DNA of 64,000 nucleotides from Burkholderiales bacterium. GTDB taxonomy: Bacteria > Pseudomonadota > Gammaproteobacteria > Burkholderiales > Burkholderiaceae_C. This document shows positions 1-64,000 of this stretch, in pieces. A program made the position numbers and the translations under genes. The stretch spans positions 62,001 to 126,000 of the forward strand of contig JACRAY010000022.1 of the NCBI GenBank assembly GCA_016213325.1, read 5' to 3'. The notes under the pieces were generated by a model. That model ran no database searches. It was given only the letters and a program-made list of their open reading frames with translations, and was not told where the DNA came from. Numbering within the stretch: the first letter of the stretch is position 1; each line of letters begins with the position of its first letter.

Positions 1-655
1 CAAAGCGGCGACTGGGAATGCGCGCCTGCAGCTTCTGTCCGGCTTCGCTCGCCAGGAAGTCCCTGTTCAAGTCGGTCACCACGTAGCCGGGCAACAATGC
101 GTTGACGCGGATGCGATGCCGCGCAAGTTCGAGCGCCATCGCCTTGGTGGCCTGGACCACGCCAGCCTTCGAGATCGCGTACGGCGCAACGCCTCCTGCA
201 ACGCGCTCGCCGAGGATAGACGCCACATTGACGATGCTGCCACCGCGGTTCGCGGCGATCATTCGGCGCGCCGCCTCGCAAGCGACCAGCCAAGACCCCT
301 TCAGGTTGGTGTCCACGACACGATCGAAGTCTTCCTCGGTCTGCTGCAGCAGCGGCTTGGTCACGGTGACGCCTGCGTTATTCACGAGCACGTCCGCCGC
401 GCCCCACGAGGCAAGTTCATCGAAGCAACGCGATACGCTCGTTGCGCTCGTGACGTCCAGTACGAGCGGGCGCGCCTGACCTCCGCTCGCCTGGATCCTG
501 GCGACCAGCGGCTCGAGCATGTCGATGCGCCGGGCAGCGACAGCTATGCGAGCACCAGCCTGTGCGAGCACGACGGCGAAGTGCGCGCCGAGCCCGCCGG
601 AGGCCCCCGTCACCAGGGCGATCTTGCCTTCCAGGCTGATTAGCCCGGCGCTCAC
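1..655 (-). CDS. SDR family oxidoreductase, 3' end outside window
   Basis: NAD(P)-dependent short-chain dehydrogenase/reductase, about 218 codons visible; the C-terminus runs off the left edge, so the ORF track misses it. The GTG start (655-653) overlaps the TGA of the upstream acyl-CoA dehydrogenase as GTGA, which implies translational coupling. Translation of the minus strand shows the glycine-rich motif TGASGGLG near residue 17, NNAG, and the active-site YAISK. It is probably a 3-hydroxyacyl-CoA dehydrogenase/FabG-like enzyme acting after the dehydrogenase in a beta-oxidation-like sequence. The family is clear; the substrate is inference. Confidence 0.85.
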   Translation of the reverse strand, partial: MSAGLISLEGKIALVTGASGGLGAHFAVVLAQAGARIAVAARRIDMLEPLVARIQASGGQARPLVLDVTSATSVSRCFDELASWGAADVLVNNAGVTVTKPLLQQTEEDFDRVVDTNLKGSWLVACEAARRMIAANRGGSIVNVASILGERVAGGVAPYAISKAGVVQATKAMALELARHRIRVNALLPGYVVTDLNRDFLASEAGQKLQARIPSRRF

Positions 656-1836
656 GCGACGCCTCCAATGCGTTCCTGCGCGTTCTGCACGATCTTGCGC
701 GCGAGGCTCCAGCGGTGTACTTCACTGGGGCCGTCGTAGATCCGGAAAGCCCGCATGTCCATGAAGATCCGCATCACTGCGGACTCGGCGGTGACGCCGC
801 GGCCTCCGAGGATCTGCACGCAACGGTCGACGACACGCCACTGGGCTTCCGAGCAGACGACTTTCGCCCGGCTGGACTCGAAGTTGCACTTGTGCCCCTG
901 GTCGAGCATCCAAGCCGTGTGCCAGATGTGCAGGCGGGAGGTTTGCAGATCCATATCGTTGTCGGCCAGCATGAAACCAACGCCTTCGTGCTCGGCGAGC
1001 GGTTTCCCGAATGCCTGGCGTTGCGACGCGTACGCGACAGCCTCATCGTGAGCGCGGCGTGCCTGCCCCAGCCAACGCATGCAATGCGTCAAGCGTGCTC
1101 GCGCAAGCCGGATCTGCGCATACCGGAAGCCCTTGCCGATTTCCCCGAGGACGTCGGCGGCGGGAATGCGTACCTCCTTGAAGTCCAGCACGCCGTGTCC
1201 GCCGGCGAAGCAGCGGTCCATCGCATCCATGTTGCGCACGAGTTCGATGCCGGGCCGATTCATGTCGGTCAGGAACATGGTGGCGGATCCGTCCTCCATG
1301 CGTGCCATGACGATGCAGTAGTCGGCGCCTTCCGCTCCAGTGATGAACCATTTGCGACCATTGATGACGTAGTGGTCCCCGTCTCGCACGGCGCGGGTGG
1401 CCAGCATCGACGGGTCTGAGCCGGCACCGCCGTCTGGCTCGGTCATGGCGAAGCATGAGCGCAGGCGTCCGGCAACCTGGAGCCGCAGCCAACGCTCCTT
1501 TTGGTCGCGCGTGGCCACCGCCTCCATGAGGTGGATACTGCCTTCGTCGGGCGCATGGATGTTGAGCGCTGTGGGCCCGAGCCAGGAGTAGCCCGCCTCC
1601 TCGAAAACGGCTGCCTTGGCGACGTTGCTGAGGCCGAGCCCCCCCATTTCCACAGATGCATGCGGCGTGAGCAGGCCGGCGGCGCGGGCGCGGCCCACGA
1701 GTTCGGCTCGAAGTTCGGGGGTCGGGCCGTGGCCGGAATGGTCCTCACGGGTCTCGATCGGGATGATCTGCTCGGCAATGAAGCGCCGGGTGCGCTGCTG
1801 CAGTTCGGTGATTTCCGGTGAAAGCTGGAAGTCCAT
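652..1836 (-). CDS. acyl-CoA dehydrogenase
   Basis: FAD-dependent acyl-CoA dehydrogenase of 394 residues, normal for the family, which oxidises an acyl-CoA to the 2-enoyl-CoA. The N-terminal helical domain starts MDFQLSPEITELQQ. The mid-domain carries CFAMTEPDGGAGSD, typical of the FAD/substrate-binding strand, and the C-terminal domain carries QILGGRGVTAESAVMRIFMDMRAF. I chose the ATG at 1836 over the track start at 1893 because AAAAGG lies just upstream and the extra 19 residues do not resemble the family. It is followed by an overlapping SDR gene and is divergent from the CocE-type hydrolase gene. Confidence 0.9.
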   Translation of the reverse strand: MDFQLSPEITELQQRTRRFIAEQIIPIETREDHSGHGPTPELRAELVGRARAAGLLTPHASVEMGGLGLSNVAKAAVFEEAGYSWLGPTALNIHAPDEGSIHLMEAVATRDQKERWLRLQVAGRLRSCFAMTEPDGGAGSDPSMLATRAVRDGDHYVINGRKWFITGAEGADYCIVMARMEDGSATMFLTDMNRPGIELVRNMDAMDRCFAGGHGVLDFKEVRIPAADVLGEIGKGFRYAQIRLARARLTHCMRWLGQARRAHDEAVAYASQRQAFGKPLAEHEGVGFMLADNDMDLQTSRLHIWHTAWMLDQGHKCNFESSRAKVVCSEAQWRVVDRCVQILGGRGVTAESAVMRIFMDMRAFRIYDGPSEVHRWSLARKIVQNAQERIGGVA

Positions 1837-2041
1837 GGATGCCTTTTCTATGATCGATCTAGAACAAGATTGTAGGATGATTTTGCCCTTCAAGTTATGG
1901 CACTTTCAAGCAAGGATGGCGCTTCGGTGCAATCGCCAACGTCGGCGTTCCGGGAGACTGAGGTCATAAATGACGCATCTCACGGAGACACAGCCTCGCT
2001 GGCCCCAACCGCCATCGGCCCACTGAGCAGGTCAAGACATC
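1837..2041. promoter_or_regulatory. divergent intergenic region
   Basis: About 205 bases between the divergent acyl-CoA dehydrogenase and CocE-type genes. No gene is visible. Read on the minus strand, two CTTGAA repeats occur 16 bases apart near 1885-1910, and a short palindrome TGATCGATC lies near 1850. They are candidate regulator or promoter elements but I cannot assign a regulator. Confidence 0.3.
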
Positions 2042-3802
2042 ATGTCCAATAGATCCATTGAATCGCAGCGCGGCCCGTTCGAGGTCACTCGGGAGGACGA
2101 TCTCGCGATGGCCACTCGCGATGGGACGGTCCTGCGGGCGGACGTCTACCGTCCCGCCGCTTCCGGGCCTCTTCCGGTGCTTTTCCGGCGGACTCCCTAC
2201 GGAAAGCGGCTCAACGATCTTGCCGCGGACTTCAGCGAGGCGCGCTACTTCGCCTCGCACGGCTATCTGGTTGTCGTACAGGACACCCGTGGACGGTTCA
2301 CGTCAGAGGGGGCTTGGTACCCTTTGATCTACGAGGCGCGCGACGGCTACGACGCCATCGAGTGGGCGGCTGCGCTGCCCGGTTCCAGCGGAGTGGTCGG
2401 CACATTCGGCCAGTCCTATGGAGCCATCGCCCAGTACCTCGCTGCCACCCAGCGACCGCCGCACCTGAAGACCTGCATCCCCGTCTCCGCGTACCAGCTG
2501 GCGTTCGAGAACTACTGGTACAACGGCGGCGCACTCGAACTGGGCTGGATGCTGAGCTACTTCGTGAACATGGCCGAAGCGGTTCTGAGGCAAGAGGGCG
2601 ACGAAAGCGCGATCGCCGATCTCGCGAAGCTCAAGGTCGACCCGAATCAGCGGTTCTCCCCGCTGACTGAAGAAACCCTGAGGCACCTGCCGATCACGGA
2701 TTGGGTCGACCGCCTCGGGCGAGGAGCGCCGTTCCTGCGGGACATCCTGTCGCACCCGACCGATGGCCCGTACTGGTGGGCGACGGACCTCAGCCGACAG
2801 TTGTTCAACATGAACGTTCCGATGCTGCACATCGGCTCCTGGTATGACATCGCTAACCGGGACACCCCGCTGTACTTCAAAGGGCTGCAGACAAGCGCAC
2901 TGGGCGAGTCTGCACGTGCCGGGCAAGCACTCCTCATGGGCCCGTGGGCGCACCAGTTGCCGTTCAACCAGCCGACATCTGGCGGAACCGGCGACATCGA
3001 CTTTGGCCCCGAAGCGGCGGTGTCGCTGCTCGACGTACAGCTGAAATGGTTCGATCACTACCTCAAGTTGGATGGCAGGGACCTGCCCCGCTCACCGGTT
3101 CGCATCTTTGTCATGGGTGAGAACCGGTGGCGCGACGAGCGCGAATGGCCGCTCGCCCGTACCGTGTTCACCCCCTATTACCTGCACAGCGGCGGTTCAG
3201 CCAACTCATTGCACGGTGACGGAAGTCTGTCCACGTTGCCGCCTGACGACCAGCCCTCCGACAATTTTCATTACAACCCGGACGACCCCGTGCCGAGCGC
3301 AGGCGGTCGAATCGTGGGCAGTGGGGTCGTTGATCAGAGAAAGAACCAGGCCCGCTCCGACGTGCTGGTGTACACCGGACCAGAACTCACCCAGGACCTG
3401 GAGATCACCGGCCCTGTCACGGTCTACCTGCACGCCGCGACCACAGCTCCGGACACCGACTTCGTCGCGGTGCTCTCCGACGTCCGACCCGACGGTTACG
3501 CCCAGAACCTCGCCGAAGGCATTGTGCGCGGCCGCTTCCGCGAGTCCTACGACAACCCGACCCTCCTGCACCCTGGCACCCCATACCTGTTCCGGATCCA
3601 GTTGTGGAACATCAGCCACGTGCTGCGGGTAGGCCACTGGCTCCGCTTGCACATCACCTCGAGTGACTTTCCCCGCTGGGACCGCAATGCCGGCACCGGC
3701 GCCCCAACCGGAACCGACACGGCCACCCATCCCGCGGACCAGACTGTGCTGCACGACCGCGCGCACCCGTCCCACGTCTTGCTCCCGGTCATCCCGCGAT
3801 GA
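2042..3802 (+). CDS. CocE/NonD family (X-Pro dipeptidyl-peptidase-like) hydrolase
   Basis: Serine hydrolase of 586 residues, the usual length for cocaine-esterase/glutaryl-7-ACA-acylase type enzymes that cleave esters or amides. The N-terminal alpha/beta-hydrolase domain carries the nucleophile elbow GQSYGA with Ser125. The C-terminal half (EITGPVTVYLHAATTAPDTDF onward) is the jelly-roll domain of this family. No signal peptide is seen, so it is probably cytoplasmic. An acyl-CoA ligase follows after 25 bases, suggesting the acid released here is activated to its CoA thioester (inference). The protein looks similar to actinobacterial relatives, which would fit transfer, but this was not tested. 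Confidence 0.87.
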   Translation: MSNRSIESQRGPFEVTREDDLAMATRDGTVLRADVYRPAASGPLPVLFRRTPYGKRLNDLAADFSEARYFASHGYLVVVQDTRGRFTSEGAWYPLIYEARDGYDAIEWAAALPGSSGVVGTFGQSYGAIAQYLAATQRPPHLKTCIPVSAYQLAFENYWYNGGALELGWMLSYFVNMAEAVLRQEGDESAIADLAKLKVDPNQRFSPLTEETLRHLPITDWVDRLGRGAPFLRDILSHPTDGPYWWATDLSRQLFNMNVPMLHIGSWYDIANRDTPLYFKGLQTSALGESARAGQALLMGPWAHQLPFNQPTSGGTGDIDFGPEAAVSLLDVQLKWFDHYLKLDGRDLPRSPVRIFVMGENRWRDEREWPLARTVFTPYYLHSGGSANSLHGDGSLSTLPPDDQPSDNFHYNPDDPVPSAGGRIVGSGVVDQRKNQARSDVLVYTGPELTQDLEITGPVTVYLHAATTAPDTDFVAVLSDVRPDGYAQNLAEGIVRGRFRESYDNPTLLHPGTPYLFRIQLWNISHVLRVGHWLRLHITSSDFPRWDRNAGTGAPTGTDTATHPADQTVLHDRAHPSHVLLPVIPR

Positions 3803-3827
3803 CCAACCAATGACGAATGGAGAAAGA

Positions 3828-5414
3828 ATGAATTCAGATCCCAGGTCACTGTCTTTCGAGCCCCTAAGCCCACTCTCGTTCCTCGACCGCGCGGCAGCAG
3901 TGCATGGGTCCCGCATCGCAGTGGTCGATGGCGATCGCCGATGGACCTATGCGGAGTTTCGTGACCGGTGCCGCCGCCTGGCGGGCGCGCTCGCCCCGCT
4001 GGCCGAGGGACGCCCGGTCGCGATCCTCGCCCCCAACACACACGTCATGCTCGAAGCGGCCCATGGCGTGCCGTGGGCGGGTGCACCACTGGTGACGATC
4101 AACACCCGCCTGTCCGCAGACGAGGTCATCTACATCCTCGAGCACTCCGAAAGCGCGGTGCTGTTGCACGATCCGCAGCTCGACGAACTGGTTACCACCG
4201 TGGTCGACCGCATGGCACAACCACCCCGGCTCGTGCGGGCCGGGCCCGGCGACGGTGGTTCCTACGAAAACCTGCTCGCCGAAGCGACACCGATGGGCAT
4301 CGCACCAGCCGACGAACGCTCGCTCTTATCCATCAACTACACCTCCGGGACGACCGGACGCCCCAAAGGCGTCATGTACCACCATCGCGGCGCCTACCTT
4401 CAGGCGCTGGCCATGGTCGCCCACACCGGCTTGACGGCGTCCTCGGCCTACCTGTGGACGGTTCCGATGTTTCACTGCAACGGGTGGACTTTCCCATGGG
4501 CGGTGACCGCCGCGGGCGCAAAGCACGTCTGCTTGCCCAAGGTCGACGCCGCGGTGGCCTGGCGACTCATCAGAGAGGATGCCGTGACACACCTGTGCGG
4601 CGCCCCCGCGGTGTTGTCCATGCTTGTGAACGCGCCTGAGGCGCCCGACCGCCACGCGGGTAGTGATGTCATCCGGTTCGTGATCGGCGGAGCGCCCGCG
4701 AGCCCATCCCTGCTGGCAGCCGCCGACAACATGGGTATCGACGTCACCCAAGTCTACGGACTGACCGAGACCTACGGGCCGGCCATGCTCTGCGACTGGC
4801 ATCCGGAGTGGAGCAAACTGCCTACCGAGGACCGATCCCGCCTTCGAGCCCGGCAGGGCGTGGCGAACTTTGTCGGGCTGACAGCGCGGGTGGTTGGGAC
4901 CGACGGGCGAGACGTCCCGGCGGATGGCGCGACCATGGGGGAGATCCTGCTGCGCGGGAACAATCTGATGCTGGGCTACTTCAAGGATGAAGCGGCCACC
5001 ATCGCCGCTGCGCCGGACGGGTGGTTCCGTTCCGGCGACCTCGGAGTTCTGCACCCCGACGGCTACCTTGAGCTGCGCGACCGGAGCAAGGACGTGATCA
5101 TCTCGGGTGGCGAGAACATCACGTCAATCGAGGTGGAACAGGCCATCGCGAGTCACCCCGCCGTTCTCGAAGTCGCCGTGGTGGGAGCCCCTGATGACCG
5201 CTGGGGCGAAGTGCCGGTGGCGTTCGTCGTCCTGCGTCCAGCCGCAAAGGCCAGTGAGCAGGACATCGTCGACCACGTCAGGTCGCGGCTCGCGCGGTTC
5301 AAGGTGCCCAAGCGAGTGGTGTTCGGCGAACTACCGCGGACGTCCACCGGGAAGATCCAGAAACACGTCCTCCGTGAGCGCGAGTGGGCCGGACGTGCCC
5401 GCCGGATCGCTTGA
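3828..5414 (+). CDS. AMP-dependent acyl-CoA synthetase/ligase
   Basis: ANL-superfamily acyl-CoA ligase of 528 residues (ATP + acid + CoA to acyl-CoA). The P-loop-like motif YTSGTTGRPKGV is near residue 170, VYGLTETYGP follows mid-protein, WFRSGDLG marks the hinge region, and TSTGKIQK near the C-terminus supplies the adenylation lysine. The track start at 3663 lies inside the CocE gene. The ATG at 3828 is preceded by GGAG at 5 bases and begins a family-like N-terminus. It is likely co-transcribed with the hydrolase upstream and the enoyl-CoA hydratase downstream. The medium-chain fatty-acid or aromatic-acid type cannot be separated by eye. Confidence 0.9.
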   Translation: MNSDPRSLSFEPLSPLSFLDRAAAVHGSRIAVVDGDRRWTYAEFRDRCRRLAGALAPLAEGRPVAILAPNTHVMLEAAHGVPWAGAPLVTINTRLSADEVIYILEHSESAVLLHDPQLDELVTTVVDRMAQPPRLVRAGPGDGGSYENLLAEATPMGIAPADERSLLSINYTSGTTGRPKGVMYHHRGAYLQALAMVAHTGLTASSAYLWTVPMFHCNGWTFPWAVTAAGAKHVCLPKVDAAVAWRLIREDAVTHLCGAPAVLSMLVNAPEAPDRHAGSDVIRFVIGGAPASPSLLAAADNMGIDVTQVYGLTETYGPAMLCDWHPEWSKLPTEDRSRLRARQGVANFVGLTARVVGTDGRDVPADGATMGEILLRGNNLMLGYFKDEAATIAAAPDGWFRSGDLGVLHPDGYLELRDRSKDVIISGGENITSIEVEQAIASHPAVLEVAVVGAPDDRWGEVPVAFVVLRPAAKASEQDIVDHVRSRLARFKVPKRVVFGELPRTSTGKIQKHVLREREWAGRARRIA

Positions 5415-5453
5415 CCGACCAGCGCTTTTTCTTTTCCCACCAGAGGAGTATCC

Positions 5454-6242
5454 ATGCCACATCTGAGAGTCCAGATCGAACGCCAAGTCGCGACCATTGT
5501 CCTGGACAATCCGCCGCAGAATCGCATCGGTGACCAGATGGTCGAGGAGCTCGCCGCAGCGATAGAGGCCATCGGGCGAAGCGACGCGCGCGCAGTCCTC
5601 ATCCGCGCCGAAGGAGACAACTTCAGCTTCGGCGGCGACATCATGCCCTGGCCGGACGACGACATGCACGCACTGCGTGCGCGCTTCGAGCGCTTCATGT
5701 CGGTGTTCAACCTATTCGAGCGTCTGCCACTGCCGGTTGTCGCCGCGGTTCGGGGCTTGTGCTTCGGCGGTGCCCTGGAACTGGCCCTGCGCGCCGACGT
5801 GATCTTCGCCTCCGAAACGGCGGCCTTCGGTCATCCGGAGCAAACGCTGGGCATCGTCACCTTGCTCGGCGGCGTCTATCGGGCCGCTGAACGTTCGGGT
5901 CGTTCCCGCGCAGCCGAATGGGCATTGACGTCCGAGAAAGTGCCGGCGGCCACGATGGAACGCTTCGGCATCGTGAATCGCGTCGTCGCCGACGCAGACT
6001 TGATCAGCGAAGCGACGGCGTTTGCCGAAAAGATCGCTCGGGGCCCCACGCGCGCGCATGCAGCCCACAAGGCCTTGCTGCGCATCTGGGCAGTGGGTGG
6101 TGTGGCTGCCGCCGACGAAGCGATGTTCGACATCGCCATGCCGCTGTTCGAGACGGAAGACGTCAAGGCGGGGCTGGCGTCAGCGGTCAAGGCATTGAAA
6201 GCCGGCCAGCCTCGACCGGTTCTGGACTTCAAGGGGCGTTGA
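5454..6242 (+). CDS. enoyl-CoA hydratase/isomerase family protein
   Basis: Crotonase-superfamily protein of 262 residues, preceded by AGAGGAG. It contains the CoA-binding/oxyanion segment GDNFSFGGDI and the second oxyanion region VVAAVRGLCFGGALELALRADV. The usual catalytic Glu pair of true hydratases is not obvious: FGHPEQTLGI aligns with the second region, with Glu present. Hydratase, isomerase or hydrolase function therefore remains open. It sits third in the hydrolase-ligase-crotonase run and probably works on the CoA ester made by the ligase. Confidence 0.85.
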   Translation: MPHLRVQIERQVATIVLDNPPQNRIGDQMVEELAAAIEAIGRSDARAVLIRAEGDNFSFGGDIMPWPDDDMHALRARFERFMSVFNLFERLPLPVVAAVRGLCFGGALELALRADVIFASETAAFGHPEQTLGIVTLLGGVYRAAERSGRSRAAEWALTSEKVPAATMERFGIVNRVVADADLISEATAFAEKIARGPTRAHAAHKALLRIWAVGGVAAADEAMFDIAMPLFETEDVKAGLASAVKALKAGQPRPVLDFKGR

Positions 6243-6334
6243 GGCACGGGACGGCGCGACACGTCAAAAACCGCGGCCACGGGCCATTGAGGCTCGGCTC
6301 ACGGGCTTCCAGTCCAACTCATTCACAAGATTTC

Positions 6335-6349
6335 GCCGGTTTGACCGGC
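6335..6349 (+). other. short perfect hairpin before the Bug receptor gene
   Basis: GCCGGT-TTG-ACCGGC is a perfect 6-bp stem with a 3-base loop, 16 bases upstream of the receptor ATG. No U-run follows, so it is not a clear terminator. It could attenuate, stabilise the transcript or bind a regulator; no evidence decides. Confidence 0.3.
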
Positions 6350-6365
6350 CCACACGGAGACAAAC

Positions 6366-7355
6366 ATGAAAACTCTGACTCGCAGACTCTTTGACGCCGC
6401 TCTTGTCGTGGTCGCGCTTTGCGGCGCCGCCGCCGCCACCGCGCAGCCTTATCCGAACAAGCCCATCGTGATCAAGGTCGCCTACCCGCCCGGGTTCGGG
6501 GTCGACACAGTGCTGCGGGCATCCGCACCCATGACGCAGCGTGCGCTTGGACAGACCCTCGTGATCGACAACATGCCTGGTGCCAGTGGCTCCATCGCGG
6601 CAATGAACGTGTTGAACGCGGCGCCCGACGGATACACGTTGCTCGCAATCACCGGTCCGGATTTGCTGATGGCGCCGCTCACGATCGCTTCGGCCAAGTA
6701 CAGGTTCGACGGCTTCAAGCTCATCGGTCCGTTCGGGATCGCGGACATGGTCCTCGTCACTCACCCCGACCGCCCGTTCAACAACCTCAGCGCGCTCCTC
6801 GAGCAGATGCAAAAGCCGGGCGCGAAGGAGTTGTCCATTGCGCACTGGGGGCAGGGCACTGCTCCTCATCTTGCGGCCGCTGAATTTCAGGCGCGGGCCG
6901 GCATCAAGTTGCTGGAGGTGCCTTACAAAGGCGCCACTCCCATTGCCACGGCCGTCGGCGGTGGCGAGGTGGACCTCGCGTTTCTTCCTCTTGCGGGGCC
7001 GCTGCTGGGAATGATTCAGACCGGACGGCTCAAGGCGATCGGCATCGCCAGCGCCAAGCGACATTCGCTCCTGCCGGACCTCGCCACGCTGAGCGAAAAC
7101 GCTCGATTCAAGAAATTCGAGTTCGGCCTCTGGGGCGGCTTGTTCGCACCCGCACGCACACCCGATGCCGTCGTCGCGCGCCTCGGCAAGGTCTTCCAGG
7201 AGTGGAATGACAGTCCGGAATACCTCGCGCTCGCGACGGCGCAGGGCTTGCGCAAGCTGGACTCCATGACGCCGCAGCAGGCAGCGGCCTTCTTGCGGGC
7301 AGAGAACGAGAAGTTCAACAACATCGCCAAGACCCTCAATCTGGTGGCGCAATAG
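6366..7355 (+). CDS. Bug/TctC family tripartite tricarboxylate transporter substrate-binding protein
   Basis: Periplasmic solute receptor of 329 residues. A Sec signal peptide (basic MKTLTRR, then a hydrophobic stretch ending AAAATAQ, cleavage near residue 26) precedes the hallmark YPNKPIVIKVAYPPGFGVD. AAPDGYTLL and LEVPYKGATP are also family motifs. Bug receptors bind carboxylates for the TctAB permease, but no tctA/tctB lies in this window. Abundant orphan Bugs are typical of Burkholderiales. It probably captures the substrate of the surrounding catabolic run. Confidence 0.92.
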   Translation: MKTLTRRLFDAALVVVALCGAAAATAQPYPNKPIVIKVAYPPGFGVDTVLRASAPMTQRALGQTLVIDNMPGASGSIAAMNVLNAAPDGYTLLAITGPDLLMAPLTIASAKYRFDGFKLIGPFGIADMVLVTHPDRPFNNLSALLEQMQKPGAKELSIAHWGQGTAPHLAAAEFQARAGIKLLEVPYKGATPIATAVGGGEVDLAFLPLAGPLLGMIQTGRLKAIGIASAKRHSLLPDLATLSENARFKKFEFGLWGGLFAPARTPDAVVARLGKVFQEWNDSPEYLALATAQGLRKLDSMTPQQAAAFLRAENEKFNNIAKTLNLVAQ

Positions 7356-7376
7356 GCCGCCGCGGAAAAGGTTCCT

Positions 7377-8033
7377 ATGACAGTTCGAGACTTTCACTAC
7401 TACGAGCCCGCCAAGGGCCACGGGTTGAGCCACAACCCGCTCAATTCGCTGGTCGCCCCGCGCCCCATCGGCTGGATCTCGTCGCGCGACGCGCAGGGGC
7501 GCATCAATCTCGCGCCCTACAGTTTCTTCAACGCGTTCAACTACGACCCACCGATCATCGGATTTTCCTCGATCGCCTGGAAAGACAGCGTCCAGAACGC
7601 GTCGGAAACGCGCGAGTTCACCTGGAACCTGGTCACCCGCGAGCTGGGTGACAAGATGAACCAGACCTCGGCTCCGCTGCCGCACGGCGAGGACGAATTT
7701 CCGTTCGCCGGCCTCACGGCCGTGCCCGGTCGCATGGTCAACGTTCCGCGGGTAGGCGAAAGCCGCGCGGCCATGGAATGCAAGGTGATCGACATCGTGC
7801 AGTTCCGAAACACGGCAGGCGAGAAGGTCAGTGGCTGGCTCGTGTTGGGCGAGGTGGTGGCCGTGTACATCGACAAGACACTCCTGAAGGATGGCATCTA
7901 TCAGACAGCGGAGGCCTATCCGATCATGCGGGCCGGCGGACTGAACGACTATGTCCAGGTTTCGCCTGACAACGTCTTTCAGATCGCGCGGCTCGAGAGC
8001 CTGCTCGCCGACACCTTGCGCGCTCACAGATAG
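7377..8033 (+). CDS. flavin reductase-like family protein (FMN-binding split barrel)
   Basis: Protein of 218 residues. SLVAPRPIGWISSRDAQG near residue 25 is the typical start of the flavin-reductase/DIM6-NTAB split-barrel family, followed by NLAPYSFFNAFNYDPPIIGFSS. Such proteins bind FMN and can supply reduced flavin to monooxygenases or act as flavoenzymes; no partner monooxygenase is encoded next to it. It is 21 bases after the Bug receptor gene and 49 bases before the tautomerase gene, so probably part of the same transcript. Confidence 0.85.
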   Translation: MTVRDFHYYEPAKGHGLSHNPLNSLVAPRPIGWISSRDAQGRINLAPYSFFNAFNYDPPIIGFSSIAWKDSVQNASETREFTWNLVTRELGDKMNQTSAPLPHGEDEFPFAGLTAVPGRMVNVPRVGESRAAMECKVIDIVQFRNTAGEKVSGWLVLGEVVAVYIDKTLLKDGIYQTAEAYPIMRAGGLNDYVQVSPDNVFQIARLESLLADTLRAHR

Positions 8034-8082
8034 GCACTTCATCGCCCCATTCAACCTGAACGACACAACCGAGGACACGCTC

Positions 8083-8496
8083 ATGCCAACATTTCACGCC
8101 CACCTTCCGGCTCAAAAATTCTCCAGCGACGAGAAGCGGGCCCTGGCGGATGCCTTGAATCTCGCTCTTCATGAAGCCATGAATACGCCTATGGATGACC
8201 GTTTCGTCATCATCAGCGAGCACAAGGACGATGAATTCTTCATCCATCCGACCTTTCCTGGCATGGCGAGATCCGACAAGCGCATGGTCGTCACGGTGAC
8301 GTTCGGTACGAGCAGGACGGTGGAGCAGAAACGCAAGCTCGCGGAGTTGGTCACCCGATACGCAGTAGAAAAGGTCGGCGTCAGCCAGGACGATATCAGC
8401 CTGATGATGTATGCCATTCCCCTGGAGAACATGAGCTTCGGCGGCGGAAAGCTGGTCTCTGACATCGACCTCTCCATGCCTTGGGTGAACAAGTAA
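8083..8496 (+). CDS. tautomerase family protein
   Basis: Protein of 137 residues resembling the 4-oxalocrotonate tautomerase/malonate semialdehyde decarboxylase superfamily. I start it at the ATG at 8083 because the mature protein then begins with Pro (MPTFHAH), the catalytic base of this superfamily once Met is removed. The track start at 7951 lies inside the flavin reductase gene. GRF-type segments MDDRFVIISEH and a conserved C-terminal SFGGGKLVSDI are seen. A tautomerase fits keto-enol steps of a ring-cleavage or side-chain pathway (inference). Confidence 0.82.
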   Translation: MPTFHAHLPAQKFSSDEKRALADALNLALHEAMNTPMDDRFVIISEHKDDEFFIHPTFPGMARSDKRMVVTVTFGTSRTVEQKRKLAELVTRYAVEKVGVSQDDISLMMYAIPLENMSFGGGKLVSDIDLSMPWVNK

Positions 8497-8532
8497 GAAG
8501 GATGAAGCTGCGTCTTAACGGAAGGAGTTCAG

Positions 8533-9297
8533 ATGCCTCATCCATTCCCCGATTTTTGCCTTACTGGCCAGGTCACCGTCGTTACGGGTGGCGGTAGCGG
8601 TATCGGCCGGGCCCTGGCACACACGTTTGCCGACGCAGGTGCCCGGGTCGTTGTGCTCGATACAAACGGCGCGGCGGCAGAACAGGTGGCCAACGAGATA
8701 GGCTCAATGGCACAACATGCGGTTGCGGACGTGTCCAAGGAAGACGCGATCGAACGCGTCATGAAAAACGTCGCCCGCCAACACGGTCGAATCGACGTGC
8801 TATTCAACAACGCTGGTGTCAATCGGCGCAACACCTCGTTTGATTTGACGATCGCGGATTGGAATGCGGTTGTAGCGGTAAACATGACCGGCATGTTCCT
8901 TTGCGCCAGGGCAGCTGCCCGGCACATGCGCGATGGCGGCGGCGGGCGCATCGTCAACACGGCATCGATACTCGGTATTTCCGGTGGTTGGTATCCCAAT
9001 ATTGTCTACCAGGCTACCAAGGGCGCCGTGGTCAACATGACCCGTTCGTGGGCTGTCGAATGGGCGCCCTACAACATCCGCGTCAACGCTGTGGCGCCGA
9101 GCATCATTCGCACTCCAATGACCGAAGCGCTGACAAGTTAACCGGATCTCGTTGCGAAATTCGAAGCGCTGACGCCGCTGGGAAGACTCTGTGAACCCGC
9201 GGACATGACCGGGCCAGTGTTGTTTCTTGCTACTGCCGCATCAAGCATGGTTACCGGCCATGTCCTTTCCGTCGATGGCGGCGTGTTGGCGCAATAG
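8533..9297 (+). pseudogene. SDR family oxidoreductase interrupted by an in-frame TAA
   Basis: Classical SDR with TGGGSGIG near residue 20, NNAGV, and YQATKGA. Translation stops at a TAA (9139-9141) after 202 codons. The same frame continues at once with PDLVAKFEALTPLGRL and ends LSVDGGVLAQ followed by TAG at 9295-9297, giving the normal 254-residue SDR length. A single nonsense change explains this, so the product lacks the C-terminal substrate loop and dimer strand. Alternatives are a base-calling error or readthrough. A 35-base piece of the same kind of gene recurs at 17026. Confidence 0.83.
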
Positions 9298-9329
9298 CAG
9301 TTGAACACTGAAAACTTGGAGAAAACACT

Positions 9330-10097
9330 ATGAATTACAAGGGGTTTGACCTTGCAGGAAGAGTCGCAGTAGTGACCGGTTCAACTTCCGGAATGGGGCT
9401 GGCCATTGCTCGTGGCTTGGCCCAATGCGGTGCGCAAGTCGTTGTATCCAGCCATATCCAGTCGGACACCGATGCGGCAGCCTCATTGTTGGCAAGCGAG
9501 GGTTTCGATGTCAAAGGCATCCGCTGCGACATCACCAATATTGCCGGCGTGAATCGCTTTGCCGAAGAATCCAAAAGCGCTTTTGGTCGCGTCGATATTG
9601 TCGTTTGCCACGCGGCCGGCCCGGTCCCGGTCGGGCCGATTGCCGACACCGACATTGATCAGCTGGACGCTTTGCTCCTGACAACAGTGCGAAACAACCT
9701 GGTGTTGATCCGTCATTTCTTGCCGGAGATGGCCGAACGCCGCTACGGGAGCGTTCTCATGACGTCCAGTATTGCATCGGAACGCGCCAGTCCGGCCCTC
9801 GGCGCCTATGGTGCCGCCAAAGCTGCGATGAACGGCGTGGTACGCACCATCGCGGCGGAATGGGGGCAATGGAACGTTCGCGCCAACGCCTTGGCTCCGT
9901 CGATGGTGCGCACGGCGTTCTCGCAAATCATGTTGAACACCCCAGAAGCCGAAAAAGCGATGGCCGCAAAGTCGCCCTCCAACCGAATCGCCGAACCAGA
10001 CGACATCGTCGGCGCCGCGATTTTGCTTGCGTCGCCAGCCGGATCGTACATATCCGGCCAAACCCTGCTCATCGACGGCGGTCGTTCAATCATTTAA
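9330..10097 (+). CDS. SDR family oxidoreductase
   Basis: Classical SDR of 255 residues with TGSTSGMG (cofactor motif, residue 17 on), ICHAAG-type NAG variant (VCHAAGPVP), Ser in MTSSIAS and the active-site YGAAK. The C-terminus ends SGQTLLIDGG, standard for the family, so the gene looks complete. It follows the interrupted SDR by 32 bases and precedes liv operon 1 by 65 bases. Base composition is visibly less GC-biased at third positions than the liv genes that follow. The substrate is unknown. Confidence 0.9.
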   Translation: MNYKGFDLAGRVAVVTGSTSGMGLAIARGLAQCGAQVVVSSHIQSDTDAAASLLASEGFDVKGIRCDITNIAGVNRFAEESKSAFGRVDIVVCHAAGPVPVGPIADTDIDQLDALLLTTVRNNLVLIRHFLPEMAERRYGSVLMTSSIASERASPALGAYGAAKAAMNGVVRTIAAEWGQWNVRANALAPSMVRTAFSQIMLNTPEAEKAMAAKSPSNRIAEPDDIVGAAILLASPAGSYISGQTLLIDGGRSII

Positions 10098-10162
10098 CCC
10101 GTACGACGGCGCGATTCGAACGACATCGTGGCCTGCTCGACAAACCCCGGTAACCCCTCCTG

Positions 10163-10940
<778 letters not shown>

Positions 10941-10948
<8 letters not shown>

Positions 10949-11654
10949 GCTGCTGGAGGTGAACAAGCTGTGTGCGTCTTACGGCGCGACGCAGGTGCTG
11001 TACGACGTGGACTTCTCGCTGGAACAAGGCCACATCACCGCCATCCTCGGCGCCAACGGCGCGGGCAAGACGACGACGCTGCGCGCGCTGTGCCAGGTGG
11101 TCAGGACCAGCGGCAGCGTGGTGCTCGACGGCACACAGGTGGTGGGCAAGTCGACCGAGGCGGTGGTGCGCATGGGCGTGGCGCACGTGCCCGACGGCCG
11201 CGGCACTTTCACCGGGCTGTCGGTCGAGGAGAACCTGCGCCTGGGTGCCTACGTGCGCGGCAACAGGGCGGAGATGCTCGAGGACATGGAGCGCATGTTC
11301 ACGCGCTTCCCGATCCTAAAAGCTAGACGCCACCAGCAGGCCGGCACGCTGTCCGGCGGCGAGCAGCAGATGCTGGCGATCAGCCGCGCGCTGATGCTGC
11401 GGCCCAAGCTGCTGCTGCTGGACGAGCCCTCCTTCGGCCTGGCGCCGCTGATCGTGGCCGAGATCTTCCGCATCATGCGCACCATCAACAAGGAGGACCG
11501 CGTGAGCATGTTGCTGGTCGAGCAGAACGCCAGCCTGGCGCTGGACCTGGCCGACCATGCCTATCTGCTGGAAACCGGCCGCGTCGCGCTGTCCGGGCCC
11601 AGCGATGCCATCAAGAACGACGAGTCGGTGCGCAAGGCGTACCTCGGCTACTGA
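10941..11654 (+). CDS. livF: branched-chain amino acid-type ABC transporter ATP-binding protein (LivF-like)
   Basis: ATPase of 237 residues, LivF-sized. Walker A is GANGAGKTT, the signature is LSGGEQQMLAISRAL and Walker B is LLLLDEPSFGLAP. HVPDGRGTFTGLSVEENLRLGAY is the LivF-type Q-loop region. It overlaps the LivG-like gene by 8 bases and precedes the first permease gene by 11 bases. One of two ATPases of the heterodimeric engine of this importer. Confidence 0.9.
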
Positions 11655-11665
11655 GGTCCAGGGCC

Positions 11666-12538
11666 ATGGAAGCACTGCTCTTTCAAATCTTCTCCGGTCT
11701 GGCCAACGGCATCATCTACGGCTCGGTGGCACTGGCGCTGGTGATGATCTACCAAGCCACGCACCACATCAACTTCGCCCAGGGCGAGATGGCCACCTTC
11801 AGCACCTTCATCGCCTGGTGGCTGATCCAGTCGGGCTGGCCCTACTGGGGCGCGTTCTTCTTCACGGTGGCGGTGTCCTTCGCCGGCGGACTGCTGGTGC
11901 AGCGCATCATCCTGAGGCCGATCGAGAAGGCGCCGGTGATGACCAACGTCATCGTCTTCATCGGCCTGCTGCTGATCTTCAACGCCTTCTCCGGCTGGTT
12001 CTTCGACCACACCATCAAGTCCTTCGACAGCCCCTTCCCCAAGGATTCGGCGCTGGCCACCCAGTACTTCTCGGCGCACCAGATCGGCTCGGCCGGCGTG
12101 CTGCTGTTGGTGCTGCTCGGGCTGTTCGCCTTCTTCAAATTCACGCCCATCGGCTTGGCGATGCGCGCGGCTGCGCAGAACCCGGATTCGGCGCGGCTGG
12201 TGGGCATCCGCGTGTCGTGGATGCTGGGCCTCGGCTGGGGGCTGGCGGCGGCCATCGGCGCGATCGCCGGCATGATGGTGGCACCGGTCGTCTTCCTCGA
12301 CCCCAACATGATGACCGGCATCCTGCTGTACGGCTTTGCCGCGGCGCTGCTGGGCGGCATCGACAACCCGCTGGGCGCGGTCATCGGCGGCTTCATCGTC
12401 GGCGTGCTCGAGAACCTGCTCGGCGCCTATGTCATCGGCACCGAGTTGAAGCTCACCGTCGCGCTGGTGCTGATCGTGGCGACGCTGACGCTCAAACCTG
12501 CCGGCCTGTTCGGCAAGAAGGTGGTGGTGCGCGTATGA
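11666..12538 (+). CDS. livH: branched-chain amino acid-type ABC transporter permease (LivH-like)
   Basis: Integral membrane protein of 290 residues with about eight hydrophobic segments. The N-terminal GLANGIIYGSVALALVMIYQ and HHINFAQGEMATF are LivH hallmarks, and AALLGGIDNPLGAVIGGFIVG is the conserved C-terminal loop contacting the ATPase. Its TGA overlaps the ATG of the LivM-like gene as ATGA. Forms the pore with LivM in the inner membrane. Confidence 0.9.
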   Translation: MEALLFQIFSGLANGIIYGSVALALVMIYQATHHINFAQGEMATFSTFIAWWLIQSGWPYWGAFFFTVAVSFAGGLLVQRIILRPIEKAPVMTNVIVFIGLLLIFNAFSGWFFDHTIKSFDSPFPKDSALATQYFSAHQIGSAGVLLLVLLGLFAFFKFTPIGLAMRAAAQNPDSARLVGIRVSWMLGLGWGLAAAIGAIAGMMVAPVVFLDPNMMTGILLYGFAAALLGGIDNPLGAVIGGFIVGVLENLLGAYVIGTELKLTVALVLIVATLTLKPAGLFGKKVVVRV

Positions 12539-13521
12539 GCGGCTCGACCGAGCGCAAGTGGGTTTGGATCGGCGGCATCGTCGTCGCCGTCGTGCTGCTG
12601 ATCCTCCCCTTCCTGTTCAAGAACTACCGCGTCTTCCAGTTCAACCTGGTGCTGGTCTATGCGGTGGCGATCCTGGGCCTGAACATCCTCACCGGCTTCA
12701 ACGGCCAGTTTTCGCTCGGCCACGGCGCGTTCTACGCCTTCGGCGCCTACACCGCGGCGATACTGATGTCGCTGTACCACGTGCCCTACTGGGCAACGCT
12801 GCCGGTGGCTTTCGTCTTCTGCTTCGTGTTCGGCTTCCTCGTCGGCTTCCCGGCGCTGCGGCTGGCCGGACACTTCCTCGCGCTGGCCACCTTTGCGCTG
12901 GCGCTGGCCGTGCCGCAGCTGCTGAAGTACAAGAGGATCGAACACTTCACCGGCGGCGTGCAGGGCATCGTGCTGAGCAAGCCGGAGCCGCCGTTCACCT
13001 TCACGCTCTTCGACCAGCCGCTCAGCGCCGACCGCTGGCTCTACTTCTTCACGCTGTTCGTCAGCACGCTGATGTTCCTATTTGCCTGGAACCTGCTGCG
13101 CGGGCGCGTCGGCCGCGCGCTGATCGCGATCCGCGACCATCCGATCGCCGCCACCGCGATGGGCATCAACCTGCCGGTCTTCAAGTCGCTGACCTTCGGC
13201 ACCTCGGCCGGCTTCACCGGGCTCGCCGGGGCTCTGGGCGCAATCGTCGTCGCCTTCGTGTCGCCCGACAGCTTCACCGCCACGCTTTCGATCTTCCTGC
13301 TCGTCGGCGTGGTCGTCGGCGGGCTGGCGTCGATCCCCGGCGCGATCTTCGGCGGCATCTTCATCCAGTACGTGCCGAATATCGCGGACGAGTTGTCCAA
13401 GTCGGCACCGGCGGCGATCTACGGTGTGCTGTTGATCCTGCTGATGTACCTGATGCCCACCGGCGTGATGGGTGGCCTGCGACGCCTATGGGCCAGGCTG
13501 CGCGCACGGCCGGCGGCCTGA
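12535..13521 (+). CDS. livM: branched-chain amino acid-type ABC transporter permease (LivM-like)
   Basis: Integral membrane protein of 328 residues. The start at 12535 overlaps the LivH stop by four bases. GLNILTGFNGQFSLGHGAFYAFGAY is the LivM hallmark region and GVVVGGLASIPGAIFGG the conserved C-terminal loop. The ORF track extends this frame back to 11557, but that part overlaps the LivH-like gene and is not protein-like. Confidence 0.9.
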   Translation: MSGSTERKWVWIGGIVVAVVLLILPFLFKNYRVFQFNLVLVYAVAILGLNILTGFNGQFSLGHGAFYAFGAYTAAILMSLYHVPYWATLPVAFVFCFVFGFLVGFPALRLAGHFLALATFALALAVPQLLKYKRIEHFTGGVQGIVLSKPEPPFTFTLFDQPLSADRWLYFFTLFVSTLMFLFAWNLLRGRVGRALIAIRDHPIAATAMGINLPVFKSLTFGTSAGFTGLAGALGAIVVAFVSPDSFTATLSIFLLVGVVVGGLASIPGAIFGGIFIQYVPNIADELSKSAPAAIYGVLLILLMYLMPTGVMGGLRRLWARLRARPAA

Positions 13522-13578
13522 GCGGACAGCCGCGCGCGGCTGCCCGTGTTTCTTTGTCAATGTAAGGAGAAGCGAAAG

Positions 13579-14784
13579 ATGAACATGAAGTCCCTTGGCC
13601 TGGTCCTTGCAGGCCTCACTGCGTTAACCCTGAGCGGCACTGCGCTGGCGCAGAAGAAGTACGACCCGGGCGCCAGCGACAAGGAGATCGTGATCGGCGG
13701 CATCAGCCCCTATTCCGGCCCGGCCTCGGCCTACGGCACGATCGGCAAGGCGGTCGCCGCCTATTTCGAGAAGGTGAACGCCGACGGCGGCATCAACGGC
13801 CGCAAGATCAAGTTCATCAGCCTGGACGACGGCTACAACCCGGCGAAGACCGTGGAGCAGACGCGCAAGCTGGTCGAGCAGGAGGAGGTGCTGCTGTTGT
13901 TCAACGTGCTGGGCACGCCGCCGAACACGGCGATCCACAAGTACATGAACGACAAGAAGGTGCCGCAGCTGTTCAGCTCCACCGGCGCGACCAAGTGGGG
14001 CGACCCGAAAAACTTCCCCTGGACCATGGGCTGGCAGCCGAACTACCAGTCCGAGGCCAAGGTCTACGCGCTGCACATCCTGGAGACCAAGCCGAACGCG
14101 AAGATCGCGGTGCTGTACCAGAACGACGACTACGGCAAGGACTACCTGAAGGGCTTTGAGGACGGCCTGGGCGACAAGGCCAAGACGATGATCGTCAGCA
14201 AGCTCAGCTACGAGGTCACCGACCCCACGGTGGACAGCCAGGTGGTGACGATGAAGGCCTCGGGCGCCGACATCTTCTTCAACATCAGCACCCCGAAGTT
14301 CGCGGCGCAGGCGATCAAGAAGGCGACCGAGATCGGCTGGAAGCCAACGCAGTACCTGAACAACGTGTCGGCCTCGGTCGGCTCGGTGCTGACGCCGGCC
14401 GGCCTGGACAACAGCACTGGCCTGATCACCGCGCAGTACATTAAAGACCCGACCGACGCGCAGTTCCAGAAGGGCAAGGAGTGGGACGAGTATGTCGCCT
14501 GGTTCAAGAAGTACCACTCGAGCGCCAACATCGCCGATTTCTTCAATGTCTACGGCTACACCGTCGCCCAGTGCCTGGTGCAGGTGCTGAAGCAGGCCGG
14601 CGACAACCTGACGCGCGAGAACATCATGAAGCAGGCCGCCAGCCTGAACATCACGCTGCCGATGCTGCTCCCCGGCGTCAACGTCAAGACCGCGGCTGAC
14701 GACTTCTTCCCGATCGAGCGCCAGCAGCTGTCGCGCTTCGACGGCAAGAACTGGGTGCTGTTCGGCAAGGTCTACGGGCCCTGA
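13579..14784 (+). CDS. ABC transporter substrate-binding protein (LivK/HcaR-type periplasmic binding protein)
   Basis: Type I periplasmic binding protein of 401 residues with a Sec signal peptide (MNMKSLGLVLAGLTALTLSG, cleavage after ALA). The mature part carries IVIGGISPYSGPASAYG and VNADGGINGRKIKFISLDDGY, typical of receptors for Liv-type importers. I use the ATG at 13579, preceded by AAGGAGA, rather than the track start at 13546. It closes liv operon 1 (G-F-H-M-K order). Relatives bind branched-chain amino acids or aromatic acids; the ligand is not predictable by eye. Confidence 0.9.
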   Translation: MNMKSLGLVLAGLTALTLSGTALAQKKYDPGASDKEIVIGGISPYSGPASAYGTIGKAVAAYFEKVNADGGINGRKIKFISLDDGYNPAKTVEQTRKLVEQEEVLLLFNVLGTPPNTAIHKYMNDKKVPQLFSSTGATKWGDPKNFPWTMGWQPNYQSEAKVYALHILETKPNAKIAVLYQNDDYGKDYLKGFEDGLGDKAKTMIVSKLSYEVTDPTVDSQVVTMKASGADIFFNISTPKFAAQAIKKATEIGWKPTQYLNNVSASVGSVLTPAGLDNSTGLITAQYIKDPTDAQFQKGKEWDEYVAWFKKYHSSANIADFFNVYGYTVAQCLVQVLKQAGDNLTRENIMKQAASLNITLPMLLPGVNVKTAADDFFPIERQQLSRFDGKNWVLFGKVYGP

Positions 14785-14797
14785 CCCGCTTTTTTTT
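14775..14797 (+). terminator. weak intrinsic terminator-like element at end of liv operon 1
   Basis: CGGG-CCCTGA-CCCG followed by CT and a run of T (14790-14797). The stem has only 4 bp and overlaps the receptor stop codon, so termination is likely partial at best. Confidence 0.35.
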
Positions 14798-14812
14798 GGA
14801 CGAGGAGAGTTC

Positions 14813-15955
14813 ATGAGTAACCAGATCCCCACCACCGGTCTGCAACTGCGCTCGCAGATCACGCGCACCGGCCAATTGGAGCTGTCGCTGGTCGAAGGGC
14901 CGGTGCCTTCGCCGGGACCCGAAGAGGTTGTGATACGTGTGGACGCGGCGCCCATCAACCCATCGGATTTGGGGTTGCTGCTTGGGCCGGCGGTTCTTTC
15001 TACTATCAAAGTGACAGGTACGGCCGAACGCCCAGTGGTGACGGCAACCGTGCCCGAAAAAGCTTTGCGCAGCCTGGCGGCTCGGCTTGATCGAATGATG
15101 CCCGTGGGCATCGAAGGCGCCGGCCTGGTAGTGGCGGCGGGTTCGTCGCCGGCAGCGCAAGCGCTGCTGAACCGCAAGGTGGCGGCGATGGGTGAGGCCA
15201 TGTACTCGCAGTACCGCTGTGTGCCCGTTCAACAGTGTGTGGTGCTGCCCGAAGACACGACCGCGCTGGATGGCGCGTCCGCGTTTGTCAATCCGCTAAC
15301 GGCGTTGGGGATGCTCGAGACGATGCGTCGTGAAGGCCATAGCGCATTGGTTCACACGGCCGCAGCGTCGAGCCTAGGCCAGATGCTCAACCGACTCTGC
15401 CAGGCCGATGGGGTGAAGCTGGTCAACATCGTGCGAAAGCCGGAACAGGAGAAACTTCTGCGCGAGCAAGGCGCAGTGTATGTCTGCAACAGCAACGCAC
15501 CGAACTTTGTTGATGATCTGACCGAAGCACTGTCGGCCACCGGGGCCACGATTGCGTTCGATGCGATCGGTGGCGGCAGGCTCGCCGGGAATATCCTCAG
15601 CTGCATGGAACTGGCCATCAAACGGACGGCCAAGGAATATAGCCGCTATGGCTCAGCTACGCACAAGCAGGTGTACGTGTACGGCATGCTGGATCCCAGT
15701 CCCATCGAGTTTGTGCGCAACTTCGGCATGGCCTGGTCGATGGGCGGCTGGCTCCTGATGCCCTTCATGCAGACTGTGGGTCCCGAAGTGATGCATCGTC
15801 TGAAAGACCGTGTCCGCCGTGAACTGAAGACCACCTTCGCCACCCACTACTCGCGACATGTCAGCCTATTTGAGGCGCTGCAGGCCGATGTCATCGCCAA
15901 GTATGCGGTACCCGTCACTGGCGAGAAGTTCCTCATCATGCCGAACGTGTCCTGA
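14813..15955 (+). CDS. MDR superfamily zinc-type alcohol dehydrogenase/quinone oxidoreductase-like protein
   Basis: Medium-chain dehydrogenase/reductase of 380 residues, preceded by GAGGAGAG. The N-terminal GroES-like domain shows EEVVIRVDAAPINPSDLG and an unusually long loop before MPVGIEGAGLVVAAG. The Rossmann domain begins ALVHTAAASSLGQML in place of the AAGGVG of quinone oxidoreductases. The extended C-terminus (MGGWLLMPFMQTVG) is typical of an uncharacterised subgroup. It is followed 19 bases later by a second MDR gene. Substrate unknown. Confidence 0.8.
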   Translation: MSNQIPTTGLQLRSQITRTGQLELSLVEGPVPSPGPEEVVIRVDAAPINPSDLGLLLGPAVLSTIKVTGTAERPVVTATVPEKALRSLAARLDRMMPVGIEGAGLVVAAGSSPAAQALLNRKVAAMGEAMYSQYRCVPVQQCVVLPEDTTALDGASAFVNPLTALGMLETMRREGHSALVHTAAASSLGQMLNRLCQADGVKLVNIVRKPEQEKLLREQGAVYVCNSNAPNFVDDLTEALSATGATIAFDAIGGGRLAGNILSCMELAIKRTAKEYSRYGSATHKQVYVYGMLDPSPIEFVRNFGMAWSMGGWLLMPFMQTVGPEVMHRLKDRVRRELKTTFATHYSRHVSLFEALQADVIAKYAVPVTGEKFLIMPNVS

Positions 15956-15974
15956 GCCAGGAAAGGTTCCCAAC

Positions 15975-16973
15975 ATGCTCCCAACTCGCGACATGATCCT
16001 GATCGAAATCACTCAACCCGGTGGTCCCGAAGTATTGCAACCTCGCCAAGTGCCTGTTCCCAGACCAGAAGCAGACGAGGTATTGATCCGTGTATTCGCC
16101 GCAGGGGTCAATCGCCCTGACGTGATTCAACGCATTGGCAAGTACCCAATGAAACCCGGCATGAGTCCTATCCCCGGGCTGGAAGTGGCCGGTGAAGTGG
16201 TGGCTGTCGGTGAAGGTGTCAGCGAGTTCGTTGCGGGAGACAGAGTCTGTGCGCTGACCAATGGCGGCGGTTATGCACAGTACTGCGTTGTGCACGCTAG
16301 TCAAACGCTGCCGATACCCGAAGGCTTGGATTGGATTCAAGCAGCGGCAATTCCAGAAACCTTCTTCACGGTTTGGGCCAATCTGTTCGGAATCGGCGGC
16401 GCCACCCAAGGCCAACGAGCGCTAATACACGGCGGCACCAGCGGAATCGGTACCACCGCATTAATGTTATGTCGAGAGTTTGGCATTGATGCCTTCGCCA
16501 CCGCAGGCAGCGATGAAAAGTGTGCCGTGATCCGTGAGTTGGGTGCAGAGGCAATCAACTATCACGATCAGTCCTTCAACCAGGTTATCGCTGAAAAGAC
16601 GACCGGCGAGGGCGTCGATGTGATCCTGGACATCGTGGGCGGCTCGTACTTCAACGATAACGTCGCCGCACTGGCCATGGAAGGTCGCCTGGTGATGCTG
16701 GGCTTTCTCGGTGGCGCCCATGCCCCTGATGTCGATTTGCTCGCCATCGTGGGCAAGCGTGCCGTCGTCACAGGCTCACTGTTGCGCTCACGCACCAAAG
16801 AAGAGAAAGCCATCATCGCCCAACAACTGCGCGAACACGTATGGCCAGTACTTAGCGCCGGACGATGCTTGCCGATAATCGACAGTGTTTTCCCGTTCAC
16901 CAATGCGGCACTAGCCCATGCGCGGATGGAGGGTGGCGATCACATCGGCAAGATCATCTTAAGCATGAGTTGA
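15975..16973 (+). CDS. NAD(P)H quinone oxidoreductase, PIG3-like
   Basis: MDR protein of 332 residues. AAGVNRPDVIQRIGKYP and IPGLEVAGEVVAVGEG are standard PIG3/quinone oxidoreductase motifs. IPETFFTVWANLF and LIHGGTSGIGTTA mark the substrate channel and the NADPH Rossmann motif. No structural-zinc cysteines are evident, as expected for this branch. The ATG at 15975 has AAAGG upstream; an internal ATG at 15992 region is an alternative. Probably co-transcribed with the preceding MDR gene. Confidence 0.88.
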   Translation: MLPTRDMILIEITQPGGPEVLQPRQVPVPRPEADEVLIRVFAAGVNRPDVIQRIGKYPMKPGMSPIPGLEVAGEVVAVGEGVSEFVAGDRVCALTNGGGYAQYCVVHASQTLPIPEGLDWIQAAAIPETFFTVWANLFGIGGATQGQRALIHGGTSGIGTTALMLCREFGIDAFATAGSDEKCAVIRELGAEAINYHDQSFNQVIAEKTTGEGVDVILDIVGGSYFNDNVAALAMEGRLVMLGFLGGAHAPDVDLLAIVGKRAVVTGSLLRSRTKEEKAIIAQQLREHVWPVLSAGRCLPIIDSVFPFTNAALAHARMEGGDHIGKIILSMS

Positions 16974-17025
16974 GCTCCGACCGGCGGAAAACCGAACACC
17001 TTTTCGGTGTGATCTGCAGTAGAAG

Positions 17026-17060
17026 GGTCAACATGACCCGTTCGTGGGTTGTCGAATGGG
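17026..17060 (+). pseudogene. 35-base SDR gene fragment, near-copy of 9030-9064
   Basis: The stretch encodes NMTRSWVVEW in SDR frame and matches 9030-9064 inside the interrupted SDR at 34 of 35 bases (one C to T). Nothing SDR-like flanks it: before it lies untranslated DNA and after it the VOC gene starts. It is the scar of a deleted SDR gene or a recombination seam. It also puts an in-frame ATG/GTG upstream of the VOC gene, which misleads ORF callers. Confidence 0.75.
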
Positions 17061-17070
17061 GAGCGAAACG

Positions 17071-17724
17071 ATGAACATCGCGAAGGACTGCCTCGACGTC
17101 GGTCTGTACACCAATCGCTACGACGACCTCCGCGCGTTCTACGTCGACCGGCTCGGGCTGCCGTACGAGGAGCTGCTGAAGGCGGGCCGCGGCATCCACC
17201 AGCACCGCGTCGGGCTGCACGGCTCGGTGCTGAAGCTCAACGACTCGCGCGACACGCTGGCCGACGCGCCGACCCCGTTCGTGCGCCTCGACATCCACGC
17301 CGACCACGAGGAGACGCTGCACGATCCGGACGGCACCGAGGTCGTGCTCACCCCCCATGTCGAGCGCATCGCGATCCACTGGCGCAGCAGCGACCCCGAC
17401 CGGCTGGCGGCGATGCTGCGGGACGGCTTCGACGCGCACGACGAGGGCGCATCGCGCTGGAGCGTCGGCGCGACCGTGCTCGTGCTGCACAGCGGTGGTG
17501 GACCCGTCGGTCCCCTGCGGTCGCGGGGCTTGCGCTACCTCACCGTGCAGGTGTTCGACGTCCGCGCCGAACACGCCCGGCTCCTCGAGCTCGGCTGGCG
17601 CGAGGGCACCGCCCCGATCAAGCTCGGCGAGACGGCGTTCATCTCCTTCGTGCTCGACCCCGACGGCGCGCCGATCGAGATCTCCCAGCGAGCGTCGCTC
17701 ACCGGTCCGCTGCCCGAGGTCTGA
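17071..17724 (+). CDS. VOC family protein (glyoxalase/dioxygenase fold)
   Basis: Two-module VOC protein of 217 residues. The first module opens LDVGLYTNRYDDLRAFYVDRLGLP and contains GIHQHRVGLHGSVLKLND; the second opens LRYLTVQVFDVRAEHARLLELG and ends VLDPDGAPIEISQ with the conserved C-terminal metal-ligand Glu. I choose ATG 17071, preceded by GGGGAG, over the track start 17044, which lies in the SDR scar. Its very high GC and Asp/Arg-rich style differ from neighbours and look actinobacterial (inference). Enzyme activity cannot be assigned. Confidence 0.8.
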   Translation: MNIAKDCLDVGLYTNRYDDLRAFYVDRLGLPYEELLKAGRGIHQHRVGLHGSVLKLNDSRDTLADAPTPFVRLDIHADHEETLHDPDGTEVVLTPHVERIAIHWRSSDPDRLAAMLRDGFDAHDEGASRWSVGATVLVLHSGGGPVGPLRSRGLRYLTVQVFDVRAEHARLLELGWREGTAPIKLGETAFISFVLDPDGAPIEISQRASLTGPLPEV

Positions 17725-17748
17725 TGCTTCTCGGGCGCGACTGGGGAC

Positions 17749-17935
17749 TCAGGCCAGGCGGTCGGCGCTCTCGACCTCGGCCGCGAACCCGTCGGGCTCG
17801 GCCGCGTTGGGCTCGTGCTCCCAGACCTCGACGCCGGCCAGCGTGGATCCAAACCGCTCCGCCTGACCCGGCCGCACGATCGCTTGCGCGCGCGCTCTTC
17901 GGGCAGCAGCGGGCTGCGGGACACCACCAGCAAGG
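17749..17935 (-). pseudogene. 3' end relic of an unidentified gene
   Basis: On the minus strand an open segment ends AIVRPGQAERFGSTLAG...EVESADRLA and TGA at 17749-17751. Its composition matches the VOC gene, towards which it is convergent, so both may have arrived together. Upstream (towards 17940) the frame runs into antisense of an MBL-fold relic, so the 5' part of the gene is missing. The family was not recognised. Confidence 0.45.
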
Positions 17936-18050
17936 ATCTTGGCAGATCGACAGAGCAATCGAAGGCATGGACGAAATCGGTCCCCGGCATCGCACCGTAT
18001 GCCATTCCCGGCCATACGCCCGGTCACACCGGCTACATGATTTCCTCAAA
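17936..18050 (+). pseudogene. MBL-fold metallo-hydrolase fragment
   Basis: In the frame of track ORF 17815, residues VPGIAPYAIPGHTPGHTGYM match the third metal-binding segment (GHTPGH) of metallo-beta-lactamase-fold hydrolases. Only about 35 codons of this family survive. The fragment is cut on the left against a minus-strand relic and on the right against a BKACE relic, so it cannot make an enzyme. Confidence 0.7.
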
Positions 18051-18690
18051 GAAGCCTCTGTCGGCGCCGCCGAGGCGGGCGCGGCGATCATTCACCTTCA
18101 CGCACGCGATCCGATCACGGGCAAGCCGGATCAGAGCCCCGAGGCATTCGGGCGATTCCTGCCGCAGATCAAGGCTCGCACCGATGCAGTGTTGAACATC
18201 ACCAGTGGCGGCTCGCCCTAGATGACAATCGAGGAGCGCATTCAACCGTCAATGCGCTTCGCGCCTGAGGTGGCCTCGCTCAACATGGGCTCCATGAACT
18301 TCGCGCTGTTCCCGATGCTGGCGCGCTTCAGGGAGTTCAAACATGCCTGACTGTGTTCGGCATCCTGGAGGAATCGGCACGTACCCTGAAAACGTGTTGC
18401 ACATGAAGCGGACGGCCGACCGGCTGTTCGGCAATGATCTTCGCTGGTCGGTGCTGGGCACAGGCAAGAATCAGCTTTGCCTTGCAGCAATGTCTGCCAG
18501 TATGGGCGGCAATGTGCGGGTCGGACTGGAAGACAGTCTGTGGCTTGGACGCGGCACGCTGGCCGAGAGCAATGCAGCGCAGGTGCGGCAGGCGCGCCAG
18601 ATTATCGAGGGGCTTGGACTCGAGATCGCCAACCCTAACGAAGCCAGGGAAATCTTGAAGTTGAAGGGCATGTCGAAAGTCAACTTCTGA
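18047..18690 (+). pseudogene. 3-keto-5-aminohexanoate cleavage enzyme family (BKACE, DUF849) pseudogene
   Basis: Two parts of one BKACE gene remain. The first (18047-18350) encodes GAAEAGAAIIHLHARDP, including the HxH metal motif of the family, then a TAG at 18219 after ITSGGSP, then MTIEER...LNMGSMNFALFP and FREFKH. The second (about 18351-18690) encodes TVFGIL, shifted by a missing base into GGIGTYPENVLHMKRTADR and GGNVRVGLEDSLW, the family C-terminus. Roughly 70-90 residues between them and the true N-terminus are gone. BKACE enzymes cleave beta-keto acids with acetyl-CoA; this copy is dead. Confidence 0.85.
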
Positions 18691-18723
18691 GAACACCTCT
18701 TCCTTCACGATTCGGTGACGCCA

Positions 18724-19590
18724 TTACCGCATCGCAGCCCTGCGAAAATCGGACGGCGTCAGTCCGGTCGCCTTCTTGAACGCGGTGCTGAAGTGCTGAG
18801 CATGGCTGAAGCCGCAATCCAGCGCGACTTTAGTTGCGGTGCGACGGGGATCCAGGAGAAGCTCCTTGGCCCGCTCGAGACGCAGATCGTAAACAAAGCG
18901 CAGGGGTGTCTGCCCGGCACTTTCGCGAAAAGCCCGCATGAAATGCCGGGGACTGACACCGGCAACTTGCGCTAAGTCCTCGATCGCGAACGGCCTCGAC
19001 AAGTCGGCCTCGATGTAGTCGATGACGCGCCGAAAGCTGCCAGGTGCAAGGCCACCGCACGGGCGAACAGCGGGTGCCTGGCTGCCGTCGATTCGGGCCA
19101 GAAGGGCGAGCGCTTGCATTGCCCAGCCGTCTGCGAACAACCCGTAAAGGCTGTCTGCATTGCGTGCCTCACGGCATAAGACCGAGAGGCCACGTTGCAG
19201 ATCTTCGTTGCCGAAGGCAATCAGCGGCCGATTGAAGTGGCAGCCGGCGTCGGACGCAACGGTTGGGTCGAGGAAGACCACCGTGTATTCGAACGACGGG
19301 GCTACCTCGAACTCGCCTACGACTGAGGTCGAGGCTGGGAGCAGCGCAAGGTTTGTTCCCTGCCTTATTTCGGAGTGGATGCGGCGGCCGTCAAGCTCCA
19401 GATGCAACTCTTTGAGGCCGCTGCCAAACCAGAACAGCGCCAGCCGCGGTTGACGAAAACGCCAGGAGATGGGCCCGGTGGCTCGGCGCGCAAGGACCTC
19501 TACATGCGTGGTGCGCGAGTCCGCAATGATGCCGGAGACGAGTTCACCCCCAACCTCGCGGTATTCGGCTTGTGAGTCTAGGTCATGCAT
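18724..19590 (-). CDS. AraC family transcriptional regulator
   Basis: Regulator of 288 residues. The N-terminal about 180 residues form a cupin-like effector domain. The C-terminal AraC/XylS DNA-binding domain has two helix-turn-helix units: FAIEDLAQVAGVSPRHFMRAF and TATKVALDCGFSHAQHFSTAF, ending in TGLTPSDFRR. The gene lies downstream of a broken NmrA-like gene on the same strand, and next to the BKACE relic, so its original target may be lost. Ligand unknown. Confidence 0.9.
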   Translation of the reverse strand: MHDLDSQAEYREVGGELVSGIIADSRTTHVEVLARRATGPISWRFRQPRLALFWFGSGLKELHLELDGRRIHSEIRQGTNLALLPASTSVVGEFEVAPSFEYTVVFLDPTVASDAGCHFNRPLIAFGNEDLQRGLSVLCREARNADSLYGLFADGWAMQALALLARIDGSQAPAVRPCGGLAPGSFRRVIDYIEADLSRPFAIEDLAQVAGVSPRHFMRAFRESAGQTPLRFVYDLRLERAKELLLDPRRTATKVALDCGFSHAQHFSTAFKKATGLTPSDFRRAAMR

Positions 19591-19653
19591 TGCTTACCTC
19601 CGGCTTCGACCTTGCGCCCGACCTCATTGTGCCGGGAGTGGGCACAAATTTGG

Positions 19654-20194
19654 TCACGCCCGGAACACGTCCAGGTTGTCGGTCAACCACCCGGTCAACG
19701 AACGTGGGGCTTTTCCGGTAAGTTCCTCGACGGTTGAAGTCGTTTCGGCTATCACAGACTCGCGGAACATTTGGTCCAGTCCAACCAGGACATCGGCTAC
19801 CAGCGGAGATAGTCCGGCGCCGAGCAGAGCATCTCGCTGCTCGGCAGGTGAACGGTCCGAGGGCGGACAGTTTGACGATGTGCCGAACGCGTGATGCAAC
19901 TGCTGCATCGATCAGTGCGATTTCGTTGGTAGCCTGTTCGAGGGATGTGCCATGCGCGATGAAGGGCCGGTCGACGCCACGCAGGGCCTCCTCAAGCGTG
20001 TCTGCGCGTTGAAAGTCGACCTTGAATGCGCGCACTCCTTGGGGCACGCCCATCGCGCTGGGTCGGCGCGTTAGGGCCACGAGTTCAATCGGGTCAGCGC
20101 CGAGCAACGACATCAACACAGCGCTAACGCGTCCTGTTGCGCCCGCGATGGCAATCCGAGGCTTTTTGATACTGGGGGTCGAATAGTTGAGCAT
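19654..20194 (-). pseudogene. NmrA-like NAD(P)-binding protein, internally deleted and frameshifted
   Basis: The N-terminal part (from ATG 20194) encodes KKPRIAIAGATGRVSAVLMS and runs to VRHIVKLSALGPF, the first half of an NmrA/SDR-a protein. The next frame supplies GLSPLVADVLVGLDQMF and LTGKAPRSLTGWLTDNLDVF, the typical C-terminus, ending at TGA 19654-19656. The join lies near 19850. About 90-100 residues are missing and the frames differ, so the gene is inactive. The track shows the halves as ORFs 19583 and 19654. Confidence 0.8.
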
Positions 20195-20207
20195 GACGGG
20201 TCCCACG

Positions 20208-21983
20208 TCAGGACGAGCTCGGCAACGCCGCCTCGTCCATTACGACCCCGGCGCCCGCGCGGATTTCCTCGCACAGCGCGACCGTCTGCGGCAGCAGGCG
20301 CTTCAGGTAGAAGCGCGCGGTCGCCAGCTTCGACGCATAGAACGGGTCGCCCGAATCCGCCTTCGTCCGCGTCGCCTCCACTGTCCGCAGCCAGACGTGC
20401 GACAGCGCCAGGTGGCCTGCCAGCCGCAGGTAGGGCACGCTGGCTGCGCCAGCGGCATGCTGGTCTGCGACGGACAGCGCCACCAGCTCCGAGCTGATCT
20501 CGCGCACGCGCCGAGCCAGCTGCAGCACGGGGCCCGCGAACTCCTGCGTTTCCGGTCGCGCGTGCAGCGTCTCTGCATGTGCCATCACCTGGTCGACGAA
20601 TGCGCGCATTCGAATACCACCGTCGGCGATCACCTTGCGGCCCAGCAGGTCCATCGCCTGCACCCCGTTCGTGCCCTCGTACAGGCTGACGATGCGGACG
20701 TCGCGAACGTGCTGCTCGACGCCGCTTTCGCGGATGAAACCGTGCCCGCCGAACACCTGCATTGCGGTGATCGTCGACTCCAGCGCAACGTCGCTGCCCA
20801 CTGCCTTCACGATCGGCGTGAGCAGGGCGACCAGGCTTTCCGCGTCGCGCCGGCGATCCGCGTCGGGGTGCGCATGGCTCACGTCCACCAGCTGCGACGC
20901 CCACAGCGCCAGCGCGCGCAGGCCCTCCACGTTCGCCTTCATCGTCAGCAACATCCGGCGCACGTCGGCGTGCAGCACGATCAGGTCGGCCGGCGCCGTG
21001 GAGCCTGGCGCACGGCCCTGCACGCGCTCGTTGGCGTAGCGCAGCGCCTTCTGCCATGCTGCCTCCATGACGCCGATGGCGGTGATGCCGACCCCCAGCC
21101 GCAGATGGTTCATCTGCACGAACATGCCGGCCAGGCCCTTGTTCGCCTCCCCGACCAACCAGCCAGTTGCGCCATCGAAGTTCATCGTGCAGGTGGCGTT
21201 GGCGTGGATGCCCATCTTGTGCTCGATGGAGCCACACACCACAGCGTTGCGCTCGCGCAGCGTCCCGTCGGCGTTCGGGATGACCTTGGGCACCAGGAAC
21301 AGCGAGATCCCCTTCGTGCCGGGCGGCGCATCGGGCAGCCGGGCCAGCACCAGGTGCACGATGTTCTCGGTGAGGTCATGTTCGCCGCCGGAGATGAAGA
21401 TCTTCGAGCCGGTGATGCGGTAGGTGCCGTCGGGCTGTGGCACGGCGCGGGTGCGCAGCAGGCCCAAGTCCGTGCCGGCCTGCGGCTCCGTCAGGCACAT
21501 TGTGCCGGCCCATTCGCCGCGAGCCATCTTCGGCAGGTACAGGGCCTTCAGTTCCTCCGATGCATTGGCGCGCACGTTCACGTACGTGGCCTGCGACATG
21601 CCGGGGTAGGCGCTGAACGCCATGTTGGCCCCGCCGAAAATCTCGTTCACCGCGTTCTCCACGGCCGTGGGAAAGCCCGATCCACCGTGCTCGGCGCTGC
21701 AGGCGATTGCGCTCCAGCCATTGTCGATGTACTGCCGGTAGGCACCGCGAAAGCCTGCGGGCGTGGTCACCACGCCGTCGCGCAGCTCACAGCCGGCCTC
21801 GTCGCCGCTGGCGTTCAGGGGCGCGATCACGCCTTCGGCGAATTCGCCGGCAGCTGCCAGCACCTGGTCGATGGTGCCGGCATCGAAGTCGCTGCGGCCG
21901 CAGGCCTGCATGACGGTCGAGGTCTCGAGGAGTTCATGCAAGACGAACTGGAAGTCGCGGAGTGGGGCTTGGTAGAGGCTCAT
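20208..21983 (-). CDS. acyl-CoA dehydrogenase with C-terminal extension, DmdC-like
   Basis: Large acyl-CoA dehydrogenase of 591 residues. The start MSLYQAPLRDFQFVLHEL is conserved in the 3-methylmercaptopropionyl-CoA dehydrogenase-like branch, so I use ATG 21983 rather than 22067. CLTEPQAGTDLGLLRTRA and FGGHGFIRESGVEQHVRD are flavin/CoA motifs, and GTNGVQAMDLLGRKV precedes the extra C-terminal helical domain. It lies 19 bases after the thiolase gene in one operon, so beta-oxidation of a fatty or branched acid is more likely than DMSP demethylation (inference). Confidence 0.9.
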   Translation of the reverse strand: MSLYQAPLRDFQFVLHELLETSTVMQACGRSDFDAGTIDQVLAAAGEFAEGVIAPLNASGDEAGCELRDGVVTTPAGFRGAYRQYIDNGWSAIACSAEHGGSGFPTAVENAVNEIFGGANMAFSAYPGMSQATYVNVRANASEELKALYLPKMARGEWAGTMCLTEPQAGTDLGLLRTRAVPQPDGTYRITGSKIFISGGEHDLTENIVHLVLARLPDAPPGTKGISLFLVPKVIPNADGTLRERNAVVCGSIEHKMGIHANATCTMNFDGATGWLVGEANKGLAGMFVQMNHLRLGVGITAIGVMEAAWQKALRYANERVQGRAPGSTAPADLIVLHADVRRMLLTMKANVEGLRALALWASQLVDVSHAHPDADRRRDAESLVALLTPIVKAVGSDVALESTITAMQVFGGHGFIRESGVEQHVRDVRIVSLYEGTNGVQAMDLLGRKVIADGGIRMRAFVDQVMAHAETLHARPETQEFAGPVLQLARRVREISSELVALSVADQHAAGAASVPYLRLAGHLALSHVWLRTVEATRTKADSGDPFYASKLATARFYLKRLLPQTVALCEEIRAGAGVVMDEAALPSSS

Positions 21984-22002
21984 GTGCGTTCCCGAAAATT
22001 GA

Positions 22003-23187
22003 TCAAGCAACTTCGAACAGCCCAGCCGCGCCCATGCCGCCGCCGATGCACATCGTGACGACGACATAGCGGGCGCCGCGTCGCTTGCCCTCGAGCAAGG
22101 CGTGGCCGACCAGCCGCGAGCCGGTCATGCCGTAGGGGTGGCCGATGCTGATGCCGCCGCCATTGACATTGAGCCTGGCCGGGTCGATGCCCAGCTGGTC
22201 GCGGCAGTGGACGACTTGGCACGCGTAGGCTTCATTGAGTTCCCACAGGCCGATGTCGTCGATCTTGAGGCCGTGTTTCCCGAGCAGCTTCGGCACAGCG
22301 AACACCGGGCCGATACCCATCTCCTCCGGTGCACAGCCCGCCACGGCGATGCCGCGGTACGTGCCCAGCGGCTTCAGGCCACGCCGCTCCGCCACGGCGC
22401 GTTCCACCAGCACGCAGGCACTCGCGCCGTCGGACAGCTGGCTGGCGTTGCCGGCGGTGATGACGCCGCCCTCGATCACCGGCTTGAGCTGGGCCAGGCC
22501 CTCGAGCGTCGTGTCCGGGCGATTGCCTTCGTCGCGCGAGAGCGTGACCTCGCGGTACGTCACTGCGCCCGTCGCCTTGTCGGTGACGGCCATCGTCGCC
22601 GTGATCGGGACGATCTCCGCATCGAACAGTTTGCGCTCCTGCGCGAGGGCGGTCCGCCGCTGAGATTCGAACGAGTACGCGTCCTGCGCTTCGCGCGTGA
22701 TGCCGTACTTGCGCGACACGAACTCGGCCGTCTCCAGCATCGGCATGTAGACATGGGTGGCGCGCTCCTCCAGTTGCGAATCGGCCTGTTCGGCCACCAG
22801 CCGGAAGAACGCGTTTTGCACCGCGGAGATGTTTTCCTGGCCCCCGCCCACCGTCACGTCCATGCCGTCCACGATGATCTGCTTGGCCGCGATGGCCACG
22901 GCCATCAGGCCCGAGGCGCACTGGCGGTCCACGGTCTGCCCGGGCACGGCCTCGGGAAAGCCGGCCGCAAGCGCAGCCAGCCGGCCGATGTTCGGAGCGG
23001 AGGTGCCGCCCGGCATGGAAGTGCCGACGACCACGTCTTCCACCTCCCCCGGCTCGACGCCCGCGCGCGTCACGGCGTGCTGCAGGACGTGGCCCATCAG
23101 GCTGGGCGACTTCACGTTGTTGAGCGATCCGCGGAAGGCCCGGCCGATGCCGGTGCGCGCGGTGGAAACGATGACGGCTTCTCTCAT
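22003..23187 (-). CDS. acetyl-CoA C-acyltransferase (thiolase)
   Basis: Thiolase of 394 residues that cleaves 3-ketoacyl-CoA with CoA. The nucleophile Cys is in [11 protein letters not shown], the His is in [17 protein letters not shown] and the second Cys is in [14 protein letters not shown]; all catalytic parts are present. First gene of the minus-strand thiolase-dehydrogenase operon. A TetR-type operator lies in the 116-base divergent region between this gene and tetR, so repression by that TetR is likely. Confidence 0.92.
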
Positions 23188-23229
23188 GACGGGGTGCTCC
23201 GGTACGGGTAGTTGGGCTAACGATTTATA

Positions 23230-23257
23230 AATAAACGAGCGTTGAGCAAACGAAGCC
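23230..23257. promoter_or_regulatory. TetR-type operator A between thiolase and tetR genes
   Basis: AATAAACGAGCGTT then GAGC then AAACGAAGCC. It aligns position by position with operator B at 27290 (AATAAACGTACGTT, AGGT, AAACGTAAGC) and with the 35513 element. Consensus AACGnnCGTT plus a second AACG 6 bases on. The location in a divergent promoter next to a TetR gene is typical for autoregulation. Confidence 0.7.
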
Positions 23258-23303
23258 TATGTTAAGATTTCCGTACTGTCAACTGGTTTCCCGGAGGAAC
23301 CCC

Positions 23304-23900
23304 ATGCGCTACCCCGCTTCACACAAGGAGGAGACCCGCAAGAAGCTCCTGGCCAGCGCCCGTGCCATCGCCAAGAAGGGCGGCTTCGGCATCACGGGCG
23401 TAGACGAGCTCATGGCCAGCATCGGCCTGACCGGCGGCGCCTTCTACGGCCACTTCCGCAGCAAGGACGACCTGTTCGCCCAGCTGGTGGTGGAGGAGAT
23501 CGCCAACAGCACCGAGATGCTTGCGGGCAACGAAGACTCGCCGCCGGATCACGTGGCCAAGCGCCTGCGCAGCTACCTGAGTTCCGCGCACGCCGCCAAC
23601 CCGGAGACGGGCTGTGTGCTGCCCGCGCTGGGCCCGGAGATCGCGCGCGCCGCGCCGGAAGTCAGGGCCACGGTGGAAGAGGGCCTGAAGCAACTGCAGA
23701 AGAGCTGGTCGGGCCGCATCGGCAACCCCGACGCGGCCTGGGCGCTGATCGCCCAGTGCGTGGGCGCGCTCGTGCTGGCGCGCTGCGTGGAGACCGAGCG
23801 CACTCGCAAGGACATCCTGGCTTCCAGTCGCCGCTTCATCGACGAGACGCACGCGCTGGACACCGCGCCGGCCGTGGGCCGCAAGCGCAGCGCGGAGTGA
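23304..23900 (+). CDS. TetR/AcrR family transcriptional regulator
   Basis: Repressor of 198 residues. The N-terminal helix-turn-helix lies around FGITGVDELMASIGLTGGAFYGHFRSKDDL, which is the canonical TetR pattern. Start ATG 23304 (MRYPASHKEETRKK) has CGGAGG upstream; the track start at 23259 adds an unrelated leader. The C-terminal region with NPETGCVLPALGPEIAR resembles regulators of the acyl-CoA/quinone type. It is divergent from the thiolase gene and is the best candidate for binding the AACGnnCGTT operators of this region. Confidence 0.9.
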   Translation: MRYPASHKEETRKKLLASARAIAKKGGFGITGVDELMASIGLTGGAFYGHFRSKDDLFAQLVVEEIANSTEMLAGNEDSPPDHVAKRLRSYLSSAHAANPETGCVLPALGPEIARAAPEVRATVEEGLKQLQKSWSGRIGNPDAAWALIAQCVGALVLARCVETERTRKDILASSRRFIDETHALDTAPAVGRKRSAE

Positions 23901-23902
23901 CC

Positions 23903-24334
23903 GTGCCTGCGCGCGCCGACGAGTGTGCGTACGTGAAGCTGCGCCGGCTCACGCGCTGCGTGGCGCAGCAGTTCGACGCCCAGCTCGCCCCTGCCGGCGT
24001 GAAGACGACGCAGCTGGTGCTGCTGTCCGAAGTGGCGCGGCTGCAGCCGGTGCGCCCCGGTGAACTGGCGCAAGGCATGGGCCTCGACCCCTCCACGCTC
24101 ACGCGCAACCTGCGCCCGCTGCTTGCGGCGGGCTGGGTCGAGCTGGGCGCCGGCGTGGACGCTCGCAGCCGCACGATCCGCATCACCGCAGCGGGCCGCG
24201 CCAAGCAGGAGCAGGCCCAACGCCACCTGCGCATCGCGCAGCGGGCGCTGGACCAGCGGCTCGGTACCCGACGGCTGGCGGAGCTGAAGCTGCTGATGGA
24301 CGAGTCCTTTGACATCCTGGCGGCGGCGGCATGA
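23903..24334 (+). CDS. MarR family winged-helix transcriptional regulator
   Basis: Protein of 143 residues from a GTG start two bases after the tetR stop; a GGAG lies inside the tetR end. The track extends the frame to 23756 inside tetR. The winged-helix core reads LVLLSEVARLQPVRPGELAQGMGLDPSTLTRNLRPLLAAG followed by the wing DARSRTIRITAAGR. Its last codons overlap the ChaC-like gene start (ATGA). Effector and targets unknown. Confidence 0.85.
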   Translation: MPARADECAYVKLRRLTRCVAQQFDAQLAPAGVKTTQLVLLSEVARLQPVRPGELAQGMGLDPSTLTRNLRPLLAAGWVELGAGVDARSRTIRITAAGRAKQEQAQRHLRIAQRALDQRLGTRRLAELKLLMDESFDILAAAA

Positions 24335-25005
24335 AAGACGCGGCGCGCGTCCGGGTCACGCGCGATGTGTTACTCGACGAAGCGTTCGTGACGCGCCTGT
24401 ATGCTCAGCTGCCGGCCGGCGCGCATCTGCGCACGGCCGGCGAGCTGGAAGCATCGATCGATTCCATGCTGGCCGGTCACGCGGAGGGCGAGGCCGTGCA
24501 CGTCTTCGCCTACGGCTCGCTGATGTGGAACCCTGCCTTCGACCATGCGGGCACACGACCTGCCACCGTCCACGGTTGGCATCGCAGCTTCTGCCTGCGC
24601 TCGATCATCGGCCGCGGCTCGCCGGAGCAACCGGGGTTGATGCTGGCGCTGGACCGCGGTGGGGCCTGCCATGGGGTGCTGCTGTGCATCGAGGCCCAGA
24701 AGGCGCGCGACGAGCTGCGGGTGCTCTGGCGGCGCGAGATGATGACCGGAATCTACGACGCGCGGTGGGTCAAGGCACGTGCCGGCGGAATGGCCGTGCG
24801 CGCGATCACCTTCACCGCCAACCGCGCCCACACCCGCTATGTCCGCGGCCTCGCCGTGGAAGAGATGGCCCGCATGATCAATTGCGGCGCGGGCGCCCTC
24901 GGGTCAAGCCGCGAGTATTTCGACTCGGTGCTGGACCACCTGGCGGCGCTGGGCGTGCGGGATGCGGGGATGGAGCGGTTGCGGGTGGCGGCGGGGAGGC
25001 GCTGA
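24331..25005 (+). CDS. ChaC-like gamma-glutamylcyclotransferase
   Basis: Protein of 224 residues with VFAYGSLMWNP, the substrate-binding loop of ChaC-family glutathione-specific gamma-glutamylcyclotransferases, and VHGWHRSFCLRSIIGRGSPEQPGL. The catalytic Glu probably lies in the conserved later part. It would convert glutathione to 5-oxoproline and Cys-Gly. It overlaps the MarR gene by 4 bases, so the TetR-MarR-ChaC genes are one operon, an unusual link of glutathione turnover to an acyl-CoA regulon. Confidence 0.85.
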   Translation: MKDAARVRVTRDVLLDEAFVTRLYAQLPAGAHLRTAGELEASIDSMLAGHAEGEAVHVFAYGSLMWNPAFDHAGTRPATVHGWHRSFCLRSIIGRGSPEQPGLMLALDRGGACHGVLLCIEAQKARDELRVLWRREMMTGIYDARWVKARAGGMAVRAITFTANRAHTRYVRGLAVEEMARMINCGAGALGSSREYFDSVLDHLAALGVRDAGMERLRVAAGRR

Positions 25006-25025
25006 TCCTCCCCCCAGGGTCCAGC

Positions 25026-26663
25026 TCAGGCAGCCGCTACCGGCACCCGCAGCTCCTTGCGCAGGATCTTGCCCACGGTGGACTTCGGCAGCGCTTCCAG
25101 GAAAGTCACGTGACGCGGCACCTTGTACCCCGTCAGGTTCTTGCGGCAGTGCGCCATGATGTCCTGTTCGTCGACCGCTTCCGAGCGCCTCACCACGAAC
25201 AGATGCGGGACCTCACCGGAGCGCTCATCGGGCACGCCGATGCACGCGCACTCCAGCACGCCCGGGTGCAGCGCCGCTACGCCCTCGATCTCGTTGGGGT
25301 ACACATTGAAGCCCGACACCAGGATCATGTCCTTCTTGCGGTCGACGATGCGCATCAGGCCCTGGGCATCCATCGTCACCACGTCGCCGGTGCGGAACCA
25401 ACCGTCCGCGGTAAACACCTTGCGCGTTTCGTCGTCGCGTTTCCAATAACCGGCGAAGACCTGCGGGCCTTTGATGAGCAGTTCGCCCGGCGTGCCGAGC
25501 GGCACCGGGTCGCCCGCGTCGTCGACGATCAGGACGTCGGTGGACGGTACCGGGATGCCGATTGCGCCGTTGCAGCCGGGGGCGTTGAAGGTGGCGCTGG
25601 GTGAGGTCTCGGTCAGGCCATACGCCTCCGTGATGGGCGGGCCGCCTGCCTGCTCCCACTTGCGGGCCACGGCTTCCTGGATCGAAGCGCCGGCGCCGAT
25701 CACGAGGCGGCAGCGCGAGAAGTCGAGCTGCGCCAGGTCCGGCATGTTCACCATGCCGTTGAACATCGTGTTCACGCCGATCAGCATGTCGAACGGCTCC
25801 CGGCGCAGCTCGGCGCATAGCCCTTGCACGTCCCTCGGGTTCGCCACGAGCCGGTTGTGTCCCCCGGTTGTGAGCGCCATGAGCGCGATCCCTAGCGGGA
25901 AGATGTGGTACAGCGGCAGCGGCGTGACAAGTTCCAGCTCGCCCAGGTCGAGCAGCAGGCCGAGCCAGGATTGCATCTGCAGCAGGCTGGCGAGCACGCT
26001 GCGGTGCGTGAGGCAGGCGCCCTTCGACACGCCGGTGGTCCCGCCGGTGTACTGCAGGAACGCAAGGTCGCCGGGGCGCACGTGGGGCCGGGTGAACGTC
26101 GCCTTTCGCGCCATCGCCTCGTGCAGCGGCACCGGCCGGGTTTCGGGGCTGGGCAGGCGCGCCGGGTTCGCCTCGGCGGGAGCGAGCAGCGCCTGCTTCA
26201 CCGACTGCATCGGCACGGTGACCACGTTCCGCACTTCCGTGCGTTCCAGCACTTCCGCGACCAGCGCGGTGAAGGGGTCGGCCACCAGCAGGGCGGCCGC
26301 GCCGGCATCGGCCAGCTGGTACTCGGCCTCGCGGGCCGTGTAGAGCGGGTTGACCGTGACGCCCACGAACCCCGCCCGGATGATGGCAGCCAGGGCGACC
26401 GGGTAGAGCAGGTGGTTGGGCAGCAGCAGTGCGACACGGTCACCCTGCCGCAGGCCGGCCGCCTGCAGGTACGCAACGAGGCGCGCTGACGCGACGTCGA
26501 CCTCCGCAAACGTCAGGGACTCGCCGTTGCACGTGACGGCCGTGCGGCCTGCATGCCGCGCGAAGGTGCCTTCGAGCGCCGTGAGGAGGGTGTCGCCTTC
26601 GCCCATCGCCAGCTCACGGGCCATCCCGGCAGGGTAGGAAGCGTGCCAGATGCGTTGTTCCAT
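25026..26663 (-). CDS. long-chain acyl-CoA synthetase (FadD-like)
   Basis: ANL-family acyl-CoA ligase of 545 residues. It has the P-loop LQYTGGTTGVSKGACLTHR, mid motif EAYGLTETSPSATFN, hinge region GWFRTGDVVTMD and a C-terminal PKSTVGKILRKELR with the adenylation Lys. ATG 26663 (MEQRIWHASYPAGM), preceded by AGAGGAGA, is the true start; the 752-residue track ORF reads antisense-style sequence of the DsbA gene before it. Forms an operon with the DsbA-family gene. Confidence 0.92.
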   Translation of the reverse strand: MEQRIWHASYPAGMARELAMGEGDTLLTALEGTFARHAGRTAVTCNGESLTFAEVDVASARLVAYLQAAGLRQGDRVALLLPNHLLYPVALAAIIRAGFVGVTVNPLYTAREAEYQLADAGAAALLVADPFTALVAEVLERTEVRNVVTVPMQSVKQALLAPAEANPARLPSPETRPVPLHEAMARKATFTRPHVRPGDLAFLQYTGGTTGVSKGACLTHRSVLASLLQMQSWLGLLLDLGELELVTPLPLYHIFPLGIALMALTTGGHNRLVANPRDVQGLCAELRREPFDMLIGVNTMFNGMVNMPDLAQLDFSRCRLVIGAGASIQEAVARKWEQAGGPPITEAYGLTETSPSATFNAPGCNGAIGIPVPSTDVLIVDDAGDPVPLGTPGELLIKGPQVFAGYWKRDDETRKVFTADGWFRTGDVVTMDAQGLMRIVDRKKDMILVSGFNVYPNEIEGVAALHPGVLECACIGVPDERSGEVPHLFVVRRSEAVDEQDIMAHCRKNLTGYKVPRHVTFLEALPKSTVGKILRKELRVPVAAA

Positions 26664-26683
26664 GTTGTCTCCTCTTCGGGGGT

Positions 26684-27277
26684 TCAGGCAGCCAGCGCTT
26701 CGCGCACGAAGTCCATCCGGTCCTGGCCGAAGAACATCTCGTCGCCCACGAAGATCGTCGGTGCCCCGAACACGCCGCGCTGCACCGCCTCCTCGGTCGT
26801 CGCCTTGAGCGCGGCCTTTGTCGCGGGGTCCTGCGTGAGCCGGTCGATCTCGGCGGGGTCGAAGCCGCCACCCGCCAGTACGTCGGCGGTGAGCTGCGGC
26901 TGGTTCAGGTCGAGCGCATCGATCCACAAGCCCTTGAACACGCAGGCCAGCAGTTGCTGCAGCCGCTCGGGCTGGTGCAACTGCACGCCCGTCACGGCGC
27001 GCATCAGGAACAGCGTGATGATGGGGAAGTGCGGGTTGCTCTTCAGCGGCACGCCGTAGCGGCGCGCGTGGCGTTCGTAGTCCATGTTGGTGTAGCGGCC
27101 CTTGACGGGGATCGTTGCGGGCGAGGCATTGCCCGTCGCCTGGTACACGCCGCCGAGCAGCATGGGTCGGTACAGCAGGTCGGCCTGGTACTGGCCGCAC
27201 AGGCCGGGCAGCTGGGTCCAGGCCAGGTAGGACGCCGGGCTGCCGACGTCGAAGAAGAAGTGGACGGATTTGCGCAT
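26684..27277 (-). CDS. DsbA family protein, 2-hydroxychromene-2-carboxylate isomerase-like
   Basis: Kappa-class GST/DsbA-fold protein of 197 residues. VHFFFDVGSPASYLAW (Ser in place of the CxxC active site), RPMLLGGVYQATGN and FGAPTIFVGDEMFFGQDRMDF are hallmarks of 2-hydroxychromene-2-carboxylate isomerase and relatives, glutathione-dependent isomerases of aromatic degradation. It heads the minus-strand operon with the acyl-CoA synthetase and has operator B upstream. The glutathione cofactor connects functionally with the nearby ChaC-like gene (inference). Confidence 0.88.
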   Translation of the reverse strand: MRKSVHFFFDVGSPASYLAWTQLPGLCGQYQADLLYRPMLLGGVYQATGNASPATIPVKGRYTNMDYERHARRYGVPLKSNPHFPIITLFLMRAVTGVQLHQPERLQQLLACVFKGLWIDALDLNQPQLTADVLAGGGFDPAEIDRLTQDPATKAALKATTEEAVQRGVFGAPTIFVGDEMFFGQDRMDFVREALAA

Positions 27278-27289
27278 GGATCACCTTTC

Positions 27290-27317
27290 AATAAACGTAC
27301 GTTAGGTAAACGTAAGC
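27290..27317. promoter_or_regulatory. TetR-type operator B upstream of the DsbA-family gene
   Basis: AATAAACGTACGTT, AGGT, AAACGTAAGC, 13 bases upstream of the DsbA-family start codon. It matches operator A in 22 of 28 positions by eye, including all AACG and CGTT cores. Confidence 0.7.
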
Positions 27318-27409
27318 TAATCCATGAAGAGGAGGCTGTCAACCGGAATTTTCTTTTCCAGATTTATTGACAAACTATCGTTCAATGATTATCGTCCCCT
27401 CCATTGTCG

Positions 27410-27419
27410 AACGACCGTT
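27410..27419. promoter_or_regulatory. TetR-type operator C upstream of the SDR gene
   Basis: AACGACCGTT, flanked as TCG-AACGACCGTT-CGA, lies between the divergent DsbA-family and SDR genes, 18 bases before the SDR ATG and touching its RBS. A weaker related half-site (AAACTATCGTT) is at 27373. It has the AACGnnCGTT core of operators A, B and D. Confidence 0.55.
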
Positions 27420-27437
27420 CGATAAAGGAGAGACTCC

Positions 27438-28178
27438 ATGGACAAATCAGGCGGGCCGCCCCGGGTAGCCCTCGTCATCGGTGCCGGCGATTCGACCGGC
27501 AGCGCCATCGCCGCGCGGTTCGCCCGCGAGGGCTACATCGCGTGCCTCACGCGCCGCTCGGCCGACAAGCTGCAGCCGGCGCTCGAGCGCATCCGCGCCG
27601 CCGGGGGCCAGGCCTTCGGCTACGGCAGCGACGCGCGCAAGGAGGAAGATGTGGTGGCCCTCATCGACCAGGTCGAGAAGGAGCACGGCCCCATCGAGGT
27701 GCTGGTGTTCAACATCGGTGCCAACGTGCCCAGCAGCATCCTGGAGGAGACGGGCCGCAAGTACTTCAAGGTCTGGGAGATGGCCACCTTCAGCGGCTTC
27801 CTGAATGCCCGCGAGGTGGCGCGCCGCATGGTCACCCGCGGCCGCGGCACGATCCTGTTCACCGGCGCGACGGCCGGCATCCGGGGCTCCGCCAACTTCG
27901 CGGCCTTCGCCGGCGCGAAGCATGCGCTGCGCGCGCTCGCCCAGAGCATGGCGCGCGAACTCGGGCCGCGGAACATCCACGTGGCGCACGTCGTGGTGGA
28001 TGGCGCGATCGACACCGACTTCATCCGCTCCAACTTCCCGGATCGCTACGCGCTGAAGGAGCAGGACGGCATCCTGAACCCGGAACACATCGCGGAGAAC
28101 TACTGGTACCTGCACACGCAGCCGCGCGACGCCTGGACCTTCGAGATGGACCTGCGCCCCTACATGGAAACCTGGTGA
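27438..28178 (+). CDS. SDR family protein with atypical active site (Phe for Tyr)
   Basis: SDR of 246 residues. The cofactor loop reads VIGAGDSTGSAIA, an incomplete TGxxxGxG, and the usual YxxxK is F157-A-G-A-K161. From family knowledge, this fits the SDR_c10-type subgroup described as lacking the catalytic Tyr while keeping Lys. ELGPRNIHVAHVVVDGAID is also characteristic. It may be a non-classical reductase or a binding protein. The gene is divergent from the DsbA-family gene, has operator C and is followed 7 bases later by nitronate monooxygenase. Confidence 0.88.
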   Translation: MDKSGGPPRVALVIGAGDSTGSAIAARFAREGYIACLTRRSADKLQPALERIRAAGGQAFGYGSDARKEEDVVALIDQVEKEHGPIEVLVFNIGANVPSSILEETGRKYFKVWEMATFSGFLNAREVARRMVTRGRGTILFTGATAGIRGSANFAAFAGAKHALRALAQSMARELGPRNIHVAHVVVDGAIDTDFIRSNFPDRYALKEQDGILNPEHIAENYWYLHTQPRDAWTFEMDLRPYMETW

Positions 28179-28185
28179 GCAACAG

Positions 28186-29172
28186 ATGAAAACACGAATC
28201 ACTGAACTGTTCGGCATCCGCCACCCGATTATCCAGGGCGGCATGCACTACGTGGGCTTTGCCGAGCTGGCTGCCGCCGTCTCGAACGCGGGCGCGCTGG
28301 GCATCATCACGGCATTGACGCAGAAGACGCCCGAATTGCTGGCGCGCGAGATTCGCCGCTGCCGCGACATGACAGACCAGCCCTTCGGCGTGAATCTCAC
28401 GTTCCTGCCCACGCTCGCCTCGCCGCCTTATCCCGAGTATATCCAGGCCATCGCCGAGGGCGGCGTGCGCATCGTGGAGACGGCGGGCCGCAGCCCCGAG
28501 GCCTACATGCCGGCGCTCAAGAAGGCAGGCATCAAGGTGATCCACAAGTGCACCTCGGTGCGGCACTCGTTGAAAGCCGAGTCCATCGGCTGCGACGCAG
28601 TGAGCGTCGACGGCTTCGAGTGCGGCGGCCACCCGGGCGAGGACGACATTCCCAACATGATCCTGCTCCCGCGCGCAGCCGACGAACTGAAGATCCCGTT
28701 CGTGGCTTCGGGCGGCATGGCCGATGGCCGCAGCCTGGTGGCGGCGCTCGCGCTCGGCGCCGACGGCATCAACATGGGCACGCGCTTCGTCGCCACCCAG
28801 GAAGCGCCGGTGCACCAGAATGTCAAGGACGCGATCGTGGCCGCGACCGAGCTCGACACGCGGCTTGTGATGCGCGGGCTGCGCAACACGGAGCGCGTGC
28901 TGACCAACTCCGCCGTGGAGCAGCTGATCGAAATCGAGAAGGCCAGGGGCGCCAACCTTAAGTTCGACGACATCCTGGACAAGGTGGCAGGCGTCTATCC
29001 GCGCGTGATGGTGGAGGGCGACATGGACGCCGGGGCCTGGAGCTGCGGCATGGTGGCCGGGTTGATCCGCGACATTCCGTCGGTGGCCGAACTGGTGGAC
29101 CGGATCATGGACGAGGCTGACCAGCTGGTGGCGCGGCGGTTGAGCGGCATGCTCGAAACGGTCGCCGCGTAG
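28186..29172 (+). CDS. nitronate monooxygenase family protein (2-nitropropane dioxygenase-like)
   Basis: FMN-dependent TIM-barrel protein of 328 residues. It shows HPIIQGGMHYVGFAELAAAVSNAGALG near the N-terminus, SVDGFECGGHPGEDD with the conserved His, and FVASGGMADGRSLVAALALGADGINMGTRF, the phosphate-binding region. Such proteins oxidise nitronates or act as NAD(P)H:quinone/enoyl reductases; the present context of acyl-CoA genes favours the second possibility (inference). Probably co-transcribed with the SDR upstream. Confidence 0.9.
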   Translation: MKTRITELFGIRHPIIQGGMHYVGFAELAAAVSNAGALGIITALTQKTPELLAREIRRCRDMTDQPFGVNLTFLPTLASPPYPEYIQAIAEGGVRIVETAGRSPEAYMPALKKAGIKVIHKCTSVRHSLKAESIGCDAVSVDGFECGGHPGEDDIPNMILLPRAADELKIPFVASGGMADGRSLVAALALGADGINMGTRFVATQEAPVHQNVKDAIVAATELDTRLVMRGLRNTERVLTNSAVEQLIEIEKARGANLKFDDILDKVAGVYPRVMVEGDMDAGAWSCGMVAGLIRDIPSVAELVDRIMDEADQLVARRLSGMLETVAA

Positions 29173-29178
29173 ATCGGT

Positions 29179-29207
29179 GCCGGGGTACTGCGAAGCGGCA
29201 CCCCGGC
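29179..29207. terminator. hairpin between convergent genes
   Basis: GCCGGGGT (29179-29186) pairs perfectly with ACCCCGGC (29200-29207) across a 13-base loop, in the 46-base gap between the convergent nitronate monooxygenase and AMP-binding genes. No strong U-tract follows, so it may act as a bidirectional or partly Rho-assisted terminator. Confidence 0.55.
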
Positions 29208-29218
29208 TTCCGGATCAC

Positions 29219-30766
29219 TTACCGCGGCGCATCACCTGCGGCCTTCGACCTAAGGCCGCGAAGCACTTCGGCAGCGGCCTCGCCGGCAGCTTTCGCGGCC
29301 TTCTCATCTTCCCCCTCCATCTGCTCCAGCAAGTCAGCATGGCGCTGCGCGACCACATCGCGCCGCAGCCGCAGCGACCCCGACAAGGCTTCGTCGTCCG
29401 CTGCCAGCTCCGTCGGGATCAGCCGGAACGCGTGGACGCGAGCACCTTCGGGCAACCGGGCGTTGGCACGCTCCACTTCGGACTGCAGCAACTCGCCGAC
29501 CGCCGGCGAGGTGAGTAGGTCTTCGAAGCGCGTGAAGGGCACTTGGCGCTCCTGGGCCCAGGCGAGCAGGAACTCGCGCTCCGGGCGCAGCAGCGCTGCC
29601 CGGTGTCCCGCGACGCCTTCGAACACCAGCGCATCCGCGATGGCGCAGCTGGCCGCCAGCTCGCGCTCGGCATCACCGGCATGCGCCCCTTCCTGGGGCT
29701 CGATGTACGCTTCCTCGATCCGCACACCCAGGGCCGCATACCAGCCCAGAACCTCGGTGGAGCAACAGCCGCCGGAACTGATCACGAACGGCGAGCGCAC
29801 CAGCCCCAGCTTGCGGCGGATGTTGCGCGCCGTGAGCCGGGACAGCCCACGCGGCTGCGGGCTGGCGAGCGCCCTGCGAAGCGCACTGCGAGCCCATGGC
29901 GGGGCGAGGAATGCCTGCGCCTCGATGCGGCTCATTTGCTTCTCCCAGAACCGCGCCGGCGCGTGCACCCAATGCGGCTGCACGTCCTGCAGATCGTTCA
30001 GCACGGTCGCGGGTTGCTCGGCGAAGTGCACCACCGTCCCCGCTGCCAGCGCCGCGTAGACGAGGGCCCGCTCGCCGGCATGCGCCAACGGTGCGAAGGA
30101 CAGCACGGACTGCCCGCGCCGCGTTCGCGCCAGGGACGCCGCAGCCGCGATGCTTTCGAGCGCCTGTGCCTGGCTCACCGGTCGCAGGGGCAGGGCGTCC
30201 GGGTGCGTCGTGCTCTCCAGCAGCCAGGCAGTGTCGCCGGCGGAGACCCGATGCGCCCGCAGCGATGGCCCATGCTCGCGGGCGAACTCACTGCCGAAGC
30301 CGGCGAAAGAGGCCCAGCTCACGACCGAGCATCCCGCAGTGCCGGCGACATCGCGTTCGTCCAGCAGGACCACGCGGCGCAAGCTTCCGGCTGCGAGGAG
30401 CGGCTCCAGCTTGCGCAACTGGGCGGCGTCCTCGACGACCACGACTTCGCTGCGTGCCAGGTCCAGCGCCTGCATGGTCGCTGCCGCACTCCAAGTCGGG
30501 TGGATGCCGTGCGAAACGCAGCCGGCGAGATGGACACCCAGGTCTGCGGCCAGCCATTCGGGGCGGCTCTCGGACAGGATGGAAACGACCGATCCCGGCC
30601 CCACGCCGAGGCGGCGCAGTGCGAAGGCGAAGTGCTCGGCCGCCAGCGCGAGGCGCTTGAAGTCCCAGGTCGTCCACACGCCGCGGCGCTTGTGGCGCAG
30701 CGCGGCCGACTCGGGCGACTCTTCAGAAAGCCGGGACAACCACTCGGGCAGCGTCGCTGCGCTCAT
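29219..30766 (-). CDS. degenerate AMP-binding (acyl-CoA synthetase-like) protein in liv operon 2
   Basis: ANL-superfamily protein of 515 residues, shorter than the about 600 of long-chain acyl-CoA synthetases. The N-terminal domain is well kept (GVWTTWDFKRLALAAEHFAFALRRLGVG, VSILSESRPEWLAADLGVHLAG). The ATP-binding TSGTTGxPKG is replaced by LLESTTHPDALPLRP, the YGxTE motif by AYIEPQEG, and the GD-containing hinge segment is missing before IADALVFEGVAGHRAALLRP. The reading frame is intact over 1.5 kb. Start ATG 30766 overlaps the receptor gene stop as ATGA. It is probably catalytically altered; a CoA-ester binding role is possible. Confidence 0.8.
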   Translation of the reverse strand: MSAATLPEWLSRLSEESPESAALRHKRRGVWTTWDFKRLALAAEHFAFALRRLGVGPGSVVSILSESRPEWLAADLGVHLAGCVSHGIHPTWSAAATMQALDLARSEVVVVEDAAQLRKLEPLLAAGSLRRVVLLDERDVAGTAGCSVVSWASFAGFGSEFAREHGPSLRAHRVSAGDTAWLLESTTHPDALPLRPVSQAQALESIAAAASLARTRRGQSVLSFAPLAHAGERALVYAALAAGTVVHFAEQPATVLNDLQDVQPHWVHAPARFWEKQMSRIEAQAFLAPPWARSALRRALASPQPRGLSRLTARNIRRKLGLVRSPFVISSGGCCSTEVLGWYAALGVRIEEAYIEPQEGAHAGDAERELAASCAIADALVFEGVAGHRAALLRPEREFLLAWAQERQVPFTRFEDLLTSPAVGELLQSEVERANARLPEGARVHAFRLIPTELAADDEALSGSLRLRRDVVAQRHADLLEQMEGEDEKAAKAAGEAAAEVLRGLRSKAAGDAPR

Positions 30767-31956
30767 ACGGCCGTGCGATTCGGATCGATCACGGAAGAGC
30801 GCGCCACCCACCGCCCGCGTTCCACCTGCTCCACCTGCATCCATTCAGGATCCACGTGGTTGTTGGTGAAGCGCTGCGGCGCGTACGACGATAGCCCTTT
30901 GAACTGCGAAGCTTGCAGGCTCTTCACCATCTTCTCGGTGGTGAGGTCGCGACCCGCCGCCTGCAGCGCCTGGAAGAACCACGAGGCATAGTCGTAGAAC
31001 GCCAGCGCCGCGTCATCGGCGTCGATGCCGAAGCGCTTGCGGTAGCTGTCAGCCCACTGCCGGCCGGCGGGGGGCAGCTGGTCCATCGGCGTGATCAGCC
31101 AGCTGCCGATGCCGTACAGGCCTTCGACTGCGGCCTTGCCGATGTTGGCCGTGAGCCCGGCGCGACCCGGGCTGGCCGTCAGCACGTTCACGCCGGTCCA
31201 GCCGAGCTTCTTCACTTCGGCCGAGACTGCGATGGTCTCGCGCGTTACCGTCGCGCAGACGATCAGGTCCACGTTGGCCGCCTTCATGCGCGCGACCTGT
31301 GACGAGAAGTCGATGTCGCCGACCTTGTAGCTCGCCTCCGCCACCGGCGCGAGGCCGGCCGAAGCGAGGCCCGCCTTCAGCCCCTTGCCCACCAGGTCGC
31401 CGAAGGGGCCCTCCTGGTAGATGTAGCCCACGCGCTTGCTGCCGAGATTCTTCAGCGCCCACCGCACGCCGGCAGACGTGGTGCTGTCGTAGTGCAGATT
31501 GGTCGTGAACAGCAGGGGCGAGTTGCCCGAGGCCTCGCGGACCAGCGCTGAGGCGGCATAGGGAGCGAAGTTGATGACGCCGGCGTCGGCGATCTTCTTC
31601 GCGGTGGCCACCGTCGGGCCGGAGCCGAAGGGCACCAGCATCGCAAACACCTCGTCGCGGCGGATCAGCTTGTCCACGGCGCGGACGGCCTGCGGCGGCG
31701 CGCTGGCATTGTCCTCGATGACGAGGCGGATCTTGCGGCCGTGGATGCCGCCCGCCTCGTTCACTTCGTCCACGCGCATCTGCACGCCGTTGCGGATCGG
31801 CGGGATGGCGATCGCGGCGGGACCGGAGAGGTCCATGTGGGTGCCCAGCACGAGCTCCTTGTCGCCGACGCCGGCGGCGCGGGCGGGAAGAGCCCCGAAA
31901 GCAGGGGCGAGGCCGGCGAGGGTGGAGGTGATGAGCGTTCTGCGGTTGATGGCCAT
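30763..31956 (-). CDS. ABC transporter substrate-binding protein (Liv type)
   Basis: Type I periplasmic binding protein of 397 residues. The N-terminus MAINRRTLITSTLAGLAPAF has a twin-arginine-like pair before the hydrophobic stretch, with cleavage near ARA, so Sec or Tat export is possible. The mature part has LVLGTHMDLSGPAA and VNEAGGIHGRKIRLVIEDN. Part of liv operon 2, with genes in the order H-M-G-F-K then the AMP-binding protein. Ligand unknown; the acyl-CoA context suggests an organic acid rather than an amino acid. Confidence 0.9.
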   Translation of the reverse strand: MAINRRTLITSTLAGLAPAFGALPARAAGVGDKELVLGTHMDLSGPAAIAIPPIRNGVQMRVDEVNEAGGIHGRKIRLVIEDNASAPPQAVRAVDKLIRRDEVFAMLVPFGSGPTVATAKKIADAGVINFAPYAASALVREASGNSPLLFTTNLHYDSTTSAGVRWALKNLGSKRVGYIYQEGPFGDLVGKGLKAGLASAGLAPVAEASYKVGDIDFSSQVARMKAANVDLIVCATVTRETIAVSAEVKKLGWTGVNVLTASPGRAGLTANIGKAAVEGLYGIGSWLITPMDQLPPAGRQWADSYRKRFGIDADDAALAFYDYASWFFQALQAAGRDLTTEKMVKSLQASQFKGLSSYAPQRFTNNHVDPEWMQVEQVERGRWVARSSVIDPNRTAV

Positions 31957-31992
31957 GGCAAGTCCTTCGTCGTTGAGGGGATGGCTTGGGGG

Positions 31993-32775
31993 TCAGCGCC
32001 AGGTGGGCTGCTGTCGGTGCGAGCGTGGACGCTGGGCCGCGGTGTGACCGCCCTGCGCGCCGCCAAGGTAGAAATCGCGCACGTCGTCGCGCGCCATCAG
32101 TTCGGCGCAGGTCCCGTCGAGGGCGACGCGCCCGAGTTCAATCACGTAGCCGTCATCGGCCGTCTCGAGGGCGAGCGCGGCGTTCTGCTCGACGACGAGC
32201 ACAGCCATCGCGAGTTCCAGGCTCACCCGCCGGACGATCCCGAAGATCTCCTTGGTGAACAGAGGCGACAGGCCAAGCGACGGTTCGTCCAGCAGCAGCA
32301 GCCGGGGCCGGCCCATGAGCGCGCGGCCGATGGCGACCATCTGTTGCTCGCCGCCGGACAACAAGCCCGCTGGCTGTCGGCTGCGTTCGGCCAATCGCGG
32401 AAACCAGCTGTAGATGCGGTCGAGGTCGCTTGCAATGCCTGCGTTGTCGCGCCGTGCGAAGGCGCCCAGTCGCAGGTTTTCGGCGACGGTGAGAAAGGGA
32501 AAGAGCTGCCGGCCCTCCGGCACCAGCACGACACCGGCGCGCGCGACCTGGTCCGCATCCAGTCCGTCGATGCGCTGCCCCCCGAAGTCGATGCGGCCCT
32601 TGGCCGGCCTCAGCACGCCCGCAATGGTGTTCAGCAGCGTCGTCTTGCCGGCGCCGTTGGCGCCCAGCACGGCCACCATGCGGCCCGGCCGCACTTCCAG
32701 GTTGATGCCGCGGATCGCGTTGACCGGGCCGTACCAGGTCTCGATGTTGCGCACGGCAAGCACGGGTGTCGTCAT
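31993..32775 (-). CDS. livF: Liv-type ABC transporter ATP-binding protein (LivF-like)
   Basis: ATPase of 260 residues with Walker A GANGAGKTT, VPEGRQLFPFLTVAENLRLGAF, signature LLSGGEQQMVAIGRAL and Walker B LLLLDEPSLGLSP. The C-terminus is longer than usual (GGAQGGHTAAQRPRSHRQQP), a tail without known function. One base separates it from the LivG-like gene stop. Second ATPase of liv operon 2. Confidence 0.9.
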   Translation of the reverse strand: MTTPVLAVRNIETWYGPVNAIRGINLEVRPGRMVAVLGANGAGKTTLLNTIAGVLRPAKGRIDFGGQRIDGLDADQVARAGVVLVPEGRQLFPFLTVAENLRLGAFARRDNAGIASDLDRIYSWFPRLAERSRQPAGLLSGGEQQMVAIGRALMGRPRLLLLDEPSLGLSPLFTKEIFGIVRRVSLELAMAVLVVEQNAALALETADDGYVIELGRVALDGTCAELMARDDVRDFYLGGAQGGHTAAQRPRSHRQQPTWR

Positions 32776-32776
32776 C

Positions 32777-33547
32777 TCAGTGCCCCAGGTAGGCCGCGAC
32801 GACGCGCGGGTCGGACTGCACTTCCGCCGGCTTGCCGATGCGGATCGCCTGCCCCTGGTCCATCGCCAGGACGCGGTCGGCGACGGCGGAAACGAGCGAC
32901 ATGTCGTGCTCGACCATCACGAGGGTGATGCCGAGGCGTTCCCGCATCTCGCCGATCCACAGGGCGAGCTCCCGCGTCTCCTCCGGGTTCAGGCCGGAGG
33001 CCGGCTCGTCGAGCAGCAGGATGTCCGGGGCGGAGGCCAGCGCCCGCCCCAGCTCCACGATCTTTCGCACGCCATAGGGCAGGCCGGCCACCAGCTGGTC
33101 GCGGTGCGAGGCGAGTCCCAGCAGCTCGATCACGTCCTCCACCCGGGCGCGGGCGGCCACTTCCTCCTCGCGCGTGGCCCGCAGGTTGAGCAAGCGGGAC
33201 GGGATGCTGGAGCGCAGCATGCGGTGCTGTCCGAGCAGCAGGTTGTCCAGCACGGTCGCGCCCTCGAACAGCTCGATGTTCTGGAAGGTGCGCGCCACGC
33301 CATGGCGCACCACGTCGTGCCGGGGCACGTGCGTGACGTCGCGCTCGCCCACGTGCACCGAGCCGGCCGATGCGTCGAATACGCGTGTGATGAGGTTGAA
33401 GACCGATGTCTTGCCGGCACCGTTGGGCCCGATGATGGCGAACACCTCACCGGGTTCCACGCGGAAGTCGATGCCGCGGACTGCCTGCACACCGCCGAAG
33501 GAGAGGCTGAGGTGGCGCACCTCGAGGACTGGCGGAGACACCTTCAT
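32777..33547 (-). CDS. livG: Liv-type ABC transporter ATP-binding protein (LivG-like)
   Basis: ATPase of 256 residues: Walker A GPNGAGKTS, the LivG insertion ARTFQNIELFEGATVLDNLL, a divergent signature PYGVRKIVELGRAL and Walker B ILLLDEPASGLNPEE. The ATG at 33547 overlaps the LivM-like stop as ATGA; the track's 440-residue version starts inside livM. Part of liv operon 2. Confidence 0.9.
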   Translation of the reverse strand: MKVSPPVLEVRHLSLSFGGVQAVRGIDFRVEPGEVFAIIGPNGAGKTSVFNLITRVFDASAGSVHVGERDVTHVPRHDVVRHGVARTFQNIELFEGATVLDNLLLGQHRMLRSSIPSRLLNLRATREEEVAARARVEDVIELLGLASHRDQLVAGLPYGVRKIVELGRALASAPDILLLDEPASGLNPEETRELALWIGEMRERLGITLVMVEHDMSLVSAVADRVLAMDQGQAIRIGKPAEVQSDPRVVAAYLGH

Positions 33548-34614
33548 CACGCACGCTCCGATCGCATGTAGGCCTTCTGCCGGGTAAAACCCTGCCGCGC
33601 CAGCAGCGGGAACTCGAGCGCGGCGCGCTTCAGCCGCCGCCAGCGGCCATCGATGCCGGCCGGCTCCTGCAGCACGAACAGCACGAGCACGCCGCCGTAC
33701 ACCATCAGCTCCAGCCCGAACTGGTTGCCCATGCGTGCCGGCAACCAGCCCTTGAGGATCGAGATGGCCGTCGGCAGCAGGCCGATCAGCACGGCGCCCA
33801 GCAGCGCGCCGCGCAGGCTGCCGAGGCCGCCGATGAACACCATCAGCACCAGCTGCAGCGACAGGGCGAGGCCGAAGCTCTCGGGCGTGATGAACTGCGT
33901 CTGGTGCGCCAGCAGCGCACCGGCGGCGCCGCAGGTGGCGGCGGACACCACGAACGCAAGCACCTTGGTGCGGGCGACGTGGATGCCGAGCGCTTGGGCT
34001 GCGGCCTCCGAATCGCGCACGCCGACGAAGGCGCGGCCCGTCCCGGAGCGCAGCAGGTTGGCCAGCAGGGCGAGCACGCCCACCAGTACCGTGAGGCACA
34101 GGAAGTAAAAGGGCACCGGCGCGGCCAGAGAAAAGCCGAACAGCGTCGGCTCCGGCACCGCCAGCCCGCTATGGCCGCCGGTGACGGACTTCCAGCGGCC
34201 CAGGACATGCTCCGCCACGATCGAAAACGCCAGCGTGACGATCGCCAGGTGCAGGCGCGACACGCGGATCGCCGGCAGCCCGATCACCAGCCCGCCTGCG
34301 CCCGCCGCCGCTGCCGCCGCGAGCAACCCGGCGGCGAGCGGCCAACCCGCTGTGAGTACGACCGTGTGCACGTAGGCCCCGATGGCGAGGAAGGCGCCTT
34401 GACCCAGCGAGACGAGGCCGGTGTAGCCCGTCAGCACCATCAGGCCGAGGCTGGCGATGCACAGGATGAAGATGAACGTGACCTCCCCCGTGTAGAAGGC
34501 CGGCAGCAGGAACGGCGCGATGGCCAGTGCCGCCAGGGTTGCGGCGGCGCCGGCGCGCGAGGACTGTGTCGGCAGCAGCGCGCGGGCCTGTGCGTAAGTG
34601 GTGTGGTAAGACAT
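33547..34614 (-). CDS. livM: Liv-type ABC transporter permease (LivM-like)
   Basis: Membrane protein of 355 residues. LGLMVLTGYTGLVSLGQGAFLAIGAY is the LivM hallmark, and LVLMVFIGGLGSLRGALLGA the conserved C-terminal loop. Start ATG 34614 overlaps the LivH-like stop (ATGA). The long track ORF extends into livH. A basic C-terminal tail follows the last membrane segment. Confidence 0.9.
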   Translation of the reverse strand: MSYHTTYAQARALLPTQSSRAGAAATLAALAIAPFLLPAFYTGEVTFIFILCIASLGLMVLTGYTGLVSLGQGAFLAIGAYVHTVVLTAGWPLAAGLLAAAAAAGAGGLVIGLPAIRVSRLHLAIVTLAFSIVAEHVLGRWKSVTGGHSGLAVPEPTLFGFSLAAPVPFYFLCLTVLVGVLALLANLLRSGTGRAFVGVRDSEAAAQALGIHVARTKVLAFVVSAATCGAAGALLAHQTQFITPESFGLALSLQLVLMVFIGGLGSLRGALLGAVLIGLLPTAISILKGWLPARMGNQFGLELMVYGGVLVLFVLQEPAGIDGRWRRLKRAALEFPLLARQGFTRQKAYMRSERA

Positions 34615-35498
34615 CAGACTCTCCGACCGTGGGCTTCGGGCAGCAGGCCACGCGGGAACACGACGAGCACCGCGACCAGCACCAGGTAGGGCACGATGTC
34701 CTTGAACCCGTCGGGCAGGTAGACGCCGGAGAACTGCTCGAGCAGCCCGATCAACACGCCGCCCACGATGGCGCCGGGCACGCTGCCGAAGCCGCCCAGC
34801 ACCAGCGCTGCCAGCGCCTTGAGCATCACGAACCAGAGGCCCAGGTCCACCAGTGAGATCGGCGCCAGCAGCAGCCCGCACAACGCCGCCACGCCACCGC
34901 ACACAGCCCACACGAACGAGGTGAGCCGCTTGACCGGCACGCCGCACAGGTACGCTGCCAGCTGGTTCTGGGCCGCGGCCTGGATGGCGACGCCGGCGGA
35001 CGTGCGCGAGAGGAAAGCGAACAGCCCGGCGGTGGTGAGCAGCGCGGCGGCGACGATGACGAGGTTTACGTCGGCGATCACCGCGCCGGCGATGTGCGTG
35101 GATTGGTCCGTCCAGGGCGTGGGATAGCCGCGCGACTCGGGGCCGAACACCATGCTGACCGCGCCGCGGATCATGAAGCCAAGGCCGATCGTGAGCAGCA
35201 CGCCGGCGAATTGCGGCTGCCCCGCGATCCGGCGCATCACGCGCGCCTCCAGCAGCCAGGAGAACGCGGCCACGGCCAGCACAACGGCCGGCACGGCCAG
35301 CCAGTAGTTCCAGCCCAGGGCGGCGATCAGCCACCAGCCCAGGAACGCCGACAGCATGAGCACGTCGCCATGTGCGAAGTTCAGCACTTCCGTCGCCTTG
35401 TAGCCGAGCACCAACCCCAGGGCCACGAGGCCGTAGATGGAGCCGATCGAGACTCCCTGCAGCGCGAGCTGCAGCCATTGTGAAGACGCCGCGTCCAT
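34614..35498 (-). CDS. livH: Liv-type ABC transporter permease (LivH-like)
   Basis: Membrane protein of 294 residues, first gene of liv operon 2. LQGVSIGSIYGLVALGLVLGYKATEVLNFAHGDVLML is the LivH start, and LVLGGFGSVPGAIVGGVLIG the C-terminal coupling loop. The TetR-type operator D lies 15 bases upstream of the start codon, indicating that this importer belongs to the same regulon as the thiolase and acyl-CoA synthetase operons. Confidence 0.9.
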   Translation of the reverse strand: MDAASSQWLQLALQGVSIGSIYGLVALGLVLGYKATEVLNFAHGDVLMLSAFLGWWLIAALGWNYWLAVPAVVLAVAAFSWLLEARVMRRIAGQPQFAGVLLTIGLGFMIRGAVSMVFGPESRGYPTPWTDQSTHIAGAVIADVNLVIVAAALLTTAGLFAFLSRTSAGVAIQAAAQNQLAAYLCGVPVKRLTSFVWAVCGGVAALCGLLLAPISLVDLGLWFVMLKALAALVLGGFGSVPGAIVGGVLIGLLEQFSGVYLPDGFKDIVPYLVLVAVLVVFPRGLLPEAHGRRV

Positions 35499-35512
35499 TC
35501 TTGCCTTTTAAG

Positions 35513-35539
35513 ATAACGATCGTTCAGTTAACGATCGGC
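35513..35539. promoter_or_regulatory. TetR-type operator D upstream of liv operon 2
   Basis: ATAACGATCGTT, CAGTT, AACGATCGG. The palindromic core AACGATCGTT and the second AACG in the same spacing reproduce operators A and B. A further AAACTATCGT follows at 35540. It overlaps the expected promoter of the livH-like gene. Confidence 0.7.
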
Positions 35540-35653
35540 AAACTATCGTCGGCAAGGCGCCCGGTGTCAATCGGATCAGTGACGGAATTTCCTAGGGTAA
35601 TCCCGGGGTTGCGAACGAATGGCAGGAGCATCGTTGACAGCAATGCGGCAACA

Positions 35654-35683
35654 AATAGGCCTATTGACAGCGCAGATTAATCT
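35654..35683. promoter_or_regulatory. palindromic operators before the decarboxylase-like operon
   Basis: Two perfect palindromes: AATAGGCCTATT (35654-35665) and AGATTAATCT (35674-35683), the latter extending to AGATTAATCTAT. The second recurs in degenerate form before the TetR gene (40311) and before the opposite arm (46808). Located 75-104 bases upstream of the amidohydrolase ATG. TTGACAG at 35664 and TTCATAAT at 35685 resemble promoter boxes. Confidence 0.55.
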
Positions 35684-35757
35684 ATTCATAATGACCTGAA
35701 TGGCGATAACTGGGACGTCCACGCTCCGCCGGAATCGAACACTATTGAAGGACTGGC

Positions 35758-36732
35758 ATGCGAGGAAAGATCGCGATCGAAGAGCACTGGGAGTCCCCGG
35801 AAGTCGATACCCCTTCGACTTTTGGATTCATCGATCCCAACTACCTGACGCACCTGAACCAGCGCCTGCAGGAAGTCGATCGCCGCCTGGAAGAGATGGA
35901 TGCGGCGGGGATCGCCATCTCCGTGCTCTCATTGACGCAGCCGGGCGTCCAGGGCATCCACGACAAACGGGCGGCAATCGATTTCGCGCGCCGCATGAAC
36001 GATTACGCGGCAGAGACCCTGGCAAAGCGCGATCCCAAGCGACTCAAGACATTCGCTTGCGTCGCGCTGCAAGACCCCGAGCAGGCTGCCCTCGAAGCCA
36101 GGCGCGCCTGCACGGAGTTGGGCTGCATCGGCGTGCTGGTGAATGGCTTTACCAACACTGGCGACGACAGCGGGACCTATCTCGATGAGCCGCAGGTGCT
36201 TCCGTTCTGGCAGGCCATCAGCGAGCTGGACGTCCCTGTCTATCTCCACCCCCGCATGCCGCTTGTGAGCCAGCGAAAAGCCTACGCGGGATATCCCGGC
36301 CTGGTCGGATCGGCCTGGGGCTTCGGCCACGAAACGGCTACGCACGCATTGCGCCTGATGCTGAGCGGGCTGTTCGACCGCTTTCCAAAGGTCAACGTGA
36401 TGCTCGGGCACCTCGGCGAAGGCCTGGCGTTGTCGCTGCCGCGGGTGGAGCATCGCCTGCGCCACCAGATGCCTGGGACGCATGGCACGCACTTGCGCAC
36501 TCCAATGGAATACCTGTGTGACAACTTCTACGTCACCACCTCCGGAACCTTCCGCACCCAGGGCCTTCTGCACACGATCAGCGAAATCGGGGTGGAACGG
36601 GTGCTCTTCGCGGTGGACTATCCCTACGAGTCCATGAGCGAAATCACCGAATGGTTCGACGAATGCGCGATCAGCCCGAATGACAAACGGGCGATTGCTT
36701 CCGGGAATGCGCGCCGCCTGTTCGGTCTCTGA
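35758..36732 (+). CDS. amidohydrolase-2 family decarboxylase, gamma-resorcylate decarboxylase-like
   Basis: Metal-dependent amidohydrolase-superfamily protein of 324 residues. Counting from the chosen ATG gives Glu8 and His10 (IEEHW), His164 (YLHPR), His218 (MLGHLGEG) and Asp287 (AVDYPYE). These match, as I recall, the metal ligands and catalytic residues of gamma-resorcylate (2,6-dihydroxybenzoate) decarboxylase. DNFYVTTSGTFRTQ and NARRLFGL are also family-typical. It probably performs non-oxidative decarboxylation of a hydroxylated aromatic or related acid. No resorcinol hydroxylase or ring-cleavage gene is near, so the true substrate may differ. Confidence 0.87.
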   Translation: MRGKIAIEEHWESPEVDTPSTFGFIDPNYLTHLNQRLQEVDRRLEEMDAAGIAISVLSLTQPGVQGIHDKRAAIDFARRMNDYAAETLAKRDPKRLKTFACVALQDPEQAALEARRACTELGCIGVLVNGFTNTGDDSGTYLDEPQVLPFWQAISELDVPVYLHPRMPLVSQRKAYAGYPGLVGSAWGFGHETATHALRLMLSGLFDRFPKVNVMLGHLGEGLALSLPRVEHRLRHQMPGTHGTHLRTPMEYLCDNFYVTTSGTFRTQGLLHTISEIGVERVLFAVDYPYESMSEITEWFDECAISPNDKRAIASGNARRLFGL

Positions 36733-36761
36733 GCGATGGATCAGCGACAAGGACTCCAGAC

Positions 36762-37502
36762 ATGCTGAAAGAAATTGCGGTGAATGAACAAGCCGTGCGC
36801 ACGGACCTGGCAGCGTGCTACCGCTTGGCTGCGCACTTCCGCATGACCGACATGACGTACACGCACATCTCCGCGCGGCTTGACGGCGGGGAAGAATTAT
36901 TGCTGAACGCTTTCGGACTCTTGTTCGAAGAGGTCTGCGCCTCCAACCTGGTCAAGGTCAGCGCCTCCGGAGAAATTCTGGATGACCCGACAGGCGTGGG
37001 CATCAATGCCGCCGGCTTCGTGATCCACAGCGCGGTGCACGCCGCCCGTCCGGACATCAAATGTGTGATGCACACCCATACCGCGGCCGGCATGGCCGTG
37101 TCGACGCACCCGGACGGCTTGCTGCCGATCACCCAGCATGCGATGCGATTCCACAATCGCATTGCGCGGCATGCGTATGAGGGTATCGCCATCGATCTGG
37201 CAGAGCGGGAAAGACTGGCGAGAGACCTGGGTGGGCACAACGCCATGATCCTGGAGAACCACGGCCTGCTGGCCTGCGGCCGCACGGTTGCCGAGGCCTT
37301 CGGCACGATGTACTACCTCGAACGCGCCTGCCAGGCACAAGTAGCAGCGCTCGGAAGCGGGGTCAAACCCCTTATGCCATCGCAGGACGCGATCGAAAAG
37401 ACGGCGAACCTGTTTCACGAGAACCGTGGAAAGGCCGATCAGCGCGACTGGCCGCCCTTGCTGCGAATGCTGGATCGGATCGATCCGTCGTTTCGAGACT
37501 AG
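36762..37502 (+). CDS. class II aldolase/adducin family protein
   Basis: Zinc-dependent class II aldolase-fold protein of 246 residues. YTHISARLDGGEELLLNAFG, the metal-binding CVMHTHTAAGMAV (HxH), and ILENHGLLACG (third His) are present. The family includes fuculose-phosphate aldolase, ribulose-phosphate epimerase and decarboxylases, so a retro-aldol or decarboxylation step is expected. Second gene of the plus arm, between the decarboxylase-like protein and a 2-hydroxyacid dehydrogenase. Confidence 0.88.
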   Translation: MLKEIAVNEQAVRTDLAACYRLAAHFRMTDMTYTHISARLDGGEELLLNAFGLLFEEVCASNLVKVSASGEILDDPTGVGINAAGFVIHSAVHAARPDIKCVMHTHTAAGMAVSTHPDGLLPITQHAMRFHNRIARHAYEGIAIDLAERERLARDLGGHNAMILENHGLLACGRTVAEAFGTMYYLERACQAQVAALGSGVKPLMPSQDAIEKTANLFHENRGKADQRDWPPLLRMLDRIDPSFRD

Positions 37503-37519
37503 TACAGCCGGGCCAGCAC

Positions 37520-38464
37520 ATGCTCTTCATCGTTGGTCCGACGCGGGCCGGACCGCTCATGAAGAAGATCGGGTCCTTGCTCGAGGACGCCAACCGTCCA
37601 GCGACCGTCATCGCGACTGAGAGCCGGGACCTGCTGGACTTTCCCGAGTTGGCGCAAGCCTCCGTGCTCGTCTGCCTGATGATCCCCTGCGGGGCGAGGG
37701 AGATGGATGCGATGCCGGCGCTGCGAGGAATCGTCTCGCCGCTACTCGGCTATGACTGGATAGATGTCGAAGAGGCCACACGCAGGTCCATCCCTGTGGT
37801 GAATGGGGAGATTCGCGAGAGCAGGGAGAGCATGGCCGAAGCCACCATCATGCTCGTGCTCGCGTTGCTGTATCGCTTGCGCGAAACGGAAGCCGAGCTT
37901 CGTGTGGGTGGCGAACGAGTCCAGCATCGCAACATGCTGAAGGGTCGCACCGTTGGCATCGTGGGCTATGGCGGTATCACGCGCGAGATCGTTCACCGTC
38001 TCAGGGGCTGGCAGGCCACGATTCTCGTGCATACCCGCCAGCCGCAGGAGAACGAAGAAGGCATTTCTTTCGTTTCGAGCGAAGCTCTTCTAGCCGCCAG
38101 CGACGTGGTGCTGCTGATGACCCGGCTGGACGATGGCAGCAGGCATTGGCTGGATAAACGCCGTATGCAGCTGATGAAGCGTGGGGTACTCCTTGTCAAT
38201 ACAGCCCGGGGCGGCCTGGTGGACGAGGACGCGTTGGTGGAAGCCTTGCAGTCCGGCCAGGTGGGCGCCGCCGCGCTCGACGTGTTCGAAGTTGAACCGC
38301 TGCCCGCCGGGCACCCGTTCCGGCAGCTTCCCAACGTCATCCTGACCCCGCATTCGGTCGGCCATACGGTGCAAATGACTGAGCAGATCCCGCGGATGGC
38401 CGTCGCCAACATCCTGGCGCTGCTGGATGGAAAGCGACCCGATAGCTGCAAGAACATTCTTTAG
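37520..38464 (+). CDS. D-isomer-specific 2-hydroxyacid dehydrogenase
   Basis: NAD-dependent dehydrogenase of 314 residues. The nucleotide-binding loop reads VGIVGYGGITREIV, a variant of GxGxxG. The catalytic Arg lies in NTARGGLVDEDAL, the Glu in FEVEPLPAGHPF and the His in LTPHSVGHT. It interconverts a 2-oxo and D-2-hydroxy acid. Third gene of the plus arm, likely acting on an aldolase product or precursor (inference). Confidence 0.88.
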   Translation: MLFIVGPTRAGPLMKKIGSLLEDANRPATVIATESRDLLDFPELAQASVLVCLMIPCGAREMDAMPALRGIVSPLLGYDWIDVEEATRRSIPVVNGEIRESRESMAEATIMLVLALLYRLRETEAELRVGGERVQHRNMLKGRTVGIVGYGGITREIVHRLRGWQATILVHTRQPQENEEGISFVSSEALLAASDVVLLMTRLDDGSRHWLDKRRMQLMKRGVLLVNTARGGLVDEDALVEALQSGQVGAAALDVFEVEPLPAGHPFRQLPNVILTPHSVGHTVQMTEQIPRMAVANILALLDGKRPDSCKNIL

Positions 38465-38480
38465 GAACCAAGGAGACGAT

Positions 38481-39446
38481 ATGAAATGGATGCTTGTCTT
38501 GATCGGGTTGGTGTTTTCATGCGTTGGCGCGCATGCGCAGACTCAACCGTTTCCCCAAAAGCCGGTCAAGATCATCGTGCCGTATCCGCCCGGCGGCATG
38601 GACATCCTGTATCGAGCGCTGGCCGTTGAGCTGTCGACCAAATGGGGGCAGCCAGTCATCGTGGAGAACCGCGCCGGTGCGGACTCGCGGATAGGAGCAG
38701 AGGCGGTGGCCAAGGCTGCGCCGGACGGTTACACGATCCTGGCAACGGGCGACTTTACCTTCGTCGCCAATCGATTTCTCTTTGCGAAGCTGCCGTACGA
38801 CCCTGACAAGAGTTTTGCCCCGGTGTCGCTCGTGGCACAGACAGAGATGTTCCTCCTCGCGAGCGAGAGCTTGCCGGTGAACGACCTTCGGGAACTCGTG
38901 GCATACGCTCGCGCGCGCCCGAAGCAGGTCAGTTTCGGTTCGTTTTCAAAGGGCAGCCAGGCCGACCTTGCTTTCCTGATGTTGAACAAGCGGGAAGGAA
39001 TCGACTTGCTGGCCGTGCCCTACAAGGGCATCGGGCCCGTGTTGGCCGGGATGGCGGGAGGGGAAATCCAGTTGGGGATGGGGGGCACCAACGTCGCGGA
39101 ACCGCTCATCCAGGCGAAGAAGCTCAAGGTGCTTGCCATGACCGGGTCTTCGCGCCATCAGCAGTTCCCCAATGTCAAGACGGCCACGGAGCAAGGTTTC
39201 CCCTATGTCATCTCGAGGCTGTGGTACGGCGTTTTCGTGCCTGCCGGTACACCCGGTGCAGTCGTGAACAAGATCAGTTCCGACATCCAGGCGGTCCTCG
39301 CCAACAAGGAATTTGTCGAAACCAAAATCGCGTCCCGCGGAATCAGGCCGTTGAGCGGCAATGCGGAAGATCTCGCCAGGCGAATCGCGGAGGACGTGGC
39401 GCGTGGCGAGCAGGCTTTCAGGGAAGCCGGCATCAAGCCCGAGTAG
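38481..39446 (+). CDS. Bug/TctC family tripartite tricarboxylate transporter substrate-binding protein
   Basis: Periplasmic receptor of 321 residues. Signal peptide MKWMLVLIGLVFSCVGAHAQ with cleavage after AHA, then FPQKPVKIIVPYPPGGMD, AAPDGYTIL and LLAVPYKGIG. ATG 38481 with AAGGAGA upstream replaces the track start at 38427, which lies in the dehydrogenase gene. It closely resembles the receptor at 45802 (shared GGMDILYRALAVELSTKW versus GGSDQLYRALAVELSTRW), so the two arms may import the same or related ligands. Confidence 0.92.
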   Translation: MKWMLVLIGLVFSCVGAHAQTQPFPQKPVKIIVPYPPGGMDILYRALAVELSTKWGQPVIVENRAGADSRIGAEAVAKAAPDGYTILATGDFTFVANRFLFAKLPYDPDKSFAPVSLVAQTEMFLLASESLPVNDLRELVAYARARPKQVSFGSFSKGSQADLAFLMLNKREGIDLLAVPYKGIGPVLAGMAGGEIQLGMGGTNVAEPLIQAKKLKVLAMTGSSRHQQFPNVKTATEQGFPYVISRLWYGVFVPAGTPGAVVNKISSDIQAVLANKEFVETKIASRGIRPLSGNAEDLARRIAEDVARGEQAFREAGIKPE

Positions 39447-39475
39447 CGATGGCCCAACGCAATGCACCGGGGTAA

Positions 39476-40267
39476 ATGATGGAACTGGGGATCAAAGGAA
39501 GAAAGGCCATCATCGCGGGAGGCAGCGCCGGAATGGGAAGAGAGAGCGCCCTGGCGCTTGCGAGGGAAGGTGTGGAGGTCTGCATATCGGCGAGGGGCGA
39601 GGCTCGATTGCAGGCGACCGCCCAGGAAATTGCGCAGGCGACGGGCGTCCGCGTCGTTCCCGTTGTAGCCGACCATGGCACCAGCGAGGGCCGCGCCCGC
39701 CTGCTCGCGGCATGCCCTGAGCCCGATATCCTCGTCATCACCTGTTCGCCGCCGCGGTTCCTGCAGAGCTATATGGAGCCAGAGCCCGAAGAATGGATGG
39801 ACGCGCTTTCGACCACGTTGCTGGGTCCCGTCGAACTCATGCGGGCGACCGTGGGCGGCATGGCGGCCCGCGGCTTCGGCCGGGTCGTCAACATCGGAAC
39901 GATCGCAGCCAAGCGGCCCCACGAGAGCCGCTTGTTGTCGGGACCCCCGAGGGCCGCTTTGTGCAACTACGCCGCTGCCATCTCCGGAGGCCTTGCGAAA
40001 AGCAACGTCGCCATCAACAGCATCCTCCCCGGCATGTTCGACACAGCGGCAATGCAGCAGCGGTTCAAGTCGCTGTCGAAGCAGAACGGCACCACGTACG
40101 AGGAGGAGATGGACCAGTGGATCGGGCAAGTGGGCATCCCGGCCTCCAGGCTGGGTGATGCAAGGGACGTCGGCGCATTGTGCGCACTGCTCTGCAGCCA
40201 GTACGCCAGCTTCATCATCGGCCAGAGTATCGTGGTCGACGGCGGGCAGCTGACGTCAACTTTCTAG
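39476..40267 (+). CDS. SDR family protein with atypical active site
   Basis: SDR-fold protein of 263 residues. The cofactor motif IIAGGSAGMGRESALALAREG is intact and GQSIVVDGGQ closes the fold. At the usual YxxxK position the sequence is S155-G-P-P-R159, so both Tyr and Lys appear replaced. Related divergent SDRs exist, often annotated as 3-oxoacyl-ACP reductase-like. Activity may differ from dehydrogenation. Last gene of the plus arm. Confidence 0.82.
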   Translation: MMELGIKGRKAIIAGGSAGMGRESALALAREGVEVCISARGEARLQATAQEIAQATGVRVVPVVADHGTSEGRARLLAACPEPDILVITCSPPRFLQSYMEPEPEEWMDALSTTLLGPVELMRATVGGMAARGFGRVVNIGTIAAKRPHESRLLSGPPRAALCNYAAAISGGLAKSNVAINSILPGMFDTAAMQQRFKSLSKQNGTTYEEEMDQWIGQVGIPASRLGDARDVGALCALLCSQYASFIIGQSIVVDGGQLTSTF

Positions 40268-40310
40268 GGACGTCGGTCCTTCCGACTTTGGCTAGGAGCT
40301 TGCACATCGA

Positions 40311-40345
40311 GATAGATCAATCTGGAACTTCGATTTGCCAATCTA
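40311..40345. promoter_or_regulatory. candidate operator before the island TetR gene
   Basis: GATAGATCAATCTGG at 40311-40325 resembles AGATTAATCTAT at 35674 and ATAGATTAACCTAT at 46808. A second GATTTGCCAATCTA (40332-40345) is a looser dyad. Only 13 bases separate it from the TetR start codon, consistent with autorepression. Confidence 0.5.
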
Positions 40346-40357
40346 CAATGGCTGCCA

Positions 40358-41050
40358 ATGAAACGGATCCTTGCAGCTCCTGTTCCCGCCAAGCCGAAGT
40401 CCGCGCCGCGCCGCGCGGCGCCTGCGGCGACGCCGATGCCCGAGATGCCAGCCGAGCGCCTGCTCGAGGCGGCGGTGGCGCTGTTCGCGCAGCACGGCTT
40501 CGATGCGGTCAGTACGGGGGCAGTGGCAACCGCCGCCGGCCTCACCCAGTCGATGGTGCACTACCACTTCGGCACGAAGGAAAAGCTCTGGAAGGCGGCC
40601 GTGGAGCACCTCATGCATGCGCGCGGAAACATGTTTTCCCTGAACCTGGAAGACCTGCGGGACGTGGATGCCCTTTCGCGCCTGAAGGTGATGCTGCGCC
40701 GTTTCATTTCCGCCAATGCGGCGGACCCTGACCTCACGCGGATTCTCATTCATGAGGGCATGAACGATTCGCCACGCCTGAAGTGGCTCGCGAAGCGCTT
40801 CATGGTCCGCGGCTACGCGACCTTCAACGCCGCCATCGACTCGGCAATCGCCGCGGGGGTGGTGCGCAAGCTGCCCGTGCGAGACGTGACCAACATCATC
40901 GTCGGTGCTTGCGTGCTCACCTTCACGCTGAGCCGGTTGCTCCACGAGGTGTATGGCGAGATGCCCACGACTCCCGAGGCGGTTTCCTCGCTCAGTGATA
41001 CCTTGCTCGAAGTGCTGTTCAAGGGCCTGGAAGCGAAGCCCAAGCCCTGA
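40358..41050 (+). CDS. TetR/AcrR family transcriptional regulator of the two-armed island
   Basis: Regulator of 230 residues. An Ala/Pro-rich N-terminal extension (APVPAKPKSAPRRAAPAATP) precedes the helix-turn-helix STGAVATAAGLTQSMVHYHFGTKEKLW. The C-terminal ligand domain (NLEDLRDVDALSRLKVMLRRFIS) is of a type common in Burkholderiales with unknown effectors. It sits between the two arms and is convergent with the minus arm. Shared dyad motifs upstream of both arms and of this gene make it the likely common repressor. Confidence 0.9.
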   Translation: MKRILAAPVPAKPKSAPRRAAPAATPMPEMPAERLLEAAVALFAQHGFDAVSTGAVATAAGLTQSMVHYHFGTKEKLWKAAVEHLMHARGNMFSLNLEDLRDVDALSRLKVMLRRFISANAADPDLTRILIHEGMNDSPRLKWLAKRFMVRGYATFNAAIDSAIAAGVVRKLPVRDVTNIIVGACVLTFTLSRLLHEVYGEMPTTPEAVSSLSDTLLEVLFKGLEAKPKP

Positions 41051-41103
41051 GCCGGGCTGCTACCTGGCGGGGATCACCGGCACGAGCCCGAAGCTAGACA
41101 TCG

Positions 41104-42249
41104 TCAGGTATTTTCGTTGGAGAAGATGATCGTCGAGCTCGCCGCAAACATGCCGCCGACGCCATGAGCCACCGAAATCTTCGCGCCCTGGACTTGCGCA
41201 GGCGCGATTCCGCGCATCTGGCGGATGCTTTCCTGCAGCGCATACATGCCATACATGCCCGAATGCATGTAGCTGAGCCCGCCGCCGTTCGTATTCAGCG
41301 GCAGTTTGCCGCCGGGGCGCGTGTGCCCTTCACGAATGAACCCCGCCGCCTCGCCGGGCCGGCAGAACCCTAGGTCCTCCAGGCCGTACAGCGGCAGGTG
41401 CGCGAACGCGTCGTAGATCATCAGGTGGTCCACGTCTGCATGGGAGATGCCGGCTTGTGCGAAAGCGTTGCGTCCCGACACGCGAAAAGCCTTGGAGGAG
41501 CTGAAGTCCTCCATCTGGCTGATCATGTTGCCCTCGACGCTTTCGCCGGTGCCGATGACATAGACCGGCCGTGCGTGCAAGTCGGCCGCTCGATCGGCGG
41601 CCGACAGGACGATGGCACCGCCGCCGTCCGTGACCAGGCAGCACATCAACATCCGGAAGGGGTACGCGATCATCTTCGAAGACATCACGTCATCGACGGT
41701 GATCGGGGCCTTCTGGCTGGCTCGCGGGTTGAGCGCGGCCCATTCGCGCTGGACAACGGCGACTCGAGCGAGGTCTTCCTGTTCGTAGCCGCGGTCCTTC
41801 AAGTAGCGCAGCACAGGGAGCGTGAACATCGTTGGCGGGCCGTAGGTACCGAACGGGGTCTCGAACTGCTGCGGCAGGCTGCCCGGCATCGGGTGGGGGA
41901 ACCCGGCGGCGGCAACGCGGGAGCGCCCACTTTCGCCGTGGGTGATCAGGACGTGGCGGCACAAACCGGACTCGATGGCCGCCATCGCATGACGCACGTG
42001 CATCATGAAGGAGCATCCGCCGACGCCCGTGGCGTCGATCCAGGTCGGGGTGATGCCCAGGTAGAGCGCCAGCGACTCAGGGGTTTCACCCGCTGTCGCG
42101 ATTCCGTCGATGTCGGACGGCTTCAGCCCCGCATCCGCAAGCGCGTTCAACGCAGCGTCCGCGTGCAGCTGGAGCTGCGACATGTGCGGAAGCTTTCCCA
42201 TCTCGGTCGTTTCGGCGGCGCCGACGACCGCTGCGCGCGCGCGGTTCAT
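41104..42249 (-). CDS. thiolase-like protein (lipid-transfer/aldolase type)
   Basis: Thiolase-fold protein of 381 residues. It lacks the canonical CxS nucleophile motif and the C-terminal CxGGG: the corresponding regions read TGVGGCSFMMHV and VAHGVGGMFA. LPLNTNGGGLSYMHSGMYG is characteristic of the SCP-x/Ltp2-like group. Its ATG overlaps the DUF35 gene stop. In steroid side-chain degradation Ltp2 is a retro-aldolase partnered by a DUF35 domain, so an aldolase rather than thiolytic role is the best inference. Last gene of the minus arm. Confidence 0.85.
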   Translation of the reverse strand: MNRARAAVVGAAETTEMGKLPHMSQLQLHADAALNALADAGLKPSDIDGIATAGETPESLALYLGITPTWIDATGVGGCSFMMHVRHAMAAIESGLCRHVLITHGESGRSRVAAAGFPHPMPGSLPQQFETPFGTYGPPTMFTLPVLRYLKDRGYEQEDLARVAVVQREWAALNPRASQKAPITVDDVMSSKMIAYPFRMLMCCLVTDGGGAIVLSAADRAADLHARPVYVIGTGESVEGNMISQMEDFSSSKAFRVSGRNAFAQAGISHADVDHLMIYDAFAHLPLYGLEDLGFCRPGEAAGFIREGHTRPGGKLPLNTNGGGLSYMHSGMYGMYALQESIRQMRGIAPAQVQGAKISVAHGVGGMFAASSTIIFSNENT

Positions 42250-42659
42250 CGCGCGTCTCCGGCGAGCTTGAAAAGCGGCAGGGAAATCTTGTCGTTCATG
42301 GCCTCGAAGGTGACCTCGACGGGATGATCCAGCGGCAGCAGCGCGGGGTCACAAGGCGTCCCCACGATGTTCGTCATCATCTTCGGCCCCTCTTCCAGCT
42401 TGACCACTGCGATGGTGTAGGGCGGCTGGAAGCCGGGGGCCGGCAAGTGGGAAATGACGTAGCTGTGAAGCGTTCCTCGGCCGCTGGCCCGGACCACTTC
42501 CACGTGCCTGGACGTGCACGCGGGACAGAAGGGCCTGGGAGGGAAGTAGGTATTGCCGCAGTCGCGGCAGGACTGGAGTCGAAGTTCACCGACGCGCGTG
42601 CCTTCCCAGAAATGGGCGGTTTCGGGCGTGGGTACGGGCAGGGGGCGATCGGTGGTCAT
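42246..42659 (-). CDS. Zn-ribbon domain-containing OB-fold protein (DUF35)
   Basis: Small protein of 137 residues with an N-terminal zinc ribbon (CRDCGNTYFPPRPFCPAC, two CxxC pairs) followed by an OB-fold (GRGTLHSYVISHLPAPGFQPPY). DUF35 proteins partner thiolase-like enzymes, for example the ChsH2-Ltp2 aldolase complex. Its stop overlaps the thiolase-like start by 4 bases, supporting a fixed-ratio complex. Confidence 0.88.
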   Translation of the reverse strand: MTTDRPLPVPTPETAHFWEGTRVGELRLQSCRDCGNTYFPPRPFCPACTSRHVEVVRASGRGTLHSYVISHLPAPGFQPPYTIAVVKLEEGPKMMTNIVGTPCDPALLPLDHPVEVTFEAMNDKISLPLFKLAGDAR

Positions 42660-42673
42660 CGGGGCCGGACCTC

Positions 42674-43135
42674 TCAGGCGGGCTTGCCTGCCATCAGCAG
42701 TGCCTGGTCGTATGTCAGCACGGTTTCGCCGCGCTGGTTCTTTGTGGTGATGGTCATTGCCACGATGCCACGGCCCGGCTTGTTCGACTCGCGCGTGCTG
42801 GTGACCGTGGCCGTCGTGAGCACCGTGTCGCCAAACCGGACCGGGCTGGAGAAGCGCACGTTGTCCATGCCGAGGAAGCCGATGGTCGTTCCTTCGAACA
42901 TGCCGGTCTGGTTCATCTGGCCGGACGTGACGGCGAGAGTCAGCAGGCCGTGGCCGATGCGCACGCCGAACATGCCCTTTTCTGCATACACCTGGTTCAC
43001 GTGGACGGGGTTGAAGTCACCGGACAGGCCGGCGAAAAGGTTCACGTCGCCGCTCTCGATGGTGCGGCCCCCGGTCTCGATCACTTCGCCGACCTCGAAG
43101 TCGTGCCAGTATTTTGCGTTGCGCGATTTGCTCAT
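42674..43135 (-). CDS. MaoC family dehydratase (R-specific enoyl-CoA hydratase-like)
   Basis: Hot-dog fold protein of 153 residues. SGDFNPVHVNQVYA contains the DxNPxH hydratase dyad and FGVRIGHGLLT the conserved loop. Start ATG 43135 (MSKSRNAKYWHDFEVG) has AGGAG upstream; the long track version runs into the CoA-transferase gene. Expected to hydrate a 2-enoyl-CoA, giving the 3-hydroxyacyl-CoA that a retro-aldolase could cleave. Confidence 0.88.
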   Translation of the reverse strand: MSKSRNAKYWHDFEVGEVIETGGRTIESGDVNLFAGLSGDFNPVHVNQVYAEKGMFGVRIGHGLLTLAVTSGQMNQTGMFEGTTIGFLGMDNVRFSSPVRFGDTVLTTATVTSTRESNKPGRGIVAMTITTKNQRGETVLTYDQALLMAGKPA

Positions 43136-43152
43136 TTGCAGCTCCTGTTGGG

Positions 43153-44217
43153 TTAAAGAAATGCCGTCGTGATGGGCACTGGATTGCGTGTGCCGGCTGA
43201 GGGGTGGGTGACATCCACGGAGAAGCGCGGCGTCGGACCCGATTGGGATACGCCTTCGATCTCGATCAACGAGCCCCGCGCGGCGAGATGCGCATGGCGC
43301 GGCGCTTCGAGATAGCTCAGGACGGGCGACACGCAGTGGTCGCCCTGCTCGAGCAGCGCGCCCCACTCGTCGCGGGTGCGCGTCTTGAAGATTCGCGAGA
43401 AAGTCTCACGCAAGGCCTTGCGATCCTGTGACGCATGGCGCTTCGGAGGAGGGGCGAGGCCGACCGCGCCGCATAGCCTGGTGTAGAAGGGCTCTTCGAG
43501 CGGACCGACAGCTACGAATTTGCCGTCAGCGCACTCATAGACGCTGTAGTCGGGCAGGCCGCCATCGAACAGGTTCGATTCGCGCGTGTCTGTCCATTCG
43601 CCATCGGCGATCTGCTCGTGGATCGCAGTCATGAGCGAAACGATCCCGTCGCACATGGCGGCATCGACCACCTGGCCCCTGCCGGTGCGGCGGGCAGCCA
43701 TCAGCGCGGCCAGGATGCCGCTGACCAGGAACATCGATCCGCCGGCAAAATCCCCGATCAAGTTCAACGGCAGGACGGGGCGTTCGCGCGGCCCGATGGC
43801 TGCAAGGGCACCCGTGACGGCGATGAAATTGATGTCATGACCTGCGGTCGACCTCAGCGGGCCGGCCTGTCCCCAGCCTGTCACCCGCCCGTAGACGAGT
43901 CTCGGGTTGTCTGCGATCAGGACTTCGGGTCCGAGGCCCAGGCGCTCCATCGTGCCTGGACGAAAGCCTTCGATCAGTGCGTGGGCACCGCTGACGAGCT
44001 GGCGGACGCACGCGAGATCGTCCGGGTTCTTGAGGTCTGCCGCATAGCGTTTCGCACGGCCTCGCTGGGAGATTGCCGTGGCTGGCGCGGGCTGCGCGTC
44101 GGGCCGTTCGATCCGGATCACGGTTGCACCCATGTCCGCGAGCAGCATGGCCGCATAGGGGCCCGGGCCGAGCCCTGCGAACTCGACGACGGTGAGGTCG
44201 TTCAACGGCCCGGTCAT
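43153..44217 (-). CDS. CaiB/BaiF family CoA-transferase, alpha-methylacyl-CoA racemase-like
   Basis: Type III CoA-transferase/racemase of 354 residues. VVEFAGLGPGPYAAMLLADMGATVIRIERPD opens the fold. GHDINFIAVTGAL and AAMCDGIVSLM match the His and Asp regions of alpha-methylacyl-CoA racemase, so epimerisation of a 2-methylacyl-CoA is more likely than CoA transfer. A 2-methyl branched acyl-CoA substrate would agree with the neighbouring side-chain-type enzymes. ATG overlaps the ligase stop (ATGA). Confidence 0.87.
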   Translation of the reverse strand: MTGPLNDLTVVEFAGLGPGPYAAMLLADMGATVIRIERPDAQPAPATAISQRGRAKRYAADLKNPDDLACVRQLVSGAHALIEGFRPGTMERLGLGPEVLIADNPRLVYGRVTGWGQAGPLRSTAGHDINFIAVTGALAAIGPRERPVLPLNLIGDFAGGSMFLVSGILAALMAARRTGRGQVVDAAMCDGIVSLMTAIHEQIADGEWTDTRESNLFDGGLPDYSVYECADGKFVAVGPLEEPFYTRLCGAVGLAPPPKRHASQDRKALRETFSRIFKTRTRDEWGALLEQGDHCVSPVLSYLEAPRHAHLAARGSLIEIEGVSQSGPTPRFSVDVTHPSAGTRNPVPITTAFL

Positions 44218-45770
44218 TGCGACTCGCTTCGACGTTGCAGTTCACGTCGGTCGACCTTGCCGGTCAGGCCGGTGGGCATGGCGGTGAGGAAGTGGAAGGC
44301 CTTCGGCACCTTGTAGGCACTCAACTGCCGCACATCTTTCAGGTGGGCCCTGACCGAATCGGCTGTCACGTCCGGACGGGTCGCGACGATGTACGCCTCG
44401 ACCCTCTGGCCAAACTTCGCGTCCTTGCAGCCGACAACCACGCATGAGGACACGCCCTCCAGCGACATGATTGCGGCCTCGATTTCTTCGGCGTGAACCT
44501 TGATGCCGCCGGTATTGATGACGTTGTCGGCCCGGCCACTCATCCACAGGTAGCCATCCTCGTCGAGCTGCCCCATGTCGCCACTGCGCCACCAGCCGTC
44601 GACGAATTTCTTCGCGGTCAAGGCTGGCTCACGCCAGTAGCCCATCGCCACCGTGGAACCGGTGACAACGATCTCACCTCGCTCGCCGGGCGGCAGCACA
44701 TCGTCAATCGAACCATCCAGGTTCACGATGCGCATGTCGGCACCGATCGTGGGCAAGCCGGTCGAACCCAGTTTTCGGCCATCGGCCATGTCTTCTGCGG
44801 TGACGGTGACCGCGCAGCCGTTGCCCGACTCGCCTGCCATGTAGATCGCCGTTACGCGTGGGCAGAAGCGCGCCGTGATGCGGGCGATGTCGTCGGCGGT
44901 GGGAAGTTCTCCGCCCACGCAGGTCAGCCGCACCTTGGTGAAGTCCCGCTGCGGCGTCACGACGTCGAAGACCATGCGCCACATCGTGGGGACCATGTTC
45001 AGGATCGTCACGCCCTCGCGCTCGGAAAGATCGACGACACTCGCGGCTTCGAAGCGCCTGACGAGCAAGAGCCTTGCCCGGCCGGCCAGGGCTGGCAGGA
45101 CGAACATGACCCAACCGGCGAATGACGGGTTCATGGGGATCAGGATCGTGTCGTGCCTGTGGATGCCCTCCAGCAGTGCCTGACCCGCGAGAGCACATGC
45201 CAACAGCGAGGCTTGGCTGTGCATGACACCCTTTGGCTTGCCCGTGCTTCCCGATGAAAGAATGACGGCCGCCACCGCGCCCGGGTCGGGACGTTGGCTT
45301 GCGTACTCCAGGGGCTTGGCGGCCTCGAGAAGCGCTCTCCAGCTTTTTCCGTCGTCGAGCACCAGCGTCTGGATGGAGAGGCCACTCTCTTGCACAGCCG
45401 CCGCGACGGCCGACGTGAATTCGGCGTCGTGCACGACGAACTTCGCACCCAGCCATTGCAGCGCTTCGGCGATTTGCTCGACAGAGTTGTTTCGTGTGTG
45501 CAGGTTGGCAGCGACGTAGCCGCCAGTGAACGTGCCGTACCAGGCAACCATGTGCGCCACCGAGCCCAGGCAGAGAAAGGCGACCGCATCACCAGGGACC
45601 AGCGACGCATCGCGCAACGCGGAGGCGAAGCGCAGCGACTGGTCGAGGGCCTGATGGCCGGTGAAGCTGCCGCCCTGGTCATCGACGAAGAAAGGTTGCT
45701 GTCCTTTCCAGCGGCAGTTGCGCACATACAGGTCCGCAATCGACTCGCATTTCGCGAAACGCGTGCTCAT
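44214..45770 (-). CDS. acyl-CoA synthetase (AMP-dependent ligase)
   Basis: ANL-family ligase of 518 residues. P-loop VILSSGSTGKPKGVMHSQ, AIYMAGESGNG in place of YGxTE, WWRSGDMGQLDEDGYLWMSGR at the hinge and TGLTGKVDRRELQRR with the C-terminal Lys. It activates the imported acid for the minus arm. The upstream Bug receptor gene is 31 bases away, so uptake and activation are probably co-transcribed. Confidence 0.9.
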   Translation of the reverse strand: MSTRFAKCESIADLYVRNCRWKGQQPFFVDDQGGSFTGHQALDQSLRFASALRDASLVPGDAVAFLCLGSVAHMVAWYGTFTGGYVAANLHTRNNSVEQIAEALQWLGAKFVVHDAEFTSAVAAAVQESGLSIQTLVLDDGKSWRALLEAAKPLEYASQRPDPGAVAAVILSSGSTGKPKGVMHSQASLLACALAGQALLEGIHRHDTILIPMNPSFAGWVMFVLPALAGRARLLLVRRFEAASVVDLSEREGVTILNMVPTMWRMVFDVVTPQRDFTKVRLTCVGGELPTADDIARITARFCPRVTAIYMAGESGNGCAVTVTAEDMADGRKLGSTGLPTIGADMRIVNLDGSIDDVLPPGERGEIVVTGSTVAMGYWREPALTAKKFVDGWWRSGDMGQLDEDGYLWMSGRADNVINTGGIKVHAEEIEAAIMSLEGVSSCVVVGCKDAKFGQRVEAYIVATRPDVTADSVRAHLKDVRQLSAYKVPKAFHFLTAMPTGLTGKVDRRELQRRSESQ

Positions 45771-45801
45771 GGAAGTCTCCTGGTGAGAGCGTGTCCGGCC
45801 C

Positions 45802-46764
45802 TTATTCCGGCTTGATGCCGGCAGCCTCGACCAGATCGGCAGTGAGCTTCACGTCGGCCGCGATACGGTCGGCCAGTTCGCGCGGAGTGCTCGCGACCGG
45901 AGTCAGGCCGTTGGCTAGCATGTGCTTCTGCGCAAACTCGCGGTCTTGAAGGACCGCGGTGACGTCCTGGCTGATCTTGCGCACGACCGGTTCAGGGGTG
46001 CCGGCGGGAGCGTACAAGCCGTACCAGATACTGGCGAGCGCATACGGAGCGCCCTGTTCTGCAGTCGTGCTGACATCAGGGAAGAAGCTGTTTCGGGCCT
46101 TGCCAGCCATCGCCAGGGGCTTCAGCTTCCCGGCCTTGAAGTGTTGCCCGACGACGCCGTATCCCCCGCTTGCCAGCTGTACATCGCCCGCGATTGCCGC
46201 GCCGATGGAAAGCGAAACACCCTTGTACGGAACCGTCAGGATGTCGATCCGCTCACGCTTGTTGATGGCGTGGATCATGAGATCCGCCTGGCTGCCGCGA
46301 GCGAAGGAGCCGAACGACACCTTGCCGGGGTTCGCCTTTGCGTATGCGATCAGCTCGCGCAGGTTCGAAGCCGGAAACGCCGGGTGCGCCACGATGAAAA
46401 AGTCGGTCTGCGCCAGAAGCGAAATCGGGGTGAAGCTCTTGTCGGGGTCGTAGGGAAGCTTCTTGTAGAGGAATCGATTGATGACCGTAGTCGTGTCGAC
46501 GGTCGCGAGCAGCGTGTATCCGTCAGCGGGGGAACGGGCTACGAGATCGGCACCGATCAGCGAATCAGCACCTGGCCGGTTTTCAACGATCACCGGCTGC
46601 TTCCACCTGGTGGACAGCTCGACTGCCAAGGCCCGGTAGAGCTGATCCGAGCCACCCGCCTGGAATGGCACGATCAGCCGAACAGGCTTCGTGGGATAGG
46701 TATCCGCGAGTGCGGGAGCCAGTAGCCCCACAGCTGCCGCCAAAGTGAATGCGAGTTTCCACAT
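45802..46764 (-). CDS. Bug/TctC family tripartite tricarboxylate transporter substrate-binding protein
   Basis: Periplasmic receptor of 320 residues, first gene of the minus arm. Signal peptide MWKLAFTLAAAVGLLAPALA (cleavage after ALA), then YPTKPVRLIVPFQAGGSD, SPADGYTLL and ILTVPYKGVS. ATG 46764 with GGAGACA upstream is preferred to the track start at 46809. It is strikingly like the plus-arm receptor at 38481. No TctAB permease is in the window. Confidence 0.92.
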   Translation of the reverse strand: MWKLAFTLAAAVGLLAPALADTYPTKPVRLIVPFQAGGSDQLYRALAVELSTRWKQPVIVENRPGADSLIGADLVARSPADGYTLLATVDTTTVINRFLYKKLPYDPDKSFTPISLLAQTDFFIVAHPAFPASNLRELIAYAKANPGKVSFGSFARGSQADLMIHAINKRERIDILTVPYKGVSLSIGAAIAGDVQLASGGYGVVGQHFKAGKLKPLAMAGKARNSFFPDVSTTAEQGAPYALASIWYGLYAPAGTPEPVVRKISQDVTAVLQDREFAQKHMLANGLTPVASTPRELADRIAADVKLTADLVEAAGIKPE

Positions 46765-46807
46765 ATGTTGTCTCCGTTTGCCCAGTCGATGTTCAGGTGC
46801 CGTGATC

Positions 46808-46848
46808 ATAGATTAACCTATCGGCATTGTCAATTGAGTAATTGACAA
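46808..46848. promoter_or_regulatory. two dyads upstream of the minus arm
   Basis: ATAGATTAACCTAT (46808-46821) is a near-perfect dyad related to the motifs at 35674 and 40311. It is followed by the perfect inverted repeat TTGTCAATT-GAGT-AATTGACAA (46827-46848). Both lie 44-84 bases before the Bug receptor ATG, where a repressor would block the promoter. The second dyad, containing TTGACA on both strands, may overlap the -35 box. Confidence 0.6.
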
Positions 46849-47231
46849 CCTTGGCTTCGGCTTGCGATCCGCGGGGCGGGAGCGTGAGCACGGTCGCCCT
46901 GGCACTCCCCGGAACCCGCTGGAGTTCTACAGGACATCTGCTCGACGTGGCGGGACCGAATGGGAGGCGGCGCACCGGCAGGACCGCAGCGCTTCGCAAC
47001 GGGCCGGCTACTCGGCTTGTACCTTCAGCTGGACAGAGCTCCTGGTTGACATCCATAGATGTCTAGTGACGTCCAGGTGGTGTGGGGGTACGATGCGGGG
47101 TACCGGTCTGCGTTGCCGAAGAAAACTTCCGCGCTGACAGGTACTTACGCGCCCGATACTGCTGCCTCCTGCTCCGCCACTTCCTTCGTGCCCTGGTGGG
47201 GTACGATGACCCGGCCCTCCCGTCACCCACG
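46849..47231. other. intergenic region without a recognisable gene
   Basis: About 380 bases between the divergent minus arm and the first enolase-superfamily gene. Track ORFs here have no family resemblance. It holds the dyad GACATC-CATA-GATGTC (47048-47063) and a GGGTACGATGACCC element (47202-47215) that recurs as GGTTACGATAACC before the second copy of the downstream gene. Confidence 0.5.
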
Positions 47232-48368
47232 ATGAACCGGCCGTCCATCACCCTCGTCCGCCTGCGGCAGGTCGACCTGCCGCCCAAAGTCGTCCGCACG
47301 GACGGGATCCAGTCCTTTGTCACGCAGCAAACCGTGCTGCTCACGATCCGCTGCAGCGACGGCCTGGAAGGCACCGGCTATGCGTACACCATCGGCACCG
47401 GCGGGTCGTCGGTGCTGGCATTGCTGCACGACCACCTCGCGCCGCGCCTCGTCGGCCGCGACCCGCTCTCGGCCGAGGCCATCTGGAAAGACCTGTTCTT
47501 CCATACGCATGCCACCGCGGTCGGCGCCATCACGAGCCTGGCCCTCGCGTGCGTGGACACGGCCCTGTGGGACTGGCGCGGGCGCAGCCAGCAGCTTCCG
47601 TTGTGGCGGCTGCTGGGCGCGGCCCAACCGCGCGTTCCCGTGTACACGACCGAGGGCGGGTGGCTCCACCTTTCGCCGGCCGAACTGGTCGAGCAGTCGT
47701 TGGCCGCCAAGGCCGAAGGGTTCAAGGGTGCCAAGGTCAAGGTGGGCCGGCCGCATGTGAGCGAGGACCTCGCGCGCCTGGCTGCCGTGCGCGAAGCCGT
47801 CGGGTCCGGGTTCGAGCTGATGGTCGACGCCAACCAGGGCTTCACCCGCCCCGAGGTGGCCCGCCGCGCGGCGGCGTTCGCGCCGCTGGACCTGGCGTGG
47901 CTGGAAGAACCGCTGCCGGCCGAAGACGTCGCGGGCCACCGCATCCTGCGTGCCCAGACGCCCATCCCGGTGGCCGTGGGCGAGTCGATGTACCACATCG
48001 CGCAGTTCCGCGAGTACCTCGAGCAGGGTGCCTGCAGCATCGTGCAGCCCGACGTTGCCCGCATCGGCGGCATCACGCCATGGATCAAGGTGGCGCACAT
48101 GGCGGAGGGCTTCAACGTGCCCGTCTGCCCGCACTTCCTGATGGAGCTGCACGTCAGCCTCTCGGCGGCGGTGCCGAACGCCACGTGGGTCGAGTACATC
48201 CCGCAGCTGGATGACATCACGACCAGCCGCATCCGCGTCGAGGACGGCCATGCCTATCCGCCCGAGACGCCGGGCCTCGGGATCGAGTGGGATTGGGATG
48301 CGATCGCTGCGCGGCAGTGCGCGGACCTGCTGGTGCAAGCCGGCGCTGCTACTCCCCACCCAGCCTGA
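47232..48368 (+). CDS. mandelate racemase/muconate lactonizing enzyme family protein, copy A
   Basis: Enolase-superfamily enzyme of 378 residues that would abstract an alpha-proton from a carboxylate with Mg2+ help. KGAKVKVGRP carries the KxK base; metal ligands are in LMVDANQG, WLEEPLP and AVGESMY; the distal His is in PVCPHFLMELHVSL. This pattern fits the mandelate racemase subgroup. About 97% identical to the copy at 54415 (12 differences by eye in 371). The last seven residues (AATPHPA) come from reading into an antisense amidohydrolase remnant. ATG 47232 is chosen because both copies share it. Confidence 0.9.
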   Translation: MNRPSITLVRLRQVDLPPKVVRTDGIQSFVTQQTVLLTIRCSDGLEGTGYAYTIGTGGSSVLALLHDHLAPRLVGRDPLSAEAIWKDLFFHTHATAVGAITSLALACVDTALWDWRGRSQQLPLWRLLGAAQPRVPVYTTEGGWLHLSPAELVEQSLAAKAEGFKGAKVKVGRPHVSEDLARLAAVREAVGSGFELMVDANQGFTRPEVARRAAAFAPLDLAWLEEPLPAEDVAGHRILRAQTPIPVAVGESMYHIAQFREYLEQGACSIVQPDVARIGGITPWIKVAHMAEGFNVPVCPHFLMELHVSLSAAVPNATWVEYIPQLDDITTSRIRVEDGHAYPPETPGLGIEWDWDAIAARQCADLLVQAGAATPHPA

Positions 48369-48505
48369 ACACCCGCCGGGCATTGCCTGCCAGGAAGAGG
48401 CGCCCGGCTTCCTCGTCCAGTTCCAGCTCATCGACGCCCTCCGGTGCCTTCGCGCCTTCGCGGGAGCGATCATCGGGTAGTTCGCGGATCGCCTTGAAGC
48501 CCAGT
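48349..48505 (-). pseudogene. truncated duplicate of the amidohydrolase gene at 52708
   Basis: Bases 48349-48480 match the 3' end of the intact amidohydrolase gene (52708 on) with scattered changes, including the stop codon TAG. An 8-base insertion that repeats GCGAAGGC breaks the frame after YPMIAPAKA. Then 48483-48505 matches 53185-53205, so about 350 bases are deleted in between. Nothing further upstream remains. It overlaps the end of the copy A gene on the opposite strand. Confidence 0.85.
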
Positions 48506-48709
48506 CAGTATCGACGGATCGAATCGCTCCGCATCATCCGCCACGGGCGAGCCTGGCGCGGGCGGCGAAGTGGATGTCGTCCTCCAAGTCCTCGTCGCGC
48601 ATCTGTTTAGTGCAATGAATCACACCCGAGCGGCGACTTTGTGAGCTGCTGATCACGCACCGTCTGGCGCACTATCCAGGCACGCAATCCCGCGTCCTGG
48701 AGAAATCAC

Positions 48710-48919
48710 ATGAAGCAACTCGCTACCGTCCTCGTCGTCGCCCTTGCCTGCACGCTCTCGGTTGCCGCCGAGTCCACCAGGAAGTCGCCGCAGCAAGCGC
48801 GCATGGCGCAGTGCCAGAAGGAGGCCACAGCGTCCGGCAAGACGGGAAAGGACCGCTCCGAACTGTTGCGCGCCTGCCTGTCTGCGAAGAAGCCGGTGAA
48901 GGCCGCCAAATCGGCCTGA
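48710..48919 (+). CDS. PsiF-like small periplasmic protein
   Basis: Small protein of 69 residues: a signal peptide (MKQLATVLVVALACTLSVAA) and one PsiF repeat (QQARMAQCQKEATASGKTGKDRSELLRACL) with two Cys. PsiF in enterobacteria is phosphate-starvation inducible, function unknown. Not linked to the catabolic genes; a basic Ala/Lys tail ends it. Confidence 0.8.
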   Translation: MKQLATVLVVALACTLSVAAESTRKSPQQARMAQCQKEATASGKTGKDRSELLRACLSAKKPVKAAKSA

Positions 48920-49246
48920 GGCTGCGCGAATCTTCCGCCCTGTTTCAGCAGGTGGTCCTGCAAAGTGCAAGCCTGCAAAGCCTACGAGTGGGACGCACTG
49001 GCAGGCGTGCCGCCGGCCTCCCTGACACGGGCGCTGGTGTCGTTCCTGGGCAACGAGGACCTCAAGAGGCGTTGGCAGCTGCGGCTGGCCCGTGTATCCA
49101 CTGGACACGTACCGCTGCGTGAAGCCGCAAGCGAGCTGTGACGACCTGTTGAGCTGCATCCAGTCGGACTATTACTACCGCAAGCCTGCCGCTGCGCTCG
49201 AAGCGCTGTTGCGCAGCGCTGGCAGCGCGACCTTCCATACTGGCGG
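48920..49246. other. region without a confident gene
   Basis: About 330 bases between psiF-like and azlD-like genes. One frame reads QACKAYEWDALAGVPPASLT and a shifted one reads VYPLDTYRCVKPQASCDDLL with several Cys. Together they could be a frameshifted remnant of a small Cys-containing protein, but I recognise no family and find no convincing start. Confidence 0.35.
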
Positions 49247-49633
49247 TCACCCCTGTATGGAGGGAAGGCTCGGCGCAGCGCGAATGACCGGTGTCGGCCG
49301 TCCTACCACCCCAACCCCCACCCGCAACACCAGCATCACCCCCGTCCCGCAAGCGATCGTGCCGAACAGGTTGCGCTTCCACGCATAGAACGCCAGTCCG
49401 GCCGCACCGCCGAAGATGCGGGGATCGCGCCAGGTATCGACCAGATGGCCCTGCGTCATCACCAGTTCCGGCGCGACGACGGCTGCCAGCGCGGCGATGG
49501 GTGCATAGTGCAGCCCCTCGCGCAGCCAGCGCGGCATCGGCAGGTCTTCCTTCGGCATCAGGAACGAGATGCGGCACAGCAGCGTGATGAAGGACATGCC
49601 GACCGTCGCGAGGAAGAGATCGAGGGCGCTCAT
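49247..49633 (-). CDS. azlD: AzlD family branched-chain amino acid export protein
   Basis: Small membrane protein of 128 residues with about four hydrophobic segments. FLATVGMSFITLLCRISFLM (with the conserved RxSF-type motif), LREGLHYAPIAALAAVVAPEL and FGGAAGLAFYAWKRNLFGTIACG are AzlD features. AzlCD exports branched-chain amino acids. The start ATG 49633 overlaps the azlC stop. Because azlC is broken here, the pair is probably non-functional. The last residues past GVGVVG look like extra tail. Confidence 0.83.
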   Translation of the reverse strand: MSALDLFLATVGMSFITLLCRISFLMPKEDLPMPRWLREGLHYAPIAALAAVVAPELVMTQGHLVDTWRDPRIFGGAAGLAFYAWKRNLFGTIACGTGVMLVLRVGVGVVGRPTPVIRAAPSLPSIQG

Positions 49634-50312
49634 GACTTCGCCCGCCCGCGCGCAGCGCTCGTGTGCTGCGCCATCACGCCCACAGCGACGGCGGCAGCGA
49701 TGGCCACCAGGATGTTCAGCTTCAGCGGCAGCGCGTAGCTGGCCACGGCGGCGCAGGCCGCGACCAGCGCTGCCACCCATGTGACGGGCTGCGCAGCTGC
49801 GTGCACGTGAGCGCGAGCAGCGCCATGGTGCCCGCAAAACCGAGGCCCCAGGAGGCGGGGATCCCCGCACCGGCGACGATACCCGTGATGATGGAGACCT
49901 GCCACACGACCCAGGTCGTGAACGCGCAACCCAGGAAGTAGTCGTCGTGCGGGCACCCCGGTACCGGCTCGGGGAATCGGTGGATGAACAACGCGAAGTT
50001 CGTATCGCCCATCAGGTAGCCCATGGCGACCTGGCGGCGGCGCGGAACATGTGCAAAGCAGGGCCGGTAGTGGAAGCTGAACGCCATGAACCGCAGGCTC
50101 ACGCACAGCGTGGTGGCCCAGACCACCCACATCGGCGCGCCCGCCGCGAGCAGAGGCAGCGCTGCGATCTGCGCGCTGCCCGCGTACACGACGATGGACA
50201 TGAAGATGGCGAGCGGCACGCCCATCTCACTCTTGGCCATGGCCACGCCCGCTACGAGACCCCATGCGGATACGCCGATCGACAGCGGCAAGCTGTCGCG
50301 GAAGCCTTCGTG
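49630..50312 (-). pseudogene. azlC: azlC homologue, frameshifted and 5'-truncated
   Basis: The frame of track ORF 49722 gives the AzlC body: [51 protein letters not shown] and [12 protein letters not shown]. The C-terminal membrane part ([18 protein letters not shown]) is in the frame of ORF 49630. The shift lies near 49795-49812 and is explained by one lost base. At the 5' end the gene abuts a plus-strand thiolase relic and has no family-like start. The stop overlaps azlD as ATGA. Confidence 0.8.
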
Positions 50313-50537
50313 GCGCAGGGACTTGCCGTGTTGCGCTCGCTGGGCATAGCGGATGACGATTCTCGAGTCAACCCGAACGGCGGCGCGATCGCACTGGGGC
50401 ATCCGCTCGGGGCATCCGGCGCGCGGCTGGCCACGACGGCAGTGAACCAGCTGCATGCAATCGGCAGTCGCTATGCGCTTTGCACGATGTGCATCGGCGT
50501 CGGGCAGGGCATCGCGGTCGCCATCGAACGCGTCTGA
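50301..50537 (+). pseudogene. 3' end of an acetyl-CoA acetyltransferase/thiolase gene
   Basis: The frame of track ORF 49947 turns thiolase-like only from [16 protein letters not shown] (50301) and continues [21 protein letters not shown], with the catalytic His, and [19 protein letters not shown], with the second Cys, then TGA. About 78 codons of a roughly 395-codon PcaF-type thiolase remain. Its left end lies within the 5' part of azlC, marking a recombination junction. Confidence 0.82.
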
Positions 50538-50599
50538 CCGAGCTGCTCGAGAAGATCACCCTGGTCGTGCCACTCGAGGAATAGCCGGCCAGCGCAGCC

Positions 50600-52681
50600 T
50601 CAACCCGGATCTTCGACAAAGTCCCGGTCCGGGTGATCCGCTTTCCCCTGCTGCCAGTAGCCCCGACCGGTGATTCTCACCCGCTCGATCCCGGGCCGGG
50701 ACCGCAGGATCTCGCGGATGCGCCGCACGGCAGCCGCTTCGCATCCGACATAGACGCGTCCCGGCCCTGCGGGAAGTTCGCCCAGCTGCCGCGCAGCAGC
50801 CTCGAGCATGGCCCCCGGCCCTGCACCACGGCGCGGCAGCCATTGCACGTCCATGCCTTCACGCGCAGGCAAGGCACGAATCTCCTCTTCGTCCTCGACT
50901 TCGATGCGCAGGATCGCCTTTGCGCCCGGTGGGAGCGCTTCGACCACGGTTTCCAGCGCCGGTAACGCGCTCTCGTCCCCCATCAACAGGAACCACGACG
51001 CCCCGGCATCCACCGCGTAGCCGGGAGCCGGTCCCATCATCACGAGCCGGTCACCCACTTGCGCGCGCTGCGCCCACCGGCTGGCCGGCCCGTCGCCATG
51101 CAGCACGAAGTCGATGTCGATCTCCCCGGCATTGCTGTCGATGCGCCGGGGCGTGTAAGTGCGCATCCGGGGCGAACGCGGGGCATCGGGGCCGGGCATA
51201 TCTGCTTCGTGCGAGCCTTCGGGCGGCACGATCAGCTTCAGGTGCCCGGCCGGGCCGCGCCATTCCAGGCCCTGGAGCTCGGCGGCACCAAATCGGATGC
51301 GGACCATTCGTGGACTGAGCGGCTCGATGCCGAGCACCTCGATGCGCCTTGGCATGGGGCGGGGGCGCTTCTCGTTGCGGGATCCTTCCATGTTTGGGAT
51401 AACTATACCCGCCAGCTCCTGCGTGGGTGACGGGCGCGGCAGTGCTTGCGGCGGATGGTCCGGGCTGCGCCCGCCTCTGGCCACCACGCCCCGGCGCTTC
51501 AGTTCCGCAATCTGCTGCGGCGTAAGACCGATCTCAGCCAGCACCGCGTCCGTGTCCTGCCCAACGCCGGGCGCGGCGCGGCGGTGCTGGCCCGGCGTGC
51601 GCGACAGTTTCGGCACGATGCCGGGCACGGCCAGTTCGCTGCCGTCATCCATGCGCAGGCTCTCCAGCATCCCGCGCGCCTGGTAGTGAGGGTCGGCCGC
51701 GATGTCCGCGACCGTGTAGATCTTCCCGGCGGGCACCGAGGCCGCGTCCAGTGCGCTGAGCACTTCGGCCACGGTTCGCTTTGCAGTCCAGGCGCCAATG
51801 GCCGCATCGACTTCAGCCACTCGCGCGACGCGGCCGGTGTTGTCGGCCAGCTGCGGATCGGCGGCCAGGTCGGGCCGGTCGATCACCGCCATCAGCCGCT
51901 TGAAGATGCTGTCGCCGTTGCCGGCGATGAGCGCGTAGCCGCCGTCCTGGCAAAGATAGGCATTGCTCGGCGCGATGCCGGGCAGGGCGCTGCCCGCCGG
52001 GCCGCGAATCGCGCCGAATGCGCTGTACTCAGGCAGCAGGCTTTCCATGCAGTTGAAGACGGCCTCGTACAAGGCCACGTCGACGACCTGGCCGCGGCCG
52101 GAGCGTTGCCGCTCGTGCAAGGCGACGAGGACGCCGATCACGCCGTGCAGGGCCGCCAGCGTGTCGCCGATCGAGACGCCCACGCGAACGGGAACGCGTC
52201 CCGCCTCCCCCGTCAGGTGGCGCAGGCCGCCCATGGCCTCGGCCACCACGCCGAAGCCGGGCCGGTCGCGGTAGGGGCCGGTCTGTCCGTAGCCGCTGAC
52301 GCGCAGCATGATGAGCCGAGGGTTCAGCCCGAGCAGCACGTCGGGACCCAGCCCCCAGCCTTCCAGCGCGCCGGGGCGGAAGTTTTCGACCAGCACGTCG
52401 GCTTCACCGGCGAGCTTGCGCACGATCTCCTGTGCGGCAAGCTCCTTCAGGTCGAGCGCGACGGATCGCTTGCCGCGCGACTGCACTTGCCACCATACCG
52501 AGGTGCCGTCTTTCAGCAGGCGCCACTTGCGCAGCGGGTCGCCGGAACCGGGCGGCTCCACCTTGATCACCTCGGCGCCGAAGTCGGCCAGGGTCTTGGC
52601 TGCGAAGGGGCCGGCAATCAGCTGGCCCATTTCCAGGACCTTCAGGCCCGCGAGCGGGAGCGTGGGATCGGGTGTGTGCAC
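50600..52681 (-). CDS. CaiB/BaiF CoA-transferase fused in frame to a siderophore-interacting protein domain
   Basis: Single open frame of 693 residues. Residues 1 to about 405 are a type III CoA-transferase (LKVLEMGQLIAGPFAAKTLADFGAEVIKVE, VENFRPGALEGWGLGP). Residues from about 430 are a siderophore-interacting protein (SIP) FAD/NAD(P)H ferric reductase-like domain: RMVRIRFGAAELQGL, MRTYTPRRID, WFLLMGDESALPALETVVEAL. The linker KRRGVVARGG...IVIPNMEGSRN looks like translated intergenic DNA, and an internal ATG (51391) would suit a separate SIP gene. Either a stop was lost or two activities are truly fused. Confidence 0.8.
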   Translation of the reverse strand: MHTPDPTLPLAGLKVLEMGQLIAGPFAAKTLADFGAEVIKVEPPGSGDPLRKWRLLKDGTSVWWQVQSRGKRSVALDLKELAAQEIVRKLAGEADVLVENFRPGALEGWGLGPDVLLGLNPRLIMLRVSGYGQTGPYRDRPGFGVVAEAMGGLRHLTGEAGRVPVRVGVSIGDTLAALHGVIGVLVALHERQRSGRGQVVDVALYEAVFNCMESLLPEYSAFGAIRGPAGSALPGIAPSNAYLCQDGGYALIAGNGDSIFKRLMAVIDRPDLAADPQLADNTGRVARVAEVDAAIGAWTAKRTVAEVLSALDAASVPAGKIYTVADIAADPHYQARGMLESLRMDDGSELAVPGIVPKLSRTPGQHRRAAPGVGQDTDAVLAEIGLTPQQIAELKRRGVVARGGRSPDHPPQALPRPSPTQELAGIVIPNMEGSRNEKRPRPMPRRIEVLGIEPLSPRMVRIRFGAAELQGLEWRGPAGHLKLIVPPEGSHEADMPGPDAPRSPRMRTYTPRRIDSNAGEIDIDFVLHGDGPASRWAQRAQVGDRLVMMGPAPGYAVDAGASWFLLMGDESALPALETVVEALPPGAKAILRIEVEDEEEIRALPAREGMDVQWLPRRGAGPGAMLEAAARQLGELPAGPGRVYVGCEAAAVRRIREILRSRPGIERVRITGRGYWQQGKADHPDRDFVEDPG

Positions 52682-52687
52682 CGCGTC

Positions 52688-52699
52688 GATTCTAGAATC
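52688..52699. promoter_or_regulatory. 12-base palindrome before the CoA-transferase gene
   Basis: GATTCTAGAATC is a perfect palindrome 6 bases upstream of the CoA-transferase ATG and just after the amidohydrolase stop. Its place over the ribosome-binding region suggests an operator or chance; no other copy was seen. Confidence 0.3.
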
Positions 52700-52707
52700 G
52701 GCCCCTG

Positions 52708-53523
52708 CTACTCGCCACCCAACCTGTACACCCGCCGGGCATTGCCTGCGAGGAAGAGGCGCCTGGCTTCCTCGTCCAGCCCCAGCTCATCGATGCCCTC
52801 CAGCGCCTTCGCGGGAGCGATCATCGGGTAGTTGGACCCGAACAGCACCTTGTGCCTGCCGTGGGCGCGCATGAACTCGACGAGAGCTGCCGGGTAGCGC
52901 TTGACGGTGTAGGCCGAAGTGTCGATGTAGACGTTCTCGTGCTTGGTCGCCACCGCAATGGCCTCGTCGGTCCATGGGTAGCCGATGTGGCCGGCGACGA
53001 TGGTGAGCTCGGGGAAGTCCAGGGCCACCTGGTCCAGGTAGATCGGCCGGCCGACTTCGCTGGGCATCAAGGGGCCGGCGTGGCCGATCTGCGTGCAGAA
53101 CGGCACGCCCAGTTCGGCGCAGGCGGCATACACGGGATAGAAGCGCCGGTCGGTCGGCGGAACTTCCCACAGCCACGGCAGGATGCGGATCGCCTTGAAG
53201 CCCAGCTCGTTCACGCAACGCCGCACCTCCTTCATCGCGGCCATGGGCTTGCTGATGTCCACCGAGCCGACGCCGATCAACCGGCCCTGCGCCTGCTGCA
53301 CGAAACCGGCGACTTCGTCGTTCGAGATCATCACGCTGCGCGGACCCACCCAGGCCGATGTCAGCGCCCGCTCTACCTGGGCCTGGTCCATCGCGTGCAC
53401 GGTGGCTGCCACCGGCAATTCCTCGCTGGGCACCGGGCTCTTGATCCACCGGCGCAGCGGCTCGAACATGGGGTCCTGCGAGTGGCGCAGGGTGGGATGC
53501 TGGATCCAGGCGTCGATGATCAT
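52708..53523 (-). CDS. amidohydrolase-2 family metal-dependent hydrolase
   Basis: TIM-barrel amidohydrolase of 271 residues starting MIIDAWIQHPT; the track start adds 13 unrelated residues. The usual N-terminal DxHxH is reduced to DAWIQHP, typical of the amidohydrolase-2 group of decarboxylases and lactonases. TQIGHAGPL, IVAGHIGYPW and VLFGSNYPMIAP supply further His and Asp-region positions, though the last reads N in place of the usual D. Substrate unknown. It is followed by the CoA-transferase fusion gene on the same strand. A truncated copy lies at 48349. Confidence 0.87.
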   Translation of the reverse strand: MIIDAWIQHPTLRHSQDPMFEPLRRWIKSPVPSEELPVAATVHAMDQAQVERALTSAWVGPRSVMISNDEVAGFVQQAQGRLIGVGSVDISKPMAAMKEVRRCVNELGFKAIRILPWLWEVPPTDRRFYPVYAACAELGVPFCTQIGHAGPLMPSEVGRPIYLDQVALDFPELTIVAGHIGYPWTDEAIAVATKHENVYIDTSAYTVKRYPAALVEFMRAHGRHKVLFGSNYPMIAPAKALEGIDELGLDEEARRLFLAGNARRVYRLGGE

Positions 53524-53686
53524 TCCGGAGGTTCCTTCCAGGGCTCGGTTGCCGCACGACACTTTGCCTCAAGTCGAGCCCCTGTAGGACGCGGCGCTGA
53601 CTTGGGCGCGTGCCGTCCGTGCGCTGCGCGCAAGGTTCAAACTGCACGGCTGATCCCCACCGGGGGGTCATCACCCAAGGATTTCC

Positions 53687-53890
53687 ATGACCGTCGCCCG
53701 CATCACCGAGATCAGCAGTGTCAGCACCGTGAGCTTCCAGGACGCGATCACCCAAGGCGTCGAACGCGCGAACAAGACCCTCAAGAACCTGAAGGGCGCG
53801 TGGGTCAAGGACCAGGAAGTGAACATCGACAACGGCAAGGTGACCGGCTACAAGGTCGTCCTCAAGGTCACGTTCATCCTGACCGAGTAG
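53687..53890 (+). CDS. dodecin family flavin-binding protein
   Basis: Protein of 67 residues. ARITEISSVSTVSFQDAITQGVERANKTLKNL and the ending GYKVVLKVTFILTE are standard dodecin. Dodecins form hollow dodecamers that store FMN or riboflavin. Not part of an operon; start well preceded by AAGGATTTCC. Confidence 0.88.
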   Translation: MTVARITEISSVSTVSFQDAITQGVERANKTLKNLKGAWVKDQEVNIDNGKVTGYKVVLKVTFILTE

Positions 53891-53906
53891 CTACGCGTAG
53901 CGGCGG

Positions 53907-54257
53907 TCAGCGCAGGCGCGCGAGCCGCCGGGCGTTGGACGTGGCCTTGCGATGCACCGGCGCCAGTCCCTTCGACAGCAGGTCGTTGGCGTCGACGAGC
54001 GGCACGCGTGCGCCCTGCAGCGTGGCGATCCACGCCAGCTGCGAGGCCCGCACCACGGCCCAACCCATCGCGAACCACGACTGCCAAAACGCGACGACCT
54101 TCTCGCGGCCCATGCCGTGGAACTCGCGGCGGTCCCTCGCGTTCGGGAATGCGCCGGCCATGCCCATTCGGGTCAGGCGGTGGGCGATCACTTGCGGCAC
54201 GGCGACCGCGAGTTCGGTGGCCTGGCGGGACAGGCGTGAGGATTTCCTGGATGTCAT
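53907..54257 (-). CDS. polyhydroxyalkanoate granule-associated phasin-like protein
   Basis: Protein of about 116 residues from ATG 54257 (the track start at 54311 is an alternative). AVPQVIAHRLTRMGMAGAFPNARDRREFHGMGREKV and the ending SKGLAPVHRKATSNARRLARL resemble small granule-associated phasins of Burkholderiales. It would coat PHA granules. Convergent with the dodecin gene. Confidence 0.7.
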   Translation of the reverse strand: MTSRKSSRLSRQATELAVAVPQVIAHRLTRMGMAGAFPNARDRREFHGMGREKVVAFWQSWFAMGWAVVRASQLAWIATLQGARVPLVDANDLLSKGLAPVHRKATSNARRLARLR

Positions 54258-54414
54258 GCGTCCAGTTTGGTCGAAGTCGCGCCTGCCGCTTGTCGGCAGA
54301 AATCGCTTCATCGTCCATCAAGCCGCTGGCTGTGCAGCCCGCGACATGGATAGGGCAACAAAGTCGACGAACGCCTGGACCCGTGGGTTACGATAACCAA
54401 GCCCTCCTCCCACG

Positions 54415-55530
54415 ATGAACCGGCCGACCATCACCTCCGTGCGCCTGCGCCAGGTCGACCTGCCGCCCAAAGTCGTCCGCACGGACGCGATCCAGTCCTT
54501 CGTCACGCAACAAACGCTGTTGCTCACGATCCGCTGCAGCGACGGCCTGGAAGGCACCGGCTATGCGTACACCATCGGCACCGGCGGCTCGTCGGTGCTG
54601 GCATTGCTGCACGACCACCTCGCGCCGCGCCTCGTCGGCCGCGACCCGCTCTCGGCCGAGGCCATCTGGAAAGACCTGTTCTTCCATACGCACGCCACCG
54701 CGGTGGGCGCCATCACGAGCCTGGCCCTCGCGTGCGTGGACACGGCCCTGTGGGACTGGCGCGGGCGCAGCCAGCAGCTTGCCCTGTGGCGGCTGCTGGG
54801 CGCGGCCCAGCCGCGCGTTCCCGTGTACACGACCGAGGGCGGGTGGCTCCACCTGTCGCCGGCCGAACTGGTCGATCAGTCGCTGGCCGCCAAGGCCGAA
54901 GGGTTCAAGGGCGCCAAGGTCAAGGTGGGCCGGCCGCATGTCAGCGAAGACCTCGCGCGCCTGGCTGCCGTGCGCGAAGCCGTCGGGTCCGGGTTCGAGC
55001 TGATGGTCGACGCCAACCAGGGCTTCACCCGCCCCGAAGTGGCCCGCCGCGCGGCGGCGTTCGCGCCCCTGGACCTGGCGTGGCTGGAGGAACCGCTGCC
55101 GGCCGAAGACGTCGCGGGCCATCGCATGCTGCGCGCCCAGACAACCATCCCCGTGGCCGTGGGCGAGTCGATGTACCACCTTGCCCAGTTCCGCGAGTAC
55201 CTCGAGCAGGGCGCCTGCAGCATCGTGCAGCCCGATGTCGCCCGCATCGGCGGCATCACGCCCTGGATCAAGGTGGCGCACATGGCGGAGGCCTTCAACG
55301 TGCCCGTCTGCCCGCACTTCCTGATGGAGCTGCACGTCAGTCTCTCGGCGGCGGTGCCGAACGCCGCGTGGGTCGAGTACATCCCGCAACTGGACGACAT
55401 CACGACCAGCCGCATCCGCGTCGAGGATGGCCATGCCTGTCCGCCCGAGACGCCAGGCCTCGGGATCGAGTGGGATTGGGATGCGATCGCCGCGCGGCAG
55501 TGCGCGGACCTGCTGGTGCAAGCCGGCTGA
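54415..55530 (+). CDS. mandelate racemase/muconate lactonizing enzyme family protein, copy B
   Basis: Enolase-superfamily protein of 371 residues, about 97% identical to copy A at 47232, with the same KxK, metal ligands (VDANQG, LEEPLP, GESMYH) and distal His. The twelve replacements are mostly conservative and spare the active site. Similarity also covers about 30 bases upstream, including the start region. Copy B ends at QAG and is followed by a TPR gene after 7 bases, so it lacks the run-on tail of copy A and is probably the ancestral form. Reaction unknown; a hydroxyacid dehydratase or racemase is expected. Confidence 0.9.
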   Translation: MNRPTITSVRLRQVDLPPKVVRTDAIQSFVTQQTLLLTIRCSDGLEGTGYAYTIGTGGSSVLALLHDHLAPRLVGRDPLSAEAIWKDLFFHTHATAVGAITSLALACVDTALWDWRGRSQQLALWRLLGAAQPRVPVYTTEGGWLHLSPAELVDQSLAAKAEGFKGAKVKVGRPHVSEDLARLAAVREAVGSGFELMVDANQGFTRPEVARRAAAFAPLDLAWLEEPLPAEDVAGHRMLRAQTTIPVAVGESMYHLAQFREYLEQGACSIVQPDVARIGGITPWIKVAHMAEAFNVPVCPHFLMELHVSLSAAVPNAAWVEYIPQLDDITTSRIRVEDGHACPPETPGLGIEWDWDAIAARQCADLLVQAG

Positions 55531-55537
55531 GGGTGAC

Positions 55538-57352
55538 ATGAAGTCCGCCCTCGAGAGCTTGCGTCAGGCGATCGAGCTTCAGCCCGCAGACACGGCGCTG
55601 CTCGCGAACATGGTGCGCCTGTGCTCGCAGGCGGGGCGGCCGCAGGACGCCGTGCCCGTCCTCCAGCAAGCGATTGCAGCGCAGCCGGACTCGGCCGACG
55701 CCCATCATTGGCTGGGCTTGATGCTGCGCGCCTCGGGACGTCCACGGGAGGCGGCCGCCAGCCTGGCTGAAGCCGTGCGCCTGCAGCCGGACCACGCGGA
55801 AGCGCACAACGCGCGGGGTGTCACGCTGGCGGAACTGGGCGATCGGCACGGCGCAGTCGCCAGTTTCGACCAGTCGCTGCGGCTCTGGCCCGACGTTGCC
55901 GACACCCACCGGAACCGGGGTTTGGCCCTGCGCCAGCTGGGCGATGCCGAGCGTGCAGTGGCCAGCTTCGACGAGGCGATCCGCCTGGAGCCCGGGCAAG
56001 CACTGTCGCATCACCAGCGCGCCCTGGCGCTGAGGGACCTGAAGCGCCCGGCCGAGGCGCTGGCGAGCCTTGAACGCGCCGTGGCGCTGGCGCCGAACCT
56101 GGCTGACGCTCACTACATGCGTGGCGTGTTCCTGCTGGAACTTGCCAGGGCCGACGAAGCGCTTGCCAGCCTCGACCGGGCGTTGCAGCTGAAGCCGGAT
56201 GCCGCCGACGCATGGAACCTCCGCGGCGTCGCCCTCAGGCTGCTGGGCCGCATCGAAGCATCGCTCGCCAGCTTCGACGCGGCGCTGCAGCGCAAGCCGG
56301 TTTTCGCGCAGGCCCACCTGGACCGCGGCTATGCGTTGCGGGAACTGGGACGCCTCGACGAAGCGATCGCCAGCTACGACCGGGCGATTGCCGCCGACCC
56401 GCATGACGTCGAAGCAACCTGGGGCAAGGCGATCGCGCTGCTGCTCGCGGGACGGCTGGAGGAAGGCTTCGAGCTGTTCGAGTGCCGCTGGGACAAGGCG
56501 TCGTTCACCTCGCCGAAGCGCGGTTTCCGCGCGCCGCAGTGGACCGGGCAGCAGCCGCTGGCCGGCAAGACGATCGTGCTGCACGCCGAGCAAGGGTTCG
56601 GCGACGCGATCCAGTTCGCGCGCTTCGCCCCGCTGGTGGCCGAGCGCGGCGGGCGGGTGGTGCTGGAGGTGCCGCGTGCGCTGGCCGGGCTGCTGGGCAC
56701 GCTGCCCGGCATCGTGCAGGTTGTCGAGCGCGGCCGGCCGCTGCCTCCGTTCGACTTCCACTGCCCCTTGATGTCGCTGCCCCGGGCCTTCGGCACGACG
56801 CTGCACAGCATTCCTGCGGCCGAAGGCTACCTGGCGCCCGACCCCGGCAAGCTTGCGCATTGGCAGGCCGTGCTCGGCCCAGCGAGGGCGCCGCGCATCG
56901 GGCTGGCCTGGAGCGGCAGGCCCACGCACAAAGGTGACCGGCAACGCAGCCTTGGCCTGGCTCGGCTGGTCGAAGCGCTGCCTTCCGGCCCCGAATACGT
57001 GAGCCTGCAGAAGGAACTGCGCGAGCCAGACGATGCAGTGCTGGCCGCGCATCCCGGCCTGCGGCACTTCGGCGCGCGGCTGGTCGACTTCGGCGACACG
57101 GCGGCGTTGTGTGCTGCCATGGATCTGGTGGTCAGCGTGGACACCAGCGTCGCGCATCTCGCAGGCGCACTCGGCCGGCCCACGTGGCTCTTGCTGCCGC
57201 GAGCGCCCGATTGGCGCTGGCTGCTGGACCGGCCGAACACGCCCTGGTATGCGTCGGTGCGCCTCTTCCGGCAAGACGCGGCGCGCGACTGGGATCCAGT
57301 GCTCTCGCGCATCGCCGGCGCCATCCGCGACACACTTCACCTGGGCGTGTGA
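55538..57352 (+). CDS. TPR repeat protein with C-terminal glycosyltransferase-like domain
   Basis: Protein of 604 residues. Residues 1 to about 330 hold roughly nine tetratricopeptide repeats, e.g. ALASLERAVALAPNLADAHYMRG. The C-terminal part (KTIVLHAEQGFGDAIQFARFAP, LAWSGRPTHKGDRQRSLGL, VVSVDTSVAHLAGALGRPTWLLLP) resembles the GT9/GT41-like half of bacterial SPINDLY-type proteins. It may glycosylate proteins or bind partners. The true start is ATG 55538; the track version starts in copy B. Its stop directly abuts that of the convergent iclR-type gene. Confidence 0.85.
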   Translation: MKSALESLRQAIELQPADTALLANMVRLCSQAGRPQDAVPVLQQAIAAQPDSADAHHWLGLMLRASGRPREAAASLAEAVRLQPDHAEAHNARGVTLAELGDRHGAVASFDQSLRLWPDVADTHRNRGLALRQLGDAERAVASFDEAIRLEPGQALSHHQRALALRDLKRPAEALASLERAVALAPNLADAHYMRGVFLLELARADEALASLDRALQLKPDAADAWNLRGVALRLLGRIEASLASFDAALQRKPVFAQAHLDRGYALRELGRLDEAIASYDRAIAADPHDVEATWGKAIALLLAGRLEEGFELFECRWDKASFTSPKRGFRAPQWTGQQPLAGKTIVLHAEQGFGDAIQFARFAPLVAERGGRVVLEVPRALAGLLGTLPGIVQVVERGRPLPPFDFHCPLMSLPRAFGTTLHSIPAAEGYLAPDPGKLAHWQAVLGPARAPRIGLAWSGRPTHKGDRQRSLGLARLVEALPSGPEYVSLQKELREPDDAVLAAHPGLRHFGARLVDFGDTAALCAAMDLVVSVDTSVAHLAGALGRPTWLLLPRAPDWRWLLDRPNTPWYASVRLFRQDAARDWDPVLSRIAGAIRDTLHLGV

Positions 57353-58108
57353 TCACGGATGCCAGCGCGACAACGCCTTCGGCGTCGCAGCCGATCGCGT
57401 ACCCGCGAGTTCGTACGACAGCTGGTTGGCAGCGCGAATCACGTTCTTTGCATGCTTCTCCAGCTTTGCTTTCGTCAGGCGCGAGCTGGGACCTGAGATG
57501 CACATCGACCCCAGCAGGCGCCAGTTCAGCCCGAAGACGGGCGCCGCCACGCTGGAGACTTCGGCCTCGCGCTCGCCCACCGATATCTGGTAGCCGCGCT
57601 CGCGGATCGACTCGTAGGGCTCGCCCTTGGCGCCGCTGAAAGCCAGGATCACGCGGCCCGGGGCGCCGCGGTCCAGGGGGAGCCGCTCGCCGATCCGCAC
57701 GTTGTGCCGCACCGACTGCGGGCCTTCGACGCGCGCCACGCAGGACCGGATGTTGCCCTCGCGCACGTAGAACGACGCGCTCTCGCCGGTCTCCTTCACC
57801 AGCTGGTGCAGCGCCGGCTCGACGACGTTGTTGACGTCGAAGCCCGACTGGTAGCGCGCGCCCAGCCAGCCGGCGGCCGGGCCCAGCCGCCACTGGCCAT
57901 CTTCCGTCTGCACCATGTACTGGCTCAGCGCCAGCGTGCGGGCGAGCCGCAGCGCCGTGGTCTTGTGCATCTTCGAGCGGCGGCTCAGCTCGGCCAGCGA
58001 CAGCGCCGATTCGCCGATCTCGAATGCTTCCATCAGGGATAGCGCCCGGGTCACCGCAATGACGCCGCCCGCCTGCTTCTCGTCGTCTTCCACTGCCGCG
58101 TTGCGCAT
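57353..58108 (-). CDS. IclR family transcriptional regulator
   Basis: Regulator of 251 residues: the N-terminal winged helix (LSLAELSRRSKMHKTTALRLARTLALSQYM) and the C-terminal effector GAF-like domain (LPLDRGAPGRVILAF, VSSVAAPVFGLNWRLLGSMCISGPSSRL). Start ATG 58108; the 520-residue track ORF reads antisense to the Bug gene. Divergent from the Bug-RraA-dehydrogenase operon, which it probably controls in response to a small acid. Confidence 0.9.
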   Translation of the reverse strand: MRNAAVEDDEKQAGGVIAVTRALSLMEAFEIGESALSLAELSRRSKMHKTTALRLARTLALSQYMVQTEDGQWRLGPAAGWLGARYQSGFDVNNVVEPALHQLVKETGESASFYVREGNIRSCVARVEGPQSVRHNVRIGERLPLDRGAPGRVILAFSGAKGEPYESIRERGYQISVGEREAEVSSVAAPVFGLNWRLLGSMCISGPSSRLTKAKLEKHAKNVIRAANQLSYELAGTRSAATPKALSRWHP

Positions 58109-58146
58109 GCTGCACCTAGGTCCACTGTGTGAAACCGTATTGTACT

Positions 58147-58161
58147 GTGCGCAACTCGCAC
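58147..58161. promoter_or_regulatory. candidate IclR operator
   Basis: GTGCG-CAACT-CGCAC is a perfect inverted repeat in the 105-base divergent region between the iclR-type and Bug genes. Nearby ACTGT/ACAGT half-sites flank it. Placement suits an IclR dimer site. Confidence 0.35.
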
Positions 58162-58213
58162 CTACAGTCACGGTCATGGGGCCAATGGTGAGCCCCGACC
58201 GGAGACAACCCCC

Positions 58214-59185
58214 ATGCAGCTTTCCCGACGTATCGCGCTCGCCCTGACGGCCGCATCCCTCTTCACGGCAGTGGCCGCCCACGCGCAGGCCTGGCCGGCC
58301 AAGCCCGTGCGGCTCTACGTTCCGTTCCCCGCCGGCGGCGGCACGGACATCATCACCCGCGAGCTGGCCAACAAGCTGTCCACCTCGGGCTACAACTTCG
58401 TGGTGGAGAACAAGCCGGGTTCCGGCGGCAACCTGGGCGTCGACGCGGCGGCCAAGTCGCCGGCCGACGGCTACACCTTCGTGATGGGCCAGACCAGCAA
58501 CCTCGCGATCAACCCCACGCTGTACCCGAAGCTGCCCTACGACCCGGTGAAGGACCTCACGCCGATCAGCATGGTCGCCAGCTCGTCGCTGGTGATCGTC
58601 ACCGGTGCAGACTCGCCGTACAAGACGCTCGCCGACGTGGTGAAGGCGGCCAAGGAAAAGCCGGGCAGCATCAACTACGCGACGTCCGGCAACGGCACCG
58701 TGGCGCACCTCGCGACGGAGTCCTTCCAGAAGGTCGCCGGCGTGAAGCTCACGCACATCCCCTACAAGGGTGCCGCGCAGGGCGCGACGGACGTGATCAG
58801 CGGGCAGGTCCAGCTGTACGTCTCGTCCATCCCGACGCTGCTGGGCCACCTGAAGAGCGGCAAGATGCGCGCCATCGCCGTCACGGCCGCCAAGCGCGCC
58901 GACGACCTCCCGCAAGTGCCGACGGTCGCGGAGTCAGGCTACAAGGGCTTCGAAGCCGTCACGTGGTTCGGCGTGCTAGGCCCGGCGAACCTGCCGAAGG
59001 ACGTCGTCGCGAAGTTGAGCGCCGACATCAACAAGGCGCTGAAGGATGCCGAGCTGCGCAAGAAGCTGGGCGACCAGGGCGCCGACGTCGAGGGCAGCAC
59101 GCCCGAGCAGTTTGGCAAGCTGATCCGCGACGACATCGCCCGCTGGGGCAAGATCGTCAAGGAATCCGGCGCGAAGGTGGACTGA
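58214..59185 (+). CDS. Bug/TctC family tripartite tricarboxylate transporter substrate-binding protein
   Basis: Periplasmic receptor of 323 residues. Signal peptide MQLSRRIALALTAASLFTAV ending AHAQ, then WPAKPVRLYVPFPAGGGTD, SPADGYTFV and LTHIPYKGAAQG. GGAGACAA precedes the ATG. First gene of the Bug-RraA-D-2-hydroxyacid dehydrogenase operon, so its ligand is probably a hydroxy- or oxo-dicarboxylate (inference). Confidence 0.93.
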   Translation: MQLSRRIALALTAASLFTAVAAHAQAWPAKPVRLYVPFPAGGGTDIITRELANKLSTSGYNFVVENKPGSGGNLGVDAAAKSPADGYTFVMGQTSNLAINPTLYPKLPYDPVKDLTPISMVASSSLVIVTGADSPYKTLADVVKAAKEKPGSINYATSGNGTVAHLATESFQKVAGVKLTHIPYKGAAQGATDVISGQVQLYVSSIPTLLGHLKSGKMRAIAVTAAKRADDLPQVPTVAESGYKGFEAVTWFGVLGPANLPKDVVAKLSADINKALKDAELRKKLGDQGADVEGSTPEQFGKLIRDDIARWGKIVKESGAKVD

Positions 59186-59188
59186 GCC

Positions 59189-59869
59189 ATGTCCACAGAC
59201 ATCGTGCGCGACTTCGAGCGCGTCTCTCCCGACCTGGTGCGCCAGGCTGCTGGATTCCAGGCCGCCATCCTGGCCGACGTCAACGGCCGCCGCGGCGCGC
59301 TGCACGGCCGCATCGCGGCGCTGCGCCCGCGCATGAAGCTGGCCGGCCCGGCACTGACCGTGGAGGTGCGCCCCGGCGACAACCTGATGATCCACGCTGC
59401 CATCGCGCTGGCGAAGCCGGGCGACGTGCTCGTGATAGACGGCAAGGGCGACCAGACCGCCGCGCTCATGGGCACCATCATGATGACGGCGTGCCAGCAG
59501 CTGGGCATCGCCGGCGTCGTGATCGACGGCGCGGTGCGCGACAGCCTGGAGATCGACGAGATGGACTTCCCGGTCTTCTCGGTTGGCACCAACCCGAACG
59601 GCCCCACCAAGAACGTGGCGGGGCGCATCGGCCACCCCATCACCTGCGGCGGCGTCAGCGTGCGGCCCGGCGACCTCGTGGTGGCGGATGCCGACGGCGT
59701 GTTCGTGGGCGAGCGCGAGCGCGTGGAAGCGCTGTTGCCGCTGGCGCGCAAGAAGGTGGAAGACGAAGCCACTCGCATCGCGCAGATCAAGCAGGGCAAC
59801 ACCAGCGCCGGCTGGCTGGCGGGCGCGCTGCGCACCGCGGGTGTCCTGAAGGAAGGGGAAGCCCTGTGA
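59189..59869 (+). CDS. RraA family aldolase/decarboxylase (HMG aldolase-like)
   Basis: Protein of 226 residues of the RraA/4-hydroxy-4-methyl-2-oxoglutarate aldolase family. DNLMIHAAIALAKPGDVLVIDGKGDQTAALMG and VVIDGAVRDSLEI, containing the conserved R-D, form the active site, which in known members binds Mg2+ and yields pyruvate or decarboxylates oxaloacetate. In this operon it is likely catabolic rather than an RNase E regulator. Its stop overlaps the GTG start of the dehydrogenase gene. Confidence 0.88.
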   Translation: MSTDIVRDFERVSPDLVRQAAGFQAAILADVNGRRGALHGRIAALRPRMKLAGPALTVEVRPGDNLMIHAAIALAKPGDVLVIDGKGDQTAALMGTIMMTACQQLGIAGVVIDGAVRDSLEIDEMDFPVFSVGTNPNGPTKNVAGRIGHPITCGGVSVRPGDLVVADADGVFVGERERVEALLPLARKKVEDEATRIAQIKQGNTSAGWLAGALRTAGVLKEGEAL

Positions 59870-60795
59870 GCCCCAGGCCACTCATCCTGGTCACCGGCGC
59901 CGACCTCGCGCCGCAGGCCCTGCAACTGCTGGAAGGCTTCGACGTGGTCTATGCGGGCAAGGCCCCGCAGGAAGCCGACCTCGTGGCGCTCAGCGAGCGG
60001 CACGACCCGGTGGGCATCATCGTGCGCTACGGCAGGATTCCTGCAGCCGTGATGGACGCCGCGCCGTCGCTGCGCGTGATCTCCAAGCACGGCAGCGGCA
60101 CCGATACGATCGACAAGGACGCAGCCAAGGCGCGCGGTATCGAAGTGCGTGCGGCCGTCGGCGCCAATGCGGCGGCGGTTGCCGAGCAGGCACTGGCCCT
60201 GCTGCTCGCCTGCGCCAAGTCGGTGCCGCAGCTCAATGCGCGCATGCACGCCGGTCACTGGGACAAGGCCACGCACAAGAGCCTGGAACTCGCGGGCCGC
60301 ACCGTCGGCCTGGTGGGCCTGGGCGCCATCGGCCAGCGCTTTGCCCGCATGTGCGATGCGATGGGCATGACCTTGATCGGCCATGATCCCTTTGCGAAGG
60401 ACCTGCCGTCGTTCATACGCGTGGTGGACCTTCAGGCGATCTGGCGCGAGTCCGATGCGATCTCCCTGCACTGCCCGCTGGTGGCCGACAACCGGGAGAT
60501 GGTCAACGCCGGCACCCTGGCTGCATGCAAGCGCGGCGTGATCCTGGTGAACACGGCGCGCGGCGGGCTCGTCGACGAGGCGGCGCTGCTCGCGGCCGTG
60601 CGGTCCGGCCAGGTGGCCGCGGCGGGCCTCGACAGCTTTGCCGTGGAGCCGATGGCGGCGCCGCATCCCTTCCATGGTGAACCCAACGTGATCCTCAGCC
60701 CGCACATCGGCGGCGTGACCGGGGATGCGTACGTGAACATGGGCGTGGCGGCTGCACGCAATGTGCTCGCGGTGGTGCAGGCGGTCAACGCCTGA
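59866..60795 (+). CDS. D-isomer-specific 2-hydroxyacid dehydrogenase
   Basis: NAD-dependent dehydrogenase of 309 residues from a GTG start overlapping the RraA stop (GTGA). VGLVGLGAIGQRFARM is the cofactor motif; Arg is in NTARGGLVDEAALL, Glu in FAVEPMAAPHPF and His in LSPHIGGVTGDA. It may reduce or oxidise the 2-oxo acid made by the RraA-type aldolase. The track places this frame in a 610-residue ORF beginning in the Bug gene. Its stop abuts that of the convergent dadA-like gene with no gap. Confidence 0.9.
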   Translation: MSPRPLILVTGADLAPQALQLLEGFDVVYAGKAPQEADLVALSERHDPVGIIVRYGRIPAAVMDAAPSLRVISKHGSGTDTIDKDAAKARGIEVRAAVGANAAAVAEQALALLLACAKSVPQLNARMHAGHWDKATHKSLELAGRTVGLVGLGAIGQRFARMCDAMGMTLIGHDPFAKDLPSFIRVVDLQAIWRESDAISLHCPLVADNREMVNAGTLAACKRGVILVNTARGGLVDEAALLAAVRSGQVAAAGLDSFAVEPMAAPHPFHGEPNVILSPHIGGVTGDAYVNMGVAAARNVLAVVQAVNA

Positions 60796-62049
60796 CTACG
60801 AGTAGCGAGACAACGACAGCCCGTCCGTCTCGATAGCAGTCTTCCCCGTCCCCATCCAGTCCGCCAGCAGTTGCCCGGTGCCGGCCGCCATGGTCCAGCC
60901 CAGCGTGCCATGCCCGGTCGCGAGCCACAGCCCTCCCAGCGGCGTCGGCCCGACCACGGGTGTGCCGTCGGGCGTCATCGGCCGCAGCCCGGCCCAGAAG
61001 CTGGCCTTGGCCACGTCGCCGGCACGTGGGAACAAGTCGGTCACCACGTGGTTCAGCGTGTCGCGCCGCGGCTCGCGCAGCTTCAGGCTGTAGCCCGCCA
61101 GTTCCGCCGTGCCGCCGGCGCGGATGCGGTCACCCAGGCGCGTCACCGCCACCTTGTGGGTCTCGTCCATGATGGTCGACTCGGGGGCATGCGCAGCATC
61201 GTCGATGGGCAATGTGATGGAGTAGCCCTTGACCGGAACCACCGGAAGGTCGATGCCCGCCGGCTCGAGCAGCAGGGGTGAATAGCTTCCCAGCGCGACC
61301 AGGTAGCGATCGGCTTGCAACGCTCCTGCGTCGGTCTGAACGCCGCTGATGCGGTTGCCCTCGCGCACCAGCGACCGGATGTTGACGCCCCACCGGAACT
61401 TCACGCCCAGTGCCTCGGCCATCTTCGCGAGCTTCTGAGAGAAGATGAAACAATCGCCCGTCTCGTCACCCGGCAGGCGCAGGGCGCCGACGAACTTCTC
61501 CTTGACTAGGGCCAGCGCCGGCTCGTACTGCAGGTAGCCGTCGCGGTCGAGCAGTTGCCACGGCACGCCGTACTCCTTGAGGATCTCGATGTCCTTGCCC
61601 GTGGCATCCAGCTGCTTCTGCGTGCGAAACAGCTGCAGCGTGCCCTGGCTGCGCTCGTCGTAGGTGATGCCGGTGTCGTTGCGCAGCGTGCGCAGGCAGT
61701 CGCGGCTGTACTCCGCCAGCCGCACCATGCGCGCCTTGTTGACCTTGTAGCGCGCTGCGGTGCAGTTGCGCAGCATCGCCAGGCCCCAGCGCCACATGGC
61801 CCATTCCAGCATCGGCCAGATCACCAGCGGGCTGTGGTTCATCAGCATCCAGTTGATAGCCTTGACCGGCACACCCGGCCCGGCCCACGGCGCCGAGTAG
61901 CCCGGCGACACTTCGCCTGCATTGGCGAAGCTGGTTTCCAGTGCGGGTCCGGGCTGGCGGTCGACGACCGTCACCTCGTGCCCGCCGCGCGCCAGGTAGT
62001 ACGCGGCCGTCGTGCCGATGACGCCGCTGCCGAGGATGAGGACTTTCAT
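60796..62049 (-). CDS. dadA: D-amino acid dehydrogenase small subunit (DadA)
   Basis: FAD flavoprotein of 417 residues. [31 protein letters not shown] is the dinucleotide-binding motif, followed by [20 protein letters not shown], highly typical of DadA, and [16 protein letters not shown] with [14 protein letters not shown] at the C-terminus. It oxidatively deaminates D-amino acids, mainly D-Ala, passing electrons to the respiratory chain. ATG 62049 is the true start. No alanine racemase gene is adjacent. Confidence 0.93.
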
Positions 62050-62114
62050 CGCGTGGCAGCGTATCCCAGATCGGGTTTCGCAGTCCAGCTTCGTGGCTTG
62101 CGGGACAATGGGCC

Positions 62115-63284
62115 TTGACCGCCCCCACCAAGCTCCCCCTGGCCGCACACCTGCGCCCCTCCGACCTGCGCGCGTTGGCGCAGCTCGCCGTGGACGGCAC
62201 GCTGGGCGTGACCGGCATCGCCGAGCAGTTGCACCAGGCGATCCTGCGGCCCGGGCTGCTGCCGGATACCGCGCCCCAGCGCATCACGCGCGGCATCACG
62301 GGCTTTGTCTATGGCGCGGTTCGCGGCGTGACTCGCGTCGTGGGGCACGGCCTCGACATCGCGCTGCATCCGGTGGAGAAGGCGCTGGATCGCCGTGTGG
62401 ACGACCCGTCCCCGACCTCGGACGAGCGCGAAGCCATCATCGCCGCATTGAACGGCGTGCTGGGCGACCACCTGGAAGCCAGCGGCAATGCATTGGCGAT
62501 CGCCGTGAACCTGCAGCATGCCGATACGCCGCTGGCCCTGGAGCGCGCGGCGCTCGCTGCGCTGCCCGGCGTCACGGGCCGCGTGCTGGTGCTGGTCCAC
62601 GGGCTTGCGATGAATCCCCGTCAATGGAAGCGCGGAGACGGCAACTTCGGCCGGGACTTGGCAGCTGCGTGCGGCAGCATCGCACTGCACCTGCACTACA
62701 ACACCGGGCGCGCCATCGATACCAACGGGCGCGACTTCGCGCAGTTGCTGCAGAAGCTGGTGATGCAATGGCCCGTGCCGGTCGAAGAAATCGTGATCGT
62801 TGGGCACAGCATGGGTGGCCTTGTCGCGCGCAGCGCGTGCCGGCACGCCGCCGAGCGGGGCGACACCTGGCTCGGGCTCCTGCGCAGCATGGTGTTCCTC
62901 GGCACGCCGCATCATGGCGCGGCGCTGGAGCGTGGCGGCCACGCTGTCGAGGTGCTGCTCGGTGCGAATGCCTACTCCGCCGCCTTTGCCAGACTGGCCG
63001 GCCTGCGCAGCGCCGGCATCATGGACTTGCGGCACGGCAGCGATGCCGGGCCGCTGCCCGCCGGTGTGCATTGCTATGCCGTGGCAGGTGTGCTGGACGG
63101 CCGGAAGGCGAAGCTGTTGGGCGACGGCCTGGTGACTGTGGACAGTGCGTTGGGCCGGCATGCTGATCCCGCGCGGCATCTTGCGATGGCCGAGCAGGCG
63201 CAATGGATCGCAGCCGGCCACGGCCACATCGAGCTGATGCATAGCCCTGCGGTCCTGGCCAAGCTGGCTTTCTGGCTGGCCTGA
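62115..63284 (+). CDS. alpha/beta hydrolase (lipase-like)
   Basis: Protein of 389 residues from a TTG start. [15 protein letters not shown] is the oxyanion-hole region and [15 protein letters not shown] the nucleophile elbow; [21 protein letters not shown] follows as in lipases acting on large acyl esters. The His is probably in [15 protein letters not shown]. The N-terminal about 150 residues ([21 protein letters not shown]) form an extra domain common in betaproteobacterial relatives. No signal peptide. Divergent from dadA. Confidence 0.82.
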
Positions 63285-63417
63285 GTCCCCCTCACACGGA
63301 TGGGCATGTCCGCCGCATGCGGATGGGGCGTGCCGGTGTTGTCCGACAAGGGTGGGCGGCGCCTCGACGGCACGATGAATGCTTCAGGCATCACTGCCAG
63401 ACCAAGGAGACCCAGCC

Positions 63418-63609
63418 ATGTCCGACGACAAGAGCCAGAGCGGCGGCCAGGACCGCGAGCGCATCAACGTGAACCAGGACTACGAACTGCGCGATTGGGC
63501 CAAGGCACTGAACACCACGCCCGAGCGCGTGAAAGAGGCGGTGCAGGCGGTCGGCGACCGTGCCGACAAGGTGCGCGAATACCTGGGGGGCAAGCCGGGC
63601 AAGTCCTGA
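63418..63609 (+). CDS. DUF3606 domain-containing protein
   Basis: Small protein of 63 residues. RERINVNQDYELRDWAKALNTTPERVKEAVQAVGDRADKV is the DUF3606 domain, function unknown, often near stress genes. AAGGAGA precedes ATG 63418. Located ahead of an Hsp20 gene. Confidence 0.83.
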   Translation: MSDDKSQSGGQDRERINVNQDYELRDWAKALNTTPERVKEAVQAVGDRADKVREYLGGKPGKS

Positions 63610-63762
63610 GCCGAACGGGCGCGGCCTCCAGTTGTCCATCACCCGGCGCGCCTGGCAACCTGGCGGTCAGACGGCCTTGATGTGCTTCCGTCGACTCCAA
63701 CCGACAGAAGCCGTCGCTGGCCGTCCCAAACTTGATCCTGAAACCAGAAGAAGGAGCACACC

Positions 63763-64000
63763 ATGGATGCGAAGAAGCAGCAAGGCGGCAGCACCGCATC
63801 GGCCCAACAGGATCAATACAACCCCTCCAGCCAGCAGCAGGGCGGCGGCTCGCTCGCGCAGCGGGACGAGCGCGCCCCGGCGCGCTGGCGCGGCGTGCGC
63901 AACCCGTTCGAACTGATGGCGCGGATGGACGAAGACATGGACCGCCTGTTCCGCCAGTTCTGGGGCGGCGGGCGCAGCCTTTCGCGCGGCCGCGACGGCG
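63763..64000 (+). CDS. Hsp20/alpha-crystallin family small heat-shock protein, 5' part
   Basis: ATG at 63763 with AAGGAG upstream opens a frame to the window edge (79 codons), absent from the ORF track because it has no stop. A Gln/Gly/Ser-rich leader is followed by RNPFELMARMDEDMDRLFRQFWGGGR, the typical N-terminal arm of bacterial Hsp20 chaperones. The alpha-crystallin domain lies outside the window. Confidence 0.75.
   Translation, partial: MDAKKQQGGSTASAQQDQYNPSSQQQGGGSLAQRDERAPARWRGVRNPFELMARMDEDMDRLFRQFWGGGRSLSRGRDG

Follow-up and report, generated by a model that had tools for sequence, protein, structure and literature searches.

A DUF35-paired thiolase-like protein without a nucleophilic cysteine, encoded with a stand-alone hydratase and a racemase in a Burkholderiales bacterium, is a candidate acyl-CoA retro-aldolase

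The closest described systems are aldolases that have the thiolase fold and are paired with a DUF35 protein. In Ltp2 the base is Tyr294 and the acid is Tyr344, while Tyr302 and Cys304 are essential in Sal; CtSal carries Gly at the nucleophile position, which its authors gave as the reason why thiolysis is impossible (PMC12329534). In the ibuprofen pathway of R. wittichii, propionyl-CoA is released by a retro-aldol step, and IpfD has been described as a retro-aldolase (PMC9195938). Separate DUF35 and aldolase genes, which an earlier note on the locus described here had taken as a sign of a new route, are already known from ChsH4/Atf1 (PMC10398937) and ipfE/ipfD (PMC9195938), and this limits the novelty of such an arrangement. 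A literature search for uncharacterised DUF35/thiolase-like aldolases found only the Sal paper, and a search for the gene set of thiolase, OB-fold protein, racemase, MaoC and CocE found nothing.

The locus lies in the window, a 64,000-nucleotide stretch of a Burkholderiales contig (JACRAY010000022.1), and its host is a soil-type bacterium. A single operon on the minus strand, running from 46767 to 41104, encodes a Bug/TctC-type solute-binding protein at its head (45802..46767; start codon uncertain, with an upstream ATG at 46809), an AMP-forming acyl-CoA ligase of 518 residues (44214..45770), a 354-residue homologue of alpha-methylacyl-CoA racemase, which is a family III CoA enzyme (43153..44217), and a trio consisting of a single-domain MaoC hydratase of 153 residues (42674..43135, ATG at 43135), a DUF35 protein of 137 residues (42246..42659) and a thiolase-superfamily protein of 381 residues without a nucleophilic Cys (41104..42249). 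The three adjacent genes and the 4-base overlap previously reported were confirmed, the DUF35 stop and the thiolase-like start sharing ATGA at 42249-42246; the ligase and family III CoA-enzyme genes also overlap by 4 bases. The overlap was considered as a hallmark of the DUF35-thiolase pair and dropped, as a permissive stop context was present in only 17 of 85 loci. Pfam identified MaoC_dehydratas in the MaoC gene (E 9e-25), OB_ChsH2_C (E 7e-17) and zf-ChsH2 (E 5e-13) in the DUF35 gene, and only the C-terminal domain Thiolase_C_1 (E 3e-58) in the thiolase-like gene. Compared with Variovorax sp. CF079, the thiolase-like and DUF35 genes had dN/dS values of about 0.05 and 0.06, and the MaoC proteins were 100% identical at a dS of 0.21, which indicates that the trio genes are real and under strong purifying selection. 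The nearest solved relatives of the ligase, among them feruloyl-CoA synthetase and FadD13, are too distant for its substrate to be named, and its specificity is not predictable.

Downstream of the trio, a TetR-family regulator on the plus strand (40358..41050) is convergent with the operon and is also found beside the gene set in loci L036, L037 and L043. In Variovorax sp. CF079 (L036:9150-10802) and Root411 (L037), a gene for a 550-residue CocE/NonD-family hydrolase lies intact between the thiolase-like and TetR genes. The window retains a 13-codon remnant of it on the minus strand (41060..41101), an in-frame fusion of the first few and the last approximately nine codons left by deletion of the gene. 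Based on this remnant, the original substrate of the operon may have been an ester. No aldehyde dehydrogenase or acyl-CoA dehydrogenase gene was found within the trio operon. A second CoA-catabolic cluster at 652-6242, which could supply functions absent from it, comprises an acyl-CoA dehydrogenase (652-1893, minus strand) and, on the plus strand, an intact CocE/NonD-type hydrolase (2042-3802), an AMP-forming ligase (3663-5414) and an enoyl-CoA hydratase-like gene (5454-6242). Elsewhere in the window, an enolase-superfamily (mandelate racemase-like) gene occurs twice (47196-48344 and 54383-55527), the DNA of the two copies matching at 95% over 1149 bases, and a C-terminal thiolase fragment that includes CIGVGQG (about 50350-50537, plus strand) has no thiolase N-terminal part in frame and looks like a gene remnant.

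For its active site, the thiolase-like protein was compared by alignment with Ltp2, Sal, IpfD, SCP2 thiolases encoded in its own genome and 7yvy, a thiolase that contains the Cys. Gly78 occupies the nucleophile column (codons of Gly78 and Cys79 at 42013..42018, minus strand), and Gly is found there in 81 of 81 relatives with at least 65% identity. The earlier note's statement that the canonical Cys motifs are lacking was borne out in that no conserved thiolase nucleophile appears on proper alignment, but Cys79 follows one residue later and the histidine of the thiolase GHP motif is kept as His329 in Y-M-H-S (codon 41263..41265, minus strand). This histidine, which aligns with Tyr344 of Ltp2 and Gln352 of Sal, is conserved in at least 98% of the same 81 relatives and invariant in a 41-row alignment. 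At the position of the HDxF/NEAF motif the protein reads Y279-D-A-F, unchanged in all 81 relatives, with Tyr279 (codon 41413..41415, minus strand) aligning with Tyr294 of Ltp2 and Tyr302 of Sal. Measured against SCP2-type and biosynthetic-type thiolases, the protein therefore has the GHP histidine and neither the Cys nucleophile found at the N-terminal end of the active-site helix nor HDxF or NEAF, while the features of the broad group of DUF35-bound thiolase-like aldolases (Gly in the nucleophile column, the YDxF Tyr and an adjacent DUF35 gene) are all present. In the close family Cys79 hardly varies, but across most of the wider clade Ser or Ala stands in its place, as in 4u4e and in a paralogue from the same genome, so that it is probably not catalytic. 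In this clade the motif reads YD[AS]F and the GHP column holds His. A pairing of Tyr279 as base with His329 as likely acid would vary on the two sites already described, Tyr/Tyr in Ltp2 and Tyr/Cys in Sal. The geometry suggested for His329 is read from the alignment, because its loop (residues 323-331) was poorly predicted in the structural model.

By sequence, the closest solved chains are 4u4e (a putative thiolase, E 1e-111), followed by Ltp2 (6ok1) and Sal (9myr). Single-sequence structure prediction was unusable (pLDDT 35), and an alignment-based AlphaFold model was used instead (mean pLDDT 74.9, pTM 0.81; residues 323-331 below pLDDT 50). In the fold ranking of this model, 4u4e again came out on top and the Sal-Shy and Ltp2-ChsH2 aldolases next, with all real thiolases behind them. 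Together with the matches of the DUF35 protein, these results uphold the previously noted likeness to Ltp2-ChsH2. To call the protein a member of the Ltp2 or Sal family would be an overstatement, since in a maximum-likelihood tree of 59 proteins it falls in a clade of its own (37 rows, support 99/99) with 4u4e and many paralogues, separate from Ltp2 and IpfD (98/81), Sal (94/94) and the thiolases (100/99), and its catalytic residues differ. A search of the genome with the thiolase-like query recovered a paralogue of the same clade and two thiolases with canonical Cys, and no gene of the Ltp2 or Sal type, in agreement with the non-steroid context proposed earlier.

The closest solved chains to the DUF35 protein are the DUF35 domains of Shy (9myr_B) and ChsH2 (6ok1_B), and like ChsH2-type proteins it has a four-Cys zinc ribbon (C31, C34, C45, C48) and an OB fold; the four cysteines are kept in most relatives. 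In 78 of 80 related loci its gene adjoins that of the thiolase-like protein, and both exceptions are contig ends, so that the pairing is not due to chance. The DUF35 protein presumably binds the thiolase-like subunit. Distances for the two proteins correlate at 0.88 over 85 loci, a value that is uncorrected for species relatedness and hence not counted as evidence of contact. On pIBU218 the DUF35 at the ipfE position (L127:17229-17627) has no zinc-ribbon cysteines, and zinc may accordingly be dispensable in some of these pairs.

The MaoC protein is closest to single-domain enzymes and has the dyad of (R)-specific hydratases, D40 and H45, in the motif D-x-N-P-x-H (here D40-F-N-P-V-H45). The racemase-like gene is likewise what it had been taken for, a true MCR/AMACR homologue (E 7e-96 to MCR 1x74) in which H127, D156 and E241 align with the three catalytic residues of MCR, His126, Asp156 and Glu241. 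The set of MaoC, DUF35, thiolase-like, racemase, ligase and TetR genes occurs in the same order in two Variovorax genomes and in a different order in Paraburkholderia solitsugae, and no close MaoC orthologue (E <1e-50) was found in any of 299 other Burkholderiales genomes sampled. Nearly all relatives have the DUF35-thiolase pair; the accompanying MaoC/racemase/ligase set is rarely seen. Among close relatives MaoC stands beside the pair in only a few loci and cannot be regarded as its conserved partner. In Alphaproteobacteria the pair is widespread in other settings, with cytochrome P450, acyl-CoA dehydrogenase, nitroreductase and SDR genes as neighbours, named from their likeness to genes with an annotation or a Pfam type and in some cases from reading of the sequence. 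More distant, plasmid-borne clade members lie near MaoC genes and CoA ligases or transferases and, in some cases, aldehyde dehydrogenases; loci L116, L118 and L131 are the same-clade examples with aldehyde dehydrogenase genes nearby.

On balance we lean towards a reading of the operon as a catabolic route for an external, probably alpha-branched, non-steroid carboxylic acid, in which a hydratase would be followed by a thiolase-like/DUF35 retro-aldolase. The Bug receptor would serve to acquire the acid, the ligase would convert it to the CoA thioester and the racemase would adjust the configuration at the alpha-carbon. MaoC would hydrate the alpha,beta-unsaturated acyl-CoA to the (3R)-3-hydroxyacyl-CoA, which the thiolase-like/DUF35 complex would then cleave between C2 and C3, yielding an aldehyde or ketone together with a shorter acyl-CoA. 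In this scheme the 3-hydroxyl group would lose its proton to Tyr279, and the acyl-CoA enolate would be protonated by His329, the histidine kept from thiolases that occupies the place of the Ltp2 acid Tyr344; the DUF35 protein might also recruit MaoC. It is the racemase that suggests an alpha-branched substrate. A 2-methyl-branched acid is plausible, and a methyl branch would give propionyl-CoA as the acyl-CoA product. An acyl-CoA dehydrogenase is missing from the operon, so that the double bond may already be present in the incoming substrate or the dehydrogenase may be encoded elsewhere, for example in the second cluster.

The YDxF Tyr, which is essential in Sal and Ltp2 and invariant in the relatives of the trio protein, argues for this retro-aldolase reading, and the aldehyde dehydrogenases near some clade members could take the aldehyde product. 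Against it, the operon itself leaves the fate of the product and the origin of the double bond unexplained, MaoC adjacency is limited to few loci among close relatives, the His329 loop is modelled with low confidence, and the residues that act as acid in Sal (Cys304) and in the oxyanion site of Ltp2 (His296) are both replaced by Ala281. Ala in place of either residue is compatible with retro-aldol cleavage, since IpfD also reads YDAF. The SDR genes near many relatives, possibly encoding 3-hydroxyacyl-CoA dehydrogenases, also fit a 3-ketoacyl-CoA route, and with them the idea that the protein is a real thiolase using the displaced Cys79 or another mechanism, as the NCBIfam names imply; the near-invariance of Cys79 in the close family and the kept GHP histidine point the same way. 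This is nevertheless unlikely given the loss of Cys79 across most of the wider clade and the combination of Gly in the nucleophile column with an aldolase-like Tyr at the HDxF/NEAF residue, and the closest named model, PRK06158 'acetyl-CoA acetyltransferase', scores 399.8, under its cut-off of 421.

Alternatively, the substrate could be a 2-arylpropionyl-CoA cis-diol or another alpha-aryl acyl-CoA, from which acyl-CoA would be released as by IpfD/IpfE, rather than an aliphatic 2-methyl-3-hydroxyacyl-CoA. We consider this quite unlikely: no ring-hydroxylating dioxygenase was seen in the operon, the MaoC gene would be left idle, IpfD groups with Ltp2 (98/81), its acid column holds Tyr instead of His and its DUF35 has no zinc cysteines, although YDAF is common to both proteins, the operon once had a CocE-type esterase, and the racemase is an MCR homologue, for which 2-arylpropionyl-CoA epimerase-like is among the PDB names. 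Some other non-thiolytic reaction of the thiolase fold, in which, for example, an alkylmalonyl-type CoA ester is decarboxylated and MaoC and the racemase work independently, finds a precedent in nucleophile-free relatives such as TbSLP, which has weak malonyl-CoA decarboxylase activity; it appears very unlikely in view of the lack of this activity in CtSal (PMC12329534) and of the conserved Tyr that matches the aldolases. A steroid side-chain aldolase module with Ltp2 or Sal function is highly improbable, even though the fold and the DUF35 and MaoC partners are as in Ltp2-ChsH1/ChsH2 and Sal-Shy, because the protein lies in a separate clade, the single catalytic MaoC has neither the inert partner domain of ChsH2 nor the DUF35 fusion of Shy, the zinc ribbon has four Cys in place of the Cys3His1 of Shy, and the genome search with the thiolase-like query found no other Ltp2- or Sal-type gene.

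Returning to the retro-aldolase reading, it is possible, though somewhat less likely than not, that the whole 4U4E/trio clade forms a distinct family of DUF35-dependent acyl-CoA retro-aldolases, with Tyr and the retained thiolase His as a third catalytic solution, and that here, with a stand-alone hydratase and racemase, such an enzyme cuts alpha-branched non-steroid acids. Hundreds of genomes label members of this clade thiolase or acetyl-CoA acetyltransferase; we found no report of activity tests on any of them and no function assigned to 4U4E. The Tyr and His arrangement in a large clade is unusual, as is its seldom-seen association with a hydratase encoded on its own and a racemase. If the proposal is true, a large group labelled thiolases would instead be a different type of carbon-carbon lyase, and it would be wrong to count these proteins as beta-oxidation thiolases in pathway reconstructions. 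Such non-steroid CoA-dependent aldolases would also be useful for biocatalysis in both directions, and the roles of Tyr and His would be directly testable, as the 4U4E crystal structure is available for the clade.

Compared with known systems, the trio protein is nearest to 4U4E from Sphaerobacter thermophilus, its closest solved relative, which is about 48% identical, belongs to the same clade and shares the Gly nucleophile column and the retained His, with YDSF at the motif and Ser where the trio protein has Cys79. Ltp2-ChsH2 (6OK1), acting on the cholesterol side chain, has the same fold, Gly column, YDxF Tyr and four-Cys DUF35 zinc ribbon, but Ltp2 carries YDHF and the acid Tyr344 in place of YDAF and His329, and ChsH2 is a MaoC-DUF35 fusion with a separate ChsH1, whereas MaoC and DUF35 are free-standing in the trio. 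The bile acid aldolase Sal-Shy of Comamonas testosteroni (9MYR) likewise shares the fold, Gly column, catalytic Tyr, DUF35 partner and a single catalytic MaoC, and differs in YDCY with the essential Cys304, in Gln352, and in the fusion of DUF35 to MaoC in Shy. Atf1/ChsH4 of Mycolicibacterium, involved in sterol side-chain degradation, resembles the trio in its stand-alone 138-residue DUF35 adjoining the aldolase gene, yet Atf1 is Sal-like (56% to Sal1) and acts on steroids (PMC10398937). For Ltp3-Ltp4 of Rhodococcus, compared here by description, an aldol-lyase has been proposed that follows a hydration step and acts at a branched carbon to release propionyl-CoA or acetyl-CoA (PMC6678751), in this case for C24-branched sterols and with a heteromeric thiolase-like pair. 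In its proposed chemistry the trio is like IpfD/IpfE of pIBU218, a non-steroid system that releases propionyl-CoA by retro-aldol cleavage and has stand-alone DUF35 and thiolase-like genes, a CoA ligase and YDAF (ipfD being identified by its position, flanked by the dioxygenase genes on one side and the DUF35 and ligase genes on the other), although it employs a dioxygenase and not a hydratase. About 12 kb away from the ipf genes, the same plasmid carries a second, Ltp2-like thiolase-like/DUF35 pair (YDHF, Tyr; L127:4939-6503), next to which lie a CaiB gene and an enoyl-CoA hydratase. The thiolase-like protein of the trio plausibly works like Ltp2 and Sal while belonging to neither family.
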